Assembly: GCF_000981225.1 (NCBI RefSeq)
Contig: NZ_LAJC01000015.1
Span: forward strand, 1-64,000
Reading direction: 5' to 3'
Source: Allosalinactinospora lopnorensis
GTDB taxonomy: Bacteria; Actinomycetota; Actinomycetes; Streptosporangiales; Streptosporangiaceae
DNA length: 64,000 nt
This document shows, piece by piece, positions 1 through 64,000 of this stretch. How positions within the stretch are numbered: the first letter of the stretch is position 1; each line of letters begins with the position of its first letter. The notes under the pieces were generated by a model. That model had not been told where the DNA came from. It saw only the letters and a list, made by a program, of their open reading frames with translations, and searched no databases. Made by a program: the position numbers and the translations under genes.

Positions 1-975
1 CGGCCGCGCCGCGGGCCAGCGCACCCGCCTCGCCCGCAGGAAGAGTTCCCCCGCCGCACCGTCGCGCAGCACACGCCGGAACGCGGGGATGTCGCTCGCC
101 AGAATGGCGGCACCGGCGGACATGGCCTCGGCCAGCACGATCCCGAAGCTCTCCCCACCGAGGTTGGGGGCGCAGAAGACGTCGACTGAATGGTAGGCCC
201 GGACCTTGTCCGCCTCGCCGACCTTGCCGAGTATGACCATACGGTCGCGCAGGTCGGCCGGAACCTGCTCGCGCGCTTCCTCCGCATCGCCGGGGCCGGC
301 GACGAGCAGCCGCAGCCCGGGCCGTTCCCGTCCCAGCCGGTTGAACGCCTCCAGGAGCACACCGAGCCCCTTGCGCGGCTCGTCCAGGCGCCCCAGGAAC
401 CCGATCGCGCCGCCGTCGCCCGGCCACCCGGCCAGCGGCGCGGCCTCCTCGAAGCGGGAGACCGCCACGCCGTTGGGGATGAGGACGGCGTCCCCTCCGA
501 GGTGCTCCACGAGCGTCTTGCGGGCCGCCTCCGACACCGCGATCCGGCCGCTGATCTTCTCCAGGGCGGTGCGCAGAACGGCGGCGGAGACCGCCATGGC
601 CCGCGACCTCGGGTTGGAGGTGTGGAAGGTGGCGACGATGGGGCCGTCGGCCACCCAGCAGGCGAGCAGCGACAGGCTGGGAGCGGCGGGTTCGTGCACG
701 TGCAGCAGGTCGAACTCCCCTTCGCGGATCCAGCGCCGCACCCGCCCCGCGGCGCGGAACCCGAACGCCAGCCGCGCGACCGACCCGTTGTACGGCACCG
801 GGACGGCTCCGCCGGCCGAGACGACGTGCGGCGGCGGCTCGGTCTCGGAGTCGCACGGGGCCAGCACCGACACCTCGTGGCCGAGTTCCATGAGCGCTTC
901 GGCGAGGTCTCCGACGTGCTGCTGGACGCCTCCGGGAACCTCCCAGGTGTAGGGGCAGACGAGACCGACACGCAT
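1..975 (-). CDS. pimA: Phosphatidylinositol alpha-mannosyltransferase (GT4), 3' end outside window
   Basis: Membrane-associated GT-B enzyme that transfers the first mannose from GDP-mannose to phosphatidylinositol, the first step of phosphatidylinositol mannoside (PIM) synthesis. Visible: N-terminus MRVGLVCPYTWEVPGGVQ, the glycine-rich loop typical of PimA; the mid-domain PNGVAVSRF; then GFLGRLDEPRKG and ESFGIVLAEAMSAG, the donor-binding region of family GT4. ATG at 975 is preceded by GGGAGG and lies 15 bp after the acyltransferase stop, so the genes are cotranscribed. The frame breaks at 39-40: adding one C turns GELFL into GELFPAGEAGALARG, the expected family continuation. I therefore suspect a base-call deletion. 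The stop codon is off the left edge. Identification is strong from sequence plus the conserved operon order. Confidence 0.9.
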   Translation of the reverse strand, partial: MRVGLVCPYTWEVPGGVQQHVGDLAEALMELGHEVSVLAPCDSETEPPPHVVSAGGAVPVPYNGSVARLAFGFRAAGRVRRWIREGEFDLLHVHEPAAPSLSLLACWVADGPIVATFHTSNPRSRAMAVSAAVLRTALEKISGRIAVSEAARKTLVEHLGGDAVLIPNGVAVSRFEEAAPLAGWPGDGGAIGFLGRLDEPRKGLGVLLEAFNRLGRERPGLRLLVAGPGDAEEAREQVPADLRDRMVILGKVGEADKVRAYHSVDVFCAPNLGGESFGIVLAEAMSAGAAILASDIPAFRRVLRDGAAGELFLRARRVRWPAARP

Positions 976-990
976 CCTTCACCGCCTCCC

Positions 991-1941
991 TCAGGTGCCG
1001 CGATCGCGTGGCGGGGAAGCCGGCGCGACAGAGGGCACCTCCACGGTATCCGCGGAAGGGGCGAGATCCGCGCTGAACACGCGCTGCAGCATGTGCCAGT
1101 CCTCGGGGTGCTCGGTGATCGCGCCCTCGAACACCCGCGCCAGATCCTGGGTCATGGCGCGCACCTTGGCCGCGCGGTCGCCATCGCCGGGCACCGGGAT
1201 CTCCTCGTGCACCCGGATTCGCCACTCGCGCCCCTCGTACCAGAGGGAGACCGGCATCAGCGCGGCGCCGGTCCGTTCGGCCAGCGCGGCGGGACCTACC
1301 GGCAGGCGTGCGGGTTCCCCGAAGAAGGTGACCTCGACGCCCCCGACGGTGAGGTCGCGGTCGGCCAGCAGGCAGACGAGCCGCCCCTCGCGCAGCCGCC
1401 GGGCCAGCCTGCCCGCGTTGCTGCCGGCGCCGCCGGTGAGCGGGAGAACCTCCATCCCGAGTCCGGAGCGGAACGCCATGAACCGGTTGAACACGCTCTC
1501 CGGCCGCACCCGCTGGGCGACCGTGGTGAGCGGGGTGCCGCGCAACGTGATCCAGGCGCCCGCGTGGTCCCAGTTGCCCATGTGCGGCAGCGCCGCGACC
1601 ACGCCCCGGCCCGCGCGGACCTGCGCCTCCAGCACCTCGATGCCCGTGCTGCGGGTGCGTTCGGTGATGGCCCGGCCCATCACGGGCAGCCGGAACATCT
1701 CGTAGAAGTACCGGAGATAGGAGCGCATCCCGGCGCGGGAGAGCGCCCGCAGTTCGTCCTCGGCTGCGTCCGGGCCGACGACCCGGCGCAGGTTGGCTTC
1801 GAGCTGCCGGACACCGCCGACACGCCGCCGCCAGGCGTAGTCCGCGATGAGCCGGAACACGCTCCGGCCGAGCCGCTCGGGGACCACCCGGATCAGCGTC
1901 CACCCCAGCGCGTAGGCCACCGCCGCCGCCCGCTCGCCCAT
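991..1941 (-). CDS. Phosphatidylinositol mannoside acyltransferase (LpxL/HtrB-like)
   Basis: Lysophospholipid acyltransferase-superfamily enzyme expected to acylate the mannose of PIM1/PIM2 at the membrane (PatA role; mycobacterial neighbour Rv2611c). Motifs seen: PHMGNWDHAGAW, the HX4D/E catalytic motif, about a third of the way in, and LLADRDLTVGGVEVTFFGEP further on, a region conserved in HtrB-type enzymes. I chose ATG 1941 (MGERAAAVAY) because GGGAG lies 5 bases before it; an upstream start at 1977 would add 12 residues of unlikely sequence. It sits between PIP synthase and pimA in the order found in mycobacteria, which supports the specific PIM role. No frameshift was seen. Confidence 0.88.
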   Translation of the reverse strand: MGERAAAVAYALGWTLIRVVPERLGRSVFRLIADYAWRRRVGGVRQLEANLRRVVGPDAAEDELRALSRAGMRSYLRYFYEMFRLPVMGRAITERTRSTGIEVLEAQVRAGRGVVAALPHMGNWDHAGAWITLRGTPLTTVAQRVRPESVFNRFMAFRSGLGMEVLPLTGGAGSNAGRLARRLREGRLVCLLADRDLTVGGVEVTFFGEPARLPVGPAALAERTGAALMPVSLWYEGREWRIRVHEEIPVPGDGDRAAKVRAMTQDLARVFEGAITEHPEDWHMLQRVFSADLAPSADTVEVPSVAPASPPRDRGT

Positions 1942-2054
1942 CGTGCTCCCGTTGTCCTCTCCGGATCCGTCCCGCACCCCGCCCGCTACCCGCTCGGACG
2001 CGGTGCGTACCGGTGTGTCGCCCCCGCCCCCTGTGTTCGCTCCTCCGGTCGGCT

Positions 2055-2687
2055 CTACGGCGCGCCGGTGTCCCCGACCCGCCGGCGCGGGACGGTCAGC
2101 CGGTTATGCGTCTCGATCAGGCGCTGCACGATCGTCACGGCGCTGATCACAGCGAGCAGCCACAGGCCGCCCGCGAGGATGTAGGGGACACCCAGTCCGT
2201 CGAGAGCGGTGGCGACGAGGACCAGGATCAGCCGTTCGGTGCGCTCGGCGAAACCGACGTCGCAGTTGGCGCCCAGCCCTTCCGCGCGGGCCTTGATGTA
2301 GGAGACGCCGAACCCGCTGACCAAGCAGAACAGGGTGAGCCCGGCGAGCAGCCGGTCGTCGCCGTCGCCCATGAACCACAGCAGCAGCCCGGAGAGGATC
2401 GCCGCGTCCGACAGGCGGTCCAGCGTGGAATCGAGGAAGGCCCCCCAACTGCTGTCGCTCCCTGTGGCGCGGGCGACGGCTCCGTCCAGCATGTCGAACA
2501 GGGCGAAGACGGTGACGACCACCGTCCCGATGTAGAGCTCACCGCGCGGGTAGAAGAACAGGGCGCTGGCCACCACACCGGTGGTGCCGATGAGCGTGAC
2601 CATATTCGGGCTGAGCCCGATACGGTGCAGCCACCGCCCCACGGGCTGCATCAGGCGGGCGATCGTCGGGCGCAGGAATCTCAGCAT
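2055..2687 (-). CDS. pgsA: Phosphatidylinositol phosphate synthase, CDP-alcohol phosphatidyltransferase
   Basis: Integral-membrane CDP-alcohol phosphatidyltransferase. In actinobacteria the enzyme at this position joins CDP-diacylglycerol and inositol 3-phosphate to give PI-phosphate, the precursor of PI and PIMs. The CDP-OH-P signature is visible: MLDGAVAR followed by GAFLDSTLDR, giving the expected DG..AR..G...D...D spacing. Several hydrophobic segments surround it, for example residues 30-48 and 55-70. Length of 210 aa is normal. ATG 2687 follows AAGAAG. The gap to the upstream DCC gene is 130 bp, so a separate promoter is possible. Substrate (inositol phosphate rather than glycerol phosphate) is inferred from the HIT/acyltransferase/pimA neighbours. 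Confidence 0.88.
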   Translation of the reverse strand: MLRFLRPTIARLMQPVGRWLHRIGLSPNMVTLIGTTGVVASALFFYPRGELYIGTVVVTVFALFDMLDGAVARATGSDSSWGAFLDSTLDRLSDAAILSGLLLWFMGDGDDRLLAGLTLFCLVSGFGVSYIKARAEGLGANCDVGFAERTERLILVLVATALDGLGVPYILAGGLWLLAVISAVTIVQRLIETHNRLTVPRRRVGDTGAP

Positions 2688-2817
2688 GGCTTCTTATGAT
2701 CGTAGGACGGACAGGGCATAGGGCGTACGAAACGCCGCTTCTCCGCGCACCCGTTCGTGCGGCGGGCCGGGTGGCCGGCGTGGCCGCTGCCGCGCAGGGC
2801 GGCGTTCACGCCCGGAC

Positions 2818-3312
2818 TCACGTCGCCGGGCCGGTCCGGCACGCGGGGACGCCGCCCGGCATCCGGTGCCGGTTCCTGGAGACCCACCGGTAGACCGCCG
2901 CACCGATCGCCCGTGCGGCGGGCAGCCGGAGCAGCCAGCCCATTGGCCACGCCCAGCGGTGCGGGCCGGCGAGCAGCAGGACCGCCACGGCATCGGCCCC
3001 GCCCCAAATCCGCCTGCCGTCGGGATGCAGCAGCAGGACCTCCTCCTCGGCCCGGGCCCGGGTCTCGTCGGTGAGGCCGCTGTTCTGCCACGGCAGAATC
3101 GCGATATCGGGAGCGAGGTAGCGCTTGGCGAGTTCGGCGGAACTGGTGCAGAAGGCGCAGTCGCCGTCGTAGATCAGTACCGGCACCTTCCAGCGGACGT
3201 CTCCGCGGCGCTCACCGCCGCCGGCTTGCCGGTCGTACCGGCCACTCGAACCGTTCCAGCCGGAACGCCCGTCGACGTCCACCGCCCCGTCGGCACGTCC
3301 AGGTCTCTCCAT
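2818..3312 (-). CDS. DCC-family (DUF393) thiol-disulfide oxidoreductase-like protein
   Basis: Small protein of the DCC family (DUF393), named for the DxxCxxC motif, seen here as YDGDCAFCTSSAELAKR. A redox role is usually assumed but the substrate is unknown. The rest shows the family's HPDGRRIWGGADAV and a C-terminal YRWVSRNRHR. I prefer ATG 3312 (MERPGRADG), which has AAAGGGGG 10 bases upstream; the ATG at 3336 overlaps the HIT stop codon as TGATG and would give 8 extra residues. The first 35-40 residues are low-complexity Gly/Arg-rich. Its position inside the PIM lipid operon, between HIT and PIP synthase, is unusual compared with mycobacteria. Confidence 0.8.
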   Translation of the reverse strand: MERPGRADGAVDVDGRSGWNGSSGRYDRQAGGGERRGDVRWKVPVLIYDGDCAFCTSSAELAKRYLAPDIAILPWQNSGLTDETRARAEEEVLLLHPDGRRIWGGADAVAVLLLAGPHRWAWPMGWLLRLPAARAIGAAVYRWVSRNRHRMPGGVPACRTGPAT

Positions 3313-3335
3313 CACTCCGGCACCCCCTTTGGTCA

Positions 3336-3887
3336 TCAGCTCTCCGGCCAGTGCTCGGCGAGCAGCTCGCGCGTCTGCTGCAGCATCTGCGGCAGGATCT
3401 TGGTGCGGCCGACCACGGGCATGAAGTTGGTGTCGCCTCCCCAGCGGGGAACGATGTGCTGGTGCAGGTGCGAGGCGATGCCCGCACCGGCCACCGATCC
3501 CAGGTTCATACCCACGTTGAACCCCTGGGGAGTGGCCGCCCCGCGCAACGCTGTTATGCCGTCCCGGGTGAGGGAGGAGAGTTCGGCGGCCTCGGCGTCC
3601 TCCAGCTCGGTGAAGTCGGCCACGTGCCTGTACGGGCAGACCAGCAGGTGGCCGCTGTTGTAAGGGTAGAGGTTGAGCACGGCGAACGCCGCCTTCCCCC
3701 GGGCCACGACCAGCCCCTCGTCGTCCGGGAGAGCGGGGACACGGCAGAACGGGCACCCGTCCTCGGGCGCGGAACCGCTGGGCTTGTTCTCCCCCTTGAT
3801 GTAGGCCATACGGTGCGGAGTCCACAGGCGCTGGAAGCCATCGGCGTCCCCCGCTCCCTCCTGGGGTTCGCGTCCTGCGCCGCTCAT
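3336..3887 (-). CDS. HIT-family hydrolase/phosphorylase (Ap4A phosphorylase-like)
   Basis: Histidine-triad nucleotide-binding protein. The catalytic HIT motif HLHQHIVPRW is near the C-terminal third; CPFC near the N-terminus and YPYNSGHLLVCPYRH are typical of the actinobacterial group whose member Rv2613c is a diadenosine tetraphosphate phosphorylase. ATG 3887 is preceded by GAGGTGAG 6 bases upstream. It is the first gene of the PIM operon, as in mycobacteria (HIT, pgsA, acyltransferase, pimA); the thrS gene that often precedes it is not here. Exact nucleotide substrate is inference. Confidence 0.87.
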   Translation of the reverse strand: MSGAGREPQEGAGDADGFQRLWTPHRMAYIKGENKPSGSAPEDGCPFCRVPALPDDEGLVVARGKAAFAVLNLYPYNSGHLLVCPYRHVADFTELEDAEAAELSSLTRDGITALRGAATPQGFNVGMNLGSVAGAGIASHLHQHIVPRWGGDTNFMPVVGRTKILPQMLQQTRELLAEHWPES

Positions 3888-4149
3888 CGACCACTCACCT
3901 CGTTGTCGTGCTCGTTCACCCTCTGGCTCCGTTGTCCACCGACGCCACAGTGCTTCCCTTCCCCCGCGCCTTTCCCGGCTCGCTTCCTCCCCTACCGAAC
4001 CCAGCATAGAAGTCCACCTCCTCCCGCATGACCCGGTACCGCAGGAGTTCCGCACCGTCCCCGCCCGCCTCGCCGCAGCCGGAACCGTCGAAAGCGCCTT
4101 CCACAGCCTTTCCGCGGCTGCGCCGTTCACACCGGCCAGGGCCCGCCGC

Positions 4150-5855
4150 TCACAGGCCCAAAAGGGTGCGCAGGTGGCGCGGTGAGGGCGCCCCATGGGC
4201 GAGCAGCTCGTCGTGGACCTCCCGGATCGCCGCTCGGGGCCGCCCCCGTGACAGGTCGCGCACCAGCTCCGCGATCTCCCACTGTCCCGCGTAGTAGGTG
4301 GAGAGCTGGCCGCTGGTAAGCCTGGCGCGGCGCCACTTTCCCACCACCTCACCCTCCTCTTGGTGTCCCCGTTCGGTCAGCAGGGTCTGGGCCTCGCTTT
4401 CGGTCATGTCGTGGGTGTGCGTGCGCACGTCCAGAATCGCGTTGAGGATCGTCCGCAACCGCATCTTCAGCTGCACCAGCCGCAGCGCGAGAGTGTCTTG
4501 GATGCCGTCTTCGGTCCATCCGTGCAGGGCCAGGGCCTCCTCGGTGTAGACGGCCCAGCCCTCGACGAAGGTCCCACTCCACAGTGCGTGCCGGATCCGG
4601 GTACCGCCCGTGTACCTCGCAGCGTGCGCGCACTGCAGAGCGTGCCCGGGCAGCGCCTCGTGGACCATGAGGTTGCGCAGCATGGTGCCGTGGTACTCGC
4701 GGTAGAACGACGCCCGGCGTTCGGCACTCCACTCCTCGGGAGGCGGGGCGACCGCGATAAGCGTGGGCTCCCCCGCACGCGGGCCGAGCGGGCCGGGCGG
4801 ATCGCAATAGGCGACGCTCACACCGCGCCGCGCCTCCGGCATGGAGATGATCCGGATCGGTTCCTCAGGAACGGTGACGAAATCGAGTTCCGCCACCCGG
4901 CCGTGCAGATGGGCGAGGGCCTCCTCACAGAGCGGCCGTATCGTGTCGGCCGTCGTCGCCGTCTCGGCGGCGAGCCGGTCCAGCACGTCGCGCACCTGCC
5001 CCGGGTAAGAGGGCTTGCCGTCGTACTCGGCGGCCACCTCGGCGATCTCCTCCTCGGTTCCGAGAAGATCGCTCTCGGCCCGTGTAAGCAGCGTGTCCGG
5101 CGAGATCTCGGAATCCAGCGTGTACCAGAGCTGGGCGGCGAAATCGCGCTCCCCGAGCCGCGGATCGGCACCGGCCGCCTCCACATGGGCGCGCAACCAG
5201 TCGATGTGCTCTGTCAGCGCCTCCATGGCGGAGTGCCGTGCCGGGTCGACCAGCCCGCGCAGCGACGGGTGCTGTTCGATGAGGCATCGGCCTCACCCCT
5301 CAGCATCGCCACCACCCCCCGCGCTTGGGTGATGGCCGTTTCCACGTGCGGTCGCGGCATGCCCGGCCCTCCGTCGAGGCAGGACCGCGCGGTCTCCAGG
5401 AAACCGGGAACGGCGCCGCACCGCGCCGCGAGCGCCCGCAGCCTCTCCTCAACGGGAAGGACGTCGCGGGTGAGCAGGACGTGCAATGCGTCCCTCGGAA
5501 GGTGCTCCAGCGGATCCCAGGTGTGCGGGCGCAGTTCGGTGGACCGCCACAGGTCGGCGCTGACACGGGAGCGCAGCATCTCCAGGTCCACGTGGTCCGC
5601 CGGGGGCAGCATGGTGTCGTCGATCTCGTCCAGCGCGGAGAGGGCGTCGGTGAGCGTCGCGGCACGCTGCCTGGTCGCGTCGACGGAATAGTCCGAAAGC
5701 CGGTCGGCGAACCGGTGGTCACCCAGCTCGTTCGCCCATTCGGGCGAATACTCCAGCAGAGCGTCCAGAATGCTGTCGCCGACCTCGCGGAACCGGTCGG
5801 TCATGGCGTTCGCACCGGATCCGGGCTGTTCAGGTGGAGAGCTCGAAGTCATCAC
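4150..5855 (-). pseudogene. DUF885 family protein, split by one frameshift
   Basis: DUF885 proteins (about 560 aa) resemble zinc peptidases; function is poorly known. The HEALPGHALQ motif, an HExxxGH variant with a possible metal role, is visible in the C-terminal half. The N-terminal half (from 5855 or 5852; MTDRFREVGD from 5804 is an alternative start) runs ...ARGVVAMLRGEAD and then loses frame near 5283-5288. Adding one C restores DALIEQHPSLRGLVDPARHS and joins the C-terminal half ending at 4150. The joined length fits the family. A single missing base in a CC/CCC run looks like sequencing error, but a true pseudogene cannot be excluded. The 262 bp between this gene and the HIT start hold no supported gene. 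Confidence 0.78.
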
Positions 5856-6028
5856 CCGTCATACTGCCCGGTTCAGCAGCGTGACGCACCCCGGCATGAG
5901 GGAGCCGGGAAGCAGGAGTGCACCTGCGCGGCGGCGGCGCAGACACTGTTCGCGCCTCGATCCCGCGAGAGGCGGGGTGGAATAGGTTCGGCAGTGCCGG
6001 ATAGTCCGACCCCAACACGGTGGAGCCC

Positions 6029-6697
6029 ATGCGCCTGCAACGAATCGTCGACCTGAGCCGACCGATCGGCCCGGATACCCAGGTCTTCCCTGGTGACTCC
6101 CCGCCGCGGATCACCCGCGCGTCGACCGTCGCGACCGGTGGTTTCAACTCCGTGGAGGTGCACATGAGCTCGCATGCCGGAACCCACGCCGACGCCCCGT
6201 TCCACTTCCTGGAGCACGGAGCGCGCCTCGATGAGCTCCCCCTCGAACTGTTCACCGGGCCGGCCGTCGTCGTGGACGCGACGGGGCGCGACGACCGCTC
6301 CCCCATCAGCAGCGCCGACCTCGCACCGTGGGCGGACGAGTTCGCCCCCGGGGCCGTCGTGCTGCTGCGCACCGGCTGGTCCGCGTACTACCGGACCGAG
6401 CGCTACTTCGAGCACCCCTATCTCGACGGCGACGCGGCACGCCTCCTCGTCGACCGCGGAGTGCGCACGATCGGAATCGACACCCTGAGCCCCGACGAGA
6501 CACCATACGGCGAGCACCCGGGAGACGACTGGCCGGTGCACCGCACGGTCCTCGGCGCGGGCGGCACGATCATCGAGAACCTGTGCCACCTGGAGCAGAT
6601 CGACTTCCCCCACCCATGGTTCAGCGCCTTCCCCCTCCGTCTCGCCAGCGACGACGGCGCTCCTGTCCGAGCGGTCGCGCTGTCATGGGCGGGTTGA
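6029..6697 (+). CDS. Cyclase-family metal hydrolase (kynurenine formamidase KynB-like)
   Basis: Member of the cyclase family (PF04199). The zinc-binding signature SHAGTHADAPFHF is clear, as are the start IVDLSRPIGPDTQVFPGD and the later IGIDTLSPDETPYGEHP. Relatives hydrolyse N-formylkynurenine (KynB) or other cyclic/aryl amides. A KynB role is attractive because kynA and kynU lie about 41 kb away with no formamidase beside them, but the link is inference. ATG 6029 is likely; a GTG at 6020 would add 3 residues. It is transcribed away from the DUF885 gene. Complete, no frameshift. Confidence 0.8.
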   Translation: MRLQRIVDLSRPIGPDTQVFPGDSPPRITRASTVATGGFNSVEVHMSSHAGTHADAPFHFLEHGARLDELPLELFTGPAVVVDATGRDDRSPISSADLAPWADEFAPGAVVLLRTGWSAYYRTERYFEHPYLDGDAARLLVDRGVRTIGIDTLSPDETPYGEHPGDDWPVHRTVLGAGGTIIENLCHLEQIDFPHPWFSAFPLRLASDDGAPVRAVALSWAG

Positions 6698-6785
6698 GTC
6701 CCGACCCGGGACGTCCCACGGCCGCTCTGACCGAGCACGGTACTCGGGAAACCAAGGGCGGACACGGGCCCGCCGAACCCGCATC

Positions 6786-6804
6786 ACCGCCGGGGTACGG
6801 CGGT
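6786..6804. terminator. Hairpin after the conservon operon
   Basis: Perfect 7-bp stem ACCGCCG / CGGCGGT with a 5-base loop, 24 bases past the cvnD stop and 89 bases past the stop of the convergent cyclase gene. No T-run follows on either strand, as is common for actinobacterial terminators. Confidence 0.5.
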
Positions 6805-6827
6805 GAGGTCTCCGCGACCACCGGTGG

Positions 6828-7475
6828 TCAGCGCCAGGTGCCCTGGCCGCCGGTGGAGGTCGGCTGCCCCGCGGCGCCGCCCGGATCCCCGACCGTGATG
6901 GCGTGTTCCACGAGCGTGATCAGGGTCGACTTGGTGGACGCACGGTCACGGGCATCCACCTGGACGATCGGGATCTCCGGGCTGAGCGTCAGTGCGTCGC
7001 GCACCTCGGCCGCAGCGTGCGGGTAGTACCCGTCGAAGCCGTTGATGGCCACGACGAAGGGCAACCGCGCCTCTTCGAAGTAGTCGATCGCCGGGAAACA
7101 GTCGGCGAGCCGGCGGGTGTCGACCAGGACGACCGCCCCGATCGCACCTTTGACCAGGTCGTCCCACATGAACCAGAACCTGTGCTGGCCGGGGGTCCCG
7201 AACAGGTACAGGATCAGGTCGGAGTCCAGGGAGACCCGGCCGAAGTCCATGGCCACGGTGGTGGTCTGCTTGTCCGGCGTCTTGGCAAGGTCGTCGACGC
7301 CAACGCTCGCGCTGGTCATGACCGCTTCGGTGGTCAGCGGCACGATCTCCGAGACAGAGCCCACGAACGTCGTCTTGCCGACACCGAAGCCTCCCGCGAC
7401 GACGATCTTGACCGACGTCATCGCGTTCGCCACAGCACCGCCCTCGTCGGCCGCGCTAGAGCTTGCGAAGTCCAC
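6828..7475 (-). CDS. cvnD: Conservon small GTPase-like protein
   Basis: Ras-like ATP/GTP-binding protein of actinobacterial conservons, thought to signal with the roadblock and DUF742 partners at the membrane kinase. Walker A is GGFGVGKTT near residue 25; the G3-like FGTPGQHRFWFMWDD and the later VVAINGFD (NKxD-like region) follow. The usual conservon start VDFASS is used: GTG 7475, with AAAGGG just upstream, overlapping the cvnC stop by 20 bp, a typical arrangement. Last gene of the operon. The tail after ITVGDPGG is glycine-rich and probably unstructured. Confidence 0.92.
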   Translation of the reverse strand: MDFASSSAADEGGAVANAMTSVKIVVAGGFGVGKTTFVGSVSEIVPLTTEAVMTSASVGVDDLAKTPDKQTTTVAMDFGRVSLDSDLILYLFGTPGQHRFWFMWDDLVKGAIGAVVLVDTRRLADCFPAIDYFEEARLPFVVAINGFDGYYPHAAAEVRDALTLSPEIPIVQVDARDRASTKSTLITLVEHAITVGDPGGAAGQPTSTGGQGTWR

Positions 7476-7959
7476 TGAGCACCCTTTCAAGCAGGTTGAC
7501 ATTGGGCCGGCTGTCGGTGTTGAGCGACGTTCTGATCTGGATCAGACCCTGTTCCGACATGTCCGCCACGAGCACCCGCGCGACACCTAGCGGGATCCGC
7601 AGCAGCGCGGAGATCTCCGCCACGGAACGCCACTCCCGGCACAGATCGCTGATCGCCTGACACTCAGGGGTCAGAGTGCCGGACTCGGAACGCGCGGTCG
7701 CCGTGGCCGAGATCAACGCCTCCAGCGGTAGCTGGGACTTCGGCTTGGTGCGGCCCTTCGTGACAGCGTACGGCCGCACCAGCGAGCTCGGAGAGCTCGG
7801 AGAGTTGTCCGCCGCCGGCCGTGATTGATGGTCGACTGGTTGCTGGCTTGGTCGTGGAACATCTCCGCCGCCCGGACCGTCCCCCAGCGCCCATGGGGCG
7901 CCGGCAGCCTGTTGCCCGAACCACGAGGCGCTCCCGGCATCTCTACTGTGAGGTGCCAC
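7456..7959 (-). CDS. cvnC: Conservon DUF742 protein
   Basis: DUF742 winged-helix-like protein, third member of the conservon. Conserved core LVRPYAVTKGRTKP, then SDLCREWRSVAEISALLRIPLGVARVLVADM and the C-terminal LLERVLSGLRKL are all visible. The first 55 or so residues are Pro/Ser/Gln-rich linker. The second of two tandem GTGs (7959) is preferred because AGGAGG lies 5 bases before it; the GTG at 7962 would be only 2 bases away. The gap to cvnB is about 23 bp. Confidence 0.9.
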   Translation of the reverse strand: MAPHSRDAGSASWFGQQAAGAPWALGDGPGGGDVPRPSQQPVDHQSRPAADNSPSSPSSLVRPYAVTKGRTKPKSQLPLEALISATATARSESGTLTPECQAISDLCREWRSVAEISALLRIPLGVARVLVADMSEQGLIQIRTSLNTDSRPNVNLLERVLSGLRKL

Positions 7960-7982
7960 CACTTCCTCCTGTCGGTGGTGGA

Positions 7983-8384
7983 TCAGTGGATTCCCGAGGT
8001 ACGCGCCGCCGGAGTCAGCGCACGTCCTGCCCGTTCGACGAGCAGTGTCATCTCATAGGCGACCAGTCCGAGGTCACAGTCGGCAGCGGCGAGGACCGCC
8101 AGACAGGATCCGTCACTGATAGCCATGATAAGCAGCAGCCCCCGCTCCATCTCGACGACGGTCTGGGCGACCGCTCCGCCTTCGAAGACGTTGGCGGCTC
8201 CCTGCGTCAGACTGGACAGGCCGGAGGCGATGGCCGCCAACTGATCGGCCCGATCCGCCGGAAAACCCTCCGAGGAGGCGAGCGGGAGTCCGTCGGACGA
8301 TACGACGATCGAATGCGCGACATCCGGTACGCGGTTCGCGAAGTCAGTGATCAGCCAGTTGAGCTCATTCACCTGTTGACTCAT
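7983..8384 (-). CDS. cvnB: Conservon roadblock/LC7 protein
   Basis: Roadblock/LC7-domain protein (133 aa), the conservon member believed to control the partner GTPase. The sequence NELNWLITDFANRVPDVAHSIVVSSDGLPLA is diagnostic, with RGLLLIMAISDGSCLAVLAA completing the fold. ATG 8384 (MSQQVNEL) is preceded by AGGAGA 6 bases upstream. The reading frame is open further upstream but without family similarity. Confidence 0.92.
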   Translation of the reverse strand: MSQQVNELNWLITDFANRVPDVAHSIVVSSDGLPLASSEGFPADRADQLAAIASGLSSLTQGAANVFEGGAVAQTVVEMERGLLLIMAISDGSCLAVLAAADCDLGLVAYEMTLLVERAGRALTPAARTSGIH

Positions 8385-8617
8385 CTGCTCTCCTGTCCGT
8401 CCCAGCCTTCGCGCCGACCGTTCGCCGCTGCGGCCGCCGTCGGCCACGTGTTCTTCATTGTTGGTGACTTTATACGGGGGTGATGTCCAAGAAGTTCGGA
8501 TGATGCTATTCCATCGCCCGCCCAAGTTCTACGGTCCCCCCTCGGACCACGACCAACGCCCCATTTTCTGCTTCGCGCGGGGCCGCGCCTGACCGTGCTC
8601 GCGCTGGACACTGTCTC

Positions 8618-11600
8618 TTATCTCTCCTCGGACGGCTGCTCATTGGTCTGGTTACGCCCCTCGCGGAGTCCCTGCTGGAATCCGGTGAAGCGGTTGCGCA
8701 CCCGGTCGGCCGACCGTACCGGGATCTGCTTCACGTTCTCCGGCTGAGGGGCCGTGCCAGGAACCAGATTTGCCTTAGGAACGCGTTTTGGCAAGCCAGA
8801 ACTCGTCAATCCCCCGGCGATCGGTTCAACGGCCGTCTGCGCGGCCTTCCAACCGCGGTCGGCCTCCGATCGCCATTCGTCTTCGGGACGCGGCGACTGT
8901 CCGGCCACGGCGGGCTCCGGCTGCGCCTCGATTCCCGGAGAACCTTCCTGGTCACCGTTGTCCTGCGCAGTGGAGCCATCGGGATGCCGCGCGCCGTCGT
9001 CACCGCGCGCGCCGCCGTTGAGATGTGGGAGGGGACCGCTCTCCGGGTCGGCGGAACCGGGGCCGCCCGTTCGACGCTTGAACCAATTGGATTCGATCGC
9101 GTCGAAGATCGGGAGCGTCTCCGCTCCGCCCTCCGGACTGGGCGGAACCACAGTGTTCTGGCCGGCACCGGCCCCGGCCCCGTAGCGCTTGGACAGGTAA
9201 GCAGCGGAGCCGTAACCTTCGCGGCGCTCCGTCCCGTAGCCGCGGGCGCCGGACTGCCCCGTGGAACTCCGGTCCTTCGTCCCCTGGCCGTTGCCGGATT
9301 CCGACACCAGCGATTCGCTGCGCCATGCCGTCTCCGGTCTCTCGCCAGGGGACGGAGTGACGTCGGTGCGCCACAGCGACGACTCCACAGTCGACTCATT
9401 GCGCCAGGAGGATGTGCCCGAAGTGGCGCCGCCGTGCCGCGGATAGGAGTCGGAAGCCGCTCCTGCGGGTCTCTCCTCCGCGTGCGCCGCGTTCGCGCCC
9501 GGGTGCTCCTGCGCTTCAGAGGGCGAAGCGGAGGAGGGGTTCGCGGAGGTGTTCCACCCGGTTCCCGCCCACAGGTCCTGCCCGCTCGGCGGATGCTCCT
9601 CCACCTTGTTGTCGTCGCGGTCGTCGCGCTCCCCGCTCTTGTTGTTCCCCCCGGGGGTTCGTTTCGGCAGGCTGGGGCCGTCGGCTCGCCAGTCGGGAGG
9701 CACCTGGGAGGGTTCGGCCGGGGCCGGGTTCGCGGCGAACGCCGCCGTGGCCTCAGCGAAGGTGTCGGGCACGGACGAAGCGCCGTCAAGGTCGGACGAT
9801 GCCGACTCCACCGGTGTGATCAGCAGGTCCGGCGGGAAGACCGCGCACGCGATGATCCCACCGTTGTGCGCGTTCCTCAGCCGCACCCGGATACCGTGAC
9901 GCGCCGCAAGGCGGCTGACCACGAACAGTCCCATACGGCGCGATACCGCGACGTCGATGACCGGCGGTTCGGCGAGCCGTTCGTTGATCGCCTCGAGCTC
10001 GTCAGGGGCCATGCCGATACCGCTGTCGGTGACCTCCACCTGCACGCCGCCGTCGGCCAGCATCTCGGCGGTGACCCCCACCTGGGTGTCGTGGGAGGAG
10101 AACGACGTGGCGTTCTCCACCAGCTCGGCCACGAGGTGGATGACGTCGTTGACCGGACGACCGAGGACGGAGATGTGCGAGGGGGCCCGGACGTTTATCC
10201 GCTCGTACTGCTCGACCTCGGAGATCGCGCCGCGCAGTACGTCGACCAGCGGCACCGGCTGCGCCCACTTGCGGGTGTTGTCCTGTCCGGAGAGAACCAG
10301 CAGGTTCTCGTTGTTCCGGCGCATACGGGTCGCGAGGTGGTCCAGCCGGAACAGGTCGGAGAGCCGGTCGGAGTCCTGCTCGGTCTGCTCCAGGCCGTCG
10401 ATCAACCGAAGCTGGCGTTCCACCAGTGTCTGGCTCCGGCGTGAGAGGTTCACGAACATCGCGTTGACGTTGCTGCGCAGCGCGGCCTCGTCCGAGGCCA
10501 GCTGCAGCGCGACCCGGTGCACCTCGTCGAAGGAGCGGGCCACTTCACCGATCTCGTCGCGCGCTGTCACGCCGATCGGGGCGACGTCGACGTTCTCGGG
10601 TGCGGTGCTCATCTCCTGCACCCGGGAGATCGAGTCCGGCAGGTCCTGCTTGGCGATCCGCAGCGCACCGGCGCGCAGCGCGCGCAGCGGCCGCACGAGT
10701 GAACGCACCACCACCGAGGTGATGATGAAGACCGCGAGGATCACGGCGAGGATCAGGAGGGAGTCCAGGAGAGCCCGGTTCATGGCGCTGGACTTCAGGT
10801 CGGTGGCCTGGCCCCGGACCATGTTCGCCATCGAGCCCTCGACCTCTTGCATTCGTTCGAGGGCAGCGTCGGCGTTCTTCTGGTACTCCTCCGCGGTGTC
10901 GCCCTGGGTGATCCCGGTCAGCGACTGGCCGTCCTCGGCCCGCATCATGACCCGCAGCCGCATGGTGGACATCTGGCTGACTTCGAGACCGGTGAACGAC
11001 TCGTCGTAGGTCTGGCGCTGTTCGACCGTCGCATACGTGGTGAAGTTCTGCACCTCGTTGTCGTAGCGGGCCCGGCTGCTGTCGATGGCCTCCTTGACAC
11101 CGCCCGACATCGTGCCGCGCATGAGCGAGTGCAGCATCAGCGAGCTCTCGTAGGAGAGCTGCTCGCGCGACTTGCTCAGCGCGCTCAGCGCCCGAACGCT
11201 CTCGCGCAGTCCGGTGTCCTCGGTGGCCTCGGCGATGGTCTCGTTGAAGCCGGTGAGGGAGTTGATCAGCTGGCGGTATTTGGTGACGGCCGGCAGGACC
11301 GTGATGCGGGTGTCGGTGACCTCCTCCCGGATGCCGTCGAGGTGCTCCAGGTCGCTCAGCATGCCGTTGAGGCGATTGGCCGTCAGCTCGGTCCCCGGTT
11401 CACCCAGCTCGTTGACGCCGTTCACCACTTTCTGGCGTGCCTGCTGCGTCGCCTTGTACTGCTCCTGCAGCTCCGTCAGACGGTCGCCGTCGCGCTGGTC
11501 GGGAGCGGGGTCGTCGGCGATGTAGGCCGCGCTGAGCATCCGCTCCTTGCCGAGTTCGTTGGCCAGAACGACCACCGACCGCCCGAGTGATCCCATGCTC

Positions 11601-11836
11601 TCGATGTGATCGTGCGTGACCGTAGTCCCGACACTCTCGGCGATCCGAAGTCCACCCAGCGCCACCGCCACAACGGTGGGGATGACAATCAGCGCCACGA
11701 GCCGGGAACGCACGCGCCAGTTGCGCGGCGCCCACCAGCGGGCAGAACGCTTTGGCCGGGAGCCGCCGCCAGCGTGTTCCGCTGACTGCCCCTCCCGTGG
11801 AGCGTCAGCTCCCTCTCCTGTCGCTCGTGTCGACAC
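8618..11836 (-). CDS. cvnA: Conservon sensor histidine kinase with nitrate/nitrite-type sensor domain
   Basis: Large membrane kinase-like protein heading the conservon. Order: short Arg-rich cytosolic N-terminus; TM1 (LVALIVIPTVVAVALGG); long extracytoplasmic helical sensor region of the NIT type (GKERMLSAAYIADD, then LSYESSLMLHSLMRG); TM2 (LLDSLLILAVILAVFIITSVVV); HAMP-like linker; a dimerisation-like region (MFVNLSRRSQTLVERQL); HATPase domain with N box VAELVENATSFS and G1 box VTDSGIGMA; then about 350 residues of Ser/Gly/Pro-rich tail. A classic H-box is not obvious, as usual for this group. GTG 11836 has GAGGG 5 bases upstream; an alternative start at 11926 adds an Arg-rich stretch. The ligand is unknown. 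No P450 gene (cvnE) follows. Confidence 0.9.
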   Translation of the reverse strand: MSTRATGEGADAPREGQSAEHAGGGSRPKRSARWWAPRNWRVRSRLVALIVIPTVVAVALGGLRIAESVGTTVTHDHIESMGSLGRSVVVLANELGKERMLSAAYIADDPAPDQRDGDRLTELQEQYKATQQARQKVVNGVNELGEPGTELTANRLNGMLSDLEHLDGIREEVTDTRITVLPAVTKYRQLINSLTGFNETIAEATEDTGLRESVRALSALSKSREQLSYESSLMLHSLMRGTMSGGVKEAIDSSRARYDNEVQNFTTYATVEQRQTYDESFTGLEVSQMSTMRLRVMMRAEDGQSLTGITQGDTAEEYQKNADAALERMQEVEGSMANMVRGQATDLKSSAMNRALLDSLLILAVILAVFIITSVVVRSLVRPLRALRAGALRIAKQDLPDSISRVQEMSTAPENVDVAPIGVTARDEIGEVARSFDEVHRVALQLASDEAALRSNVNAMFVNLSRRSQTLVERQLRLIDGLEQTEQDSDRLSDLFRLDHLATRMRRNNENLLVLSGQDNTRKWAQPVPLVDVLRGAISEVEQYERINVRAPSHISVLGRPVNDVIHLVAELVENATSFSSHDTQVGVTAEMLADGGVQVEVTDSGIGMAPDELEAINERLAEPPVIDVAVSRRMGLFVVSRLAARHGIRVRLRNAHNGGIIACAVFPPDLLITPVESASSDLDGASSVPDTFAEATAAFAANPAPAEPSQVPPDWRADGPSLPKRTPGGNNKSGERDDRDDNKVEEHPPSGQDLWAGTGWNTSANPSSASPSEAQEHPGANAAHAEERPAGAASDSYPRHGGATSGTSSWRNESTVESSLWRTDVTPSPGERPETAWRSESLVSESGNGQGTKDRSSTGQSGARGYGTERREGYGSAAYLSKRYGAGAGAGQNTVVPPSPEGGAETLPIFDAIESNWFKRRTGGPGSADPESGPLPHLNGGARGDDGARHPDGSTAQDNGDQEGSPGIEAQPEPAVAGQSPRPEDEWRSEADRGWKAAQTAVEPIAGGLTSSGLPKRVPKANLVPGTAPQPENVKQIPVRSADRVRNRFTGFQQGLREGRNQTNEQPSEER

Positions 11837-12035
11837 GGACCCTCGCAACCTTTCGTGTCGCCGCCTCGGACGGACGCAGACCCCACGGAGGAACCCGACC
11901 GGCTGCCCGGAAACAACCCCGGACATATGCGCAGACAGGGCCAGCGGCCCGGCCGAGCCCGGCGTTCAGGAGATCCGTCCGCATTGAAGAGGGGCTTTCC
12001 GCGTCGGGAGTCGCCTCATGTGGGGTGCGAGGCGT

Positions 12036-12062
12036 AGTGCATCATCAATCCGAAATGATGCA
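12036..12062. promoter_or_regulatory. 9-bp inverted repeat upstream of cvnA
   Basis: GTGCATCAT, a 9-base spacer, then ATGATGCAC: a perfect 9-bp inverted repeat in an AT-richer patch about 200 bp upstream of the cvnA start. Likely an operator or control element of the conservon promoter; the binding protein is unknown. It could also form an RNA hairpin. Confidence 0.5.
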
Positions 12063-12383
12063 CGTGAAGTGCAAAGCGTACCAATCCGTCAAGAGATTAC
12101 GGATCCGGCGAATATCACCGCTACGGAGGACCATCTCATGACTGTTACCCGACTATCTAGTGGGGACGTGGAGACGGGCTGACACCGCTCCAGCATGTCG
12201 AGCCCGCAATGGTAGGCACTCATATCAGTTTCATAACTTTTCGGGCAACCTCTGAAGAAGCGTCCGCTTTCCTGGGTATCCCCTTGTTCCGGTGTGCCTG
12301 GCGGTGCGCATCCCCGGAGCAGGCCCGGCAGCGGTTCGCGCGGCGCCCGGTACCGGGGTCCACGCACCGAACGGGCGGATGGG
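12063..12383. other. Gene-free stretch between conservon and FAA-like gene
   Basis: No supported gene. It is AT-richer than the surroundings, as expected of promoter DNA. A 14-codon open frame on the plus strand at 12138-12182 has a GGAGGA site before its ATG, but its peptide (MTVTRLSSGDVETG) resembles nothing I know, so it is not called a gene. Confidence 0.4.
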
Positions 12384-13061
12384 TCAGGCGCCCGCCCCCA
12401 CTCGAATCTCGAACTCGCCCAGCGGACCGCCGTCGACGAAAAGCTCCTCGCCCGGTTCCAGCGGCCGGGTACCGGTGGACAAACGGGCCACGACGTCGCC
12501 CTGGAGCCCTTGGGTCCACGAGAGGTCGCCTTCGACGGTCACACTGGCCAGGTCGGTGTCCTCCGCGGTGGCGGTCACGCTCAGGGGCGAGCCGTCGAAC
12601 TCCTCATGGGTCACGATCGCCGGCCCCAAGCTGAACCCCGCAGTAGCCCCTTCGGGCGTTCGCCAGAGGCAGGCCGGGGCGTAGCCGGCGTGCAGGCCGC
12701 CTCCGCCGAAGATCGCGACCAGGCCGACCGAAGCCGAAAGGCCTCTGGCGCCGGCCGGCAGCGCCGCGCCGTCGTCGGTCCCCCGCACCATGGACGGGTC
12801 GATAGTCATCCGCTCGCCGCCCACGAGCGCCGGGACCGGTGCCGTGGGACGCAGCGGGGCGCACAGACGCGCCTCGAACTCCACGATGATCTCGACAGGG
12901 GCGGCCAGCGCCCGCTGGAACGCATCGGCCAGGGCGTTCCGGCTGTCGCCGAGCAGATCCGGAACGCTCTGCTCCCCCGGATACCCGAAGACGCATCCGT
13001 CGTCCACGACTCCCGGACGCGCGTCACCTCCGCTGGGCGACAGATAGGTGACCCAACGCAT
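12384..13061 (-). CDS. Fumarylacetoacetate hydrolase-like protein, degenerate
   Basis: Shows the overall layout of the FAA-hydrolase fold: N-terminal MRWVTYLSPSGGDARPGVVDD, a segment SLGPAIVTHEEFDGSPL matching the family's GP-x-xVT-xxE turn, and a C-terminal LEPGEELFVDGGPLGEFEIRVG like the usual GD-x-V-x-xE-x-xG-x-G-xLxN ending. I do not see the ExE/D metal-binding cluster or the HxxE near the expected positions, so the protein may not be catalytic. ATG 13061 has GAGAGGGGGG 3-4 bases upstream. Length of 225 aa is somewhat short. Substrate unknown. Confidence 0.6.
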   Translation of the reverse strand: MRWVTYLSPSGGDARPGVVDDGCVFGYPGEQSVPDLLGDSRNALADAFQRALAAPVEIIVEFEARLCAPLRPTAPVPALVGGERMTIDPSMVRGTDDGAALPAGARGLSASVGLVAIFGGGGLHAGYAPACLWRTPEGATAGFSLGPAIVTHEEFDGSPLSVTATAEDTDLASVTVEGDLSWTQGLQGDVVARLSTGTRPLEPGEELFVDGGPLGEFEIRVGAGA

Positions 13062-13301
13062 GCACCCCCCTCTCCGGCATCGGTCTCGCGGACCGCGCGG
13101 CCCCGAGCGCGTATCCGCACCGGTGGCAACATATTCCCATCTGCGCTCACCTGCGGGCGGAGCCCGCCCGACGGCGGGGGAGCGTTCCGGAAGGGAACGT
13201 ACCTGCGTACTGCGCCGGTTCCGGAGGGGTGCCGCCTCCACGACCGCACCGGGCGCCCGGAACCGTCGGTCCCGCAGCGGCGCCGGGTCCAACGCGCCGG
13301 C

Positions 13302-13538
13302 CTAACCGCCGGCCGCGCCGTTCCCGGAGGCCCGCATCAGGGGATTGTGCTCCTTGCCGGTGCCGGCGCACATGCGGCAGGGTTCGTCGACCCGGACCCA
13401 GTGGATCACCCCGCTGCTGTCCCTGCGCGGCTTCTCCGGGCGCCACCAGCCAGACCCCGAGCAGAATCGGCAGCAGAGGTCGTCGCGTTCACACCATTCG
13501 CAGTCGGTAAGGGCGCACCGTTCGCGCGTCGATGTCAT
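13302..13538 (-). CDS. Small DnaJ-type zinc-knuckle protein (downstream copy)
   Basis: About 78 aa, Cys-rich: CEWC, CCRFCSGSGWWRP and CRMCAGTGKEH, i.e. CxxCxGxG-type knuckles like those in the DnaJ cysteine-rich domain, with no J domain. The start ATG (13538) overlaps the stop of the upstream small gene as ATGA, so the two are translationally coupled. A GTG at 13544 is an alternative start. Function unknown; zinc binding is inferred from the Cys spacing. Confidence 0.6.
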   Translation of the reverse strand: MTSTRERCALTDCEWCERDDLCCRFCSGSGWWRPEKPRRDSSGVIHWVRVDEPCRMCAGTGKEHNPLMRASGNGAAGG

Positions 13539-13690
13539 GCGCACACCCCTGTCCCTCTGCAGGTATCACAGTCCTCCACACTGTCGACGAAGATGACCGT
13601 GCCATCAGCTCCCCGTTTAGGGCGCTGGTAGGTCAGCTTTCCCGTCCCATGGCAGCGACCGCACGGCGGCGGCTCCGAATTACGCGGCAT
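13535..13690 (-). CDS. Small DnaJ-type zinc-knuckle protein (upstream copy)
   Basis: About 51 aa: MPRNSEPPPCGRCHGTGKL at the N-terminus and DCDTCRGTGVCA at the end, two CxxCxGTG knuckles separated by about 30 residues. ATG 13690 follows GGGAGGGG by 3 bases. A longer reading frame starts at 13825 but lacks a better ribosome site. It overlaps the next small gene by 4 bases (ATGA). No J domain or chaperone gene is nearby. The function is not known to me. Confidence 0.6.
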   Translation of the reverse strand: MPRNSEPPPCGRCHGTGKLTYQRPKRGADGTVIFVDSVEDCDTCRGTGVCA

Positions 13691-14070
13691 CGACCCCTCC
13701 CGCCCCACCGCGAAAGCGTGCACAGCCTCGCACAGCCGGTGATCAGCCGTCCAGAGGAATGTCGCACCGAATTGACCTCTTCGTTTCCCTCTCGCAATCC
13801 GGCGCGGTCGCGCCCCGTCCGCCATTCGCCGATTGCGGCCGGGAACCAGAACAGCGTCCGAAAGCCGTCCAGGAGGCGGTCCCGGCCCCTACCGGCACGG
13901 CCACACGCCCCCCGGAAACACGTAACATTCGTCACAACCGGGCCGTACTCACCCCGGGCACACGGGGCGCACACCCCCTCTCACCGAAACCACGCCCACC
14001 ACGCGTATTACGAACCTATAAACTCTGTCGGCAGCGTAACCGCCGGCACCCTTTCGCCAGACGGAGCGCA

Positions 14071-14215
14071 CCCCTTTTAAGGTTCTCGAAGGGGCGTACG
14101 CCCCTTGTAAGGAGACACCCCCTCCCCCCAGCGGCAGACGCGCCAGGACGGCGTGCGGTCCGTCCTGGACGGGGAACCGACCGATGTTGCGCGGGTCCGC
14201 CCCCCATGGACCCGC
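14071..14215 (+). promoter_or_regulatory. Repeats and hairpins in the leader of the VldE-like gene
   Basis: A possible -10 TATAAA lies at 14017-14022. Downstream come direct repeats CCCCTTTTAAGG (14071-14082) and CCCCTTGTAAGG (14101-14112), an 18-bp perfect palindrome AAGGGGCGTACGCCCCTT (14089-14106), then two hairpins: CCAGGACGG/CCGTCCTGG (14143-14168) and GCGGGTCC/GGACCCGC (14191-14215). The last hairpin ends about 6 bases before the GAGGAG ribosome site of the gene starting at 14235. This looks like a control region; I cannot match it to a known riboswitch class. The rest of the 13691-14234 gap holds no supported gene. Confidence 0.5.
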
Positions 14216-14234
14216 AAGCCGAGGAGCGACTTAC

Positions 14235-15275
14235 GTGGAGCCCTACCGACGAACCGGAGCGGACGACTTCGCCGACTTCTGGGCGCCAGACCCCGACTGC
14301 CCGCGTTGGAGGGACCGCCTCAGAGAGTTCGTCCGGTCCCGGCCGGGCACCGAGCGCGGCCGGATCGTCGTGGTCGCCGCCGCCCTTGTGGCGTCCCTGA
14401 CCGCCCCCCTCCCCGCAGCCTCCGCCGGAGCCCCGCCGCCGAAGGAGTCCGAGGAGAGCCTGGAGTCCCTTACCGAACGCTCCGAGTCGCTCAGCGAGGA
14501 GTACAACGGCGAGTTGCGCGATATGGAGGCCGTCCTGGGCGACGCCAAGAGGGCCGAGGAACGGGCCGAGCAGACCCAGAAAGAGGTCGAAGCGTCGTCG
14601 GAGCAGGTTCGGCAGCTCGCCATCGCCAGCTACACCAACGGCGGCGTCGATCCCGCTTTCTCGCTGTTCGTGGACGAGGAGCCGCAGGAGCTCATCGACC
14701 GCGCCTCCCTGGTCCAGCACCTGTCCAGCGCGCACCAGGACAAGATCGACATCCTCGAGGAGGCTATCGAGCGTGACGAGAAGGCGCAGGACAACTCCAA
14801 GGAGAAGGCCGCCAAGGTGGAGGAGGACCTCGACGAGCTCGAGGGCCAGCGCGAAGAGGTCCAGGAGCTGATCGCCGATTACCCCGAACAGGAGATAGGC
14901 GGTTCGGACAACCTCACTCCGCGCACCCGGCAGATGAGGGACGTCATCACCGAGGAGTTCGGGGAGAACAAGAAACACGGCGGCGTGGGCTGCTTCCGGG
15001 AGGAGGGCGGCATCGTCGTCGGGGAGCACCCCAAGGGCCGTGCGTGCGACTTCATGGTCGCCAAGTACCGGATGCCCACGAAGGAGCAGAACGAGCGCGG
15101 CCAGGCCATCGCCGATTGGGCGCAGGACAACGCCGAACGGCTCGGCATCATGTACATCATCTGGCGCCAGCAGATCTGGGACATCCGCCGCGGCGACGAT
15201 GGTTGGCGCGACATGGATGACCGCGGCAGCATCACCGAGAACCACTTCGACCACGTGCACATCTCGATGTTCTGA
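14235..15275 (+). CDS. Secreted coiled-coil protein with VldE (ARB_07466-like) C-terminal domain
   Basis: Exported protein probably acting at the cell wall. Order: cytosolic N-terminus (about 50 aa), hydrophobic segment GRIVVVAAALVASLTAPLP then AASA, a long coiled coil (about residues 75-235, rich in Glu/Lys/Gln) like RipA/NlpC partners, and a C-terminal domain with VGCFREEGG, GRACDFMVAKYRMP, LGIMYIIWRQQIWD and ENHFDHVHISMF. This C-terminus matches the VldE/ARB_07466-like domain, of unknown activity, often found on actinobacterial wall hydrolases. GTG 14235 follows GAGGAG by 9 bases. It ends 54 bp before a convergent small membrane-protein gene. No frameshift. Confidence 0.82.
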   Translation: MEPYRRTGADDFADFWAPDPDCPRWRDRLREFVRSRPGTERGRIVVVAAALVASLTAPLPAASAGAPPPKESEESLESLTERSESLSEEYNGELRDMEAVLGDAKRAEERAEQTQKEVEASSEQVRQLAIASYTNGGVDPAFSLFVDEEPQELIDRASLVQHLSSAHQDKIDILEEAIERDEKAQDNSKEKAAKVEEDLDELEGQREEVQELIADYPEQEIGGSDNLTPRTRQMRDVITEEFGENKKHGGVGCFREEGGIVVGEHPKGRACDFMVAKYRMPTKEQNERGQAIADWAQDNAERLGIMYIIWRQQIWDIRRGDDGWRDMDDRGSITENHFDHVHISMF

Positions 15276-15328
15276 AGAAGCGCGCCCGGGACCGGCGGCA
15301 GCCGCGGCCCCTCCCCGCTACTGCGCGC

Positions 15329-15490
15329 CTACCCGCCGGTGAAGAGCGGGCCGTACACCAGCGCCATGCACCCGCCGATAACGCTCAGCATCACGCCAAT
15401 GGCGAGGATGAACACGAACCAGGCGAGGAAGCCGTGCTTGGAGCCGCCGGCCGGTCCCTCATCGGGGGAGTTCGGTGTTGAGGACGACAT
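15329..15490 (-). CDS. Small single-TM membrane protein
   Basis: 53 aa: Ser/Pro-rich N-terminus then HGFLAWFVFILAIGVMLSVIGGCMALVY, one or two close membrane spans, ending LFTGG. ATG 15490 has GAAGGG upstream; an alternative in-frame ATG at 15520 adds 10 residues. Not recognised as a named family. The hydrophobic segment supports a real gene. Confidence 0.55.
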   Translation of the reverse strand: MSSSTPNSPDEGPAGGSKHGFLAWFVFILAIGVMLSVIGGCMALVYGPLFTGG

Positions 15491-16104
15491 CGCGAGCCCT
15501 TCGTGCCACGGATCCGTCATAGCGGCTCCAACGGTAACCGCTCGCCGGCTCCCCCACTCCCTCCGACAGGCCGCGGCGCTCCCCGCCTTCGCCGGTCCCG
15601 CCGCCCCCCGATTTCGATCCCGCAACGATCCATTCCCGGCCGCGATCCCGGACCCTGAGCCGGGATCCCGGATGACCGGCCACGATTCCGGACTCCCCTT
15701 GCATGGACAACCACCCGGGGTAACCGTTCCGACGAGCTTCCACCACGAATCGGCGGCGTTCCGCTGGGGTGAGCGCGATCGCGATCGACTCGGGTCCACC
15801 TCCGGAAGTTAAGATGCCGGTGTCTGGCCCTTGCCATCGGCCCGGTCGTCTGGGGCACCGGTTCCTTCGGGAGCAACAGCGACCTGGTCAATGCCGGGGG
15901 ACGCAGCGGAGCCCTCATCTCCGCCCACGGTCATACCGCGGTCGCAGCCGGAACAGTCCCGGCTTCGGTGCGTATGCCCACCCTGCGCCTCGTGAATCGA
16001 CGGCAGTCCGATACGCAGGCGCAAAGCATCCAGGTAGTGGAACCAAGAACGCGCCCACGCGCGTCTCACGGACCGTTCACAACGCAGCCGGCGCGAGGGG
16101 AGTC
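15491..16104. other. Gene-free stretch with a small hairpin
   Basis: About 610 bp without a supported gene. A perfect 8-bp inverted repeat GATCCCGG / CCGGGATC lies at 15645-15668. Promoters for the divergent genes on each side are expected here, but I see no convincing -35/-10 pair. Confidence 0.4.
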
Positions 16105-17184
16105 ATGAGCGACAACGGACCCTATATACAGCCACCGCAATTCCCGCAGGATGGCGAGGGAAACTCCGGAGGGCAGCAGCCGCCTTACGGCGGCCCCTAC
16201 GGGCAGCCCGGCCATGCCCAAGGAAGCCCGGATGCCGGCCAGTACGCGAGCGGTCCCCATCAGGCCCCCTACGGAGCACCTGGTCCGGGCACCGGCGGAC
16301 AGCCCGGTTACGGTCCACAGCCGGGCCCCGGAGGCCCCCAGTTCCAGCACCCCCAGGAGCAGCAGATGTTCCAGGGCGGGGGCCAGCCTCCCTACGGGCC
16401 GGGAATGCCCGGCGGTCCGGTCGGCACTCCGGGCTACCCGCAGCCGCGCAAGAGCAACGCGGGCCTGTGGATCGTCATCGGCGGCGGCGCCGTGATCGTC
16501 GTCCTCGTGATCGCTGTGCTGGCTGTGGTGCTGCGCAACGCCAGCGGCGACGAACCGGCGGCCTCGGGCCCCGAGCCCGAGGGCGGCACCGAGGAGCAGC
16601 AGGGCAAAGAGGAGGAAGAGGGCGGAGGCGAGGAGGAGAACGCCGAGGCGGGCGCCAGCGGCGAACCGCCCTACGAACTCCCCGAGGAGCCCTGCGACGC
16701 CATCAGCGAGGACGCTCAGTCCAGCTACAACCTGGACAACCCGAACAAGAGCCTCACCGACAACCGGTCCTCCTGCTCGTGGAGCGTCGACGGTGAGGGC
16801 GACATCTACGGCACGCTGCGGGTCGAGTACGACGTCCCCTACGCCGGCTCCGACTCGGTCGAGGGCGCGAAGACGGACTTCGAACGGGCCGTCGACCTGG
16901 CCACCGACGAGGAGGACGAGTTCACCGAGCGCAAGGTCGACGAGGAACAGGACGTGGACCTGGGCGACGAAGCCAAGCTGGTCTTCGGAACGGAGAAGAC
17001 CATCTACAACAACTCCGTCGCCACGATGATGATTCGTGCCGAAAACATGAACGTCAAGGTCGTGTACTCGATGACCCCCGGCCTCGGAGCCGACGAGAAC
17101 GCTCCGGCCCCGCTCGAGTTCTCCGACGTGGAGGACCTGATAAATGACCTCGGTGAGCAGGCCGTCAACCACGTGGGCAGCTGA
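16105..17184 (+). CDS. Pro/Gly-rich single-TM protein with extracellular domain
   Basis: 359 aa. Residues 1-115 are a cytosolic Pro/Gly/Gln/Tyr-rich tract (repeated PPYG, PGPG, QPGY), common in actinobacterial membrane proteins. One TM (about 122-147: LWIVIGGGAVIVVLVIAVLAVVL) follows, then an acidic Glu-rich linker and an extracellular domain with EEPCDAISEDAQSSYNL and SSCSWSV, two cysteines likely disulfide-bonded. The outer domain resembles DUF3558-like lipoprotein domains in layout (CDL..., CxW), but that is tentative. ATG 16105 has GCGAGGGG upstream. Function unknown. Confidence 0.7.
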   Translation: MSDNGPYIQPPQFPQDGEGNSGGQQPPYGGPYGQPGHAQGSPDAGQYASGPHQAPYGAPGPGTGGQPGYGPQPGPGGPQFQHPQEQQMFQGGGQPPYGPGMPGGPVGTPGYPQPRKSNAGLWIVIGGGAVIVVLVIAVLAVVLRNASGDEPAASGPEPEGGTEEQQGKEEEEGGGEEENAEAGASGEPPYELPEEPCDAISEDAQSSYNLDNPNKSLTDNRSSCSWSVDGEGDIYGTLRVEYDVPYAGSDSVEGAKTDFERAVDLATDEEDEFTERKVDEEQDVDLGDEAKLVFGTEKTIYNNSVATMMIRAENMNVKVVYSMTPGLGADENAPAPLEFSDVEDLINDLGEQAVNHVGS

Positions 17185-17273
17185 GTCACCGGCTAACCTC
17201 GTTACCCGGCCTGCACTGTCCCACCCCCGTGCGGATGTGGGAGGTCGCGTTCCCGAGGGTCCAGCGCCCTCCG

Positions 17274-17311
17274 CCGGTTCCCCGCGGGCCACCGGGCCCG
17301 CGGGGAACCGG
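17274..17311 (+). terminator. Strong hairpin terminator
   Basis: Perfect 17-bp stem CCGGTTCCCCGCGGGCC / GGCCCGCGGGGAACCGG with a 4-base loop, 90 bases after the stop of the Pro/Gly-rich protein and 57 bases before the kinase start. No U-tract. Confidence 0.75.
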
Positions 17312-17367
17312 TGCGTCGGGCGGGCCGCCAGTGCCCCACTCGACTCACCCGGAAACGGAGAACCCTC

Positions 17368-18312
17368 GTGCTGACCGTCATCGGCGAAGCGCTGATCGAC
17401 CTCATCAGCGCCGAGAACGGAACCTACCGCCCGGTTCCCGGAGGCGCGCCCGCCAACACCGCCGTCGCCCTCGCCCGGCTGGGCGCCCCGGTGTCACTCC
17501 TCGCCCGGATCGGGGACGACCGGTTCGGCCGCGACCTGCGCACCTACATCGGCTCGCGCGGGGTCGATCTCCGGCACACGGTCGCCGCTCCGGAGCCCAC
17601 CACCCTGGCGATCGCCGATATCGACGACACCGGACGCGCCGAATACAGCTTCTACGTCCACGGGACCGCCAACTGGCAGTGGACTCCGGAGGAGTTGCCC
17701 GACCCGCTCGGCGGCGATGTCACCGCCGTACACGCGGGTTCGCTGGCCATGGCGCTGCCGCCGGGAATGTCGGTGCTCGAGAAATGGCTGGCCGCACAGC
17801 GCGAACACGTCACGGTCAGCTACGACCCCAACATCCGTCCCGCCCTGGCCGGCCCGCGCGGAGCCGAGGTGCAGCGCATCGAGCGCCAGGGGGCCCTGGC
17901 CGACGTCATCAAGGTCAGCGACGAGGACCTCGACTGGCTCTATCCGGACCGCCCCTCTGAGGAGTCCCTTCGGCGCTGGGCCGATCTGGGCCCGTCCCTG
18001 CTGCTCCTCACTCGGGGTTCCGAGGAGACGGTGGCGGTTCGGGCGGGCGATCCCCCACTGCTGGTCCGGCGCCGTCCTCTGCGGACCGAGGTCGCCGACA
18101 CCGTCGGGGCCGGTGACGCCTTCGGCGCGGGTGTCCTCGATGCGCTGTCGCAGCTCGGTGCGCTCGGTTCCGCCGCCCGCCCGCGCCTCGCCGCCCTGGA
18201 CGAGGCGGCGGTCGCCGCCTGTCTGGAGCACGCGCACCTGGTCGCGGCACGCACCTGCGAACGCCCCGGCGCCGATCCGGGAGAGCTCACTCTGCCTCCG
18301 GTGCGGGTATAA
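17368..18312 (+). CDS. PfkB-family carbohydrate kinase (fructokinase-like)
   Basis: Ribokinase/PfkB-family cytosolic sugar kinase using ATP. N-terminal LTVIGEALIDLI, the first signature GGAPANTAVALARLG, and the second signature DTVGAGDAFGAGVLDAL with the catalytic Asp (GAGD) near residue 250 are all present. SYDPNIRP marks the typical mid-domain. Length of 314 aa is normal. GTG 17368 has GGAG 8 bases upstream. The family cannot be assigned to fructose over other sugars by eye; DPNIRP and overall likeness favour fructokinase. A strong terminator separates it from the gene before. Confidence 0.85.
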   Translation: MLTVIGEALIDLISAENGTYRPVPGGAPANTAVALARLGAPVSLLARIGDDRFGRDLRTYIGSRGVDLRHTVAAPEPTTLAIADIDDTGRAEYSFYVHGTANWQWTPEELPDPLGGDVTAVHAGSLAMALPPGMSVLEKWLAAQREHVTVSYDPNIRPALAGPRGAEVQRIERQGALADVIKVSDEDLDWLYPDRPSEESLRRWADLGPSLLLLTRGSEETVAVRAGDPPLLVRRRPLRTEVADTVGAGDAFGAGVLDALSQLGALGSAARPRLAALDEAAVAACLEHAHLVAARTCERPGADPGELTLPPVRV

Positions 18313-18366
18313 CGCCGGTCCGCCGCGGTTCCCGGCCGCGGGCGTCCGCCACTGCCGGTCCGGGGC

Positions 18367-18789
18367 TCAGAAGCCGCTGCCGGGACTCATGAGCTGCTGA
18401 CCGGACAGGCCGATCGATACGCCCCAGGGGAACGCGATGATGATCGAGTATCTGGAGGCGTCGGTCCTGTTGACCACGGACTGCAGGGGCTCCCTCAGCG
18501 CCTCGGCCGCGCGCCTCACCTGGTAGGCCGTTCCGTCCCCCCAACCGGCGCTGCTGGTCCGCAGTGTGCCACCGGGTGCGTAGAACCGTGCCATCGCATA
18601 GGACAGCAGTGCCGCCCAGGCCTCGACCACGCCCAGCAGCTCGATGGGATCGTCCGCGGAGCCCTCGCGGAGAACCCCGGAGATCCTCTGCTCGATGTCC
18701 CCGAGGACCCCCGCGAGATCTTCCTCGGAACCGACGCGCTCCATTCTCCCGGCGATGTCGGCGCGGAAGCCTTCGTCCGGAGGCAACAT
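18367..18789 (-). CDS. Hypothetical protein
   Basis: About 140 aa, mostly helical: MLPPDEGFRADIAGRMERVGSEEDLAGVLGDIEQRI, then ELLGVVEAWAALLSYAMARFYAPGG. No motif or family recognised and no membrane span. ATG 18789 has only a weak ribosome site; an upstream start at 18867 is possible but gives a low-complexity extension. Convergent with the kinase gene, ending 54 bp away. Confidence 0.5.
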   Translation of the reverse strand: MLPPDEGFRADIAGRMERVGSEEDLAGVLGDIEQRISGVLREGSADDPIELLGVVEAWAALLSYAMARFYAPGGTLRTSSAGWGDGTAYQVRRAAEALREPLQSVVNRTDASRYSIIIAFPWGVSIGLSGQQLMSPGSGF

Positions 18790-18978
18790 ACACAACACTC
18801 CAAGTGCCGAGACGGTCGACCCACTCAGCGCCCCAGCTCCTGGCGCGGGAAACGACGCTGAATGCAACGCTCTCGACAGCGTGTCATCGCCCGGGCGCCA
18901 GCGGCGCTAGACACGCCTACGACCTGCAGATTCGGACGTTCATAGCCGCTCGGGGCCACCTGTGGAGCGAAGCACCCG

Positions 18979-19016
18979 GTGCCGGGCGGGGAGCCCATCC
19001 GCTCCCCGCCCGGCAC
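18979..19016 (-). terminator. Terminator after metE
   Basis: Perfect 16-bp stem GTGCCGGGCGGGGAGC / GCTCCCCGCCCGGCAC with a 6-base loop, 60 bases past the metE stop. No U-run, as usual in this group. Confidence 0.75.
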
Positions 19017-19076
19017 CGACTCACCTCCGGTCCGGCTCCGCGTGCTCCGGGACCGGTCCGGCATCTCGCATCCGGT

Positions 19077-21353
19077 TCACCCGGGCGGCTCCGCCCGGAC
19101 CCGGCGCGCGGCCTCGACCATGTTGCGCAGGGCCGGTTCCACCTCCGCGTAGCCGCGGGTCTTCAGTCCGCAATCGGGGTTAACCCAGAGGCGTTCCGGT
19201 TCGACCGCTGTCAGCGCGTTGCGCAGCGCCTCCTCGATCTCCTCCACCGAGGGCACACGCGGCGAATGGATATCGTAGACGCCCGGGCCGATCCCCCGCC
19301 GGTAACCGGCGGCCTTGAGGTCCCCCACCAGCTCCATGTGGGAGCGGGCCGCCTCGACGCTGGTCACATCGGCGTCGAGCGCCTCGATCGAGCCGACGAT
19401 CCGGCCGAACTCCGAGTAGCACATGTGGGTGTGGATCCGGGTGCTCGGAGCGACGCCCGAGGTCGCCAGCCGGAACGAACCGATCGCCCACTTCAGGTAC
19501 TCGCCGTGCGCCTCCTCGCGCAGTGGGAGCAGTTCACGCAGCGCCGCCTCGTCGACCTGGATATGCCGGATCCCGGCGCGCTCCAGGTCGAGGATCTCGT
19601 CGCGCAGCGCGAGCGCCACCTGCCGCGCCGTGTCGCCCAGCGGCTGGTCGTCGCGGACGAAGGACCAGGCCAGCATCGTGACAGGCCCGGTCAGCATGCC
19701 CTTGACCGGCTTCTGGGTGCGCGACTGGGCGTAGGTGATCCACTCCACGGTCAGCGGCTCGGGCCGCGAGACGTCACCGTAGAGGATCGGCGGGCGGACG
19801 CACCGCGAGCCGTAGGACTGCACCCATCCGTGTTCGGTGGTGGCGAACCCGTCGAGCCGCTCGGCGAAATACTGGACCATGTCGTTGCGCTCCGGCTCGC
19901 CGTGGACCAGCACGTCCAGGCCGATGTCCTCCTGCAGCGCGATGACCCGGTCGATCTCGGCGCGCATGCGCCGCTGGTACTCCTCGGTGCTGATCCGCCC
20001 GGCCCGATGATCGGCCCGGGCCCGGCGCACATCCGAGGTCTGTGGGAACGATCCGATGGTGGTCGTCGGCAGACGGGCCGCTGAGTCCGTCGCCGCCTCA
20101 CGACGCTCGTAGCCGGTACGGGAGGGCTCCTCCCCGAGCGCGTCCAGCCGGGCCCGCACGCGCCGGTTCGTGAACGACAAAGGGGTCTCGGCCGCGGCCC
20201 GTCCCTTCTCCAGCTCCGCGGTAACCCCCTCCCCGCCTTCGGACAGTGCCCGGCCGAGCAGCACCACCTCGTCGACCTTCTGCCGGGCGAAGGCCAACCG
20301 CTCCCGCAGCTCCGCGGGAAGGGCGGCCTCGGCCTCCAGATCGATCGGGACGTGCAACAGGGAGCAGGAGGTGCTGACGGCGACCTCGTGTGCCAGCCCC
20401 AGTAGCGAGCCGAGCCTCGACAGCGCGTTCCCGAGGTCGGTTCGCCACACGTTCCGGCCGTCGACGATCCCGGCGACCAGGACCTTGTCCCCCAGCCCGG
20501 AGACGCCGGCGAGCTCGCCGACCGCCTCGGGACCGCTCACCAGATCCAGCCCGACGGCCTCCACCCGGGTGCCCTTGAGGAGCTTCAGCGCTTCGGTGCC
20601 GATCGCTCCGAAGTAGGTCGAGACGAGGAGTTCCGGGCGATCATCGAGGGCGCCGAGCCGTTGATAGGCGCGCTCCAGCGAGCCGAGCGCGGCCCGTCCC
20701 TCGTCGGTCGCCAGGATGGGCTCGTCCAACTGCACCCTTCGGGCTCCCGCCGCTGAGAGCTGTCCGAGCAGGTCGGCGTAGCAGCCGAGCAGGTCATCCA
20801 GTAGCTCCAGCGGACTCCATTCCTCAGGTGCCTCAGGGGCCGCCTTGGCCAGCATCAGGAAGGTGAGCGGGCCGAGCAGGACCGGCCGGGTCTCGATGCC
20901 GAGCCCCTTGGCCTGCGTGTACTCGGACAGCGGCTTGGAGCCGGACAGGCGCAGCCGGGTCCTTGGCGAGAGCTCGGGGACCAGGTAGTGGTAGTTGGTG
21001 TCGAACCACTTCGTCATCTCCAGTGGAGGGGCGTCCTGCGCGCCCCGGGCCATGGCGAAGTAGCGTTCCAGCTCGGTCGCGTGGTCCTCCGCGGTGTTCG
21101 GGTCGTCGAAGCGTCCGGGTACCGCACCGAAGAGAACGGCGGTGTCGAGCACGTGGTCGTAGTAGGAGAACGTGTTCGACGGGATCTCGTCGAGCCCGGC
21201 GTCGCGCAGGGTCTCCCAGACCTCGCGGCGCAACCGCGCGGCGACGGCGTCGAGTTCGGCCGCGGTGCTCGCCCCGCCCCAGTAGGACTCGCTGGCCCGC
21301 TTGAGCTCGCGGGCGCCGCCGATGCGGGGGTATCCGTGGATGGTGGTCCTCAT
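19077..21353 (-). CDS. metE: Cobalamin-independent methionine synthase
   Basis: Transfers the methyl group of 5-methyltetrahydrofolate polyglutamate to homocysteine without B12. 758 aa, full length. N-terminus [16 protein letters not shown] carries the family's YPRIG; zinc and substrate motifs appear as [10 protein letters not shown] and [32 protein letters not shown] and [15 protein letters not shown] are classic MetE blocks. ATG 21353. Upstream lies a cobalamin riboswitch, expected to switch metE off when B12 is present so that MetH takes over. No frameshift seen. Confidence 0.97.
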
Positions 21354-21534
21354 CGGACATCACCACCGTGAACCGTTGTGTCGTTCGGCATAGCTTTTCT
21401 CTCCCTCGTCGAGCAGCCGCAGGCCCGGACACCATCGGGGAGAGCGCGCGAGTCGCAGGTGGCCCCATAGCCGCCTCTCGCCCTGGCCCTCCCTCGGGGC
21501 GCACGGACCACCGCGGACGCGGGCGCGTCCGCGG

Positions 21535-21740
21535 GCGGTGGCAGGTCTTCGGACTCGTGGGCGCTGCGCGGTGCTCAGTACCGCGGTCTCCTACCGGCCG
21601 CCGCTTCCCGGGCGCGTGCACGCCCAGTGCTCTTGGCGGCTTTCGTTCCCACATACCGCTGCGGGGCAGTCCCGGATTCGCACCGGGGTTCCCTCTTGCG
21701 ACACGCGTCGCTTTTGCGCCGCGTGTACCAACCGCAACTG
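21535..21740 (-). promoter_or_regulatory. Cobalamin riboswitch controlling metE
   Basis: Minus-strand leader with the hallmark blocks: GAATCCGGGACTGCCCCGC, then GGGAACGAAAGCCG, then GAAGCGGCGGCCGGTAGGAG, and the B12 box TCCGAAGACCTGCC near 21540-21553. A possible -10 TATACT sits at 21743-21748, just before the aptamer. A likely expression-platform hairpin follows (GCGGACGCG / CGCGTCCGC, about 21513-21532). The start codon is about 185 bases beyond the aptamer. Binding of adenosylcobalamin would be expected to lower metE expression. Confidence 0.93.
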
Positions 21741-22118
21741 CCAGTATAGGGATGTTCTTTATGCGGCACTGGGCGGCTCCTCCGCCGGTACCGTACGATG
21801 CCGGGAATGTTCTGATTACCGCGTCGCTCACCGTGTGCCGGCCGGTCGATCAGAGCCGCGTACCAGTGTGGTTCGTCTATTGCACAATCGCACCCGGACG
21901 TGTTTCCCGGACCGGTGCTCGTCGCCGACGTGCCCCACCCGGCAGCGGCCGGGCATACCGCCCGCGGTTCCGGGGCTGGGCAGTAGACCAAACCCGAATC
22001 GATATCTGCCCCACAGAACTCGATATGCGATTTCCTTCGACATAGCGGGACGGCTCGTCCCACAATCAGTTCCCGCGCCACCAGGCCTTTGAAAAACGAA
22101 AGAGACGCTGGCCGCCAC

Positions 22119-23632
22119 ATGTCACTCCGCGCCTCCGCCACCGGGGATACCGCTCCACACACACCGCGCTTTTACCCGACCGCCATCGCCGCCCTCGCGA
22201 CTCTGACGCTGGGTGCCTGCAGCATCGGTGAAGGGGATCAGCCCCCGGAAGAGGAAGAGGTCAAACCCGAAGGGGACCCCGACCAGCTCACCATTGTCGA
22301 TGCGGAGAACGTGGTCGGTATCGGCGAGGAGAAGAATACCGAGGACGGCGAAGTCGCGATCGAGGTCGCCTATCCCGAGGTTCCCAACGCCGATCCGTTC
22401 ACCGAGCGGCTCGCCGCCATCATCGAGCGGGAGGCGAGCGATTTCAAAAACGCTATCCCGAGGCCGAGGCCTTCCACGTGGACTGGAACCTCAGCGTCGC
22501 GAGCGAGGAGATCATCGCGGTCCGGCTCACCCAGACGGAGAAGGAATCCGGGAAAGAGCGGACGCACCACGCCACGTACTGGTATGACGCAACGGACGCG
22601 AACACCGCCTACTCCACTGAGCTGCTCGACGGCCAAGAGGAACTCGTCACCCTGAACGAACTGGTCAAAGAGGCCTTAGCGGATGAGGAGCACGTCCGCG
22701 CCTCGGCACTGCACCCCATCGTGCGGCTCTACGACTCGATCGGTTTCAACCCTGACGGCGACCTCGTCGTGGAGTTCGACCAGGGGCAGGTCGCCCCGGA
22801 GGACGAGGGGCGGATCAGCGTGGTCATCGACAAGCAGGAGGCCGCGCCGCTGCTGTCGGAGTTCGGCGAGCGAGCGCAGACCGCCGCGGCAACCGTCGCA
22901 TCGGACGTGCAGCTCGCCGACGCCCCTCAGGAGTCCCAGAAGGACAGCGCCGAGAAACCGGCTCCCGGCGCGATACCGGTGGTACAGGACGGCGACCCCG
23001 ACTGCTCCACGGCCGAAAGCAAGTGCATCGCGCTGACCTTCGATGACGGCCCTGGTAAGCGGACCTCCGAACTCCTCGACGCGCTCGACGAGTACGAGGC
23101 GAAGGCCACCTTCTTCGTCACCGGAGAGGAGCCGCTGCGGGAATATCCCGAAGTCGTGCAGCGCGAGTACGCCGAGGGGCACGAACTCGCCAACCACACC
23201 ATGGTGCATCCCGATCTCACCACGGTGAGCCGCGCCGAGGTCAAGAACGAGCTCACCACCCTGAACGCCCTTGTCCGCCGGGACACCGGCTACACGATGA
23301 ACCTGATGCGCCCGCCTTACGGCGCCAGCGACGACACCGTCTCCGAAGTGTCCGAGGAGATGGGGTTGGCCCAGATCATGTGGAGCATCGACACCTACGA
23401 CTGGCGGGACCGCGATCCCGACAAGGTCGCCAAGCGTGTCATGAAGGACGCCGAGCCCGGATCGATCGTGCTGATGCACGACATCCACGGCAGCACCATC
23501 GACGCGGTTCCCACCATCCTGGAGAAGCTCGACGAGAAGGGCTACACGATGGTCACGGTGAGCCAGCTGCTCGGCGAGACCGAACCGGGTGAGTCCTACC
23601 GCGACGGGCACCCGGACTCGGACGAGAAGTGA
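22119..23632 (+). pseudogene. Lipoprotein polysaccharide deacetylase (PdaC-like), one frameshift in an A-run
   Basis: Cell-surface NodB-type deacetylase that would remove acetyl groups from peptidoglycan or another polysaccharide. N-terminal signal with lipobox (FYPTAIAALATLTLGAC), then DUF3298-like region, then NodB: TFDDGPGKRT (catalytic Asp and metal Asp), HELANHTMVHPD (metal His pair), MRPPYGASD and SIVLMHDIH. The frame is lost at the five-A run 22446-22450: six As would read DFKKRYPEAEAFHVDWNLS and join both halves. ATG 22119 (MSLRASATG) is chosen; a TTG at 22089 is possible. Most likely a base-call deletion; see findings for a frameshifting alternative. Confidence 0.82.
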
Positions 23633-23715
23633 CGGCGAGGAGAATCGGCTCCCGGGGCGCGCGCCGGCAGGGAGCCCTCCCGTGGCCGCTCGCGACGCCG
23701 CCCGTCCCGCCTCCT

Positions 23716-23741
23716 GGGAACCTCCTTGACAGGGGGTTCCC
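23716..23741 (+). promoter_or_regulatory. Inverted repeat enclosing TTGACA
   Basis: GGGAACCTCC, then TTGACA, then GGGGGTTCCC: a near-perfect 10-bp inverted repeat (one mismatch) whose loop is a consensus -35 hexamer. It may be a promoter-operator, or a terminator of the deacetylase gene that ends 84 bases before. No -10 with normal spacing is evident (TAGGAT is 24 bases away). The rest of 23633-24176 has no supported gene. Confidence 0.4.
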
Positions 23742-24176
23742 GGCTTGTGGTGGCATAGGATGGATGTGACGGTATGCGGACTGCACCGCCGGCGATAACA
23801 GTGTACCCACGCGCACACGAGCAGGTGCCGCGGCCGTACTCGGCGCCCACTATGCTTCGGCCGGGGCGGACCTCTGGTTATCCGCAAGGGACCGTCCGCG
23901 CACGGGCCGCAGCGCCGCGGCCCGTATCCTGTCGTCATCGGCGGTGGCCCCGCCTCCGCGGGCACCCGTTCGCTCCAGGGGTTACCCGCCGTCCCACCCT
24001 CAAATCACCACACACTGTCCTGAAGTGGCCGGTTCCCCGGCCTCTTACCGGGAACGCGTTCAATAAACCCGCTCGTCACCGCGAAGACGAGATCGCCGTC
24101 GCACAGTGGTCCGCGACACCGCCCCTTGGCAGGCCCGATCACCACTGTGGCCCGTGGAATCGGAAGGGATGGGCCC

Positions 24177-24785
24177 ATGGCCGCTGCGTGCGCCCGCGAC
24201 TACGCATGGCTCCAGGAGAGCCAGCCGGATCTGGCCGAGGCGTACTGCCTGTCCTACGTTCGGGGGCTGAGCAAGACCGAGGCGCTGCGGCGTCTCGGTG
24301 CCGCCGAACGTCAGCTGCGCAGCCTGCCGATCGTCGAGGCCGTGGAGGCAGGCCTCTGCGCCGAGGGGCACCCGCCGCTCACCGCCCACGCTCTGTCGGT
24401 GCACGGCTGGGCGGTCATCATCGAACCCACCGGGTGCAGGGCGACCCGCCCGGAGACCTACCGCGCACTGTCGGCCGAGACCGAACTGGTCTCGGTACGC
24501 GTACTTCTGGACCACCGGTACGAGTTCCGCTGGGTGGTCGACGGCGTACTGCAGACCTTCCTCGACACCCGCTGGCCCTATGTCCGGCGGGGAACCCGCC
24601 CCGACGCGCTCGCAGACGACATGCGGGAGATCGAGCTGACCGACGGCGCCGGGGTGAGCGATCCGGGGGCGGCCGCTCTGGCCCTGGCCGAACGCGTTAC
24701 CCGCGTCCGGATCCGCCCCGCCCATCTGACGGGTCCGCTTCTCGGCGCGGAACTGGGCCCGGCCCACCCGCTGGCAGCGGGATGA
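24177..24785 (+). CDS. DUF6461 family protein
   Basis: 202 aa. Opening DYAWLQESQPDLAEAYCLSYVRGLSKTEALRRLGA is characteristic of DUF6461 proteins of actinomycetes, whose function is unknown. Later SVHGWAVIIEPTG and YEFRWVVDGVLQTFLDTRWPYVRRG fit the family. No membrane span or catalytic motif. ATG 24177 is chosen with GGAAGGG about 9 bases upstream; the frame is open to 24126. Convergent with pyrD, 38 bp apart. Confidence 0.75.
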   Translation: MAAACARDYAWLQESQPDLAEAYCLSYVRGLSKTEALRRLGAAERQLRSLPIVEAVEAGLCAEGHPPLTAHALSVHGWAVIIEPTGCRATRPETYRALSAETELVSVRVLLDHRYEFRWVVDGVLQTFLDTRWPYVRRGTRPDALADDMREIELTDGAGVSDPGAAALALAERVTRVRIRPAHLTGPLLGAELGPAHPLAAG

Positions 24786-24822
24786 GGACCGCCGGTCGGA
24801 CCGGTCGGCACCGCCCGCGGCC

Positions 24823-25982
24823 TCAGCCGTCGCCGGCGTCCGCGGGTGCGCCATCGGCGCCGGCGTCCGCACCCACGGCTTGGCCGATCGAGCTGTAGCC
24901 GGCGGCGCGGACCAGCCGGGCCAGCCCTTTGTGCATGCGGCGCGGCCACAGCGGGCCTCCATAGACGAGACCGGTGTAGCCCTGGACCAGGGTCGCGCCG
25001 GCCCGGATCCGCTCCCATGCGTCCATCGGGGTCTCGATGCCGCCCGCGGCGATGAGCACGAGCCGGTCGCCCACCCGGGAGCGCAACCGCTGCAACACCT
25101 CGAGCGAGCGCCGTTTCAGCGGCGCCCCGGACAGGCCGCCGGCCCCGACCGCCTCCGGATCGCCGCGCAGTCCTTCGCGCGAGATCGTGGTGTTGGTGGC
25201 GATGATGCCGTCGAGCCCGAGCTCCAGCGCCAGGTCGGCCACGGCGTCCACGTCGGCGTCCGCAAGGTCCGGGGCGATCTTGACCAGCAGCGGCAGGGTG
25301 CGGTGGCCTTCGGAGTCGAGGGTGGAGCGGACTTCGTTCAGCAGCGGGCGCAGCTGCTCCACCGCCTGCAGATCGCGCAGACCAGGGGTGTTCGGCGAAC
25401 TGACGTTGACCACGAGGTAATCGGCGAAACCCGCGAGGCGCCTGGCACTGGTGGCGTAGTCCGCCGCGGCCTGCGACCCCGGCGCCGCCTTGGTCTTACC
25501 GATGTTGACGCCGATTATGGGGCCCCGGTACCGCCGTGGCGCGGAGGGTCCCCCTGGTCCCTGAGGCGCCGTTCGAACAACCGGTCGGCGACGGCCGCCG
25601 AACCGTCATTGTTGAACCCCATCCGATTGACGATGGCGCGGTCGGTCACCAACCGGAACAACCGCGGCCGGGGATTGCCCGGCTGCGGATGGGCGGTCAC
25701 CGTGCCGACCTCCACGTACCCGAACCCGAGCGCGACGAGCCCCCCGGTTCCCTCGGCGTTCTTGTCGAAACCGGCGGCCAGGCCGAGCGGCCCGGGGAAC
25801 TCCCGGCCGAACGCCCGCACCGTGAGTTCCGGCTCGCGGGGTCCGAGCACGCGGCTCAGGGCACCGGCGGCACCGGGAACGGCCGACACCCCGCGCAGCG
25901 CGGCGAAGCTCAGCCGGTGCACCGCCTCGGCGTCGGCGTGCCGCAGGACGGCGTGAAAGAGCAGTTGGTAGAGCACGGCCAC
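24823..25982 (-). pseudogene. pyrD: Dihydroorotate dehydrogenase (quinone), split by one frameshift
   Basis: Class 2 membrane-associated DHODH, fourth step of pyrimidine synthesis. N-terminal part: [40 protein letters not shown] (FMN-binding), [10 protein letters not shown]-terminal part: [54 protein letters not shown] and [13 protein letters not shown]. The frame is lost at the GGGGCCCC run 25519-25526; one added base yields the expected [14 protein letters not shown] bridge. A pyrimidine gene is unlikely to be dead, so a consensus error is favoured. GTG 25982 lies 2 bp after the PAC2 stop, so they are cotranscribed. Confidence 0.88.
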
Positions 25983-25984
25983 CG

Positions 25985-26904
25985 TTATCCTTCTCCGCCA
26001 CGCTCGCGCTCGGCGAGGTAGCGCTCCAGTTCGTCGCCGAGCTCGTCGGCGGTGGGCAACTCCGACTCGTCACCGGCCAGCAGGGCCTCAGCACCCTCGT
26101 CCGACTGGCGCGCGGACATGATGTCGTCGTACTGCCGTTCCAGGTTTCCCACGACACGCTGCACCTCGTCGGAGGCCGCCACCTGCTCCTCGATCTCGGC
26201 GTCGGCTCCCTCGGCGTTCTCCTCCAACTTGCCCGTGGGCAGGGCCAGGCCGGTGGCGCCGCCGACGTACTCCAGCGCGGCGATCGCGGCCCGCGGATAC
26301 TCCGACTGGGCCAGGTAACTGGCACATGGACGGCGTACCCGATGAAGTCGTGGCCGGCTTCGCCCATCCGCAGCTCGACCAGGGAGGCGGCGCTCGCCGG
26401 CACCTGGACCCGGCCGATCCACGGGGTGAACCCCGAGACCAGCTCGAGACGCGTCGCGTGCGCGGTCACCGTGCTGGGGCGGGTGTGCGGGACGGCCATG
26501 GGGATGCCGTGGAAGCTCACGGTCAGGCTCACCGAGAACCGCTCGATGAGGCTGCGTACGGCGGCCGCGAACGCCTCCCATTCGTGGTCCGGCTCCGGGC
26601 CGTGCAGCAGCAGGAAGGGGGTGCCATCGGCGTCGTGCATCAGGTAGAGGGCGAGCTTGGGCGCGTCGTAGTCGGTCCAGGTGTTCTCGACGAACGTCAT
26701 CACCGGGCGCCGGGACCGGTAATCCAGCAGCCGGTCGACGTCGAAGGTCGCGATCTCCTCGGCGTCGAACTCGTCGAACAGTGCTTCCGCGGCCTGGCTG
26801 CCGACCGAGCCGGCGTCCATGAACCCGTCGAGGACAACCAGCATGACGGGTCCGGCGAGGTCGTAACCGGGGCGGAGCTCATAGAGGTCAGCGGGGTCAC
26901 GCAC
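25985..26904 (-). pseudogene. PAC2 family protein, one frameshift
   Basis: PAC2 domain protein (proteasome assembly chaperone 2-like fold), common next to actinobacterial pyrD; its bacterial role is unknown. N-terminus VRDPADLYELRPGYDLAGPVMLVVLDGFMDAGSVGSQA is typical, followed by VMTFVENTWTDYDAPKLALYLMHDADGTPFLLLHGPEPD. The C-terminal part (SYLAQSEYPRAAIAALEYVGGATGL...) continues in another frame; adding one C at 26321-26322 joins them as VHVPSYLAQSEY. GTG 26904 has GGAGA 9 bases before. An acidic, Glu-rich tail ends the protein. Confidence 0.82.
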
Positions 26905-27124
26905 CTTGGCGGGTCTCCATTCTTGCTGGGCTTTCTCACTGGCGGGGCGGATGAGCGGTCGAGCACACGGAGCTGTGGGAGTACAGGTCCGTGAAAGAGG
27001 GGGCTTAGCACCCCGAACAGGGGCGCGCAACGGTTCCGGATCTAGCCTCCAGGATACTGATCTGTGGCGACATACCCGGTAAACACCGCTGCGCCCCCAC
27101 TCCTTCCTTACGTCCGCCGCCTCC

Positions 27125-28894
27125 TTACGGCCGGCGCAGCCGCTGCACCCGCAGCGTGCGCAACCGGTTCAGCGCAGCGGCGGTCTCGAACCGCCGGGGC
27201 AGCGCGTAGTCGCCGGCGAACCCCTGGCCGAGGGCCACCACACCGTCCTCGGCGAGGCGTCCGTCAAGGGCGTCGAGGGCCTCGGCGATGGTGCGGCCCT
27301 CGCCCAGCAGGCCGTCTTCGGAGAGCATCCGCAGCGCCAGTCCCACGCCGATGATCTGGCCGGGGTCGACCAGTTGAGCGAGGTGGCGGACGTCGATGTC
27401 GCTCTCGCCGAACGTCAGCACGTCCATGTCGCGCCGCTTGATCTTGGAGCGTCCGCGCACGCTGGCGTTGACCGAACGCTGATCGATCACCCGGTGCTCC
27501 GGGGCGTGGAACGCCGCGCCGGTGCGCTCGGAGGCGAGTTCGCGCGCGCGTTCGGTGACGTCGTAGGGTCGGTAGCCGTCGAGCATCACGACGTTATCGG
27601 CGACGTCGAAGTAATCGCCGCTGCCGCCCATGACGAGCACCGTGGACACCCCGTGCACCCGGTGCAGCGGGCGCACCAGATCGACGAAGGGGGTCAGCGG
27701 CTCGCGGTCGCCGTGCACGAGGGCCTGCATCCGGGTGTCGCGGATCATCAGGTTGGTGGCGGTGGTGTCCTCGTCCACCAGCAGGGTGGAGGCTCCCACC
27801 TCCAGCGACTCGCTGATGTTCGCCGCCTGCGACGTGGAACCGGAGGCGTTGTCGGTGGAGAAGTCGCCGGTGTCGGCCCCCGTGGGCAGGTTCCGCACGA
27901 ACGCGCTGACGTCGGTGCGCTCGACTCGACGGCCCTCCTCCGCGCGGATCTTCACCGCGTCGGGACGGGTCACGACGAGTTCGCGCCCGTCACCGGGCAC
28001 GTGGTCGTAGACCCCTCGTTCCAGTGCGTGCAGCAGCGTGGACTTGCCGTGGAAGCCGCCGCCGACGATGAGCGTGATGCCTTCGGGGATGCCGAGGCCG
28101 CTGACCTCTCCCCGGTGGGGGAGCTTGACCGCCACCCTCAGCGTCTCGGGCGAGACGAACGGGACGACGGCCGAGCCGTCCATGGGAAGGTCGCTGACGC
28201 CGCTGCGGCGCGGCAGGACGGAGCCGTCGGCCACGAACGCCACCAGCCCCAGTGAGGACAGCTGGTCGCGCAGCGCGACGGTGTCCTCGACCGTGTCGGC
28301 GAACGCGACGGCGTCGTCGGCGTCAATCTCCTCCCAACGCAGCGCCTCGACCATGGCGGGAAGCCGCTCGCACAGTTCGCTCTCCGCGGTGCGCGCGTCG
28401 ATCCGGCGGCCGTGCCCCGGCAGCTCGATGCCCAGCCGCAGCAGGATGTCGCCGTCCTCGATCCGACCCGAGGCGCGCTCGATGACCTCCTGCCCTCCGG
28501 TGTCGATGCGCAGCCGCGCCCCCTTGAGCGCCCGGTAGGCACGGCGGACCAGGTAGTCCGCGGTTGCGCGGCGACGTACAGGAGAGCGCCAGGCGCGCTC
28601 CGGCATCCCCGCCACGGAGGCCGGGACCCGCACCGAGATGCGGGACGGCGGCGCGAACGGGTCGGACTGCACGCGGTCGATACTCAGCGTGAAGTCGTCG
28701 AACTCCCATTCGCCCCGAAGCGACTTGTAGCGCCCGTAGGACGCGCCGGACATGCGCCGCAGCTCCTCGCCGAGCCGGGCGGCATCGCGCCTGCCGCGGA
28801 TCTCGGGCTGCTCGGGCCGTTCGGACCGACCGCGCCGTTGGGGATCCGGGCGTCCCCCGTGCCGACGGTCCTTACCGCCGTACCGTCCGGACAT
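27125..28894 (-). CDS. Predicted ATPase of the ABC class (PF09818)
   Basis: 589 aa cytosolic ATPase of the ABC_ATPase family of unknown function, not a transporter. N-terminal Arg-rich tail, then ELRRMSGASYGRYKSLRGEWEFDDFTLSIDRVQSDPFAPPSR typical of the family. Walker A GGGFHGKSTLLHALERGVYDHVPGDG, then VLVVTRPDAVKIRAEEGR and LLVDEDTTATNLMIRDTRMQ, the Walker B and family signature. ATG 28894 has AGGAGGAG 7 bases upstream. A 220 bp gap separates it from the PAC2 gene and about 275 bp without a gene precede it. Confidence 0.88.
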   Translation of the reverse strand: MSGRYGGKDRRHGGRPDPQRRGRSERPEQPEIRGRRDAARLGEELRRMSGASYGRYKSLRGEWEFDDFTLSIDRVQSDPFAPPSRISVRVPASVAGMPERAWRSPVRRRATADYLVRRAYRALKGARLRIDTGGQEVIERASGRIEDGDILLRLGIELPGHGRRIDARTAESELCERLPAMVEALRWEEIDADDAVAFADTVEDTVALRDQLSSLGLVAFVADGSVLPRRSGVSDLPMDGSAVVPFVSPETLRVAVKLPHRGEVSGLGIPEGITLIVGGGFHGKSTLLHALERGVYDHVPGDGRELVVTRPDAVKIRAEEGRRVERTDVSAFVRNLPTGADTGDFSTDNASGSTSQAANISESLEVGASTLLVDEDTTATNLMIRDTRMQALVHGDREPLTPFVDLVRPLHRVHGVSTVLVMGGSGDYFDVADNVVMLDGYRPYDVTERARELASERTGAAFHAPEHRVIDQRSVNASVRGRSKIKRRDMDVLTFGESDIDVRHLAQLVDPGQIIGVGLALRMLSEDGLLGEGRTIAEALDALDGRLAEDGVVALGQGFAGDYALPRRFETAAALNRLRTLRVQRLRRP

Positions 28895-29170
28895 GGACCT
28901 GCTCCTCCTTGACCGTTGTGTTCTCGGCTGCCTGTCGTTTCGGTGTGCGCTGTTTCGGGCGCCGCCCCGTCCGGGACCTCCGCTGATCTCCTGCCCGCAG
29001 CGGCCGCTGTTCATCGGGCCTGCTGATCGTTTCCGACCCTTTCAGGTGCTCTGCTGTACGCAACCGGCGGCTGCCCCGGGCCTCCTGCCCTCTGCCGAAG
29101 GATGCCATGCGTCCGCCTTCCTCGGGGCGTCCGCGGCAGCGCTGCCTGTGCGCGCCGGCCGGTGATCGCC

Positions 29171-30829
29171 TCAGGGGGCGTGCAGCCGGAGCAGTGCGTG
29201 CTCCGCCCAGTCGGGTTCGTTGCCGAGGAGGGAGATCACGATCATGGTGGCGAAGGCGAGCGGCACCGTCCAGGCGGCGGGTTGGGCGAGCAGTATGGTG
29301 ACCCAACCGGGCTCCAGGTCGGCCACGGCCGAGAGCGCGACCGCCCCCGTCGAGGTGACCGCGCCGATCGTCAGGCCGGTGGCCGCTCCGGCGAGCGTGA
29401 GCCGCCGCCACCAGATGCCGAGTACCAGCAGCGGGCAGAACGTCGATGCCGCCACCGCGAAAGCCCAACCGACCAGGACGTTGATGTCGAGCCGGAAGGC
29501 CGGGAGGGCGATCAGGACCGCCACCATCGTGCCCGCGGCGACGGCGAAACGCAGCCGGGGCACGCTCCCGCTGAACAGGTCGTGGGACAGCCCTCCGGCG
29601 AGAGCCAGCAGGAGCCCGGAGGAGGTGGAGAGGAAAGCACCGAACGCGCCGGCCGCCACGAGCGCGGTGAGGACGGTGCCCGGAGCCCCTGGGACCACCT
29701 CCGCGGGCAGCACCACGGTCACCGTGTCGCTCGCCTCGCCAAGCGCCAGCCGGGGGGTGAACACGCGGCCGAGCAGCCCGTAGACGGCCGGGAACAGGTA
29801 GAAGACCCCGAGAAGCGCGATGACGCCGACAGCGACGCGGCGGGCGGTCCGGGCGGTGGGGCTGGTATGGAACCGCATGAGGACGTGCGGCAGGCCCATC
29901 GCGCCGAGCGTGATCGCCAGCAGGGTGGACCAGGTCCCGAACAGTGGACTGCCGGCCTCCCCGGTGTCGAGCAGCGGGCGGCTCCACTCCTCCCCGCCGA
30001 GCTCCGGGACGCCGGCCGGCCGGGGGACGGACGCGCCCGCCGGGAACGTCAGCTTCTCACCCGCCGCCACATCGTGCACGCCGGCGCCGAGGGGCACGGA
30101 TTCCCCTCCCGTCGCCGCGACGGTCGTCGGCTCCGGGATCTCCAGCCGGGTGCCGACGTTGAACTCCACAACGGTGTCCTCCCGGAACACCGCCCCCCGA
30201 TCCGGTTCCAGGGCCTGGGCCCGCGCATCGGCACCGGCGTGCACGATCAGGTAAACAGCGGGAACCGCGAGGAACGCGAGCTTGACGACGTAGTGGAAGG
30301 CCTGGACATAGGTCGCGGACCGCATTCCCCCCGCCGCGATGGACACGCTCACGACCATGCCGGCGAGCAGCACCCCCACCCAGTAGGGCGCACCGCTCAC
30401 CAGGTGGAGCACCAGCCCGGCGCCCTTGAACTGGGGAACCAGGTACAGCAGCATGATCACCAGGACGATGCATCCGGACAGCTTGCGGAGCCGCGGCGAG
30501 CCCAGCCGGTACTCGGCGAAGTCGGGCACGGTGAACGCCCCTGAGCGCCGCATGGGGCCGGCGACGAGCGCGACCACCGCTACATAGCCGGCGGTGAAGC
30601 CCACCGCGTACCACAGCGTCCCGAGACCGTTCTTCAGCACCAGGCCGGCCAGCCCGAGCACCGAGGCCGCCGAGAGGTACTCGCCGGCGATCGCCATCGA
30701 GTTCCAGCCCGGTGCGACCTTCCGGGAGGCGATCAGAAAGTCCGAGGTGGTGCGGGCGGCCCGGACGCCGTAGATGCCGATGACCAGGCTCGCCGCCAGG
30801 ACGAGTCCGATCGCGAGAAAGCTCGTCAT
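29171..30829 (-). CDS. Sodium:solute symporter (SSS family, ActP-like)
   Basis: 552 aa multi-spanning membrane protein of the solute:sodium symporter family. Signature region: RTTSDFLIASRKVAPGWNSMAIAGEYLSAASVLGLAGLV, then LPHVLMRFHTSPTARTARR, typical of acetate/monocarboxylate members such as ActP and MctP. An extracytoplasmic loop between about residues 200 and 300 is long. Its ATG overlaps the upstream small gene as ATGA. It is last in the unit lytS-lytT-small gene-symporter. Substrate, probably acetate, pyruvate or a related acid, is inferred from acs and the second symporter nearby. Confidence 0.85.
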   Translation of the reverse strand: MTSFLAIGLVLAASLVIGIYGVRAARTTSDFLIASRKVAPGWNSMAIAGEYLSAASVLGLAGLVLKNGLGTLWYAVGFTAGYVAVVALVAGPMRRSGAFTVPDFAEYRLGSPRLRKLSGCIVLVIMLLYLVPQFKGAGLVLHLVSGAPYWVGVLLAGMVVSVSIAAGGMRSATYVQAFHYVVKLAFLAVPAVYLIVHAGADARAQALEPDRGAVFREDTVVEFNVGTRLEIPEPTTVAATGGESVPLGAGVHDVAAGEKLTFPAGASVPRPAGVPELGGEEWSRPLLDTGEAGSPLFGTWSTLLAITLGAMGLPHVLMRFHTSPTARTARRVAVGVIALLGVFYLFPAVYGLLGRVFTPRLALGEASDTVTVVLPAEVVPGAPGTVLTALVAAGAFGAFLSTSSGLLLALAGGLSHDLFSGSVPRLRFAVAAGTMVAVLIALPAFRLDINVLVGWAFAVAASTFCPLLVLGIWWRRLTLAGAATGLTIGAVTSTGAVALSAVADLEPGWVTILLAQPAAWTVPLAFATMIVISLLGNEPDWAEHALLRLHAP

Positions 30830-31212
30830 CCGTGCCGCAGCCGATCGTTCGCCGGTGGCGCGCCGTCACCCTGCTCCGCGCGCTCGGCCCGCCACACGTG
30901 CACTATGGCGAGCGCCAGCAGCAGGGGGTAGAGGGCGACCCCGACCACCAGCCACGAGGCCGGGACACCCGCCACCTGCAGCCGGTCCAGCGCCGGGAGC
31001 GCGGCGACCAGGCCGCTCGTCCCGAACACCAGGCAGGCGAGTCCGGCCATGGTCGCCAGGGCGATCCTGCGCTGCCTGCGGAACGCCGCACGTGCGCCGG
31101 TGATGTCGGCGGGCGCCGGCATCGGCAGCAGGTGCTGGCCCGGGCGGTGGCGGCGGGCCAGCGCGATACGGGTCTGGGGGCTGGTGACCCGGACTCGGCG
31201 GTTCGGTTTCAC
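30826..31212 (-). CDS. Small two-TM membrane protein coupled to the symporter
   Basis: 128 aa: basic N-terminus, then two hydrophobic segments (RIALATMAGLACLVFGTSGLVAALPAL and SWLVVGVALYPLLLALAIVHVW), ending in an acidic/basic tail. The topology is like the DUF485 partners that usually accompany SSS symporters, but I do not see a DUF485 signature. GTG 31212 overlaps the lytT stop as GTGA and its stop overlaps the symporter ATG as ATGA, so all three are tightly coupled. Likely an accessory subunit. Confidence 0.65.
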   Translation of the reverse strand: MKPNRRVRVTSPQTRIALARRHRPGQHLLPMPAPADITGARAAFRRQRRIALATMAGLACLVFGTSGLVAALPALDRLQVAGVPASWLVVGVALYPLLLALAIVHVWRAERAEQGDGAPPANDRLRHG

Positions 31213-31970
31213 CTGGTGGCCCGCCCCAGCTGGTCATTCCGCGCGGCCTCCAGCAACTGCTCCTTGAGCATCCGGGAATGTCGCCGGCTGACGGGTACAT
31301 CACCGGCCGGAGTGCTGGCCACCAGGCCCGCCGAGGAGGTCACGCGCAGGTCGCGCACCCAGGACACCGCGACGAGATAGCCGCGGTGGACCCGGACGAA
31401 CCCCGCGGGCGCCCAGATGTCCTCCAGGTAGGACAGCGGCAGCCGGATCAGGTGGGTGTCACCGGCGGTGTGCAGCCGGACGTAGTCGCCGTGCGCCTCC
31501 GCGAACTGGACGTCGTCCCGCCGGACGAAGACCGTGCGCCCGGCGAACTCGACCTGCACGACGTCGAGCTCGTCCTCCGCCACCGGCGTGTCCCGCCCCT
31601 GCCGCTGCCGGGCGATCCGGCCGACGGCCTCGGCGAGCCGTTCCGGCCTGATCGGCTTCAGCAGGTAGTCGATCGCCCCGATACCGAACGCCTCGATCGC
31701 GTGGTCCTCCGACGCGGTGACGAACACGATGGCGGGGGGTGACGACAGCGCCCCCAGCACGCGCGCCACCTCCATGCCGTCCAGTCCCGGCATCAGGATG
31801 TCCACGAACGCCGCGTCGAACCCGGTCGTTCCGAGCAGTTTGACGACACCGGCACCGTCCTCCACCGCCGTCACCTCGGCGACCTCCGGCATGCTCCGCA
31901 GGAAGGACGCCAGTTCCTCGCGTGTGGAGGCCTCGTCCTCAACGACGAGGACCCGAAGCGATCCGCTCAT
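31209..31970 (-). CDS. LytTR-family response regulator
   Basis: 253 aa: REC domain (VLVVEDEASTREEL; phospho-acceptor Asp in AFVDILMPGLDG; VTASEDHAIEAF; YLLKPIRPERLAE with the conserved Lys) followed by a LytTR DNA-binding domain (VQFAEAHGDYVRLHTAG, WAPAGFVRVHRGYLVAV, PVSRRHSRMLKEQL). Partner of the kinase 186 bp upstream. In other bacteria LytTR pairs control uptake of carboxylates such as pyruvate. Expected targets here are the neighbouring symporters and possibly acs. Confidence 0.9.
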   Translation of the reverse strand: MSGSLRVLVVEDEASTREELASFLRSMPEVAEVTAVEDGAGVVKLLGTTGFDAAFVDILMPGLDGMEVARVLGALSSPPAIVFVTASEDHAIEAFGIGAIDYLLKPIRPERLAEAVGRIARQRQGRDTPVAEDELDVVQVEFAGRTVFVRRDDVQFAEAHGDYVRLHTAGDTHLIRLPLSYLEDIWAPAGFVRVHRGYLVAVSWVRDLRVTSSAGLVASTPAGDVPVSRRHSRMLKEQLLEAARNDQLGRATR

Positions 31971-32155
31971 CGTCGTCGCGGCGTTGCGGCCCCGGCCTCC
32001 ACCGCCGGGGGAACGCCGCTCACCTCCTTACAAAGAGTCACGGTAAAGGGCGCGGCGGCGACGCGGACGGTGCGGGCGTGCTCCGGCACCGTTCTCCCCC
32101 GCCCAGGAGCGGCCCGGGGGCGGGAGTTCCCGACCGCCGAGTACCGGGAGTAACG

Positions 32156-33316
32156 TCAATCGGCCACCACTCCCCGCATGAACCGGGGGGTCCGGATCAC
32201 TACCTTTGTACCGTTTCCCGGAGCGGTTTCGATGACGAGGCCGTACTCCGGTCCGTACACCGTTCGCAGTCGCCGGTCCACGTTGGCGAGCCCCACCCCG
32301 TTCGCGGGAGGGCCGGTGCCGGCGAGGACGGCCCGCGCGAACTCCGGGTCCATACCGACACCGTCGTCCTCGATCTCGATGACGCACAGCGGCCCCTCTC
32401 CGACTCCGGAGACGCTGATCTGGCCCTCGCCGCCGGGTTTCTGCTCCAGCCCGTGCCGGACGGCGTTCTCCACGATCGGCTGTACGACGAGAAAGGGGAT
32501 GGCGACGGGAAGGACCTCGGGCGCGATCCGCACGGTGACGTGGAAGCGGTCCCGGAACCGGGCGCGCTGCAGTTCCAGGTAGGTCTGCGTGGCCTGCAGC
32601 TCTGTCGCCACGGTCGCGTAATCGCCCGCCGAGGAGAAGCTGTACCGCAGGTAGTCCGCGAAATCGGACAGCAGCTCCCGCGCGCGGTCGGGTTCGGCGT
32701 GGATCAGCGCGGCGATGGCGGCGAGTGCGTTGTGCACGAAATGCGGCGAGATCTGCGCCCGAAGGCTGCGCAGGTCCGCCGCGGCGATGCGCTCGCGGGA
32801 CCGGCGCAGCTCGGCATGGTCCAAGGAGTCCGAGGCCAGGCCGGCCACCTCGCTGAGTTCGTCCTGAGCGATGTCGCCGCCGACCACGAGGCAGCCGGCC
32901 AGCTCCTCGGCGACGAACAAAGGCGCGGCGAAGAGAGGGGGCTGGCGGATCACCCCGCCGCGGCCGTAGACCTGGGCGAGCAGCGCCCCCACATCGGTGT
33001 CCGGCGGGAGCGTTCCGTACTCGGCGACGGGGCCGTCGAGGCCGGCCAGCACAACGGCGTCAGCGCCCAGCAGCCGGGCCAGACGCCGGGCCGCGCTTGG
33101 GGTCCCCCTTCCGTGCAGCCCGTCCTGGAGATCGCCGTCGAGCTTCCTGGCCTCTTTGAGCACCGCGACCGCGGACCGCCGATCCGCCTGAACCGCTGGA
33201 CGCCCGTCTTGGAAGAGGCGGCGGGTCCTGCCCAACCAGCCGGTTACCACCGGGTCAGTGTAACGTGGACCACCACTGGCGGCGGGTCCCCGGTCCGGTG
33301 CCGCTGCCGCTCGCAT
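32156..33316 (-). CDS. LytS-type sensor histidine kinase, soluble, GAF-like N-terminus
   Basis: About 386 aa. No membrane span. N-terminal region (residues about 25-165) looks GAF-like, e.g. LLGADAVVLAGLDGPVAEYG and PLFVAEELAGCLVVGG. The kinase core is HisKA_7TM/His_kinase type: LRAQISPHFVHNALAAIAALI (phospho-His in PHFVHNAL), YSFSSAGDYATVATEL, the HATPase N-box PIVENAVRHGLE and the G1-box EDDGVGMD. ATG 33316 has AGGGGAGGG 6 bases upstream; an upstream ATG at 33337 is less well placed. An intracellular ligand is implied. Confidence 0.85.
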   Translation of the reverse strand: MRAAAAPDRGPAASGGPRYTDPVVTGWLGRTRRLFQDGRPAVQADRRSAVAVLKEARKLDGDLQDGLHGRGTPSAARRLARLLGADAVVLAGLDGPVAEYGTLPPDTDVGALLAQVYGRGGVIRQPPLFAAPLFVAEELAGCLVVGGDIAQDELSEVAGLASDSLDHAELRRSRERIAAADLRSLRAQISPHFVHNALAAIAALIHAEPDRARELLSDFADYLRYSFSSAGDYATVATELQATQTYLELQRARFRDRFHVTVRIAPEVLPVAIPFLVVQPIVENAVRHGLEQKPGGEGQISVSGVGEGPLCVIEIEDDGVGMDPEFARAVLAGTGPPANGVGLANVDRRLRTVYGPEYGLVIETAPGNGTKVVIRTPRFMRGVVAD

Positions 33317-33471
33317 GCGGGGCCCTCCCCTGCTCATGTCCTCGCGCTTCCACCACCCCGTCCGAACGGGCGGCCGTACCGGCTGCTCCGGCACGCCGGC
33401 CCGGGGCGCCTCCCGCACGGCCGGTGCTTCGCGGGAGCCGCTCCGGGCCGCATTCCGCCACGCTGCCGGGC

Positions 33472-35171
33472 TCAGTACTGCTTGGAGCCCTCCGCTCCGG
33501 CGCCGGTGAGCGCCCGGACCTCCAGGAGCGCGTGCCGCTCGGGGTCGTGCTCCCTGGACAGGTACGTACCGATGACGGCGCACGCGAAGCCGAGCGGGAT
33601 GGAGACCAGGCCGGGGTTCTCCAGCGGGAACCAGGAGAAGTCCACACCGGCGGGGAACAGCGACAGGCTCTCCCCTGTTTCGGGGTCGACCTTGCCCGAG
33701 ACCACCGGCGAGAAGAACACCAGCCCCACCGCGGAGACGAGGCCGCCGTAGATCCCCGCGACCGTGCCGGCGGTGTTGAACCGCTTCCAGAACAGCGAGA
33801 GCAGCAGCGTCGGGAGGTTCGCCGAGGCCGCGACCGCGAAGGCGAGCGCCACCAGGAACGCGACGTTGAGGTTCTGCGCGAAGATCGCCAGCCCGATCGC
33901 CGCCGCGCCGATTCCCATCGCCGCGAGCCGCGCCACCCGCATCTGCTCCCTCGCCGACGCCTGGCCCCTGCGCAGGACGCTGAAGTAGAAGTCGTGCGCC
34001 AGCGAAGAGGAGGAGGCCAGCGTCAGACCCGCCACGGTGGAGAGAATCGCCGCGAAGGCCGCCGCCGCGATCAGCGCGAGGAGCACCGCTCCCAGCATCC
34101 CGCCGCCGATCTGCTGGCCGATCGCTTCGGCCACCTGCGGTGCCGCGGTGTTGCCGGCCGGATCCTGGGCGGCGATGGCGTCGCGCCCGACGATGGCCGC
34201 CGCGCCGAAGCCCAGCACCAGGGTCAGCAGGTAGAACGCCCCGATCAGACCGATCGCCCAGTTCACCGACGTGCGGGCCGCCTTGGCGTTGGGCACGGTG
34301 TAGAAGCGGATCAGGATGTGCGGCAGCCCTGCCGTGCCCAGCACCAGTGCCAGGCCGAGGCTGATCAGATCCAGCTTGCTCCACAGCGTGGCCAGCGGAT
34401 CACCCGCCACCTCCACGCCGTAGCGCAGCCCCGGCTCCAGGAACGCGCGTCCTTCCCCGCTGGCGGCCGCGGCGTCGTTCATCAGGCGCCGAAGTTGAAC
34501 CCGTAAGCCGCGAGCACCAGCACGGACAGCAGGGCCGCCCCGGACATCAGCACGCCGGCCTTGATGATCTGCACCCAGGTGGTGCCCTTCATCCCGCCCA
34601 GCGAGACGTAGACGATCATTAGGACGCCCACGACGACGATCCCCACGATCTTGGCCTGCGCGGCGTCCATGCCGAGGAAGGTCTCCCCGGGCTGGATACC
34701 CAGGAGCAGCGCGATGAGCGCGCCCGCACCGACCATCTGGGCCAGCAGGTAGAAGATCGACACGGTGATGGTGGAGAACGCCGCGGCGGTGCGGACCGGG
34801 CGCTGGCGCATCCGGTAGGAGAGGACGTCGGCCATGGTGAAACGGCCGGAGTTGCGCAGCAGCTCGGCCACGAGCAGCAGTGCCACCAGCCAGGCCACCA
34901 AAAAGCCGATGGAGTAGAGGAAGCCGTCGTAGCCGAACAGCGCGATCATTCCCGCGATGCCCAGGAACGAGGCGGCCGACATGTAGTCGCTGCCGATCGC
35001 CATGCCGTTCTGCAGTCCCGAGAAACCGCGGCCCCCGGCGTAGAAGTCCGCGGCCGACCGGGTGCGCCGGCTGGCCACAACGGTGATGTACAGCGTCGCC
35101 GCGACCATCACCAGGAACAGGAGCATCGTCACACCGCGGCTGCCGGCCGCGGCTTCGGCTGCGAGGTTCAC
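33472..35171 (-). pseudogene. ActP-like cation:acetate symporter, split by one frameshift
   Basis: SSS-family acetate permease, co-located with DUF485 as in the yjcH-actP pair. N-terminal half: RSAADFYAGGRGFSGLQNGMAIGSDYMSAASFLGIAG and SLGGMKGTTWVQIIKA; C-terminal half: ASGEGRAFLEPGLRYG, LPHILIRFYTVPNAKAARTS and ISTVAGLTLASSSSLAHD. The frame is lost at 34485-34486: one added C makes NFGALMNDAAAASGEG and joins the halves. GTG 35171 overlaps the DUF485 stop as GTGA. Likely a consensus error. Confidence 0.88.
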
Positions 35172-35593
35172 GATTGCCCGCCCTTCTTGCCGGCCGTCCC
35201 GCCGCTCGCCGCCGGTTTCCGGCCGTGCGATGCCGCGCCCGGGCCGCTGAGTTCGGCGAGAAGCTCGTTGGCCAGCGGGTCGAGGCGCCTGTCGGCGTAG
35301 CGCGAGTACAGGATCGCGATTCCGAAGGTGCTGAGGAACTGCAGCACCCCGAAGACGAGAGCGACGTTGACCGGACCGAACAGCACCGTCGCCATTGCGT
35401 CGCGCGCGTAGGCCGACATCACGACATACAGCAGGTACCAGGCCATGAACGCGGCGCTCATGGGGAAGACGAAGACGCGCAGCCGCCGCTTCAACTCGTT
35501 GAAACGCGGATCGCTGTGCATCGCTATCGAGCGCGCGCTGAGGCCGTCCTCGGTAGCACCCTGCTCGGGTGATCCTCGGGATGTCGAAACCAT
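35168..35593 (-). CDS. DUF485 membrane protein (YjcH-like partner of ActP)
   Basis: About 141 aa, DUF485 family: FNELKRRLRVFVFPMSAAFMAWYLLYVVMSAYARDAMATVLFG, then NVALVFGVLQFLSTFGIAILYSRYADRRLDPLANEL, with two TM spans. It usually sits beside acetate symporters; the exact role is unknown. ATG 35593 has AAAGG 9 bases upstream. It is the first gene of the operon leading to actP, lytS and lytT. Confidence 0.9.
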   Translation of the reverse strand: MVSTSRGSPEQGATEDGLSARSIAMHSDPRFNELKRRLRVFVFPMSAAFMAWYLLYVVMSAYARDAMATVLFGPVNVALVFGVLQFLSTFGIAILYSRYADRRLDPLANELLAELSGPGAASHGRKPAASGGTAGKKGGQS

Positions 35594-35612
35594 TCGGCGG
35601 ACCTTTCTGAGG

Positions 35613-35639
35613 GGATTACACCGCTGTGACATGGATTAC
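35613..35639 (-). promoter_or_regulatory. Paired GGATTAC direct repeats before the symporter/LytST operon
   Basis: Plus-strand GGATTAC at 35613-35619 and again at 35633-35639, 20 bases start to start, i.e. about two helical turns, just 5' of the first gene. LytTR regulators typically bind paired direct repeats about 21 bp apart, so this may be the LytT site. Only inference; the core differs from the classical LytTR box. Confidence 0.4.
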
Positions 35640-35913
35640 GTGGCACTGTAAGGAGGGACACCCGCAGGTGGGGCGGTTCGGCGCCGGGCGCGCGGTAAGC
35701 GAGGGCTTCGCTCGACGAACGGCCGATCTCCGTGCGGTGAGCGGTCCACAATTGCGCCGAGTGGTCCCGGGCGGCGATCCGCGACACGGCGGAACCGGAC
35801 GACCACGGCTTTTCGCGCCCCGGGTCCGCTTCCGGCCCGGCTCCCGCCGGTTTCCCGGACCGGCACGAGTGGCGCACCTGCGCTCGGCGGCCGGTGCACC
35901 ACTCGGGAAAGCC

Positions 35914-35940
35914 GCGCGGCCGCCCGGACGGCGGCCGCGC
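35914..35940 (-). terminator. Hairpin, probable acs terminator
   Basis: Perfect 10-bp stem GCGCGGCCGC / GCGGCCGCGC with a 7-base loop, about 115 bases past the restored acs stop (36055) and before the symporter operon promoter. No U-tract. Confidence 0.55.
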
Positions 35941-36054
35941 ATGGCGGCGGGGCTTCTTCGAATCCGGGGACCGCGGCCGACTCCCCGAATCCGAAACGGC
36001 ACGGCCCCGCGATCCGCTCCGCGGGGAGCGCCGCCTCTCCGTGCCGGGGCCGGA

Positions 36055-38048
36055 TCAGTCGTCCGAACCCGCGCGGGCGACACGGGCGCGCAGTGCCGTC
36101 ATCACGCTCGGGTCGTTCAGTGTCGTGACGTCGCCCAGTTCGCGATCCTGCACGGCGTCCCGGAGCAGCCGGCGCATGATCTTGCCGCTCCGGGTCTTCG
36201 GCAGTTCGTCGGCCAGATGATCCGGGACGGCCTGGCGAGTTTCCCGATCCGCGCGCTCACGTGCTCCCGGATGTCCGCCTCGGTTTCCGGACCGCCCTCG
36301 GCACCGCCGCGCAGCGTCACGAACGCCACGATGGCCTCACCGGTGAGCTCGTCGGGTTCGGAGACCACCGCCGCCTCGGCGACCTTCTCGTGGGCGACGA
36401 TCGCGGATTCGACCTCCCCGCTGGAGAGCCGGTGCCCGGAGACGTTGAGCACGTCGTCCACGCGTCCGAGCACCCAGTAGTAACCGTCGGTGTCCCGGCG
36501 CGCCGAGTCGCCGACGGCATAGGTGCCCGGGCCGAATTCCGAGAAATAGGCCTCTACGTAGCGCTCCTCCTCGCCGTAGAGCGTTCGCAGCATGCTCGGC
36601 CACGGCTCGGTGAGCACCAGCAGCCCCGTGCCCTCGGGGACGGTCCGGCCGGACCCGTCGACCAGGTTGGCGCACACGCCCGGCAGCGGATGCGTCGCCG
36701 AGCCCGGTCTGGTGGCGGTGGCGCCGGGCAGCGGCGCGATCATGATCGAGCCCGTCTCCGTCTGCCACCAGGTGTCCACGATCGGGCAGCGTTCTCGGCC
36801 GATCACAGTGTGGTACCACACCCAGGCCTTGGGGTTGATCGGTTCGCCGACGCTGCCCAGCAGCCGCAGCGAGGACAGGTCGTGGCCGGCCGGGTACTCC
36901 GACCCCCAGCGCATGCAGGCGCGGATGGCGGTCGGCGCCGTGTAGAAGATGCTGACGCCGTACCGCTCGACGATCTCCCACCAGATCCCCGGATCCGGGT
37001 AGTCGGGCGCCCCTTCGAACATCACGCTGGTCGTGCCGTTGGCCAGCGGCCCGTAGACGGCGTAGCTGTGTCCGGTGATCCAGCCGACGTCCGCGGTGCA
37101 CCAGAACACGTCGCGTTCCGCGTCGAGGTCGAACACCACCCGGTGGGTGTAGGAAACGCCGGTCAGGTAGCCGCCCGTGCTGTGCACGATCCCTTTGGGC
37201 TTACCGGTCGAACCGGAGGAGTAGAGGATGAACAGGGGATGCTCGGCCTCCATGGGTTCCGCAGGGCAGGTGTCGGCGGCGGAGGCGAGCACGTCGTCGT
37301 AGTACACGTCGCGCCTGGTACGCATGGGACAGGGCTCCCCGCGGCCCGCGCCGGCTCCCCCTCCGCCGACCCGGACGACCACCACGTGGCGCAGGTCGGC
37401 GAGCTCGTCCAGCGCAGCGTCGAGGGCGCCTTTGACCTCGGCCGCCCTGCCTTTGCGGCGGGCGCGATCGGCGGTGACGAGGACCTTCGCCCGGGAGACC
37501 GCCATCCGTTCGCGCACCGCCTCGGCGGAGAACCCGCCGAACACCACGTTGTGCACCGCCCCGATGCGCGCGCAGGCGAGCATCGCGACGGCGGCCTCGG
37601 GCACCATCGGCAGGTAGATACCGACCACATCGCCCTTGCGCACACCCAGGTCCTTCAGGGCGTTCGCGAACTTCTGGACCTCGTGGAGCAGGCCGGAGTA
37701 TGTGATCGCGCGCTCCTCGCCCTCTTCCCCGCGCCAGTGGTAGGCGACCCGGTCACCGAGCCCGGCGGCCACGTGCCGGTCCAGGCAGTTGTACGAAGCG
37801 TTCAGCCTCCCGTCCTCGAACCAGCGGTAGAAGGGCGCCCTGGAATCGTCGAGGACCGTGCTGAAGGGCGTATCCCAGTCCAGTTCCCGGGCCTGCTCGG
37901 CCCAGAAGGCGAGGCGGTCCTGGTCGGCCTTCTCATACAGCGACGCGTCGGCCACACGCGCCTTCTCCCGGAATGCCGCCGGCGGTTCGAAACTCTGGAC
38001 GGCGACCAGCTCTTCCACTCGCTGGTCCAGGCAGGGGCCCTCACTCAT
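36055..38048 (-). CDS. acs: Acetyl-CoA synthetase, C-terminal frameshift
   Basis: AMP-forming acetate:CoA ligase. Motifs: [15 protein letters not shown] (P-loop-like), [36 protein letters not shown] and [15 protein letters not shown]. The frame is lost at 36213-36214: one added G gives [22 protein letters not shown], where Lys in SGK is the catalytic, acetylation-regulated residue, and the protein then ends ...ARAGSDD at 36055. As written, the frame runs on to 36117 without this lysine, so it would be inactive; a base-call error is likelier. ATG 38048. It lies next to an ActP-like symporter and shares its acetate theme. Confidence 0.93.
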
Positions 38049-38254
38049 CGAACAACTCCTTCGGCTGGCGTTCCCCGGTGGACGCGAGCGTGACGCGCGC
38101 CACCGGCCCTCCCAGAAGGGTGGTGCCGTGTGAACGCGCGGACAACGCCGTCAGCGACGGGCGGTAGCAGGAGGCGACGAGCGGTCGGTGGAAGGGGTGA
38201 ACGACAGAGGCGTAACCGCGGCGGCCCCCGAAGCCCGCCCGCCGCGACCGGCGC

Positions 38255-38713
38255 CTAGTGGAGCGGGATCGTCCGACCGTGCTCCGAGTCGGGGCGGGGA
38301 CCGTGGATGCGCCGCCCCTCGGAATGGATCTCGACGTCGTTCAGGCTGGCCTCGCGCCGGCTCATCAGTCCGTGGCCGTCGAATTCCCACATCTCATTGC
38401 CGTAGCTGCGCCATGTGCGCCCCGCTTCGTCGTTCCATTCATACTGGAAACGAACGGCGATCCGGTTGCCGCGGAAGTTCCACAGGTCCGCGCGCAGCGC
38501 GTAATCGAGCTCCTTTTTCCATTTGAGAGCCAGGAAGTCGATGACCACGTTCCGCCCGGTGATGAATTCGTCCCGGTCGCGCCACGCGCAGGCGGACGTG
38601 CAGGCGAGGGCGACGCGTTCGGGTTCCCTGGTGTTCCAGGCATCCTCGACGGCCTGGACCTTGCGCTGCGCGGAAACCTCGTCGAACGGCGGCAGAGGCG
38701 GACGAGCGACCAC
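38255..38713 (-). CDS. NTF2-like / DUF1348 family protein
   Basis: About 152 aa NTF2-like protein of the DUF1348 group: WNTREPERVALACTSACAWRDRDEFITGR, KWKKELDYALRADLWNFRGNRIAVRFQYEWND, GRTWRSYGNEMWEFD and LMSRREASLNDVEI match it closely. Function unknown. GTG 38713 has GGAG 8 bases upstream; an upstream TTG at 38731 would add 6 residues. Separate from acs. Confidence 0.85.
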   Translation of the reverse strand: MVARPPLPPFDEVSAQRKVQAVEDAWNTREPERVALACTSACAWRDRDEFITGRNVVIDFLALKWKKELDYALRADLWNFRGNRIAVRFQYEWNDEAGRTWRSYGNEMWEFDGHGLMSRREASLNDVEIHSEGRRIHGPRPDSEHGRTIPLH

Positions 38714-39166
38714 TGTGCGATCTCCAAACAACGAACCTTTTCGTCCTGTTTCACGAAGAGGAAGAGCGGGAACCGTGCCGCGCTGGCTGCGCGCCCCGCG
38801 AACTCCGTCTCCGCGCTATAGCCGACGGTGAAAAGCGCACGGGAAAACGGCTATTCTCCATTCCTTCGCCAGATTAGAGAACCACCGTTCTCGAGCGCAA
38901 GCACGCTCCGCCGGCGCGGGTACGGCCCCGAGATCCGGTAGCTGGAGCCGGAACAGCTCCGAGAACGCGCGCCGGCGGGCTGTTTCGGAACCGGTGACCT
39001 CCGGCGCCGGAGCTCCGCCCCGCGCGAGGCCGGGATCCGGCGAGCCGGTTGCGCGGTCGGCCACCGGCCTCGGTAGCGTGCGGACCTCAGGGGCGGCGCC
39101 CCGTCCCCATATGCAGTTCGCCATGCGGCCCACGCCGCGCTCCGCTTCCATTCTGCAGGCCCAGCC
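38714..39166. other. Gene-free stretch
   Basis: About 450 bp between the DUF1348 gene and the acyltransferase. No supported gene; both promoters are expected here but no clear elements were recognised. Confidence 0.4.
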
Positions 39167-41290
39167 TTGTCCTTCTTCACCCGCGCCCTTGACGGTCAGG
39201 CCACCGCCTCCACGCGCGCCCCTCTGCACCGGACCGCTCCTCCCGTTGCCCGGGAGGGCCACCGGCCCGAAGTCCAGGGGCTGCGGGCAGTCGCGGTGCC
39301 CCTGGTAGCCGCCCACCACATCTGGTTCGGCCGGGTTTCCGGCGGCGTGGACGTCTTCCTGCTGCTTACCGGGTTCCTGATCACCGGCTCCCTGGTGCGT
39401 ACGGCGGAGCGCGAGGGCCGGGTCGATCTCGCGGCGTTCTGGACCCGACTGGTGAAACGCCTCTCCCCCATGGCCGGCTGGTGCTGCTGGCGGTGCTGGC
39501 CGCGACGTTCCTCCTGCTCCCACGGCCTGCGTGGCGCGACACGATCTGGGAGGTCCTCGCCTCCGCCCTCTACCTCCAGAACTGGGTTCTCGCCGTCAAC
39601 TCGGTGAACTACCTGGGGGGGCACCGGTGCGGCCAGCCCGGTGCAGCACTTCTGGTCGCTGGCGGTCCAGGGCCAGTTCTACCTGCTGGCGCCCCTCCTG
39701 GTGGCGGCCGCCGTGCTGCTGGCCCGACGCGCGGGGCCGGCCGGGCGCCCGGGGGTGCGAGGCGTCCTGCTCACCGCGCTCACCGCGGCGTTCCTGGTTT
39801 CGCTGTGCTACTCGGTCCTGACCACCGCGTCGGATCAGCGCTGGGCCTATTTCGACACTGGTGCGCGGCTGTGGGAGCCCGCGCTCGGCGGGGTGCTCGC
39901 CCTCATCCTGCCCCACCTGCGGATCCCGCGCCTCGCGCGGGTGGCTCTGGGATGGATCGGCCTCGCGGCGCTCGTGCTGTGTGGGGTGCTGATCGAGGTC
40001 TCCACGTTGTTCCCCGGCTATGTCGCACTCTGGCCCACGTGCGCCGCCGCGCTGGTGATCATCGCCGGAACGACGGGCAGCAGACTGGGCGCCGACCGCC
40101 TCCTGGGCTGGCGCCCACTGGGCCACATCGGTGACCTCGCCTACCCTCTCTATCTCTGGCACTGGCCGGTACTGGTGTTCTACCTGGAGGTCACCGGGCG
40201 CCACACGCCGGGCCTGCTCGGCGGGTGCTCCGTACTCGGCCTCTCCTTCGCACTGACCGTCGCGAGCCGCCGGCTGGTCGACAACGGCGTGCGCCGGATC
40301 AGCCGCGGCCGGGCCGGGCCGCGGCCGTCGCTGGCGGTCGGCGCGGCGTTCCTGCTCCCGGTTCTCCTCACGGTCGGCGGCTCGGTGGTACTCCTGGACA
40401 AGCGGCAGGAAGCCAGCCAGGAGCTCGCCTCGGACCGTACGAAGTACCCGGGAGCTGAGGTCATCGCCGAACCCGCTCTGGTCAAGGACCTTCCCGAGGT
40501 CCCCGTCTATCCGGACCTGACAGCCCCCGAGGACAAATGGCTGCTCCACACCAACGGGTGCAACGTTGAACTCCGCGGGCAGGAGCCGGTCACCTGCGAG
40601 TTCGGGTCGGCGGCGAGCGAACACACCATCGCGCTGGTGGGGAACTCCCACGCCGGGCACTGGTTCCCGCCCCTGCTGGAGATCGCCGAGGCCAACGACT
40701 GGCGGCTGGTCACCATGACGAAGAACGGCTGCCAGTTCAGCAGCGACACCCAGCACTGGGGCGGGAAGGTCTTCACCGACTGCGAGGCGTGGAAGGAGGG
40801 GGCCATGGCCGAGCTGGCGGAGCTCAGGCCCGACGCGGTCTTCACGACGTCCACGCGGGCCGAGCCGGCGGGCAACGGGGCTGGGAACGTCACCGCGGGC
40901 GCCCCCGGCGTCTCGGGTGAGCGGCTCCCCGGCGGCTATGTCGAACGCTGGCAGGAACTCGAGGCTCTCGGGATCGATGTCGTGGCGATCCGGGACACCC
41001 CTCGACTCCGCTTCGACGCCCCGGAGTGCGTGGACCGGTACGGAGCGGACGCCTGCGTCGAGGAGCTGAGCTACTCGATGAACGAGGAGTCCCCCGCCGA
41101 GGAGCTGGAGAAGGTGCCGGGCAACGTCGCCTTCATCGACCTGACCGACTATTTCTGCCCGGGCGGCACATGCCCGGTGGTGGTCGGGAACGTGCTGGTG
41201 ATGTCCGACGACAACCACCTGACCGCGACCTTCTCCCGTTCTTTGGCCCCCATGCTGCGTTCCGAGCTCAAGACCGCAACGGGCTGGTGA
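39167..41290 (+). pseudogene. OafA-type acyltransferase with SGNH-like C-terminus, two frameshifts
   Basis: Membrane acyltransferase-3 protein that would acylate a cell-surface glycan. N-terminal RPEVQGLRAVAVPLVAAHHIWFGRVSGGVDVFLLLTGFLITGSL is the family's active-site block. Ten or so TM spans follow (WSLAVQGQFYLLAPLLVAAAVLL, DLAYPLYLWHWPVLVFYLE), then an SGNH-like domain (EHTIALVGNSHAGHWFPPLLEIAE, SDDNHLTATFSRSLAPML). Two indels: one base missing at 39474-39475 (restores SPMARLVLLAVLAAT) and one extra G in the seven-G run 39615-39621 (restores YLGGTGAASPVQHFW). The N-terminal start is unclear; TTG 39167 is only the open-frame limit. Confidence 0.8.
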
Positions 41291-41363
41291 CCGGGTACTC
41301 CCGGCACCGCGGTCCCGTAAGAGCGGTCCGTGGCGGAGGGGCCGGCCGCCGCGCCCCGCTCCT

Positions 41364-41833
41364 TCACTCGGATGCGGCGGATCCGGCCCTGGCCCCGCCG
41401 AGGTGGGGCTCGTCCAGGATGAACATGGTCTGGGTGCTGCGCACCTCGGGTAGCGCTGCAGCCGCTCCAGGACGAAGGTCCGCAGGTCCGCCGCGTCGGC
41501 GACGCGCACCAGCAGCAGCAGGTCGACGTCGCCCGAGACGAGCGCCGCGTGGTCGACCTCGGGGATGTCGCGCAGGTAGTCGCGGAACTTCTCCCACGAA
41601 TGCTGCTCGATCCGCACCGAGACGTAGGCCGCCAGTCCTGTTCCGTACTTCTCGGGATCGATGACGGCGGTGAACCCCTTGATCACCCCCTGTTTGCGCA
41701 GGCGGTCCAGCCGCGCGTAGGCGTTCGCGCGGGAGATGTGGGCCTTCTCGGCGACCGCGCGGATCGACATTCGGCCGTCCGCCCGCAACAGGTCGATGAT
41801 GTGGCGGTCCACCGCGTCAAGATCGGCGGCCAT
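41364..41833 (-). pseudogene. Lrp/AsnC-family regulator (BkdR-like), C-terminal frameshift
   Basis: About 155 aa when restored. HTH in DRHIIDLLRADGRMSIRAVAEKAHISRANAYARLDRLRKQGVIKGFTAVIDPEKYG; ligand-binding RAM region VSGDVDLLLLVRVADAADLRTFVLERLQR. At 41453-41455 one missing base throws the end off frame; restored it reads RLPEVRSTQTMFILDEPHLGG and stops at 41364. ATG 41833 has GGGGTGAGAC upstream. It is divergent from the E1-alpha gene, the usual place of BkdR, which responds to branched-chain amino acids. Function is inferred from position. Confidence 0.82.
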
Positions 41834-41850
41834 GCGTCTCACCCCATAGC

Positions 41851-41927
41851 GTCCACATGCTGGACATCGCGGACAGATTGCGACCGAACGCCTCTCAGCG
41901 AGCCATATGTCTACGGTCATCGCTGAG
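41851..41927. promoter_or_regulatory. Inverted repeats between the Lrp regulator and E1-alpha
   Basis: Two elements in the 133 bp divergent gap: GTCCA-CATGC-TGGAC (41851-41865), a 15-bp site of the size Lrp proteins bind, and CTCAGCGA ... TCGCTGAG (41894-41901 and 41920-41927), a perfect 8-bp inverted repeat with an 18-base spacer. Probably operators for the regulator; which one matters is unknown. Confidence 0.5.
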
Positions 41928-41966
41928 ATATGGACACTATTGGGTGATTCAGCTCATATTCAAGAC

Positions 41967-43112
41967 ATGAAGCGCATTGACGACCGGGCTGAACCGGCGC
42001 CGGCTCCCACGCTCCCCTCAACGGAGCCGATACGCCTGGTGGACCGCAAGGGCCACCGGGTCGTCGACTCCGCCTATCCCACTCCCGACCACGGCACCCT
42101 GCTGACGCTGCTGCGGTCGATGGTCATCGGCAGGCGCTTCGACCGCCAGGCCGGCGCGCTCGCCCGCCAGGGACGCCTCGCTGTCTACCCCTCCTCCTAC
42201 GGACAAGAGGCCTGCCAGATCGGAGGCGTGCTGGCACTGGCGGAACACGACTGGCTCTTTCCCACCTACCGCGACTGCGTCGCCCTGGTCACCCGGGGCA
42301 TCGACCCGGTGGACACGCTCACGCTGATGCGCGGCGACTGGCACAACGGCTACGACCCCGGCCGGTACCGCTGCGCGCCGCAGTGCACCCCCTTGGCCAC
42401 CAACGCCTCGCACGCCGTCGGCCTGACCTACGCCGCACGCCGCAAGGGCGAGGACGTCGCGGCGCTGGTACTCATGGGAGACGGCGCCACCAGCGAGGGC
42501 GACGCCCACGAGGCGTACAACTTCGCCGCCGTGTGGAACACCCCTGTCGTCTTCCTGATCCAGAACAACCACTGGGCGATCAGCGTCCCGGTACGCAAGC
42601 AGTCCGCGGCCCCCACCCTGGCGCACAAGGCCATCGGGTACGGCATGCGGGGGTACCACGTCGACGGCAACGACGCCGCGGCCGTGTACTCCGTTGTCTC
42701 GCACGCCCTCGGCGAGGCGCGCGCCGGCGGCGGCCCCGCCATCATCGAGGCCCAGACCTACCGTCTGGACCCGCACACCAATTCCGACGCTCCGCAGCGC
42801 TACCGCGACGAATCCGAGGTGGAGTACTGGAAGGAGCGCGACCCGGTGGCCCGCCTGGAGGCGCTCCTGCGCGCCGAGGGCCGCCTCGACGACGCGGAGC
42901 TGGACCGCGTGGCGGCCGAGGCGGAACGGCTCGCCACCGATCTGCGCGAGCGGCTCTCCGGTGAGCGCTCCCCTCGGGGGACTCGGGACGCCGGCCGCAG
43001 AGGCGGTCCCGCGCTCTCCCCCGACGACCTGTTCACGCACGTCTACGCCGCAGCGCCGCCGATGCTCGCGCAGCAGCGCCAGGCGCTCCTCGACGAGCTG
43101 CGGGGGGTGTGA
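41967..43112 (+). CDS. bkdA: 2-oxoacid dehydrogenase E1 alpha (branched-chain keto-acid type)
   Basis: TPP-dependent E1 alpha subunit. Conserved: LRSMVIGRRFDRQAGALARQGRLAVYPSSYGQEACQIG, the TPP-binding GDGATSEGDAHEAYNFAAVWNTPVVFLIQNN, and TYRLDPHTNSDAPQRYRD with the phosphorylation-loop-like motif. 381 aa from MKRIDDRAE. Following genes encode E1 beta and E2, completing a dehydrogenase complex apart from E3, which is not here. The adjacent Lrp/BkdR-like regulator favours the branched-chain acid complex over pyruvate, by inference. No strong Shine-Dalgarno before ATG 41967. Confidence 0.9.
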   Translation: MKRIDDRAEPAPAPTLPSTEPIRLVDRKGHRVVDSAYPTPDHGTLLTLLRSMVIGRRFDRQAGALARQGRLAVYPSSYGQEACQIGGVLALAEHDWLFPTYRDCVALVTRGIDPVDTLTLMRGDWHNGYDPGRYRCAPQCTPLATNASHAVGLTYAARRKGEDVAALVLMGDGATSEGDAHEAYNFAAVWNTPVVFLIQNNHWAISVPVRKQSAAPTLAHKAIGYGMRGYHVDGNDAAAVYSVVSHALGEARAGGGPAIIEAQTYRLDPHTNSDAPQRYRDESEVEYWKERDPVARLEALLRAEGRLDDAELDRVAAEAERLATDLRERLSGERSPRGTRDAGRRGGPALSPDDLFTHVYAAAPPMLAQQRQALLDELRGV

Positions 43113-43187
43113 GCCGATGGCCGGCGACCCGCGGTTCAAGCGGAGCCCAGCACCCGCGCCATCCCCACGAGCACTGCCGGGACTGTC

Positions 43188-44300
43188 ATGACCGAGACCA
43201 CCATGGCGCAGGCCCTCAACCGCGCCCTGCGAGACGCACTGGCCGCGGACCCCGATGTCCTCGTCTACGGCGAGGACGTCGGCCCGCTCGGCGGCGTGTT
43301 CCGGGTCACCGACGGGCTGGCCGCCGAGTTCGGCGCGGAGCGCTGCTTCGACTCCCCGCTCGCCGAGGCAGGCATCGTGGGCACCGCCGTGGGCATGGCC
43401 ATGCACGGAGGGCGCCCGGTCGTGGAGATGCAGTTCGACTCGTTCGCCTACCCGGCGTTCGAGCAGCTCGTCTCGCATGTGGCGAAGATGCGCAACCGCA
43501 CCCAGGGCGCCGTGGAGCTGCCGATGGTCGTCCGCATCCCCTACGGGGGCGGCATCGGCGGTGTGGAGCACCACAGCGACTCCTCGGAGGCCTACTACGC
43601 TCACACCCCCGGTCTGCGTGTCGTCACGCCAGGTAATCCGGCCGACGGTTACTCGATGCTGCGCGAGGCGATCGACTGCCCCGACCCGGTCGTCTTCCTG
43701 GAGCCGAAACGCCGCTACTGGGACCGGGCCGACCTGGAACTTCCGGTCCGCACCGAGTCGATGGACCGGGCCGTCGTCCGCAGCAGCGGCACCGATGTCA
43801 CGCTGATCGCCTACGGCCCCATGGTCGCCACCGCGCTGGAGACCGCCGAAGCCGCGCGCGAGGAGGGCATCGACGTCGAGGTGGTCGACCTGCGCAGCCT
43901 GTCGCCCTTCGACGACGCGACCGTGGCGGAGTCGGTGCGCCGGACCGGGCGCGCGGTAGTGGTGCACGAGGCGCCGATGTTCGGCGGGTACGGAGCCGAG
44001 GTCGCGGCCCGCGTCACCGAGCAGTGCTTCCACTACCTGGAGGCCCCGGTGCTGCGGGTCGGCGGGCTGGACATCCCCTACCCCCCACCCAAGCTGGAGG
44101 AGTACTACCTGCCGAGCGTGGACCGGATCCTGGATGCCATGGACCGGCTGCAGTGGGAGGCGGACTGGTTTCCCGAGGCCCCTCCGCGGCCCCGCGCGGA
44201 CGCCGTACCGCTCCCCTGCAACGACTCCGCGGGGGCCTCCGCCGGCGGTTCGGACCGGAGCCGTTCGGAGGTGAGCGCGTGGGCACCGTCGCGACCGTGA
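43188..44300 (+). CDS. bkdB: 2-oxoacid dehydrogenase E1 beta (branched-chain keto-acid type)
   Basis: Beta subunit that pairs with E1 alpha. Motifs: VLVYGEDVGPLGGVFRVTDGLAAEFG, FDSPLAEAGIVGTAVGMAMHGGRPVVEMQF, RIPYGGGIGGVEHHSDSSEAYYAHTPGLRVVTP, VIFLEPKRRYW and the C-terminal RVGGLDIPYPPPKLEEYYLPSVDRI. 370 aa including about 35 unusual residues at the end. It starts 75 bp after E1 alpha (ATG 43188) and its 3' end overlaps the E2 GTG start at 44279 by 22 bases, so translation is coupled. Confidence 0.92.
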   Translation: MTETTMAQALNRALRDALAADPDVLVYGEDVGPLGGVFRVTDGLAAEFGAERCFDSPLAEAGIVGTAVGMAMHGGRPVVEMQFDSFAYPAFEQLVSHVAKMRNRTQGAVELPMVVRIPYGGGIGGVEHHSDSSEAYYAHTPGLRVVTPGNPADGYSMLREAIDCPDPVVFLEPKRRYWDRADLELPVRTESMDRAVVRSSGTDVTLIAYGPMVATALETAEAAREEGIDVEVVDLRSLSPFDDATVAESVRRTGRAVVVHEAPMFGGYGAEVAARVTEQCFHYLEAPVLRVGGLDIPYPPPKLEEYYLPSVDRILDAMDRLQWEADWFPEAPPRPRADAVPLPCNDSAGASAGGSDRSRSEVSAWAPSRP

Positions 44301-45689
44301 AGGAGTTCGCGCTGCCCGATCTCGGTGAAGGGCTCACCGAGGCGGAGATCCTGGACTGGCGGGTGAACGTCGGTGACACGGTGACCGTGGACCAGGCGGT
44401 GGCCGAGGTCGAGACGGCGAAGGCCGCCGTTGAAGTGCCCTGCCCCTACAGCGGGACCGTGACCGCGCTGCACGGTGCCCCCGGAGAGGCGATCGCCGTG
44501 GCGCCCCGCTCATCAGTATCGATACCGCGGCGCCGGGAACGACCGCCGGTTCCGGCGGGCCCGGTGCGTCGTGCCAGAAGCCCGGGGACCGGCGGGGAAC
44601 GGCCGCGGCGGCAACGGCGCCGCCGCGGGGACGTCCGGGTCCGGCGCGGTCCTCGTGGGATACGGCACGAGTGAGGGGCGGCGGCGCGATCGCGGCCGGC
44701 GACGCACCCTCGCGGCGGGCGGGCCTGAGACAACGGCGTCTGAGGCTCCGCCCCCGCCACCCGTTTCCGCGCGTGGACAGCGACGCACGGCTGTGGTTTC
44801 ACCGCTGGTCCGGCGGATGGCCCGAGAGCACGGCATCGATGTCGCGGCGCTGAACGGCAGCGGCGAAGGCGGGCTGGTGCTGCGGCGCGACGTGCAGGCC
44901 GCGGTCGCCGCGGGGGGCACCGCGGACGCGGCGCCCGCCACCGGGGCACCGCGGACCGGACCGGCGCCGGCCTCGTCCTCCTCCGCCGAGCTGTCGGGGG
45001 TCGAACGCATCCCGCTGCGCGGCCCGCAGCGGGCGATGGCCGAGCGGTTGGCCCGCTCGCGCCGCGAGATCCCCGAGGCGACCGTGTGGGTGGACGCCGA
45101 TGCCACCGGCCTGCTCGATCTGCGTTCGACACTGAACGAGGCCGATCCGGACCGGCCGGTGAGCGTGCTCGCGCTGCTCGCGAAGTTCTGCCTGCTGGGA
45201 CTGCGGCGCTTCCCCGCGCTGAACTCCCGGATCGACACCGAACGGTCCGAGCTGCTCCGCTTCTCGCAGGTCAACCTGGGGATCGCCGCTCAGACGGCGC
45301 GCGGCCTGGCGGTGCCGGTGGTGCGCGATGCCCACGCCATGACAACGCGGGAGCTAGCGGCGAACCTCGACGAACTCACGACCGCGGCACGGGCCGGGAC
45401 ACTGACACCGGACCGGCTCACCGGCGGCACCTTCACCGTCAACAACTACGGGGTCTTCGGCGTCGACGGCTCCGCGGCGATCATCAATCACCCCGAAGCC
45501 GCGATCCTCGGTATGGGCCGGATCGTCAAACGCCCTTGGGTGGCCGGCGACGAGCTGGTGGTCCGGCCGGTCACCGAACTGACGCTGGCGTTCGACCACC
45601 GAGTCTGCGACGGCGAGGAGGCGGGCGGCTTCCTGCGCTTCGTCGCCGACTGCGTCGAGCGCCCCGGCGTGCTGCTCGGCGACGTCTGA
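44279..45689 (+). pseudogene. bkdC: 2-oxoacid dehydrogenase E2 acyltransferase, two frameshifts
   Basis: Lipoyl-bearing core enzyme of the complex. N-terminal lipoyl domain: EFALPDLGEGLTEAEILDWRV and VAEVETAKAAVEV, with the lipoylated lysine in ETAKA. A flexible linker, then the E3/E1-binding domain (SPLVRRMAREHGIDVAALNGSGEGGLVLRRDV), then the catalytic domain ending AFDHRVCDGEEAGGFLRF, with the catalytic His in DHRVCDG. Two missing bases: near 44500 (GG/GGG; restores VGAPLISIDTAAPG) and within 44545-44600 in the linker. The start GTG 44279 overlaps E1 beta. Most likely consensus errors. Confidence 0.85.
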
Positions 45690-45731
45690 GGTGGCGGGGC
45701 CGTCCCGACCGCTCCGCCGGGGCCGCGCGGC

Positions 45732-46506
45732 CTATTCCCCGGTCCGGGAGCGGTGCCGGCGCAGGACACCCGCCGGTGCGGGGGCCGGCTTGCGGTGCCG
45801 GCCCACGCTCCGCCCGCCGAAGGCCGGGTGCTCCACCGGGAAGCGCCGTCTGGTGAAAAGCACGGCGGCGATGAGCGCGGGCAGGAGCGCAAGAGTGAGC
45901 GCTCCGGTGGCGATCGGTGTCTCGCCGGCGGCCAGCTCGATTCCCGGGTCCTGGTTGACGGCGATCTCGGGCCGCGTCTCCTGCTGCCCGGCTTCGGCGG
46001 TCCGCCCCTGCTGCCCGGTGCCTGTTGCGGTTCCGTTCTGCGCGCCGTCCTCCTCCTGCGCGGGAGGCTCGGAGACCGCCTCCTCGCAGCGGTTGTCCTC
46101 GTCGCCCATGGCGTGGGGGGCGCCTTCGTTGCCGTTGCCGTCGCCCCACTCGGTGATGTGGTACTCGACGTCGATGTGACCGTTGCCTCCGCTGACAGCC
46201 AGGGCGTCCTGGTCGAAGGTCTCGCCGGTCAGCTCGGCGAACGTCTTGCCGTCGAGGTCCAGGAGGACGTCGCAGTTCTCGGCGGGATGCCCTGGACCGC
46301 GGTCGCCGATGAAGAAACCGGCCCTCTGGCCGTTGTACTCCACGTAGCCCTCGGTGCCGAGGGGCCAGCTCGGGCTCGCGAAGAGCCCTTTCTGCATGGG
46401 TTCGCCGGACGCGGGGAGACCGGTGTCGCCGTTCCTCCCGGATCCGTCGTCCCAGAAGTAGGACGCTTTGACCTGGCCGTACTGGATCGAATCTGCAGGA
46501 CTCATA
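45732..46506 (-). CDS. Double-psi beta-barrel surface-type protein with C-terminal membrane anchor
   Basis: About 257 aa from ATG 46506. The core SIQYGQVKASYFWDDGSGRNGDTGLPASG ... WPLGTEGYVEYNGQRAGFFIGDRGPGH ... DLDGKTFAELTG has the look of an RlpA/expansin-like double-psi beta barrel. A Glu/Gln/Gly-rich linker precedes a C-terminal hydrophobic segment (IATGALTLALLPALIAAVLFTRRRF) with a basic tail. No convincing signal peptide precedes the core; the frame extends upstream to 46775 but stays Arg/Pro-rich. The start is uncertain and ribosome sites are weak. Not matched to a named family. Confidence 0.55.
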
Positions 46507-46840
46507 GCACACAGAGCGGGTCGGGGGTCGGGGCCGCAGCAAGACGCGACATATCGCCGCAAATCGGCACAGAGGTGTCCACGGACGCGCCGGAGCGCGC
46601 ATGCCGCAGTGGGCGGTATGTCGTGATGGGGACGTCGAGGCTGGTTCGCCATTCCGCGCGGGCGGACCACCGGCGCAGGCGGCGGCCGGCGGATGGGCGC
46701 GAGCGCACGCGCCACGGCCCGCTTGGGTCTTGTTCCCCGGGACGGAAAGTCCGGGGGCGGCATCGGCAGTGACACGGATAAGCCACATCCGGATCACGAA
46801 CCGATCACGACGGACTCTAGTCCATAAAACGGCAAAAGAC

Positions 46841-46855
46841 GCGCGGAATCCGCGC
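46841..46855 (-). terminator. Terminator-like hairpin after kynU
   Basis: Stem GCGCGG / CCGCGC with a 3-base loop; on the minus strand it is followed by GTCTTTTG, a short U-rich tail, as expected of an intrinsic terminator. It lies about 240 bases past the kynU stop. The rest of 46507-47092 has no supported gene. Confidence 0.45.
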
Positions 46856-47092
46856 AAAACTTCGCGAGACAGGGGGGCGATCGCGGGAACTATGCGGTCA
46901 CTCGGCGGCGAGAAGAGAGTTTGCCGAGGTCAGCGGACACAGGGGAGGCTCATCACAGCCAGGCGTGGCCTTCGTCTCAGTGAGGGCGGGCGACCGCGGG
47001 GACGCTGGAGCGGCCCACCGGCCGCGAGCGGCGGGCGCGCAGCGCGCCCCGCGGAAGCGGCGGCACCGTATCCCCCGCCAGAGGCGCGCACC

Positions 47093-48334
47093 TCAGGTGA
47101 CCCAGGAGCGCCTCGCGAACTCGGGGGCACGCCACTCGCCGGAGCGCACCACCTCGACGAGCGCCGTCGCCGCATCGTAGACGTCGACATAGCGCAGGTA
47201 GAGCGGGGTGAAGCCGAACCGCAGAACATCGGGCGCACGGAAGTCACCGATGACACCGCGCGCGATCAGGGCCTGCACTATCGCATAGCCCGTGTTCCCA
47301 TCATCGTGGCGCAGCGAGACCTGGCTGCCGCGCCGCTCCGCCCGCCGCGGCGTGACCAGCGTCAGTCCCGCCCCCGCTGTCAGCTCGATGAACAGCTCGG
47401 TCATGGCGAGGCTCTTCGCGCGCACCTGGTCCATGGCGACCCGGCCCCACAACTCCAGGCTCGCCTCCAGCGCGGCGTCGGCGATCAGCGGCTGGGATCC
47501 GCTGAGGAAGCGGCTGGCGCTGTCAGCGGGAACGTAGTCGCCGGAGAAGTCGAACGGGCGGGCATGACCGTGCCAGCCGGTGATGGGCTGCCGCGCGTTG
47601 CGGTGATGGCGCTCGGCCAGGTAGCTGAACGCGGGGGCGCCCGGGCCGGCGTTGAGGTACTTGTACGTGCAGCCCACCGCGAAGTCGACGGCGCACTCGC
47701 CGAGCTCGACGGGAACCGCGCCCACGCTGTGGCAGAGGTCCCAGATCATCAGCGCACCGTGTTCCCGCACGAGACGCGTTGTCCCGGCCATGTCGCGCAG
47801 CGCACCGGTGCGGTAGTCGACATGGCTGAGCAGCACGACCGCGACGTCCCCCGCGGCCAGTGCCTCGCCCAGCTCCGGGCCGTCAGGGTCGACGCGGCGC
47901 TCGTCGGCCCCCAGCAGTTCCACCACCCCCTGGGTGATGTAGAGGTCGGTGGGGAAGTTGCCGGACTCCCCCACGACCACCCGCCGGCCCGGGTTCAGCC
48001 GGAGGGCGGCGACCAGCACCTTGAACAGGTTGGCCGAGGTCCCGTCCCCGACCACGACCTCGTGCGGCTGGGCGCCTACCAGTGGGGCGATCCCGGCGCC
48101 GAGCGTGCGCGGCTTGTCCCACCAGCCGGCGTCACTCCAGCTTTTGACCAGGCCCCTCCCCCATTCCCGCTCGACCACCTGTGCCACGCGCCCCGGCGTC
48201 GCCTTGGGCAGCGCGCCCAGCGAGTTGCCGTCGAGGTAGACCACGCCTTCCGGAAGCGAGAACTCGTCCCGGAAGCGGGCCAGGGGGTCCTCGGCGTCCA
48301 GCTTCGCGCAGTCCTCTCGGGTAAGGGCTGTCAT
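47093..48334 (-). CDS. kynU: Kynureninase
   Basis: PLP enzyme splitting kynurenine to anthranilate and alanine. 413 aa. Motifs: VYLDGNSLGALPKATP, the SANLFKVLVAALRLNPGRRVVVGESGNFPTDLYI block, LSHVDYRTGALRDM, WDLCHSVGAVPVEL and VGCTYKYLNAGPGAPAFSYLAERH, with the PLP lysine in CTYKYLN, then GWHGHARPFDFSG. ATG 48334, 87 bp after the kynA stop, same strand, so one tryptophan-catabolic operon. Complete, no frameshift. Confidence 0.95.
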   Translation of the reverse strand: MTALTREDCAKLDAEDPLARFRDEFSLPEGVVYLDGNSLGALPKATPGRVAQVVEREWGRGLVKSWSDAGWWDKPRTLGAGIAPLVGAQPHEVVVGDGTSANLFKVLVAALRLNPGRRVVVGESGNFPTDLYITQGVVELLGADERRVDPDGPELGEALAAGDVAVVLLSHVDYRTGALRDMAGTTRLVREHGALMIWDLCHSVGAVPVELGECAVDFAVGCTYKYLNAGPGAPAFSYLAERHHRNARQPITGWHGHARPFDFSGDYVPADSASRFLSGSQPLIADAALEASLELWGRVAMDQVRAKSLAMTELFIELTAGAGLTLVTPRRAERRGSQVSLRHDDGNTGYAIVQALIARGVIGDFRAPDVLRFGFTPLYLRYVDVYDAATALVEVVRSGEWRAPEFARRSWVT

Positions 48335-48421
48335 CGCGCACCGTCTCCTTCTGCTTCACTCGCCCGCTGTCAGTCCTCCCGGCAGCGGCCGGGCGCGGGC
48401 CGGGCTGCGCCCGGTCGCCGT

Positions 48422-49315
48422 TCAGATACTCGTGCGCAGCGTCCACAGCTCCGGGAACACGTCCTGCCCCGCGTTCTTGCCCAACCACTCCAGGCCGCTG
48501 GAACCTCCCGTACCCGGTTTGGCGCCCATCCCCCGCTTGACCGCCATGAGATGGCGGTGCCGCCACCGGGTCACCCGCTCCGCGGTGTCCACCAGCGCCT
48601 CGGCCAGGGCGAACAGTTCGTTGCCGGGCCGGTCGTCGGCGTACACCTCGGCCCAGGCCTGTTCGACACCGGGGTGCGGGGCGTAGGGCCGGGTCCAGTC
48701 GCGGTCCACCCGCTCGCGCGGGACCGGAAGGCCGCGCCGATGCAGCAGCCGCAGCGCCGCGTCGTACAGTCCGGGCTCGGCCAGCGCACCTTCCAGGTCG
48801 GCGCGTACCTCCGGCGCGGACCGGTGCGGCCGCACCATGGCCGCGGACTTGTTGCCGAGCAGGAACTCCAGGTGGCGGTATGCGTAGGACTGGAATCCCG
48901 ACGCCTCGCCGAGCGACTCGCGGAACCGGCCGAACTCTGGCGGGGTGAGCGTCGCCAGCAGATCCCAGGACTTCACCAGCACGTCCTGGACGTGGGTTGC
49001 GCGCCGCAGCGCCGCGAGGGCCTCTGGGAGATCGTCCGCCTCCAGCGCGTCGCGGGCCTCTTCCCAGCGCTGCCGCAGGAGCTTGAAGAGCAGCTCCATC
49101 ACCTGCGTGGTGATGATGAACGAGGGCTCGGCCGGCTCGTTGGTGCGGGGACGCTGCAGCTCCAGCAGCGTGTCGAGCTCGCCGTACCGCACGTAGGGGT
49201 TGGTCTGCTCGAACGTGAGCGTGGGCCCTTCCCGTGCCGGAACGGTCCGCTCGGCGCGGCCGGTCGTCCCGCCCGGGTGTCCGGGTTCCCTCGGCGCCTG
49301 CGAAGCACAGACCAT
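48422..49315 (-). CDS. kynA: Tryptophan 2,3-dioxygenase
   Basis: Heme dioxygenase opening the tryptophan indole ring to N-formylkynurenine. Motifs: NPYVRYGELDTLLELQRPRTNEPAEPSFIITTQVMELLFKLL, SYAYRHLEFLLGNKSAAM and VTRWRHRHLMAVKRGMGAKPGTGGSSGLEWL, with the proximal heme His in WRHRHL. ATG 49315 has AAGGAGGG 7 bases upstream, a strong site; the first 30 or so residues are extra relative to the family. Leads the kyn operon, divergent from an Lrp-type regulator. Confidence 0.96.
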   Translation of the reverse strand: MVCASQAPREPGHPGGTTGRAERTVPAREGPTLTFEQTNPYVRYGELDTLLELQRPRTNEPAEPSFIITTQVMELLFKLLRQRWEEARDALEADDLPEALAALRRATHVQDVLVKSWDLLATLTPPEFGRFRESLGEASGFQSYAYRHLEFLLGNKSAAMVRPHRSAPEVRADLEGALAEPGLYDAALRLLHRRGLPVPRERVDRDWTRPYAPHPGVEQAWAEVYADDRPGNELFALAEALVDTAERVTRWRHRHLMAVKRGMGAKPGTGGSSGLEWLGKNAGQDVFPELWTLRTSI

Positions 49316-49498
49316 CGGCAGTCCCTCCTTGTATTCCCTGACCGCGGCCCCTGGCCCCGGCGAGATCGGCGAGGAGCGCGGCACTCTTTCAGCATGTGAC
49401 ATCCGTCCCGCACGGAGAATGGACAGCACCGACCGTTCAGCCGCATCGGCTTAGTATTCGTAAGGGATTAACGAGATGGACCTTCACGATTGGAAATC

Positions 49499-49939
49499 AT
49501 GCTGGAGAACGTCGACTGGCGGATCATCACCGAACTGCAGGCCGACGGGCGGCTGTCCTTCAACGAGCTGTCCCGGCGGGTCAACCTCTCCGCCCCGGCC
49601 GTGGCCGAGCGGGTGCGCCGGCTCCAGGACCGCGGCGTGATAACCGGCTACCACGCCCACGTGGACCCGCAGGCCGCCGGGCTCGCGGTGACCGCGCTGG
49701 TGCGCATGGAGTGCTTCGGCGCCCTTTGCCTGCTGCGCGACAAGACGGCGATGCACCGCCCGGAGATCCTGCAACTGCACCGCGTCACCGGTGACGCCTG
49801 CTGCGTCCTGCTCATCGCGGTAGCGTCCATGACCCGCTTCGAGGAGGTCATCGACCGCCTGGCGGAGCACGGCCGCCCGTCGAGCACCATGGTGCTGTCC
49901 AGTCCGGTGCCGTGGCGCGAGGTGAGCCGCCCGGACTGA
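49499..49939 (+). CDS. Lrp/AsnC-family regulator of the kyn operon (KynR-like)
   Basis: 146 aa: HTH in LENVDWRIITELQADGRLSFNELSRRVNLSAPAVAERVRRLQDRGVITGYHAHVDPQAAGL, then RAM ligand-binding region with RVTGDACCVLLIAVASMTRFEEVIDRL. Divergent from kynA with a 183 bp gap. A kynurenine-responsive Lrp-type KynR controls kyn genes in Pseudomonas, so the same role is inferred here. ATG 49499 (MLENVDW) is preferred over the upstream TTG at 49490. Near-palindromic CGTAAGGGATTAACG lies 5' of it. Confidence 0.85.
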   Translation: MLENVDWRIITELQADGRLSFNELSRRVNLSAPAVAERVRRLQDRGVITGYHAHVDPQAAGLAVTALVRMECFGALCLLRDKTAMHRPEILQLHRVTGDACCVLLIAVASMTRFEEVIDRLAEHGRPSSTMVLSSPVPWREVSRPD

Positions 49940-50108
49940 AGCCGGCACACGCGGCCGGCGCTTCCTCTGCCCTTCTCGCCCCCGTCCCGCGGCACCGGCC
50001 GGCCGGGGCGGCGCCGGTTCGCGCTGGGCGCGGTGGCATAGTGGACCCTCGCCGGCCCCGACACGCGAAGGGACGACCACGACGGCTGGGAGCACACCGC
50101 GGCGCCTA

Positions 50109-51431
50109 GTGGCGGGAGTAGTCCTCGGGACGCTGCTCAACGCGTTGAACTCGTCGATGATCGCGCTCGCCCTGGTGCCCATCGAACGGCACTACGGCAC
50201 CGGGATGGCGACCGCCACCTGGCTCGTCTCCGCGTTCTACCTCGCGGCCACCGTCAGCATGCCCGTCATGGGCCGCCTCGCCGACCGGTTCGGGGCGCGC
50301 AGGGTGTTCGTCTGCGGACTGGTACTGGTCTGCCTGACGTCCGCGTTCGCCCCACTCGCCCCCAACATCTGGTGGCTGGTCGCCGCGCGGGTCCTGCTCG
50401 CCGTGGGCACGTCCGTCGCTTTCCCCTCGGCCATGGCGGTCTTCCGGTCCGCGCTGCCCGCAGGGCCGCCGCAGACCGCGATGGCGATGGTGGCCACCGT
50501 CAACTCCGCCAGCGCCGCCTTCGGCCCCGTGCTGGGCGGGATCCTGGTCCAGGTATGGGGATGGCAGGCGATCTGGCTGGTCAACGTTCCGGTCACGACG
50601 CTTGGGGTGGTTCTCGCACTCCTCCTTCTGCCGCCCGTGGCACCACGCGCGCAGCCGCGAAGGCGCTCCTCGACCGTCCTCGCCGAACTCGACCTGCCCG
50701 GCATCGGGGCGTTCATACTGGCCATGGGCGGCATGGTCGGTTTTCTGCTCTCGGCCTCGGACGAGCCGCGGTGGCTGCTGCTCCCACTCGCCGCGGTCGC
50801 CGCCGCGGCGCTGCTGCTGCGCGAACTGCGCACCGCTACGCCGTTCCTGGACCTGCGCATGCTCGGCGCGAACCGGCGGCTGCTCTCGGTCTTCGCACGG
50901 AACACCGCCATCAATGTGGTGTTCTACCTCGGCTTTCTCGGAATACCCCAGTGGTTGCAGAGTGCGCGGGAGGTGAGCGCGGGACTGGCCGGGATGGTCG
51001 TCCTCCCCATCGCCGGAATCAGCGTGTTCGCGCTCCCCCTGGTGACCCGGTTGCTGCGCCGCTTCGACGAGCGGTTCGTGCTCATCACGGGCGGCCTACT
51101 GCTCCTCTGCGGCTCGGCCGGGCTGCTGTTGGCCGACGGCTCCACCCCACTGTGGGCGCTGATCCTGCTGACCGCGCTACTCGGCCTGCCCAACGCCTTC
51201 AACAACCTCGGGCTGCAGTCGTCGATGTACCGTGCGGCACCCGGCGACCACATCGGGGTCGCGTCAGGGCTGTTCCAGACCTTCCGTTTCATCGGCTCGA
51301 TAACGGCCTCGGTGATCCTCGGTGTGGTGTTCGCCCACGGGATCACCGACGCCGGACTGAAGGCCATGGCCTGCGTCATGGTCGCTGTCTCCGCGATCGT
51401 GGTGGCGACCGGCCTTCGACGGACCCCCTGA
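50109..51431 (+). CDS. MFS transporter, probable drug exporter (DHA2-like)
   Basis: 440 aa with about 12 or more TM spans. Motif A-like GRLADRFGARRVF follows TM2, and LGGILVQVWGWQAIWLVNVPVTTLGVVLALLLLPP is typical of motif C/DHA2 exporters. A lone regulator or resistance partner is not beside it; substrate unknown. The open frame starts at GTG 50109 with a poor ribosome site, so the true N-terminus may be slightly off or lost to a nearby indel. It is codirectional with the Lrp gene and DUF4031. Confidence 0.8.
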   Translation: MAGVVLGTLLNALNSSMIALALVPIERHYGTGMATATWLVSAFYLAATVSMPVMGRLADRFGARRVFVCGLVLVCLTSAFAPLAPNIWWLVAARVLLAVGTSVAFPSAMAVFRSALPAGPPQTAMAMVATVNSASAAFGPVLGGILVQVWGWQAIWLVNVPVTTLGVVLALLLLPPVAPRAQPRRRSSTVLAELDLPGIGAFILAMGGMVGFLLSASDEPRWLLLPLAAVAAAALLLRELRTATPFLDLRMLGANRRLLSVFARNTAINVVFYLGFLGIPQWLQSAREVSAGLAGMVVLPIAGISVFALPLVTRLLRRFDERFVLITGGLLLLCGSAGLLLADGSTPLWALILLTALLGLPNAFNNLGLQSSMYRAAPGDHIGVASGLFQTFRFIGSITASVILGVVFAHGITDAGLKAMACVMVAVSAIVVATGLRRTP

Positions 51432-51514
51432 TGAGCACGGCGCGGGGAGCCCGGCCGCGGCGCGGTTCACTCTGCGGGAGTGCCCGCCTCCGGCGGTCGC
51501 CTAGAGTCGGGGCC

Positions 51515-51883
51515 GTGAGCGTCCTCATCGATCCCCCCGTTTGGCCCGGTCCGCGCGATCTGTACTGGTCGCATCTGGTCAGCGACGCCAGTCACGACGA
51601 GTTGCACGATTTCGCTCGCCGGCTCGGCGTGCCCGCCCGGGCCTTCGACCGGGACCACTACGACGTTCCCGAGACGGCCTACAATCGGGCGATCGAGTTG
51701 GGCGCGCTGCCGGTACCGGGTCGGGAACTGGTCGCCCGACTGGTCGCCTCAGGACTGCGGCGACGCAAGTCCGGGCGCGGTGTTCTCCAGTCGGACCAGC
51801 TCCGCGCGGATGTTGACCCGCGCCCGATCCTCCCAGCGGACGCGGGCGAGCGGCGTGTGGAACAGCTGAGGCGTTCGGAGTAA
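51515..51883 (+). CDS. DUF4031 family protein
   Basis: About 122 aa. SVLIDPPVWPGPRDLYWSHLVSDASHDELHDFARRLGVPARAFDRDHYDVPETAYNRAIELGALPVPGRELVARLVASGLRRRK matches DUF4031, a small family of unknown function. GTG 51515. After LRRRK about 38 extra residues overlap the convergent HD-domain gene by 135 bp, and the family normally ends near LRRRK, so the stop may be displaced by an unseen indel. Confidence 0.75.
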   Translation: MSVLIDPPVWPGPRDLYWSHLVSDASHDELHDFARRLGVPARAFDRDHYDVPETAYNRAIELGALPVPGRELVARLVASGLRRRKSGRGVLQSDQLRADVDPRPILPADAGERRVEQLRRSE

Positions 51884-52411
51884 CTCCCGCAGGATCGCGG
51901 CCCGGCCCCGCCGGAAGTCGGTGTCGGGAACGTGGGAGTACTCCTCGCGCACCGCGGCGGTGTAGGCCAGGTACTCGCCGGGGGTGCCACCCAGTACGGA
52001 CAGGTCGGCGTCGCAGAGCACCCGGCCGTCGGGGTCGCCGACCGCAGGGCGGTGCGCGGCGGTGAGCCGGACCAGCCGGGCCACCTCGGCCACGCGCGCG
52101 CCGTCCACTCCGCAGGCCGGAAGCGTCTGCTCGGCGAGGCGGGCGCTCTGCTCCTCGTCCTCGCCCGGCATTCCCGCATAGACCGCGTCGTGGAACCAGG
52201 CGGCATAGCGCACGGCCGCGATATCGGCGGCCTGACCGGCCAGTTCGTCAACGGCGGCGAGCACCGCTCGCAAATGGTCGAGGGTGTGGTAGCGCCGGTG
52301 CGGCTCGGACCAGCGTTCGAGCAGGTCGGCCCGAACGGCCTCGGCCTCGGGTCCGGAGCCCGCGAGCTCCCGCCAGGCCGCGGAGAGCTCAGGCCCGATC
52401 GGCGTCGTCAT
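51749..52411 (-). CDS. HD-domain metal-dependent phosphohydrolase-like protein
   Basis: 220 aa. HD-type motifs: RRYHTLDHL (His), YAAWFHDAVYAGM (HD), and LCDADLSVLGG further on, as in the predicted HD phosphohydrolases encoded beside DUF4031 proteins. Substrate unknown. Start ATG 52411 overlaps the PhzF stop as ATGA, so the two are cotranscribed. Confidence 0.82.
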   Translation of the reverse strand: MTTPIGPELSAAWRELAGSGPEAEAVRADLLERWSEPHRRYHTLDHLRAVLAAVDELAGQAADIAAVRYAAWFHDAVYAGMPGEDEEQSARLAEQTLPACGVDGARVAEVARLVRLTAAHRPAVGDPDGRVLCDADLSVLGGTPGEYLAYTAAVREEYSHVPDTDFRRGRAAILRELLRTPQLFHTPLARVRWEDRARVNIRAELVRLENTAPGLASPQS

Positions 52412-53202
52412 CGGCTCCTCGGTGGCCTCCCGTCGTTGTCTCGGCCGCCTCTCGCGCAGCCGTCATTCCCACGCGCCTCGTCGGGTAACACGGTGGCCGC
52501 CGTGGTCCAGGGGATCCGGTAGCCGCGCGTTTCCACCAGGGCGCAACGGCCGCCGACCTCAACGGTGCCGTCGGGGCCGGGGCGCACCTCGATCCGGGAA
52601 CCCATGCCCTGGCGGATGGTGAGCGGGCGCCCGAGCAGCGCCCCTAGGCGCAGGGCCGCCGCCCCCGTCGCCTCATCCTCGTCGATGCCCATCCCGCTCG
52701 GGAAGACACGTACCCGGACCCGGCCCGCGGCCTCGTCCTCCCACGACCAGATGTGCAGGTCCGCGCCGGGCTCGGCGCCCGCCCACGCGTCGACGTCGGC
52801 GGGGGACGGCATCTGGCGGGTATCGAACTCCGGGGCCGACTCGGGAGCGGCGCGTATCCAGGTGAGATCCCCCTCGGCCCAGGTCGGCACCGGCCCCGCC
52901 GGCGGGTTCAGCACCTGCACGCCGGTGCCGCCGCGGCGCAGCAGCCAGGAGGTCCCCACCAAGGGGTGCCCGGCGAGCGGCAGTTCCTTGGCCGGTGTGT
53001 GGATGTGCAGCCGTCCGGTCGCCGGGTCCTCGAGGAACACCGTCTCGGCGAACCCAAGATCCGCCGCCACGTGCTGGCGGGTCCGCTCCGGAAGGCCCTG
53101 GGTGTCGAGGAAGAGGCCGAGTTCGTTCCCGCCGGTGTCGCCCCCGCCGCCGAAATCGCCGAGGAACACCGTCACCACGTACAACGTGCTCGTTTCGCCC
53201 AT
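52408..53202 (-). CDS. PhzF-family epimerase/isomerase-like protein
   Basis: 264 aa. PhzF-type fold: GGNELGLFLDTQGLP, FAETVFLEDPATGRLHIHTPAKELPLAGHPLVGTSWLL with the family's GHP, and GIDEDEATGAAALRLG. The catalytic acid (Glu in the first domain) is plausible at NELG. Role unknown; homologues are diverse. ATG 53202. No frameshift. Confidence 0.85.
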   Translation of the reverse strand: MGETSTLYVVTVFLGDFGGGGDTGGNELGLFLDTQGLPERTRQHVAADLGFAETVFLEDPATGRLHIHTPAKELPLAGHPLVGTSWLLRRGGTGVQVLNPPAGPVPTWAEGDLTWIRAAPESAPEFDTRQMPSPADVDAWAGAEPGADLHIWSWEDEAAGRVRVRVFPSGMGIDEDEATGAAALRLGALLGRPLTIRQGMGSRIEVRPGPDGTVEVGGRCALVETRGYRIPWTTAATVLPDEARGNDGCARGGRDNDGRPPRSR

Positions 53203-53259
53203 GGCGCCACCCTAACCCCGGACATCAGCAAAGCATTGCTTACTTTTTACCTGGTCGAT

Positions 53260-53352
53260 GCGTTAGCCGCCCTTGGTCAAGTGGCGCCCTCCCAGCGGCT
53301 GTAGAGCGTTAATCGGCGCTGATGTGGATCGGCGGCGTTAAGCACGCGTTAA
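53260..53352. repeat. Four GCGTTA(A) repeats before the VOC gene
   Basis: GCGTTA occurs at 53260-53265, 53306-53312, 53335-53341 and 53346-53352 (the last three as GCGTTAA), same orientation, in the gap between PhzF and the VOC gene. Spacings of 46, 29 and 11 bases. They resemble a regulator-binding cluster; the protein is unknown. A chance cluster is not excluded. Confidence 0.4.
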
Positions 53353-53455
53353 TAGCCCTCCATGGATCCGGGATCGGGACGTAAGCTCAGAAAACGTGCT
53401 TGACCTTTTCCCTCCCCGCAAACTTCGGCCGCCTCGCCGCCGGAGAGAGGTATCA

Positions 53456-53866
53456 GTGCCCCGCTTTTCCGGTATCGCCCACATCACGCTTTCCGTGCGT
53501 GACCGCGACGCCAGCGTCGAGTTCTACCGCTCCGTCCTCGGCTTCCGGGAGTTCCGGACTCGTGACGACGGTCAGACGCTGCACACCGACTGCAGCCACG
53601 AGTCGGGTATGGTCCTCGGGTTCACCCAGCACAAGGACCACTTCAAGGGGCTGTTCGACTGCCGGCACGCCGGTGTCGACCACATCGCCCTCAGGATCGG
53701 CCACCTGGGTGATCTGGAGGCGTGGGAGGAGCGTCTGACCGACATGGACATCGACCACACGCCGATCGTCCATTCCGCGTGGGGTTCGGCTCTCAACTTC
53801 AACGACCCGGACGGTTTCCAGCTCGAACTGTTCTGCCCGGCCGAACCGGACAGCGGCGAAGACTAG
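53456..53866 (+). CDS. VOC-family protein (glyoxalase/dioxygenase superfamily)
   Basis: 136 aa. One VOC domain: IAHITLSVRDRDASVEFYRSVLGFREF, GVDHIALRIGHLGDLEAWEERL, WGSALNFNDPDGFQLELFCP. Metal ligands plausibly include the His in AHITLSV, the His in VDHIAL and the Glu in FQLELF. Function unknown. GTG 53456 has GGAGAGAGG upstream. It ends at the bidirectional terminator shared with the DeoR gene. Confidence 0.85.
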   Translation: MPRFSGIAHITLSVRDRDASVEFYRSVLGFREFRTRDDGQTLHTDCSHESGMVLGFTQHKDHFKGLFDCRHAGVDHIALRIGHLGDLEAWEERLTDMDIDHTPIVHSAWGSALNFNDPDGFQLELFCPAEPDSGED

Positions 53867-53877
53867 AAGGACGGCGT

Positions 53878-53910
53878 GCTACCCGCCGGACGGAAGGTCC
53901 GGCGGGTAGC
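53878..53910. terminator. Bidirectional terminator between VOC and DeoR genes
   Basis: Perfect 14-bp stem GCTACCCGCCGGAC / GTCCGGCGGGTAGC with a 5-base loop between two convergent genes. Confidence 0.8.
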
Positions 53911-53940
53911 CGAAGCGGTCTGCCGGACGGCCCCACGGGA

Positions 53941-54711
53941 CTACTCGGATGCGACCAGGTGCAGGCGCATGTCCCGGGACCGCATCTCATCGACGGCCGA
54001 CCGGGGGAGCCGATCGTCGCTGACGATCAGGTCGAACTCCTCCAGCCGGGCCACCCGGAACGTGCCGAACTTGCCGTACTTCGTGCTGTCCACGGTGAGG
54101 ACGCTCTTGGAGGCGATGTTCAGCAGCTGCTGCTTTGCCACGACCTTGGGTTCCGATGGGGTGGTCGAACCGCGGTCGATGTCCCAGGAGCTGCTGGCGA
54201 TGAACGCCAGGTCGACGTTGACCTTGCTGAGGAAGTCCGCGGTGAACTGCCCGACCGAGGAGTGGTCGGCGTGCGAGACGACGCCTCCGGTGTGGATCAG
54301 CTCGATGTTGGGGTACTCCATGAGGTGGCCCACGACGTTGAAGTCGTTCGTGACGACGGTCAGCCCCCGCTTGCCGGTGAGCATCGGCACCATCTGCAGC
54401 GTGGTCGTCCCGGCGTCCAGGAAGATGGTGAAGTTCTCCCGCACCAGCTCCGCCGCGGCCCGCGTGATGGCGCGCTTGGCCGGCACCTCCAGTTGGGCCT
54501 TGGCCAGGTAGGAGGGTTCGCTCTTGAGCCGGGCCGCCAGGCGCACCCCACCGGTGACCGACAGCACCTTGCCCTCGTTCTCCAGCGTCTGGATGTCCCG
54601 CCGCACCGTCATGTGCGATACGGACAGCATCGACGTGAGCTCGTTGATGCTCAGAACGTGGCGTTCCTGCAAGAGCTTAAGGATGTGCTCGCGTCGCTGG
54701 TCGGGGATCAT
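53941..54711 (-). CDS. DeoR/GlpR-family transcriptional regulator
   Basis: 256 aa. N-terminal HTH (MIPDQRREHILKLLQERHVLSINELTSMLSVSHMTVRRDIQTLE) with the family recognition helix, then the sugar-phosphate isomerase-like sensor domain: FLDAGTTTLQMVPML, VVTNDFNVVGHLMEYPNIELIHTGGVV and VDSTKYGKFGTFRVARLEEFDLIVSD. Divergent from the glycerophosphodiesterase gene, so it probably controls it in response to a phosphorylated ligand such as glycerol 3-phosphate; inferred. ATG 54711 has GAGGCGA 4 bases upstream. Confidence 0.88.
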   Translation of the reverse strand: MIPDQRREHILKLLQERHVLSINELTSMLSVSHMTVRRDIQTLENEGKVLSVTGGVRLAARLKSEPSYLAKAQLEVPAKRAITRAAAELVRENFTIFLDAGTTTLQMVPMLTGKRGLTVVTNDFNVVGHLMEYPNIELIHTGGVVSHADHSSVGQFTADFLSKVNVDLAFIASSSWDIDRGSTTPSEPKVVAKQQLLNIASKSVLTVDSTKYGKFGTFRVARLEEFDLIVSDDRLPRSAVDEMRSRDMRLHLVASE

Positions 54712-55020
54712 CGTTCGCCTCAAGACCTCGGTTGTGGGAAGTGCGTGTGCCACTGTTGCAGACGCACGGTCTGCCCTAGAAGTTTCCCAGGTCAGGCGCG
54801 ACCGGCACCGCACGGGCCCGGCCCGTGTCCCCTCGTATGCCCGCTGTCCTGGTCTTTTTCCTGGTTTTTCCCGGTACCCCCTTCGCCGGTGTCGGGTTTT
54901 TGGCAATCTGGGGGGCACGACTCTTGCAGGCCTGGAAAACAGCAGCAGCGGCGGCCCGCCCTCGCCGCGCCGATGTCGACCCGGCCGCGCATCGGATCGA
55001 AGATGTCCAGGAGATGCCTC

Positions 55021-55784
55021 ATGACGCTGGCGATCGCCCATCGCGGTGACCCCATCCAGTTCCGGGAGAACACACTGCCGGCCATTCGGGCCGCCGCCGC
55101 GGCGGGGGCCGACATGGTGGAGATCGACCTCAAGCTCACCAGCGACGCCCAGGTGGTTCTGCTCCACGACGCCACCATGGAACGCCTCTGGGGCTTCTCC
55201 CGGCCGGTGACCGGACTGAGCCTGGCCGAGCTGGCCGCGTTCAACGGCGAGGCGGACCAGCGTGTCCCGACCCTGCTGGAGGTTCTGGCGGAGTTCGGCC
55301 GGCCGCACCCGCTCCAGTTCATGCTGAACGTGACGTCGGTCGACACCGCCCTGGCCACCGACGCCTGGTGCAGGAGCTCGGTCTGGCCGAAAAGGTGCTC
55401 TACACCGGTTCGATCGAGGCGATACGCGCGGTCCGGTCGCACCGTCCCGGCGTGGAGCTGGCGCTGACCTGGGACCGCGAGGATCCGCCCGCGGCCGACC
55501 TGTGGCAGGCGGTGCGCCCGCGCTTCTACAACGTCTATTATCCGCTCATCACCCGCGAACTGGTGGCGGAGGTGCATCGACACGGCTGCGAGGTCTCAGC
55601 GTGGACGGTCAACGACTTCACGGAGATGGCACGGCTTCTCGGCATGGGGGTCGACGCGGTCGTGACCGACCACCCCGCCGAACTCGCCCAGCTGGCCGGT
55701 GGACAGCGTGAGCACACGAGCGCCCACCAGGACCGGGCCGCCCGGCCCGCCGCGGAGCCGCCGCATCAGCGCCGCGGCTGGTAG
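55021..55784 (+). pseudogene. Glycerophosphodiester phosphodiesterase, one frameshift
   Basis: GDPD-family enzyme cleaving glycerophosphodiesters to an alcohol and glycerol 3-phosphate. N-terminal TLAIAHRGDPIQFRENTLPAIRAAAAAGADMVEIDLKLTSDAQVVLLHDATMERLWG holds the catalytic His pair and metal-binding residues (HRGD, ENT, EID, HD). Later VSAWTVNDFTEMARLLGMGVDAVVTDHP is the family end. The frame is lost at 55364-55365; adding one C gives ATDALVQELGLAEKVLYTG. ATG 55021 has AGGAGA 7 bases before. No signal peptide, so cytosolic. The 310 bp divergent gap before it holds no gene. Confidence 0.87.
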
Positions 55785-55986
55785 AGAGATCCCTGCGCCG
55801 CGGGCGTTTCCGAGCCCTTCCAAGCTGAGCGCGGAGATCCGGACCCCGAAATCCGCGGTCGGCATCCGTGTTTCCCGTGAATCGGAACGCCTGCACGACT
55901 ATCATCGAAACCGGTTCGTAACCGGATCCGCTGACATCAACCCCCTCGATCGTGTCGCCTGTCGGCGGCGCACTCAAGAGATGATC

Positions 55987-56610
55987 ATGACGGCCGACCT
56001 CTCGCCACACGATGCCCGAGTCACCGAACACACCCTTGACGCCGCGAGACGGCTGTTCTCCCAACACGGAGTACGCGGTATCGACATGGCCACGCTCATC
56101 CGGGAGATCACCCGGGAGACCGGGATCAACTTCCTGGAGTTCCGCCGTGCCTTCCCCACCCGGATGGACCTGGTCTACGCGGTCGTCCTCCGTTCCACTC
56201 GCACGCTCGTCACGGGGCAGATCGCCGACTCCGGGGCACCCGAACCCCCGGTGGACCGCCTTGCCGCGCTCATCCGCAGGCACATCGATTTCTGCTGGGA
56301 GCACTGGACGGAGGAAGGGCTGCGGCGCGATCTGATGCCCACGCTCCGCGCCATCCACCCCACGCGCTACCGGGAACTGTACGACCTCATGCGCTCCTAC
56401 CAGGAGCACATCCGCGACATGATCGCAGAGGGCAACAGTGCGGGACTCTTCACCGCCCCCCAGCCCGGTGCCGCGGCCGACACCGTCCTGGAGACCCTGG
56501 ACTCCATCCTGAACTGGTACGAGCCCGAGGGCGGGCTGACTCTGCCGCAGCTGGGCGATGTCTACGTCGATCTGATCATCCACCACCAGATGGGCTGTCC
56601 TCGCGAGTAG
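55987..56610 (+). CDS. TetR-family regulator
   Basis: About 207 aa. N-terminal HTH: DAARRLFSQHGVRGIDMATLIREITRETGINFLEFRRAFPTRMDLVYAVV; a ligand-binding helical domain follows with no recognised specificity. ATG 55987 has AAGAG 6 bases upstream; an ATG at 55981 is possible. Convergent with pntB, 32 bp apart. Confidence 0.82.
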   Translation: MTADLSPHDARVTEHTLDAARRLFSQHGVRGIDMATLIREITRETGINFLEFRRAFPTRMDLVYAVVLRSTRTLVTGQIADSGAPEPPVDRLAALIRRHIDFCWEHWTEEGLRRDLMPTLRAIHPTRYRELYDLMRSYQEHIRDMIAEGNSAGLFTAPQPGAAADTVLETLDSILNWYEPEGGLTLPQLGDVYVDLIIHHQMGCPRE

Positions 56611-56642
56611 CGCCGGTGGTTCGCCGCGCTGGAGGCGGAACC

Positions 56643-58057
56643 TCACCGCACGAGGGTCTTGACGGCCGTTGTCAGCGTTCCGAGCGCGGACTTCGCGTCG
56701 GCCAGGAACATGCGGGTCCCGGGTTCGGTGTAGAGCTCGTTGTCGATGCCGGCGTAGCCGTGGCCCATCGACCGTTTGACCACGATGACGGTTTCGGCCC
56801 GGTCCACGTCGAGGATCGGCATGCCGGATATCGGCGTCCCCGGGCGCCGGGCGGCCGGGTTCGTGACATCGTTGGCCCCGATGACCAGCGCGACATCCGC
56901 CCGCGGGAACTCCGGGTTGATCTCCTCCATCTCCTTCATCTGGGAGTAGGGCACCTTCGCCTCGGCGAGCAGTACGTTCATGTGTCCGGGCATCCGGCCG
57001 GCCACCGGGTGGATCGCGTAGTCCACCCGCACCCCTCTGCTCTCCAGCAGCTCGGTGAGCTCGTGGAGCTCGTGCTGAGCCTGGGCCGCTGCCAGCCCGT
57101 ACCCCGGGACGACGATGACACGTCCGGCATAGGCGAGCCGGATCGCGGCGTCGTCCGCGTCGATCGTCCGGATCCCCTCAGCGGCGCCGACGGCCCCCGG
57201 CGCCGCACCGTCGCCCGTCCCGAACCCGCCGATGAGGATGCTGCCGAGGGAGCGGTTCATGGCGTCGGCCATGAGCTTGGTGAGGATGCCACCGGAGGCG
57301 CCCACCAGGCGCCCGCGATGATGAGCATGGTGTTCTCGATGACGAAACCCGCCATCGCGACCGCCACCCCCGTGGCCGCGTTCAGCAGCGAAACGACGAC
57401 GGGCATATCCGCGCCGCCGATCGCCAGCACCATCAGCACACCGAGAAGGAGCGAGGCGAGCACGAGGACGGCCAGGGCCGGAACCCCGATGAGGCCGGCG
57501 ATCAGCAGGCCGGCCGCCACGGCGATGACCGCGATCAGCACGGCGTTCAGTGCCCCGCGCCCGGGGAGGAGCACAGGGCTCCCGGACACCCATCCCTGGA
57601 GTTTCCCCGAGGCGATGAGCGAGCCGGAGAAGGCGACCGTGCCGATGAGGACGTCGAGTGTGACCGCGATCGCCGCGGCCGCTGAGAGCGTCCCCTCAGG
57701 GCCACCGAACTGCAGGAAATCGTGCACACCGATGAGGGCGGCCGCTCCGCCGCCGACCGCGTTGAAAAGGCTGACCAGTTGCGGCATGGCGGTCATCCGC
57801 ACGGTGCGCGCCGAGTACAGTCCCGCGGCCGCCCCGATGGCGATTCCGACCGCGAGCACGATCCATCCCGCCGGGGTTACGGTCCCGGAGTCGATGAGGT
57901 AGACGAGGGTCGCGACCACCGCCGCGGCCATTCCCAGGGCCGAGAGCCGGTTGCCGCGTCGGGCCGTCCCCGGCGAGTTCATCAGGTGCAGCCCGATCAC
58001 GAAACAGGTCGCCGCGCCCAGGTAGACGAGCCGGATGATGACGTCGACGGTGCTCAT
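56643..58057 (-). pseudogene. pntB: NAD(P) transhydrogenase subunit beta, one frameshift
   Basis: Membrane subunit plus NADP-binding domain of the proton-translocating transhydrogenase. N-terminal part is hydrophobic (nine or so spans) with VGGGAAALIGVHDFL and GGADMPVVVSLLNAATGVAVAMAGFVIENTMLIIAG. C-terminal dIII: VIVVPGYGLAAAQAQHELHEL, HPVAGRMPGHMNVLLAEAKVPY, VALVIGANDVTNPAARRPG. The frame is lost at 57308-57309; one added C gives IIAGALVGASGGILTKLMADAMNRSL. Start ATG 58057 overlaps pntA2 as ATGA. Confidence 0.92.
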
Positions 58058-58485
58058 GACCGGCCCTCCCGGGGATCCGCCGCCTCTGTGCCGGTCCGGC
58101 CGTCGTCCGCCGCCTCAGCCGGTTCCCGCGCGCCGCTGCCGGCGGAGACCGCCGGGGGTGCGCCCGCGGCGTCCTCCTCGACGGCGGGCTCGGGTGCACG
58201 CTCCGAGGGCGGGCGGAACATCTGCAGCATCCGGTCCGTGACGACATACCCCCCGACGACGTTCATGGCGGCGAACACCGCGGCCACCAGCGCCAGCGCG
58301 TAGCCGAGCGGGGTATCCGCCGTGACGGCGATGACCATCGCCCCGACCAGGACGACGCCGTGGATGGCGTTGGCGGCCGACATCAGCGGCGTGTGCAGGG
58401 TCGCGGGCACCTTACTGATGACCTCGAACCCCACCAGGACGCTGAGCAGAAAGATGGTCAGGTCAGTAAGGAGTTCCGGACTCAT
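58054..58485 (-). CDS. pntA2: NAD(P) transhydrogenase subunit alpha part 2
   Basis: 143 aa membrane subunit. ELLTDLTIFLLSVLVGFEVISKVPATLHTPLMSAANAIHGVVLVGAMVIAV and then LVAAVFAAMNVVGGYVVTDRMLQMF are the alpha-subunit TM region. A long Ala/Glu-rich tail (about 45 residues) is unusual. It overlaps pntA1 by 23 bases and pntB by 4 (ATGA), so all three are coupled. Confidence 0.92.
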   Translation of the reverse strand: MSPELLTDLTIFLLSVLVGFEVISKVPATLHTPLMSAANAIHGVVLVGAMVIAVTADTPLGYALALVAAVFAAMNVVGGYVVTDRMLQMFRPPSERAPEPAVEEDAAGAPPAVSAGSGAREPAEAADDGRTGTEAADPREGRS

Positions 58486-59671
58486 GGGGTTCGACTCCTC
58501 CCGCTGTTGTCACGGCTTCGACCGCTGCCGCGGCAGCGTGGTGCACCACCCTGCCGCCGTGTGTGATGACAACTCCCGCCTGGATCTCGTCGTCCAGATC
58601 GATCACCGGCCGCCCTTCGCTGAACATGTGGAAGAGCAGCGTCCGCACGTTGCGCGAGTAGGCCTCCGACGCCGCGCGGGGCACCGTGGCGGGCAGGTTC
58701 CCGGCACCGATGACCGTGACCCCGCGATCGGTGACGACCGTGTCGTCCGAGCGGGACAGCGCCACGTTCCCGCCGTACGGGCCCGCCGCGAGGTCCACCA
58801 CGACCGCGCCCGGGCGGAGCCGGGCGATCGCGTCCTCCTCCAGCAGCAGAGGCGGCCGCCCGCCGGGGACCTGTGCGGTGGCGATCACGATGTCGAAGCG
58901 GTGGACCTGGTCGGAAAGGGCTCCGAGCTGGAACCGCCGCTCCGCGTCGGTGAGAGCGCGGGCGTATCCCCCGCCGGCCCCCGCCGATTCCACTTCGGGC
59001 AGTTCCAGGACCTCGGCGCCGAGCGAGCGGATCTCCTCGCGCGCCTCGTGGCGGACGTCGTAACCGGTGACGACGGCACCGAGCCGGTTGGCGGTCGCGA
59101 TCGCCTGCAGTCCGGCGACTCCGGCCCCCAGCACCAGGATCTCCGCGGGCCGCGCCACACCGGCCGCGGTCATCAGGAGGGGAAGGTAGCGGTCGTAGGC
59201 CGCGGCGGCGACGATCACCGCCTTGTACCCGGCGACGTTGGCCTGGGAGCTGAGCGCGTCCATCGGCTGTGCCCGGCTCAGCGTACGTGGCACTCCGTCG
59301 AGACTGACAGCGGTGACGCCGAGATCAGCCAGGTCGCGAATGAGCAGGGGGTCGTTCAGCGGCTGCAGCATGCCCACGACGGTCTGGTCGGAGCGCAGCC
59401 GGCGCAGGATCTCGGAGGAAGGGCGCGTCACCGACAGCAGGACATCGGCGCGCTCGTGCAGTTCCGATGCGGACACGACCTCGGCGCCCGCTGAAACGTA
59501 GTCGTCGTCGGAGTAGTGTGCCCCTGCTCCGGCGCCGGTCTCGACCAGCACCGCCGGCCCCAGCTCCCGCAGGCTCTCCACAGCGGCGGGGACCACCGCG
59601 ACCCTTCGCTCTTCGGAGGCGGTCTCCTTGAGGATCCCAACAGTCAGGGCTTGTACTGGCGCTTCGGCCAT
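58463..59671 (-). CDS. pntA1: NAD(P) transhydrogenase subunit alpha part 1 (NAD-binding)
   Basis: About 402 aa NAD-binding domain I. VGILKETASEERRVAVVPAAVESL, the dinucleotide-fold ILVLGAGVAGLQAIATANRLGAVVTGYDVR, MLQPLNDPLLIRDL and GADDxx-like EAREEIRSLGAEVLELP are all present. Restores NADPH from NADH using the proton gradient together with pntA2 and pntB. ATG 59671 has AGGAGGG 5 bases upstream. First gene of the operon. Confidence 0.95.
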   Translation of the reverse strand: MAEAPVQALTVGILKETASEERRVAVVPAAVESLRELGPAVLVETGAGAGAHYSDDDYVSAGAEVVSASELHERADVLLSVTRPSSEILRRLRSDQTVVGMLQPLNDPLLIRDLADLGVTAVSLDGVPRTLSRAQPMDALSSQANVAGYKAVIVAAAAYDRYLPLLMTAAGVARPAEILVLGAGVAGLQAIATANRLGAVVTGYDVRHEAREEIRSLGAEVLELPEVESAGAGGGYARALTDAERRFQLGALSDQVHRFDIVIATAQVPGGRPPLLLEEDAIARLRPGAVVVDLAAGPYGGNVALSRSDDTVVTDRGVTVIGAGNLPATVPRAASEAYSRNVRTLLFHMFSEGRPVIDLDDEIQAGVVITHGGRVVHHAAAAAVEAVTTAGGVEPHESGTPY

Positions 59672-59828
59672 ATCAGCCCTCCTCCTGCCGGCACGAGCTC
59701 CGGGCACTTCCTACCCACCGAGACTCGTGCGGATGCGTGCGCGTCCCCGCGCCGTCCTGGTCCGGCCGCCTGAGACGGCGCTGCGGTCTCGGGGCGAGGT
59801 CTGCCGTGTCGGAAAAAGCAGGGGCCCG

Positions 59829-60401
59829 CTACGAGCGGTCGACGACGGTCAGCACGGCCCAGACCACCTTGCCTTGACCTTCGAGCAGGTGCCAGCCCCA
59901 GGCGGAGCTGAACGACTCGATGAGGTGCAGCCCGCGCCCGCCCTCTTCGAGGTCGCTCTGCTCGCCCAGTTCCGGTACCCGATGGCTGGGGTCGAAGGCC
60001 ATGCAGGTCAGCTGGGTGCCCTCGCGGAGCAGTCCGAGCTGGATGGACCATTCGGAGATGGCTCCGGCCGTCTCCGGCACCGCATGCCGGCACGCGTTGG
60101 TCACCAGTTCGGAGACGACGAGCCGAACCTCACCGAGCAGCCCGCTCAGGTCGGCCAGTCCCCAGCTGGATAACGCCGTGCGCGCGAAGTCCCGGGCGGT
60201 CCTGACCGAGGAAGCGTGGAATCCCAGTCCCTGCGCAGCGATGCGCCGGTCGAGGACGCGATGGCCGATGGGCAGCGGCATTGATGTGAGTCCCCACCAC
60301 CCGCTGGGCGCGTCGGCGGGTTCGATCGCGGACAGCACCCGGTCGATCCCTGCTCTCGTGTGCGGGTCACTGGCACTACAGGAAGCGAAGCGCGCGTTCA
60401 T
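59829..60401 (-). CDS. RsbW-like ATP-binding protein (anti-sigma-factor-type HATPase)
   Basis: About 190 aa. HATPase_c domain of the serine-kinase anti-sigma type: VRLVVSELVTNACRHAV (N box) and DPSHRVPELGEQSDLEEGGRGLHLIESFSSAWGW (G1/G2 region). No HTH or membrane span. Such small ATPases often sit near XRE and DUF397 genes in actinomycetes (abaA/whiJ-like modules). Divergent from the DUF397 gene here. ATG 60401 has AGGGG 5 bases upstream. Partner unknown. Confidence 0.85.
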   Translation of the reverse strand: MNARFASCSASDPHTRAGIDRVLSAIEPADAPSGWWGLTSMPLPIGHRVLDRRIAAQGLGFHASSVRTARDFARTALSSWGLADLSGLLGEVRLVVSELVTNACRHAVPETAGAISEWSIQLGLLREGTQLTCMAFDPSHRVPELGEQSDLEEGGRGLHLIESFSSAWGWHLLEGQGKVVWAVLTVVDRS

Positions 60402-60485
60402 CGCGGCCCCTGCGGGGTTGTGCGTTTCGCACTGTTTATGGCCACGTGCACCATTCCTCGTGTCTCTTACAGCTGCAAGCACGAA

Positions 60486-60779
60486 TGCATGTGCACACGG
60501 CAGTCTAGTGAGAAACGGGCCGACTGTCGTCCCCGGCCACCATCGTTATGAAAATTTGAACCGGTCGCACCCCGCGATCGCGCGCTTGACCCACACGGGT
60601 CTCATCTTCCTGTGTACAGCCCGACAGGCATTCACCGGACCCAGGAGCGCCGGATAACGGCCGCTGCCGCGCCACCCCCTCCGACCAGGTCACCACCGAT
60701 CGTCGGCTCACCATCACCCGGAACAATTCAGGTAATTTACTGTCGCAAGAACCGATGCAAACACATATGCACGTGCATA
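60486..60779. promoter_or_regulatory. Two TGCAYGTGCA palindromes in the HATPase/DUF397 gap
   Basis: TGCATGTGCA at 60486-60495 and, inside the 14-bp perfect palindrome TATGCACGTGCATA (60766-60779), TGCACGTGCA. Both fall in the divergent gap, one nearer each gene. They look like paired operators, perhaps for the XRE protein of the module. The rest of 60402-60967 holds no gene. Confidence 0.5.
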
Positions 60780-60967
60780 GCTGCGCTATGTTCGAACGTG
60801 AGAGGAGGACCCGCGCGCTCCCTCAGGTGGACGCGACCAGGCCGCGGTCGCGGACACGACGTGTACTCGCAAACAAGGGTCAGCAGTACGGCAAGTAGAA
60901 CAGGCCAGCCCAGTGCCGGAGACCACACCATCCGCAGGGCCCGCAACGATTCGGTGAGGAGAGTTAG

Positions 60968-61204
60968 ATGCAGCAGGCCGAAAACGGCATCCCCGCCAGC
61001 AGCTTGCGTGAGGTCGTCTGGCATAAGAGCCGCCTCAGCAATCCCAACGGGAACTGCGTCGAGATCGCCCGGCTACCGGACGGAGAGGTCGCGGTCCGCA
61101 ACTCCCGCCACCCGCACGGCCCGGCGCTGATCTACACGCCGGCCGAGATCACGGCGTTCGTGCAGGGAGCCAAGGCCGGCGATTTCGACCACCTGATGGA
61201 CTGA
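60968..61204 (+). CDS. DUF397 domain protein
   Basis: 78 aa. WHKSRLSNPNGNCVEIARLPDGEVAVRNSRHPHGPALIYTPAEITAFVQGAKAGDFDHL is the DUF397 signature. Small proteins of this type accompany XRE regulators in actinomycetes and may bind them. ATG 60968 has GAGGAGAG upstream. Placed before, not after, its XRE partner. Confidence 0.92.
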   Translation: MQQAENGIPASSLREVVWHKSRLSNPNGNCVEIARLPDGEVAVRNSRHPHGPALIYTPAEITAFVQGAKAGDFDHLMD

Positions 61205-61387
61205 GCCCGCACGCCGCGTCCGCGAGGTCGGGCGAACCTCCACGGCACAGGTAGCGGAACCGGACATCGCGGGCCCTGATGAAGCGGGTTCCGACCAGGG
61301 GCACAGGCACCGGGCCGCACCGAAACCTGCGGGCAACAGGGCTGTGACAGACGCGAAAGAGGAAGAGAATAGTGGGGAGGGAGCAAA

Positions 61388-61420
61388 GGGACGGCAAAGG
61401 GGTTGCGGCGAAGCCGTCCC
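61388..61420 (+). terminator. Hairpin after DUF397
   Basis: GGGACGGC / GCCGTCCC, perfect 8-bp stem with a 17-base loop, about 185 bases past the DUF397 stop. The long loop makes it a weak terminator candidate. Confidence 0.35.
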
Positions 61421-61469
61421 TCGCCCCTTGGTTCACATAACGAGAAGAATTGAACGCTCCTCCTCACAT

Positions 61470-61492
61470 CTGGTTCACTGACTGCGAACCAG
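61470..61492 (+). promoter_or_regulatory. CTGGTTC/GAACCAG inverted repeat before the XRE gene
   Basis: Perfect 7-bp inverted repeat with a 9-base spacer ending 20 bases before the XRE start; a further half-site-like TTGGTTCAC lies at about 61428-61436. Possible autoregulatory operator. Confidence 0.45.
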
Positions 61493-61511
61493 CCGCCCTT
61501 AGGAGAGACCC

Positions 61512-62419
61512 GTGGGAACAGCGCAGTCGAGCGAAACCGCTCCTCAGCTCAACATACTCGACTACTCGCGGGGCGGACCGACGGTGCTGCGGATCCTGCT
61601 GGGAACCAGTTGCGCCGGCTTCGTACCGCCAGGGGCATCTCACGGGAGGACGCCGGGTACGAGATCCGGGCCTCGCACGCCAAGATCAGCCGTCTGGAAC
61701 TGGGGCAGGTCAGCTTCAAGGAGCGCGATGTCGCCGACCTCCTCACCCTCTACGGGGTCACGGCCGAGGAGGAGCGCGAACCACTGCTCGCGCTCGCACG
61801 CCAGGCCAACACCCCGGGCTGGTGGCACAAGTACAGCGGCATCCTGCCGCACTGGTTCGAGGTGTACGTCGGCCTGGAGGAAGCGGCCGCCATCATCCGC
61901 ACCTACGAGATCCAGTTCATCCCCGGCCTGCTGCAGACCGAGGAGTACAGCCGCGCCGTCATCATGCTCGCCCACAGCGGCGCACCGGCCGAGGAGATCG
62001 ACCGCCGGGTCGCCCTGCGGATGGCCCGGCAGAAGCGTCTCACCGGACCGGGCGCCCCAAAGCTGTGGGCGGCCGTGGACGAGGCCGCGCTGCGCCGCCC
62101 CCTGGGCGGTCCCAACGCCATGCGCGCCCAGCTTGAGCACCTGATCGAGATGGCCACGCTGCCCAATGTCACCCTGCAGATCGTCTCGTTCAACCAAGGA
62201 GGCCACGCGGCGGCGGGCGGTCCGTTCAGCATCCTGCGGTTCACCAGCCCCGAACTGCCCGACATCGTCTACCTCGAACAGCTGACCAGCGCCCTGTACT
62301 TCGACAAGCCCGAGGAGACGGAGCACTACATGCAGGTCATGGACCGGCTGTGTATCGAGGCCTTACCCGCCTCCTCGACGACCCAGTACCTCGGGACGCT
62401 TCTCAAAGACTTCACCTGA
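61512..62419 (+). CDS. XRE-family regulator with DUF5753 domain, N-terminal frameshift
   Basis: About 302 aa when restored. HTH region: LRRLRTARGISREDAGYEIRASHAKISRLELGQVSFKERDVADLLTLYG; then DUF5753 (PGLLQTEEYSRAVIMLAH; LIEMATLPNVTLQIVSFNQGGHAAAGGPFSILRF). GTG 61512 has AGGAGAG upstream and begins MGTAQSSETAPQLNILDYSRGG; the frame is lost at 61606-61607 and one added C gives LLGTQLRRLRTARG. Without restoration a start at 61610 would lack the N-terminal 33 residues. Partner of DUF397, WhiJ/AbaA-type by analogy. Confidence 0.88.
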
Positions 62420-62651
62420 GCACGGGACCGCACCTCCTTCTGAGGGACGTCCGAGGCGCGGACCCCGAGACAGGGCAGACCGGCCCCGGGAGCGGTGGTC
62501 GTTGACGCGCCGCCCCGCTTTTCCTCCCCCACGCACAGCTCACCCACTGTGACAGCACGGCCGCGTCAGGCATCGGACGGTGGGCCGCAGCGGCGTAAAG
62601 CGATCCGCCAAGCACCACGGCCGCGGGAGATTCGTCTGCCCAACATGTGAC

Positions 62652-62673
62652 ACTACGTTATATAAAGAGTAGT
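62652..62673 (+). promoter_or_regulatory. Promoter/operator of the TetR gene
   Basis: ACTAC (62652-62656) and GTAGT (62669-62673) flank a TATATAAA -10-like element, just before the ATG at 62684. The start has no Shine-Dalgarno, so the mRNA may be leaderless. The repeat is a likely autoregulatory operator. The rest of 62420-62683 has no gene. Confidence 0.4.
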
Positions 62674-62683
62674 CTCATATTTC

Positions 62684-63519
62684 ATGGGAGAGAGAGTTCC
62701 GTGGGAGCTGGTGGAAGCCGCGCTGGCGGCGGCCCGCGAGCGGGGTACGGACGTGGCTGTGGTCCCGTTGACCGCGATCGCGGCAGCAGCGGGGATCTCA
62801 CGCAGCACCCTGCTGCGGCGGCTCGGCGGATCAAGGGCGGCGATCGATGAGGCGGTCCGCGCCGCGGGCGTGGATCCCGGGGGCCGTCCGCCGGTGCGGG
62901 AACGGGCCGTAGCGGCGGCCGCCCAACTGATCAGCGAGCGCGGACTCGGCGCGGTCACGCTCGACGCGGTCGCCGAGGCGGCCCAGTGTTCGCTGCCGAG
63001 CCTGCACACGGCCTTCGGCGGCCGCGACGGCCTGCTCACCGCGATCTTCGAGCGCCACAGCCCGCTGCTCGACCTGGAACGGCTCGCCGCGAGCCCGCCC
63101 GCCGCCCTTGGGAGCACCGTGCGGGAGATCCACCGCGCCCTGGTCACGGCCTTCGACCGGCACCCCCGGGTGCTGCCGGCGCTGTTCGCCGATCTGTTCA
63201 GCCGCCCCGACGGTCCGGGCGGCCAGATGTTCCGGGCGGGCTTTCCCCGCCTGTTCGACAGCTTCGGCGCGCTGCTGCTGCCGCACGTCCGGGCCGGCCG
63301 CCTGCGCCCGCTGCCGCTTCCGCTGCTCATCCAGCAGATGCTCGGCCTCTGACGGTGCACTTGGCGCTCCGGCCGACACTCGAATCCGCCCTGGGGCCGC
63401 AGCTTCCCTCCCTTGAGGAGGCCTGCGAGACGTTCGCCGACGCATACCTGCGCGCGGCAGCGGTATCGGGGGGCGCCGAGCGCCCCGACCCGAACGGACG
63501 ACGAGAGAACGAGGAGTAG
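62684..63519 (+). CDS. TetR-family regulator with two tandem HTH domains, C-terminal frameshift
   Basis: About 278 aa when restored. First HTH: VEAALAAARERGTDVAVVPLTAIAAAAGISRSTLLRRLGGSRAAIDEAV; second HTH: VRERAVAAAAQLISERGLGAVTLDAVAEAAQCSLPSLHTAFGGRDGLLTAIFERH; then a ligand-binding domain. Most TetR proteins have only one HTH. At 63346-63347 one missing C ends the frame early (QQMLGL); restored, it continues MLGPLTVHLALRPTLESALG and stops at 63519, 3 bases before the next gene. Confidence 0.85.
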
Positions 63520-63522
63520 ACC

Positions 63523-64000
63523 ATGCGCAGCAAAACGTCGGCGGCCGTCGGCAGTATCGTGTTCTTCCTCCTGGCGCCGGGGTTCGTGGCCGGTCTCGGA
63601 CCGTGGTGGATCACCCGCTGGGAGCTCGGCGAGCCCGCACCGTACTGGGTGGTGGCGCAGGCGGTGGGCGTCCTCCTGATCTGCGCGGGGCTGTTCTGGT
63701 GTATCCACGCGTTCGCGCGGTTCGCCATGGCCTGGGGGACGCCCGCCCCGATCACACCGACCAGGCACCTGGTCGTCGAGGGCCCCAACCGCTACGTGCG
63801 CAACCCCATGTACGTCTCGCTGCTGGGGGTCATCCTCGGCCAGGCGCTGCTGTTCGGCTCGTTCGACCTGGTGCTCTGGGCCGCGTTCTTCTGGGGTCTT
63901 ACCGCCCTGTTCGTCCGCTTCTACGAGGAACCCACCCTGCTGCGCCAGTTCGGGAGCGAGTACGAGACCTACCGGCGCAACGTGCCGGCCTGGCTGCCGC
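63523..64000 (+). CDS. Isoprenylcysteine methyltransferase-like membrane protein, partial
   Basis: Membrane methyltransferase of the ICMT/phospholipid-methyltransferase-like group. IVFFLLAPGFVAGLGPWWITRWELG, then LVVEGPNRYVRNPMYVSLLGVILGQALLFGS (the NPMY/GPxRYVRNPMY motif is typical) and FYEEPTLLRQFGSEYETYRRNVPAWLP. ATG 63523 has GAGGAG just upstream, within the TetR 3' end, so it is in the TetR operon and probably its target. The stop is beyond the window. Confidence 0.85.
   Translation, partial: MRSKTSAAVGSIVFFLLAPGFVAGLGPWWITRWELGEPAPYWVVAQAVGVLLICAGLFWCIHAFARFAMAWGTPAPITPTRHLVVEGPNRYVRNPMYVSLLGVILGQALLFGSFDLVLWAAFFWGLTALFVRFYEEPTLLRQFGSEYETYRRNVPAWLP

Follow-up and report, generated by a model that had tools for sequence, protein, structure and literature searches.

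A possible conserved leader RNA, with two predicted promoters, upstream of a VldE-like endopeptidase gene in Allosalinactinospora lopnorensis

The region preceding the gene of a predicted VldE-like zinc endopeptidase in Allosalinactinospora lopnorensis may specify a conserved leader, served by two promoters and acting after transcription; from the comparison of orthologous regions, I put the chances of this reading at about even. The window considered in this study is a stretch of 64,000 nucleotides (64 kb) from contig NZ_LAJC01000015.1, and all coordinates refer to it. The comparison shows that promoter boxes and a linker motif recur amongst the orthologs, that two helices covary within a related genus, and that the strands of a closing helix are complementary beyond what swapped or shuffled strands provide. 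Such a leader might then work through a factor that reads the linker, through a 5′ strand that exchanges partners, or through a hairpin that protects or exposes the start site.

The picture I favor is that the region consists of a promoter and the transcribed 5′ leader of a gene for a VldE-like peptidoglycan endopeptidase. In the relatives, the leader would run from a 5′ hairpin through further hairpins and a purine-rich linker (GACGA or GAGCA) to a terminal hairpin a few bases 5′ of the Shine-Dalgarno site, and the leader in the window appears to share this layout. It would act after transcription, with the linker most likely serving as the recognition site of a factor supplied in trans, protein or small RNA, and with the adjoining hairpin setting ribosome access or protecting the message. 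The initial annotation had likewise proposed a structured leader before a VldE-like gene, without a visible core of the c-di-AMP riboswitches, and that much is supported; the direct repeats and palindrome that it placed at the core of the element belong elsewhere, as described below.

The gene and the orthologous regions

The gene lies at 14235-15275 on the plus strand. Its GTG start, at 14235, is preceded by GAGGAGCGA, and the core of its Shine-Dalgarno site, AGGAG, occupies 14222-14226. AGGAG precedes the start in 43 of the 43 listed leaders, which were themselves selected by the AGGAG pattern. The product, 346 amino acids long, consists of a hydrophobic N-terminal stretch, a coiled coil, and a VldE-type C-terminal domain. 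Its proposed identity as a VldE-like wall enzyme is borne out by the C-terminal 120 residues, which match PDB chain 9flh (presumably the VldE structure) with an E-value of 3.5e-16 and keep both H-x6-D and TENHxDHVH. The same C-terminal pattern (HxxxxxxD, ExHxDHxH) characterizes VldE (Spr1875) of Streptococcus pneumoniae, a LAS-type zinc endopeptidase whose catalytic zinc ligands are H301, D308, and H375, with E368, H370, and D372 in an adjoining loop (PMC11667670). Alignment places both the ligands (H, D, H) and the loop residues (E, H, D) in the protein from the window, which is accordingly predicted to be a VldE-like zinc endopeptidase. A Pfam search with the whole protein returned only Laminin_I, below its cutoff, the C-terminal part alone returned nothing, and no VldE match appeared in either. 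The protein differs from VldE in its N-terminal part, where the coiled coil weakly resembles RipC (39.6 bits, against a curated cutoff of 425). The two differ also in regulation: VldE is controlled by VicRK, with no leader RNA described in the available text of PMC11667670, whereas a leader is predicted for the gene considered here.

Divergent to the endopeptidase gene, on the minus strand, are two short overlapping reading frames rich in CxxCxG (13302-13544 and 13535-13825), the longer of which, 13535-13825, matches the central domain of DnaJ below the cutoff.

Seventy distinct ortholog upstream regions were compared, including that of the window (L001). They were taken from a 200-genome sample of the family, a scan of named genomes (27 loci), 40 genomes of a related genus, and single regions. 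The window's own genus is represented by one genome, and named members of the set include Nocardiopsis, Thermobifida, Streptomonospora, Marinactinospora, and Actinorugispora. I will refer to the related genus, another genus of the window's family, as g47. Among its contigs are some named Nocardiopsis and one named Streptomonospora nanhaiensis, and its 40 genomes gave 38 leaders, one gene being cut by a contig end and one being a duplicate. The closest relatives of the window are L007 and L008, with proteins 77% and 75% identical, and alignments of these two with the window are called trio alignments. L078 was dropped (cut contig), and identical leaders, e.g., L086, L089, and L092, were counted once. 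Removal of near-duplicates from the 32 leaders outside g47 (L001 included) left 27 representatives, 23 of which entered the tests of pairing with the 16S tail and of likeness to the Shine-Dalgarno site.

Promoters, repeats, and palindrome

Two promoters are predicted. The upstream one, P_A, has a −10 box TAAACT at 14019-14024 (plus strand), within a ATAAACTCTG block that L007 and L008 share, and would start transcription near 14031. The downstream one, P_B, has a degenerate −35 box TCGCCA at 14054-14059 (four of the six bases of TTGGCA) and a −10 box TAAGGT at 14078-14083, both on the plus strand, the latter aligning with TAGGGT in L007 and TAGGCT in L008; in all three genomes this block stands about 60 bp 3′ of the ATAAACTCTG block. 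The predicted start of P_B, near 14090, falls inside the palindrome described below. Transcripts from these tandem promoters would have leaders of about 205 nt (P_A) and 145 nt (P_B). A start 3′ of 14168 would speak against a leader of this kind, and both predicted starts, placed by the −10 boxes and the two relatives, are upstream of that position. No promoter was detected by a generic sigma-70 scan.

The boxes recur more widely. The plain form of P_A, C[CT]TA[GC]A[CA]TC, is present in 37 of 38 g47 regions and 11 of the 27 other representatives (shuffles about 0.1), and the P_B pattern, TTGG[CT][AG]-N16-18-TANNNT, in none of the 38 and 13 of the 27 (shuffle mean 0.03), counts that measure recurrence rather than independent discovery, since these patterns, like that of the linker motif, were chosen after seeing the sequences. 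Both plain patterns fail to catch the window itself.

The window, L007, and L008 also share a box of the form GTAACATT(G/C)GTCAC, upstream of both promoters. In the window this candidate operator reads GTAACATTCGTCAC (13922-13935), and it is kept as GTAACATTGGTCAC at −294 in L007 and −289 in L008. I rejected its interpretation as an MtrA site, because its spacing is off the consensus as given in the accessible text of PMC13189361 and the loose pattern GTNAC-N4-7-GTNAC matches in just 5 of the 70 upstream regions.

The repeats, palindrome, and hairpins that the initial annotation reported within 14071-14240 are all present at the places it gave. Direct repeat 1 (CCCCTTTTAAGG, 14071-14082, plus strand) overlaps the −10 box of P_B, and direct repeat 2 (CCCCTTGTAAGG, 14101-14112, plus strand) shares its first half with the right arm of the palindrome. 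The two are identical at 11 of 12 positions and spaced 30 bp apart. Of 200 dinucleotide shuffles of 14071-14240, 5.5% contain an equally good pair, as do 11% of 376 tiles (170 nt each) from the window, and the repeat pair is therefore unremarkable. The palindrome (AAGGGGCGTACGCCCCTT, 14089-14106), which spans the predicted P_B start, is 18 bp long and perfect; no other perfect palindrome whose arms measure 9 bp is present in the 64 kb, and its like occurs in 0.3% of 1000 shuffles and 0.3% of tiles.

The size and position of the palindrome are what would recommend it as a DNA operator, bound by a repressor at the start of P_B, with the downstream hairpins incidental. I regard this as improbable. 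By trio alignment, both the palindrome and direct repeat 2 are absent from L007 and L008, while the promoter boxes and a terminal hairpin are present there. A regulon marked by the repeat half CCCCTTNTAAGG was considered and rejected, as the genome of the window has 21 sites with at most one mismatch (both repeats included), compared to 47 for the reversed control. An operator would also leave the covarying hairpins of the relatives unexplained. The overlap of repeat 1 with the −10 box and the absence of the other two features from the closest relatives remove the repeats and palindrome from the core of the element: they belong to the promoter and start region of the window's lineage, separate from the RNA element.

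Helices of the leader and their conservation

In g47, P_A is followed in order by UCCC(G), the 5′ hairpin, further hairpins, CGGGA, a linker (typically AAAGACGAGAAGCAG), the terminal hairpin, and, as a rule three bases on, AGGAG. The terminal helix was assessed in a plain MAFFT alignment of all 38 sequences, not fitted to structure, where 88.6% of cells are paired, as compared to 15-49% in versions slid out of register. Fourteen cells are changed on both sides (5.5 in shuffles) and the covariation score is 0.236 (0.170 in shuffles), each value reached by 0 of 500 shuffles; pairs showing such changes number four, a count that 29 of 500 shuffles reach and that does not stand out. For the 5′ hairpin, in 35 sequences, 73.8% of cells are paired (1 of 500 shuffles), 19 cells are changed on both sides compared to 10.2, and the score is 0.264 compared to 0.182 (2 of 500 in each case); two further measures are unremarkable (pairs with changes on both sides, 296 of 500; the other, 257 of 500). 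Stems free of covariation would have told against the structured leader of the initial annotation, and two helices do covary, in relatives of another genus. These signals and the complementarity taken up next are strong hints and not proof, since descent alone can exceed shuffles of this kind.

The closing helix, UCCCG with CGGGA, was examined in 37 leaders, with L099 excluded as it is without the P_A pattern. In 28 of these it is 5 bp long or longer. Its mean length is 5.11 bp, compared to 4.76 when strands are swapped (0 of 500) and 3.82 when they are shuffled (0 of 300), and its duplex energy is −12.04, compared to −11.53 swapped (5 of 200) and −11.29 shuffled (0 of 60). An earlier test that relied on an anchor gave 5 of 1000 swaps; it mislocated several 3′ strands (e.g., those of L035, L070, L091, L096, and L126) and was redone without the anchor. 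In the subclade of L088, L091, L112, and L114, the linker differs (GACCCGA) and three of the four members, L088, L112, and L114, have a closing helix of 11 bp.

Consensus folds from RNAalifold were obtained for seven subclades, comprising 35 of the 38 leaders (L085, L099, and L110 excluded). The closing helix appears in only two of them, a and e. The partner of the 5′ strand is instead the Shine-Dalgarno core in subclades d, d2, and f and the bases immediately preceding that core in b, while c gives a mixed picture. Because the folds differ in this way, the 5′ strand can be said to have two predicted partners that exclude each other. The result weighs against the closing helix and leaves my estimate for the leader as it was, since that claim is carried by the terminal and 5′ helices.

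Outside g47, GACGA or GAGCA occurs between −83 and −55 in 15 of the 27 representatives, where shuffles average 2.9 with a maximum of 8 and other slices of the same leaders give 0 to 2. GACGA is found at −64 in L007 and −65 in L008. In three leaders of another genus, g41 (L029, L033, and L087), GAGCA could, judged by eye, occupy the loop of a hairpin formed by CCCC...GGGG where the terminal stem begins, an arrangement that the predicted folds do not contain and that is unlike the open linker of g47.

Two hairpins are predicted in the window itself, both on the plus strand. The middle one (14143-14168) has 9-bp arms and an 8-nt gap, and its sequence is not conserved in L007 and L008 by trio alignment. 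The terminal one (14191-14215) has perfect arms of 8 bp and nine pairs when folded. The initial annotation put its end just before the ribosome site, which is right as to neighborhood and inexact in wording, as it ends 6 nt 5′ of AGGAG. As many perfect 8-bp hairpins were seen in 0.1% of 1000 shuffles and 1.6% of tiles. One compensatory change, GGUCC/GGACC against GGCCC/GGGCC, can be recognized by eye when the terminal hairpins of the trio are compared in their inner portion. The leader as a whole folds mildly better than shuffles (z of −1.76 for 14089-14240 and −1.63 for 14071-14240). In the minimum free energy fold of 14071-14240, CCCC at 14126-14129 (plus strand) pairs with 14171-14174 as a predicted closing helix; it is not in the fold of 14089-14240, and its likeness to the UCCCG/CGGGA helix of g47 is an analogy of layout only. 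The 3′ strand of this helix and the linker together make up GGGGAACCGACCGATG (14171-14186, plus strand), which both the trio alignment and the alignment to the model called R1 below identify as the counterpart of GGGAAAGACGAG in the relatives, with the exact GACGA or GAGCA motif missing from the linker.

Two covariance models bear on how far the g47 element extends. R1 was built from 36 g47 leaders, with the Shine-Dalgarno site included, and R2 from the linker and terminal hairpin without it. (The A2 and A5 alignments, of 36 sequences, exclude L125 and L126; A4, of 35, excludes L099 in addition.) R1 recovers both withheld leaders (L125, 44.0 bits; L126, 31.9 bits), and in L008 its match falls where expected, with 23.0 bits (E = 0.018). 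Low matches at expected places were obtained for L031, L025, L032, and L027 (10.8-14.0 bits). The window is matched at 14169-14237 with 16.0 bits, a local E-value of 5e-4 that becomes 0.57, the level of noise, over the 70 loci; position and register before the gene are the same, with mostly the Shine-Dalgarno context behind the match. With R2, the hairpin of the window scores −0.5 bits and the best match within 13950-14300, 3.0 bits, lies elsewhere, so the window does not qualify as a member by covariance model, and the expected site was found, under default filters, in 0 of the 31 other loci outside g47. Since the model lacking the Shine-Dalgarno site misses the hairpin, the R1 match in the window rests on the Shine-Dalgarno context, and the other low matches may do so as well.

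The case for an RNA element in the window is thus made from position, layout, and the three-genome comparison, which give weak direct evidence. The promoter boxes, the layout, and the terminal hairpin do recur in relatives. The covariation comes from another genus, with a model that does not transfer without the Shine-Dalgarno site, which makes the window's leader no more than a candidate for a new type. Chance is a further reading: an upstream sequence that is simply GC-rich, its hairpins a coincidence, would be consistent with the whole-leader z of only about −1.7 and with the failure under R2. The covariation in g47 and the positional motif in other genera make this very improbable.

A weightier possibility, though still an unlikely one, is that the terminal hairpin is a generic stabilizer or spacer, which guards the message or keeps the Shine-Dalgarno site free with no signal or factor involved. 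The hairpin varies strongly in size and sequence between genera, and a failure of models to transfer is to be expected if all that matters is the presence of a hairpin. The hairpins before 58 other genes are fairly stable too, with a mean of −17.9 kcal/mol. A mere spacer would not call for the linker motif, found at a constant distance in 15 of the 27 representatives, nor for the covarying 5′ helix and the closing complementarity of g47. It also favors the leader that the terminal hairpins of the 70 orthologs, averaging −23.3 kcal/mol, are more stable than those of the 58 other genes and than shuffles (−20.9), although differing GC content (0.76 compared to 0.70) confounds this comparison. It counts against the leader that in six orthologs (L016, L018, L020, L023, L094, and L095) its predicted length is only 52-59 nt.

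Known RNA classes and modes of action

The comparison with the ydaO/c-di-AMP model that the initial annotation had called for bears out that annotation, which could not see the conserved core of that class in the leader. RF00379 has no match in 13950-14300 up to an E-value of 5, where the only hit is a microRNA on the minus strand (14.7 bits; gathering score, 90.5). Nor did any Rfam 15 model match up to an E-value of 1 in 17 loci (L001 and 16 relatives), or in the leader when the whole window was scanned at gathering scores. RF00379 is absent as well from all ten family genomes searched (G000, G071, G006, G164, G127, G021, G085, G072, G018, and G023); the control search found it in two of 14 control genomes, those of Bacillus subtilis and Corynebacterium glutamicum. 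The resemblance to this class is one of setting, in that the ydaO/kimA c-di-AMP riboswitch is likewise a structured leader of actinobacterial wall hydrolases: it precedes nlpC of C. glutamicum, where it is thought to act on translation, and rpf genes are named too, with rpfA of Streptomyces coelicolor (PMC9960051). The leader in the window differs in having no match to RF00379 in sequence or structure. A brief check of the literature on leaders of Nocardiopsis and Thermobifida gave nothing relevant among the matches listed. The leader is probably an unstudied RNA control region and no known riboswitch.

The sole match in the window at gathering score is a cobalamin riboswitch (RF00174, 84.4 bits) at 21523-21748 on the minus strand, upstream of a gene at 19077-21353 on the same strand that I take from its sequence to be MetE-like; this is an ordinary arrangement.

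A new class of metabolite riboswitch controlling translation of the endopeptidase seems highly doubtful to me. Its attractions are the multi-helix leader with a recurring linker adjoining the Shine-Dalgarno site, the 5′ strand whose two predicted partners, the Shine-Dalgarno site included, exclude each other, the results from Rfam just given, and a wall-enzyme target such as c-di-AMP riboswitches have (PMC9960051). Against it, the element apparently serves one gene only. When R1 was run over 120 genomes with stricter filters, under which weak matches are lost, 10 genomes had matches with E-values of at most 0.1; the three strong matches are g47 orthologs, one strong copy in each of three g47 genomes, and among the eight weak matches the highest-ranking, L136, falls within a coding frame. 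Pairing of the Shine-Dalgarno site with the 5′ strand also fails against swaps (−11.16 compared to −10.98, 48 of 200; shuffles, 1 of 60). A pseudoknot between loop (CCCG) and linker (CGGG) received no support either: in 36 sequences, own pairs score 10.0, swapped pairs 9.6, and shuffled pairs 8.9, and of nine variant sequences four lie above the swapped mean and five below. The CGGG on the linker side is better explained by the closing helix.

Other modes of action were considered. Attenuation by an intrinsic terminator is unlikely, since none was found in 13800-14400. The predicted ensembles of the 70 regions reveal no common partner for the Shine-Dalgarno site, which has a mean unpaired probability of 0.46 and exceeds 0.5 in 31%. 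Landing of ribosomes upstream, at the linker, was rejected: pairing of the linker with the 16S tail gives −5.71 kcal/mol compared to −6.80 for shuffles in g47, and −5.63 compared to −5.37 elsewhere. Linkers resemble their own Shine-Dalgarno sites slightly, in 6.24 of 9 bases compared to 5.93 in g47 and 6.09 compared to 5.54 elsewhere, a likeness that surpasses 50 of 50 shuffles in both sets.

A more specific proposal, a long shot, is that this undescribed leader RNA serves bacteria of this group as a translational switch for the endopeptidase, in which the 5′ UCCCG would either close with CGGGA, leaving the Shine-Dalgarno site free, or pair at the Shine-Dalgarno site. The GACGAG linker and the terminal hairpin would read a signal from the wall or from ions, in a lineage whose ten searched genomes have no c-di-AMP riboswitch.

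Wall hydrolases need tight control, to which leader RNAs contribute in other actinobacteria. The comparison presented here separates the promoter parts of the region from its RNA parts. If the conserved leader is regulatory, it would offer a tractable system, limited to one gene and having defined helices and a linker to mutate, for the control of a peptidoglycan endopeptidase in a group whose searched genomes have no known c-di-AMP riboswitch.
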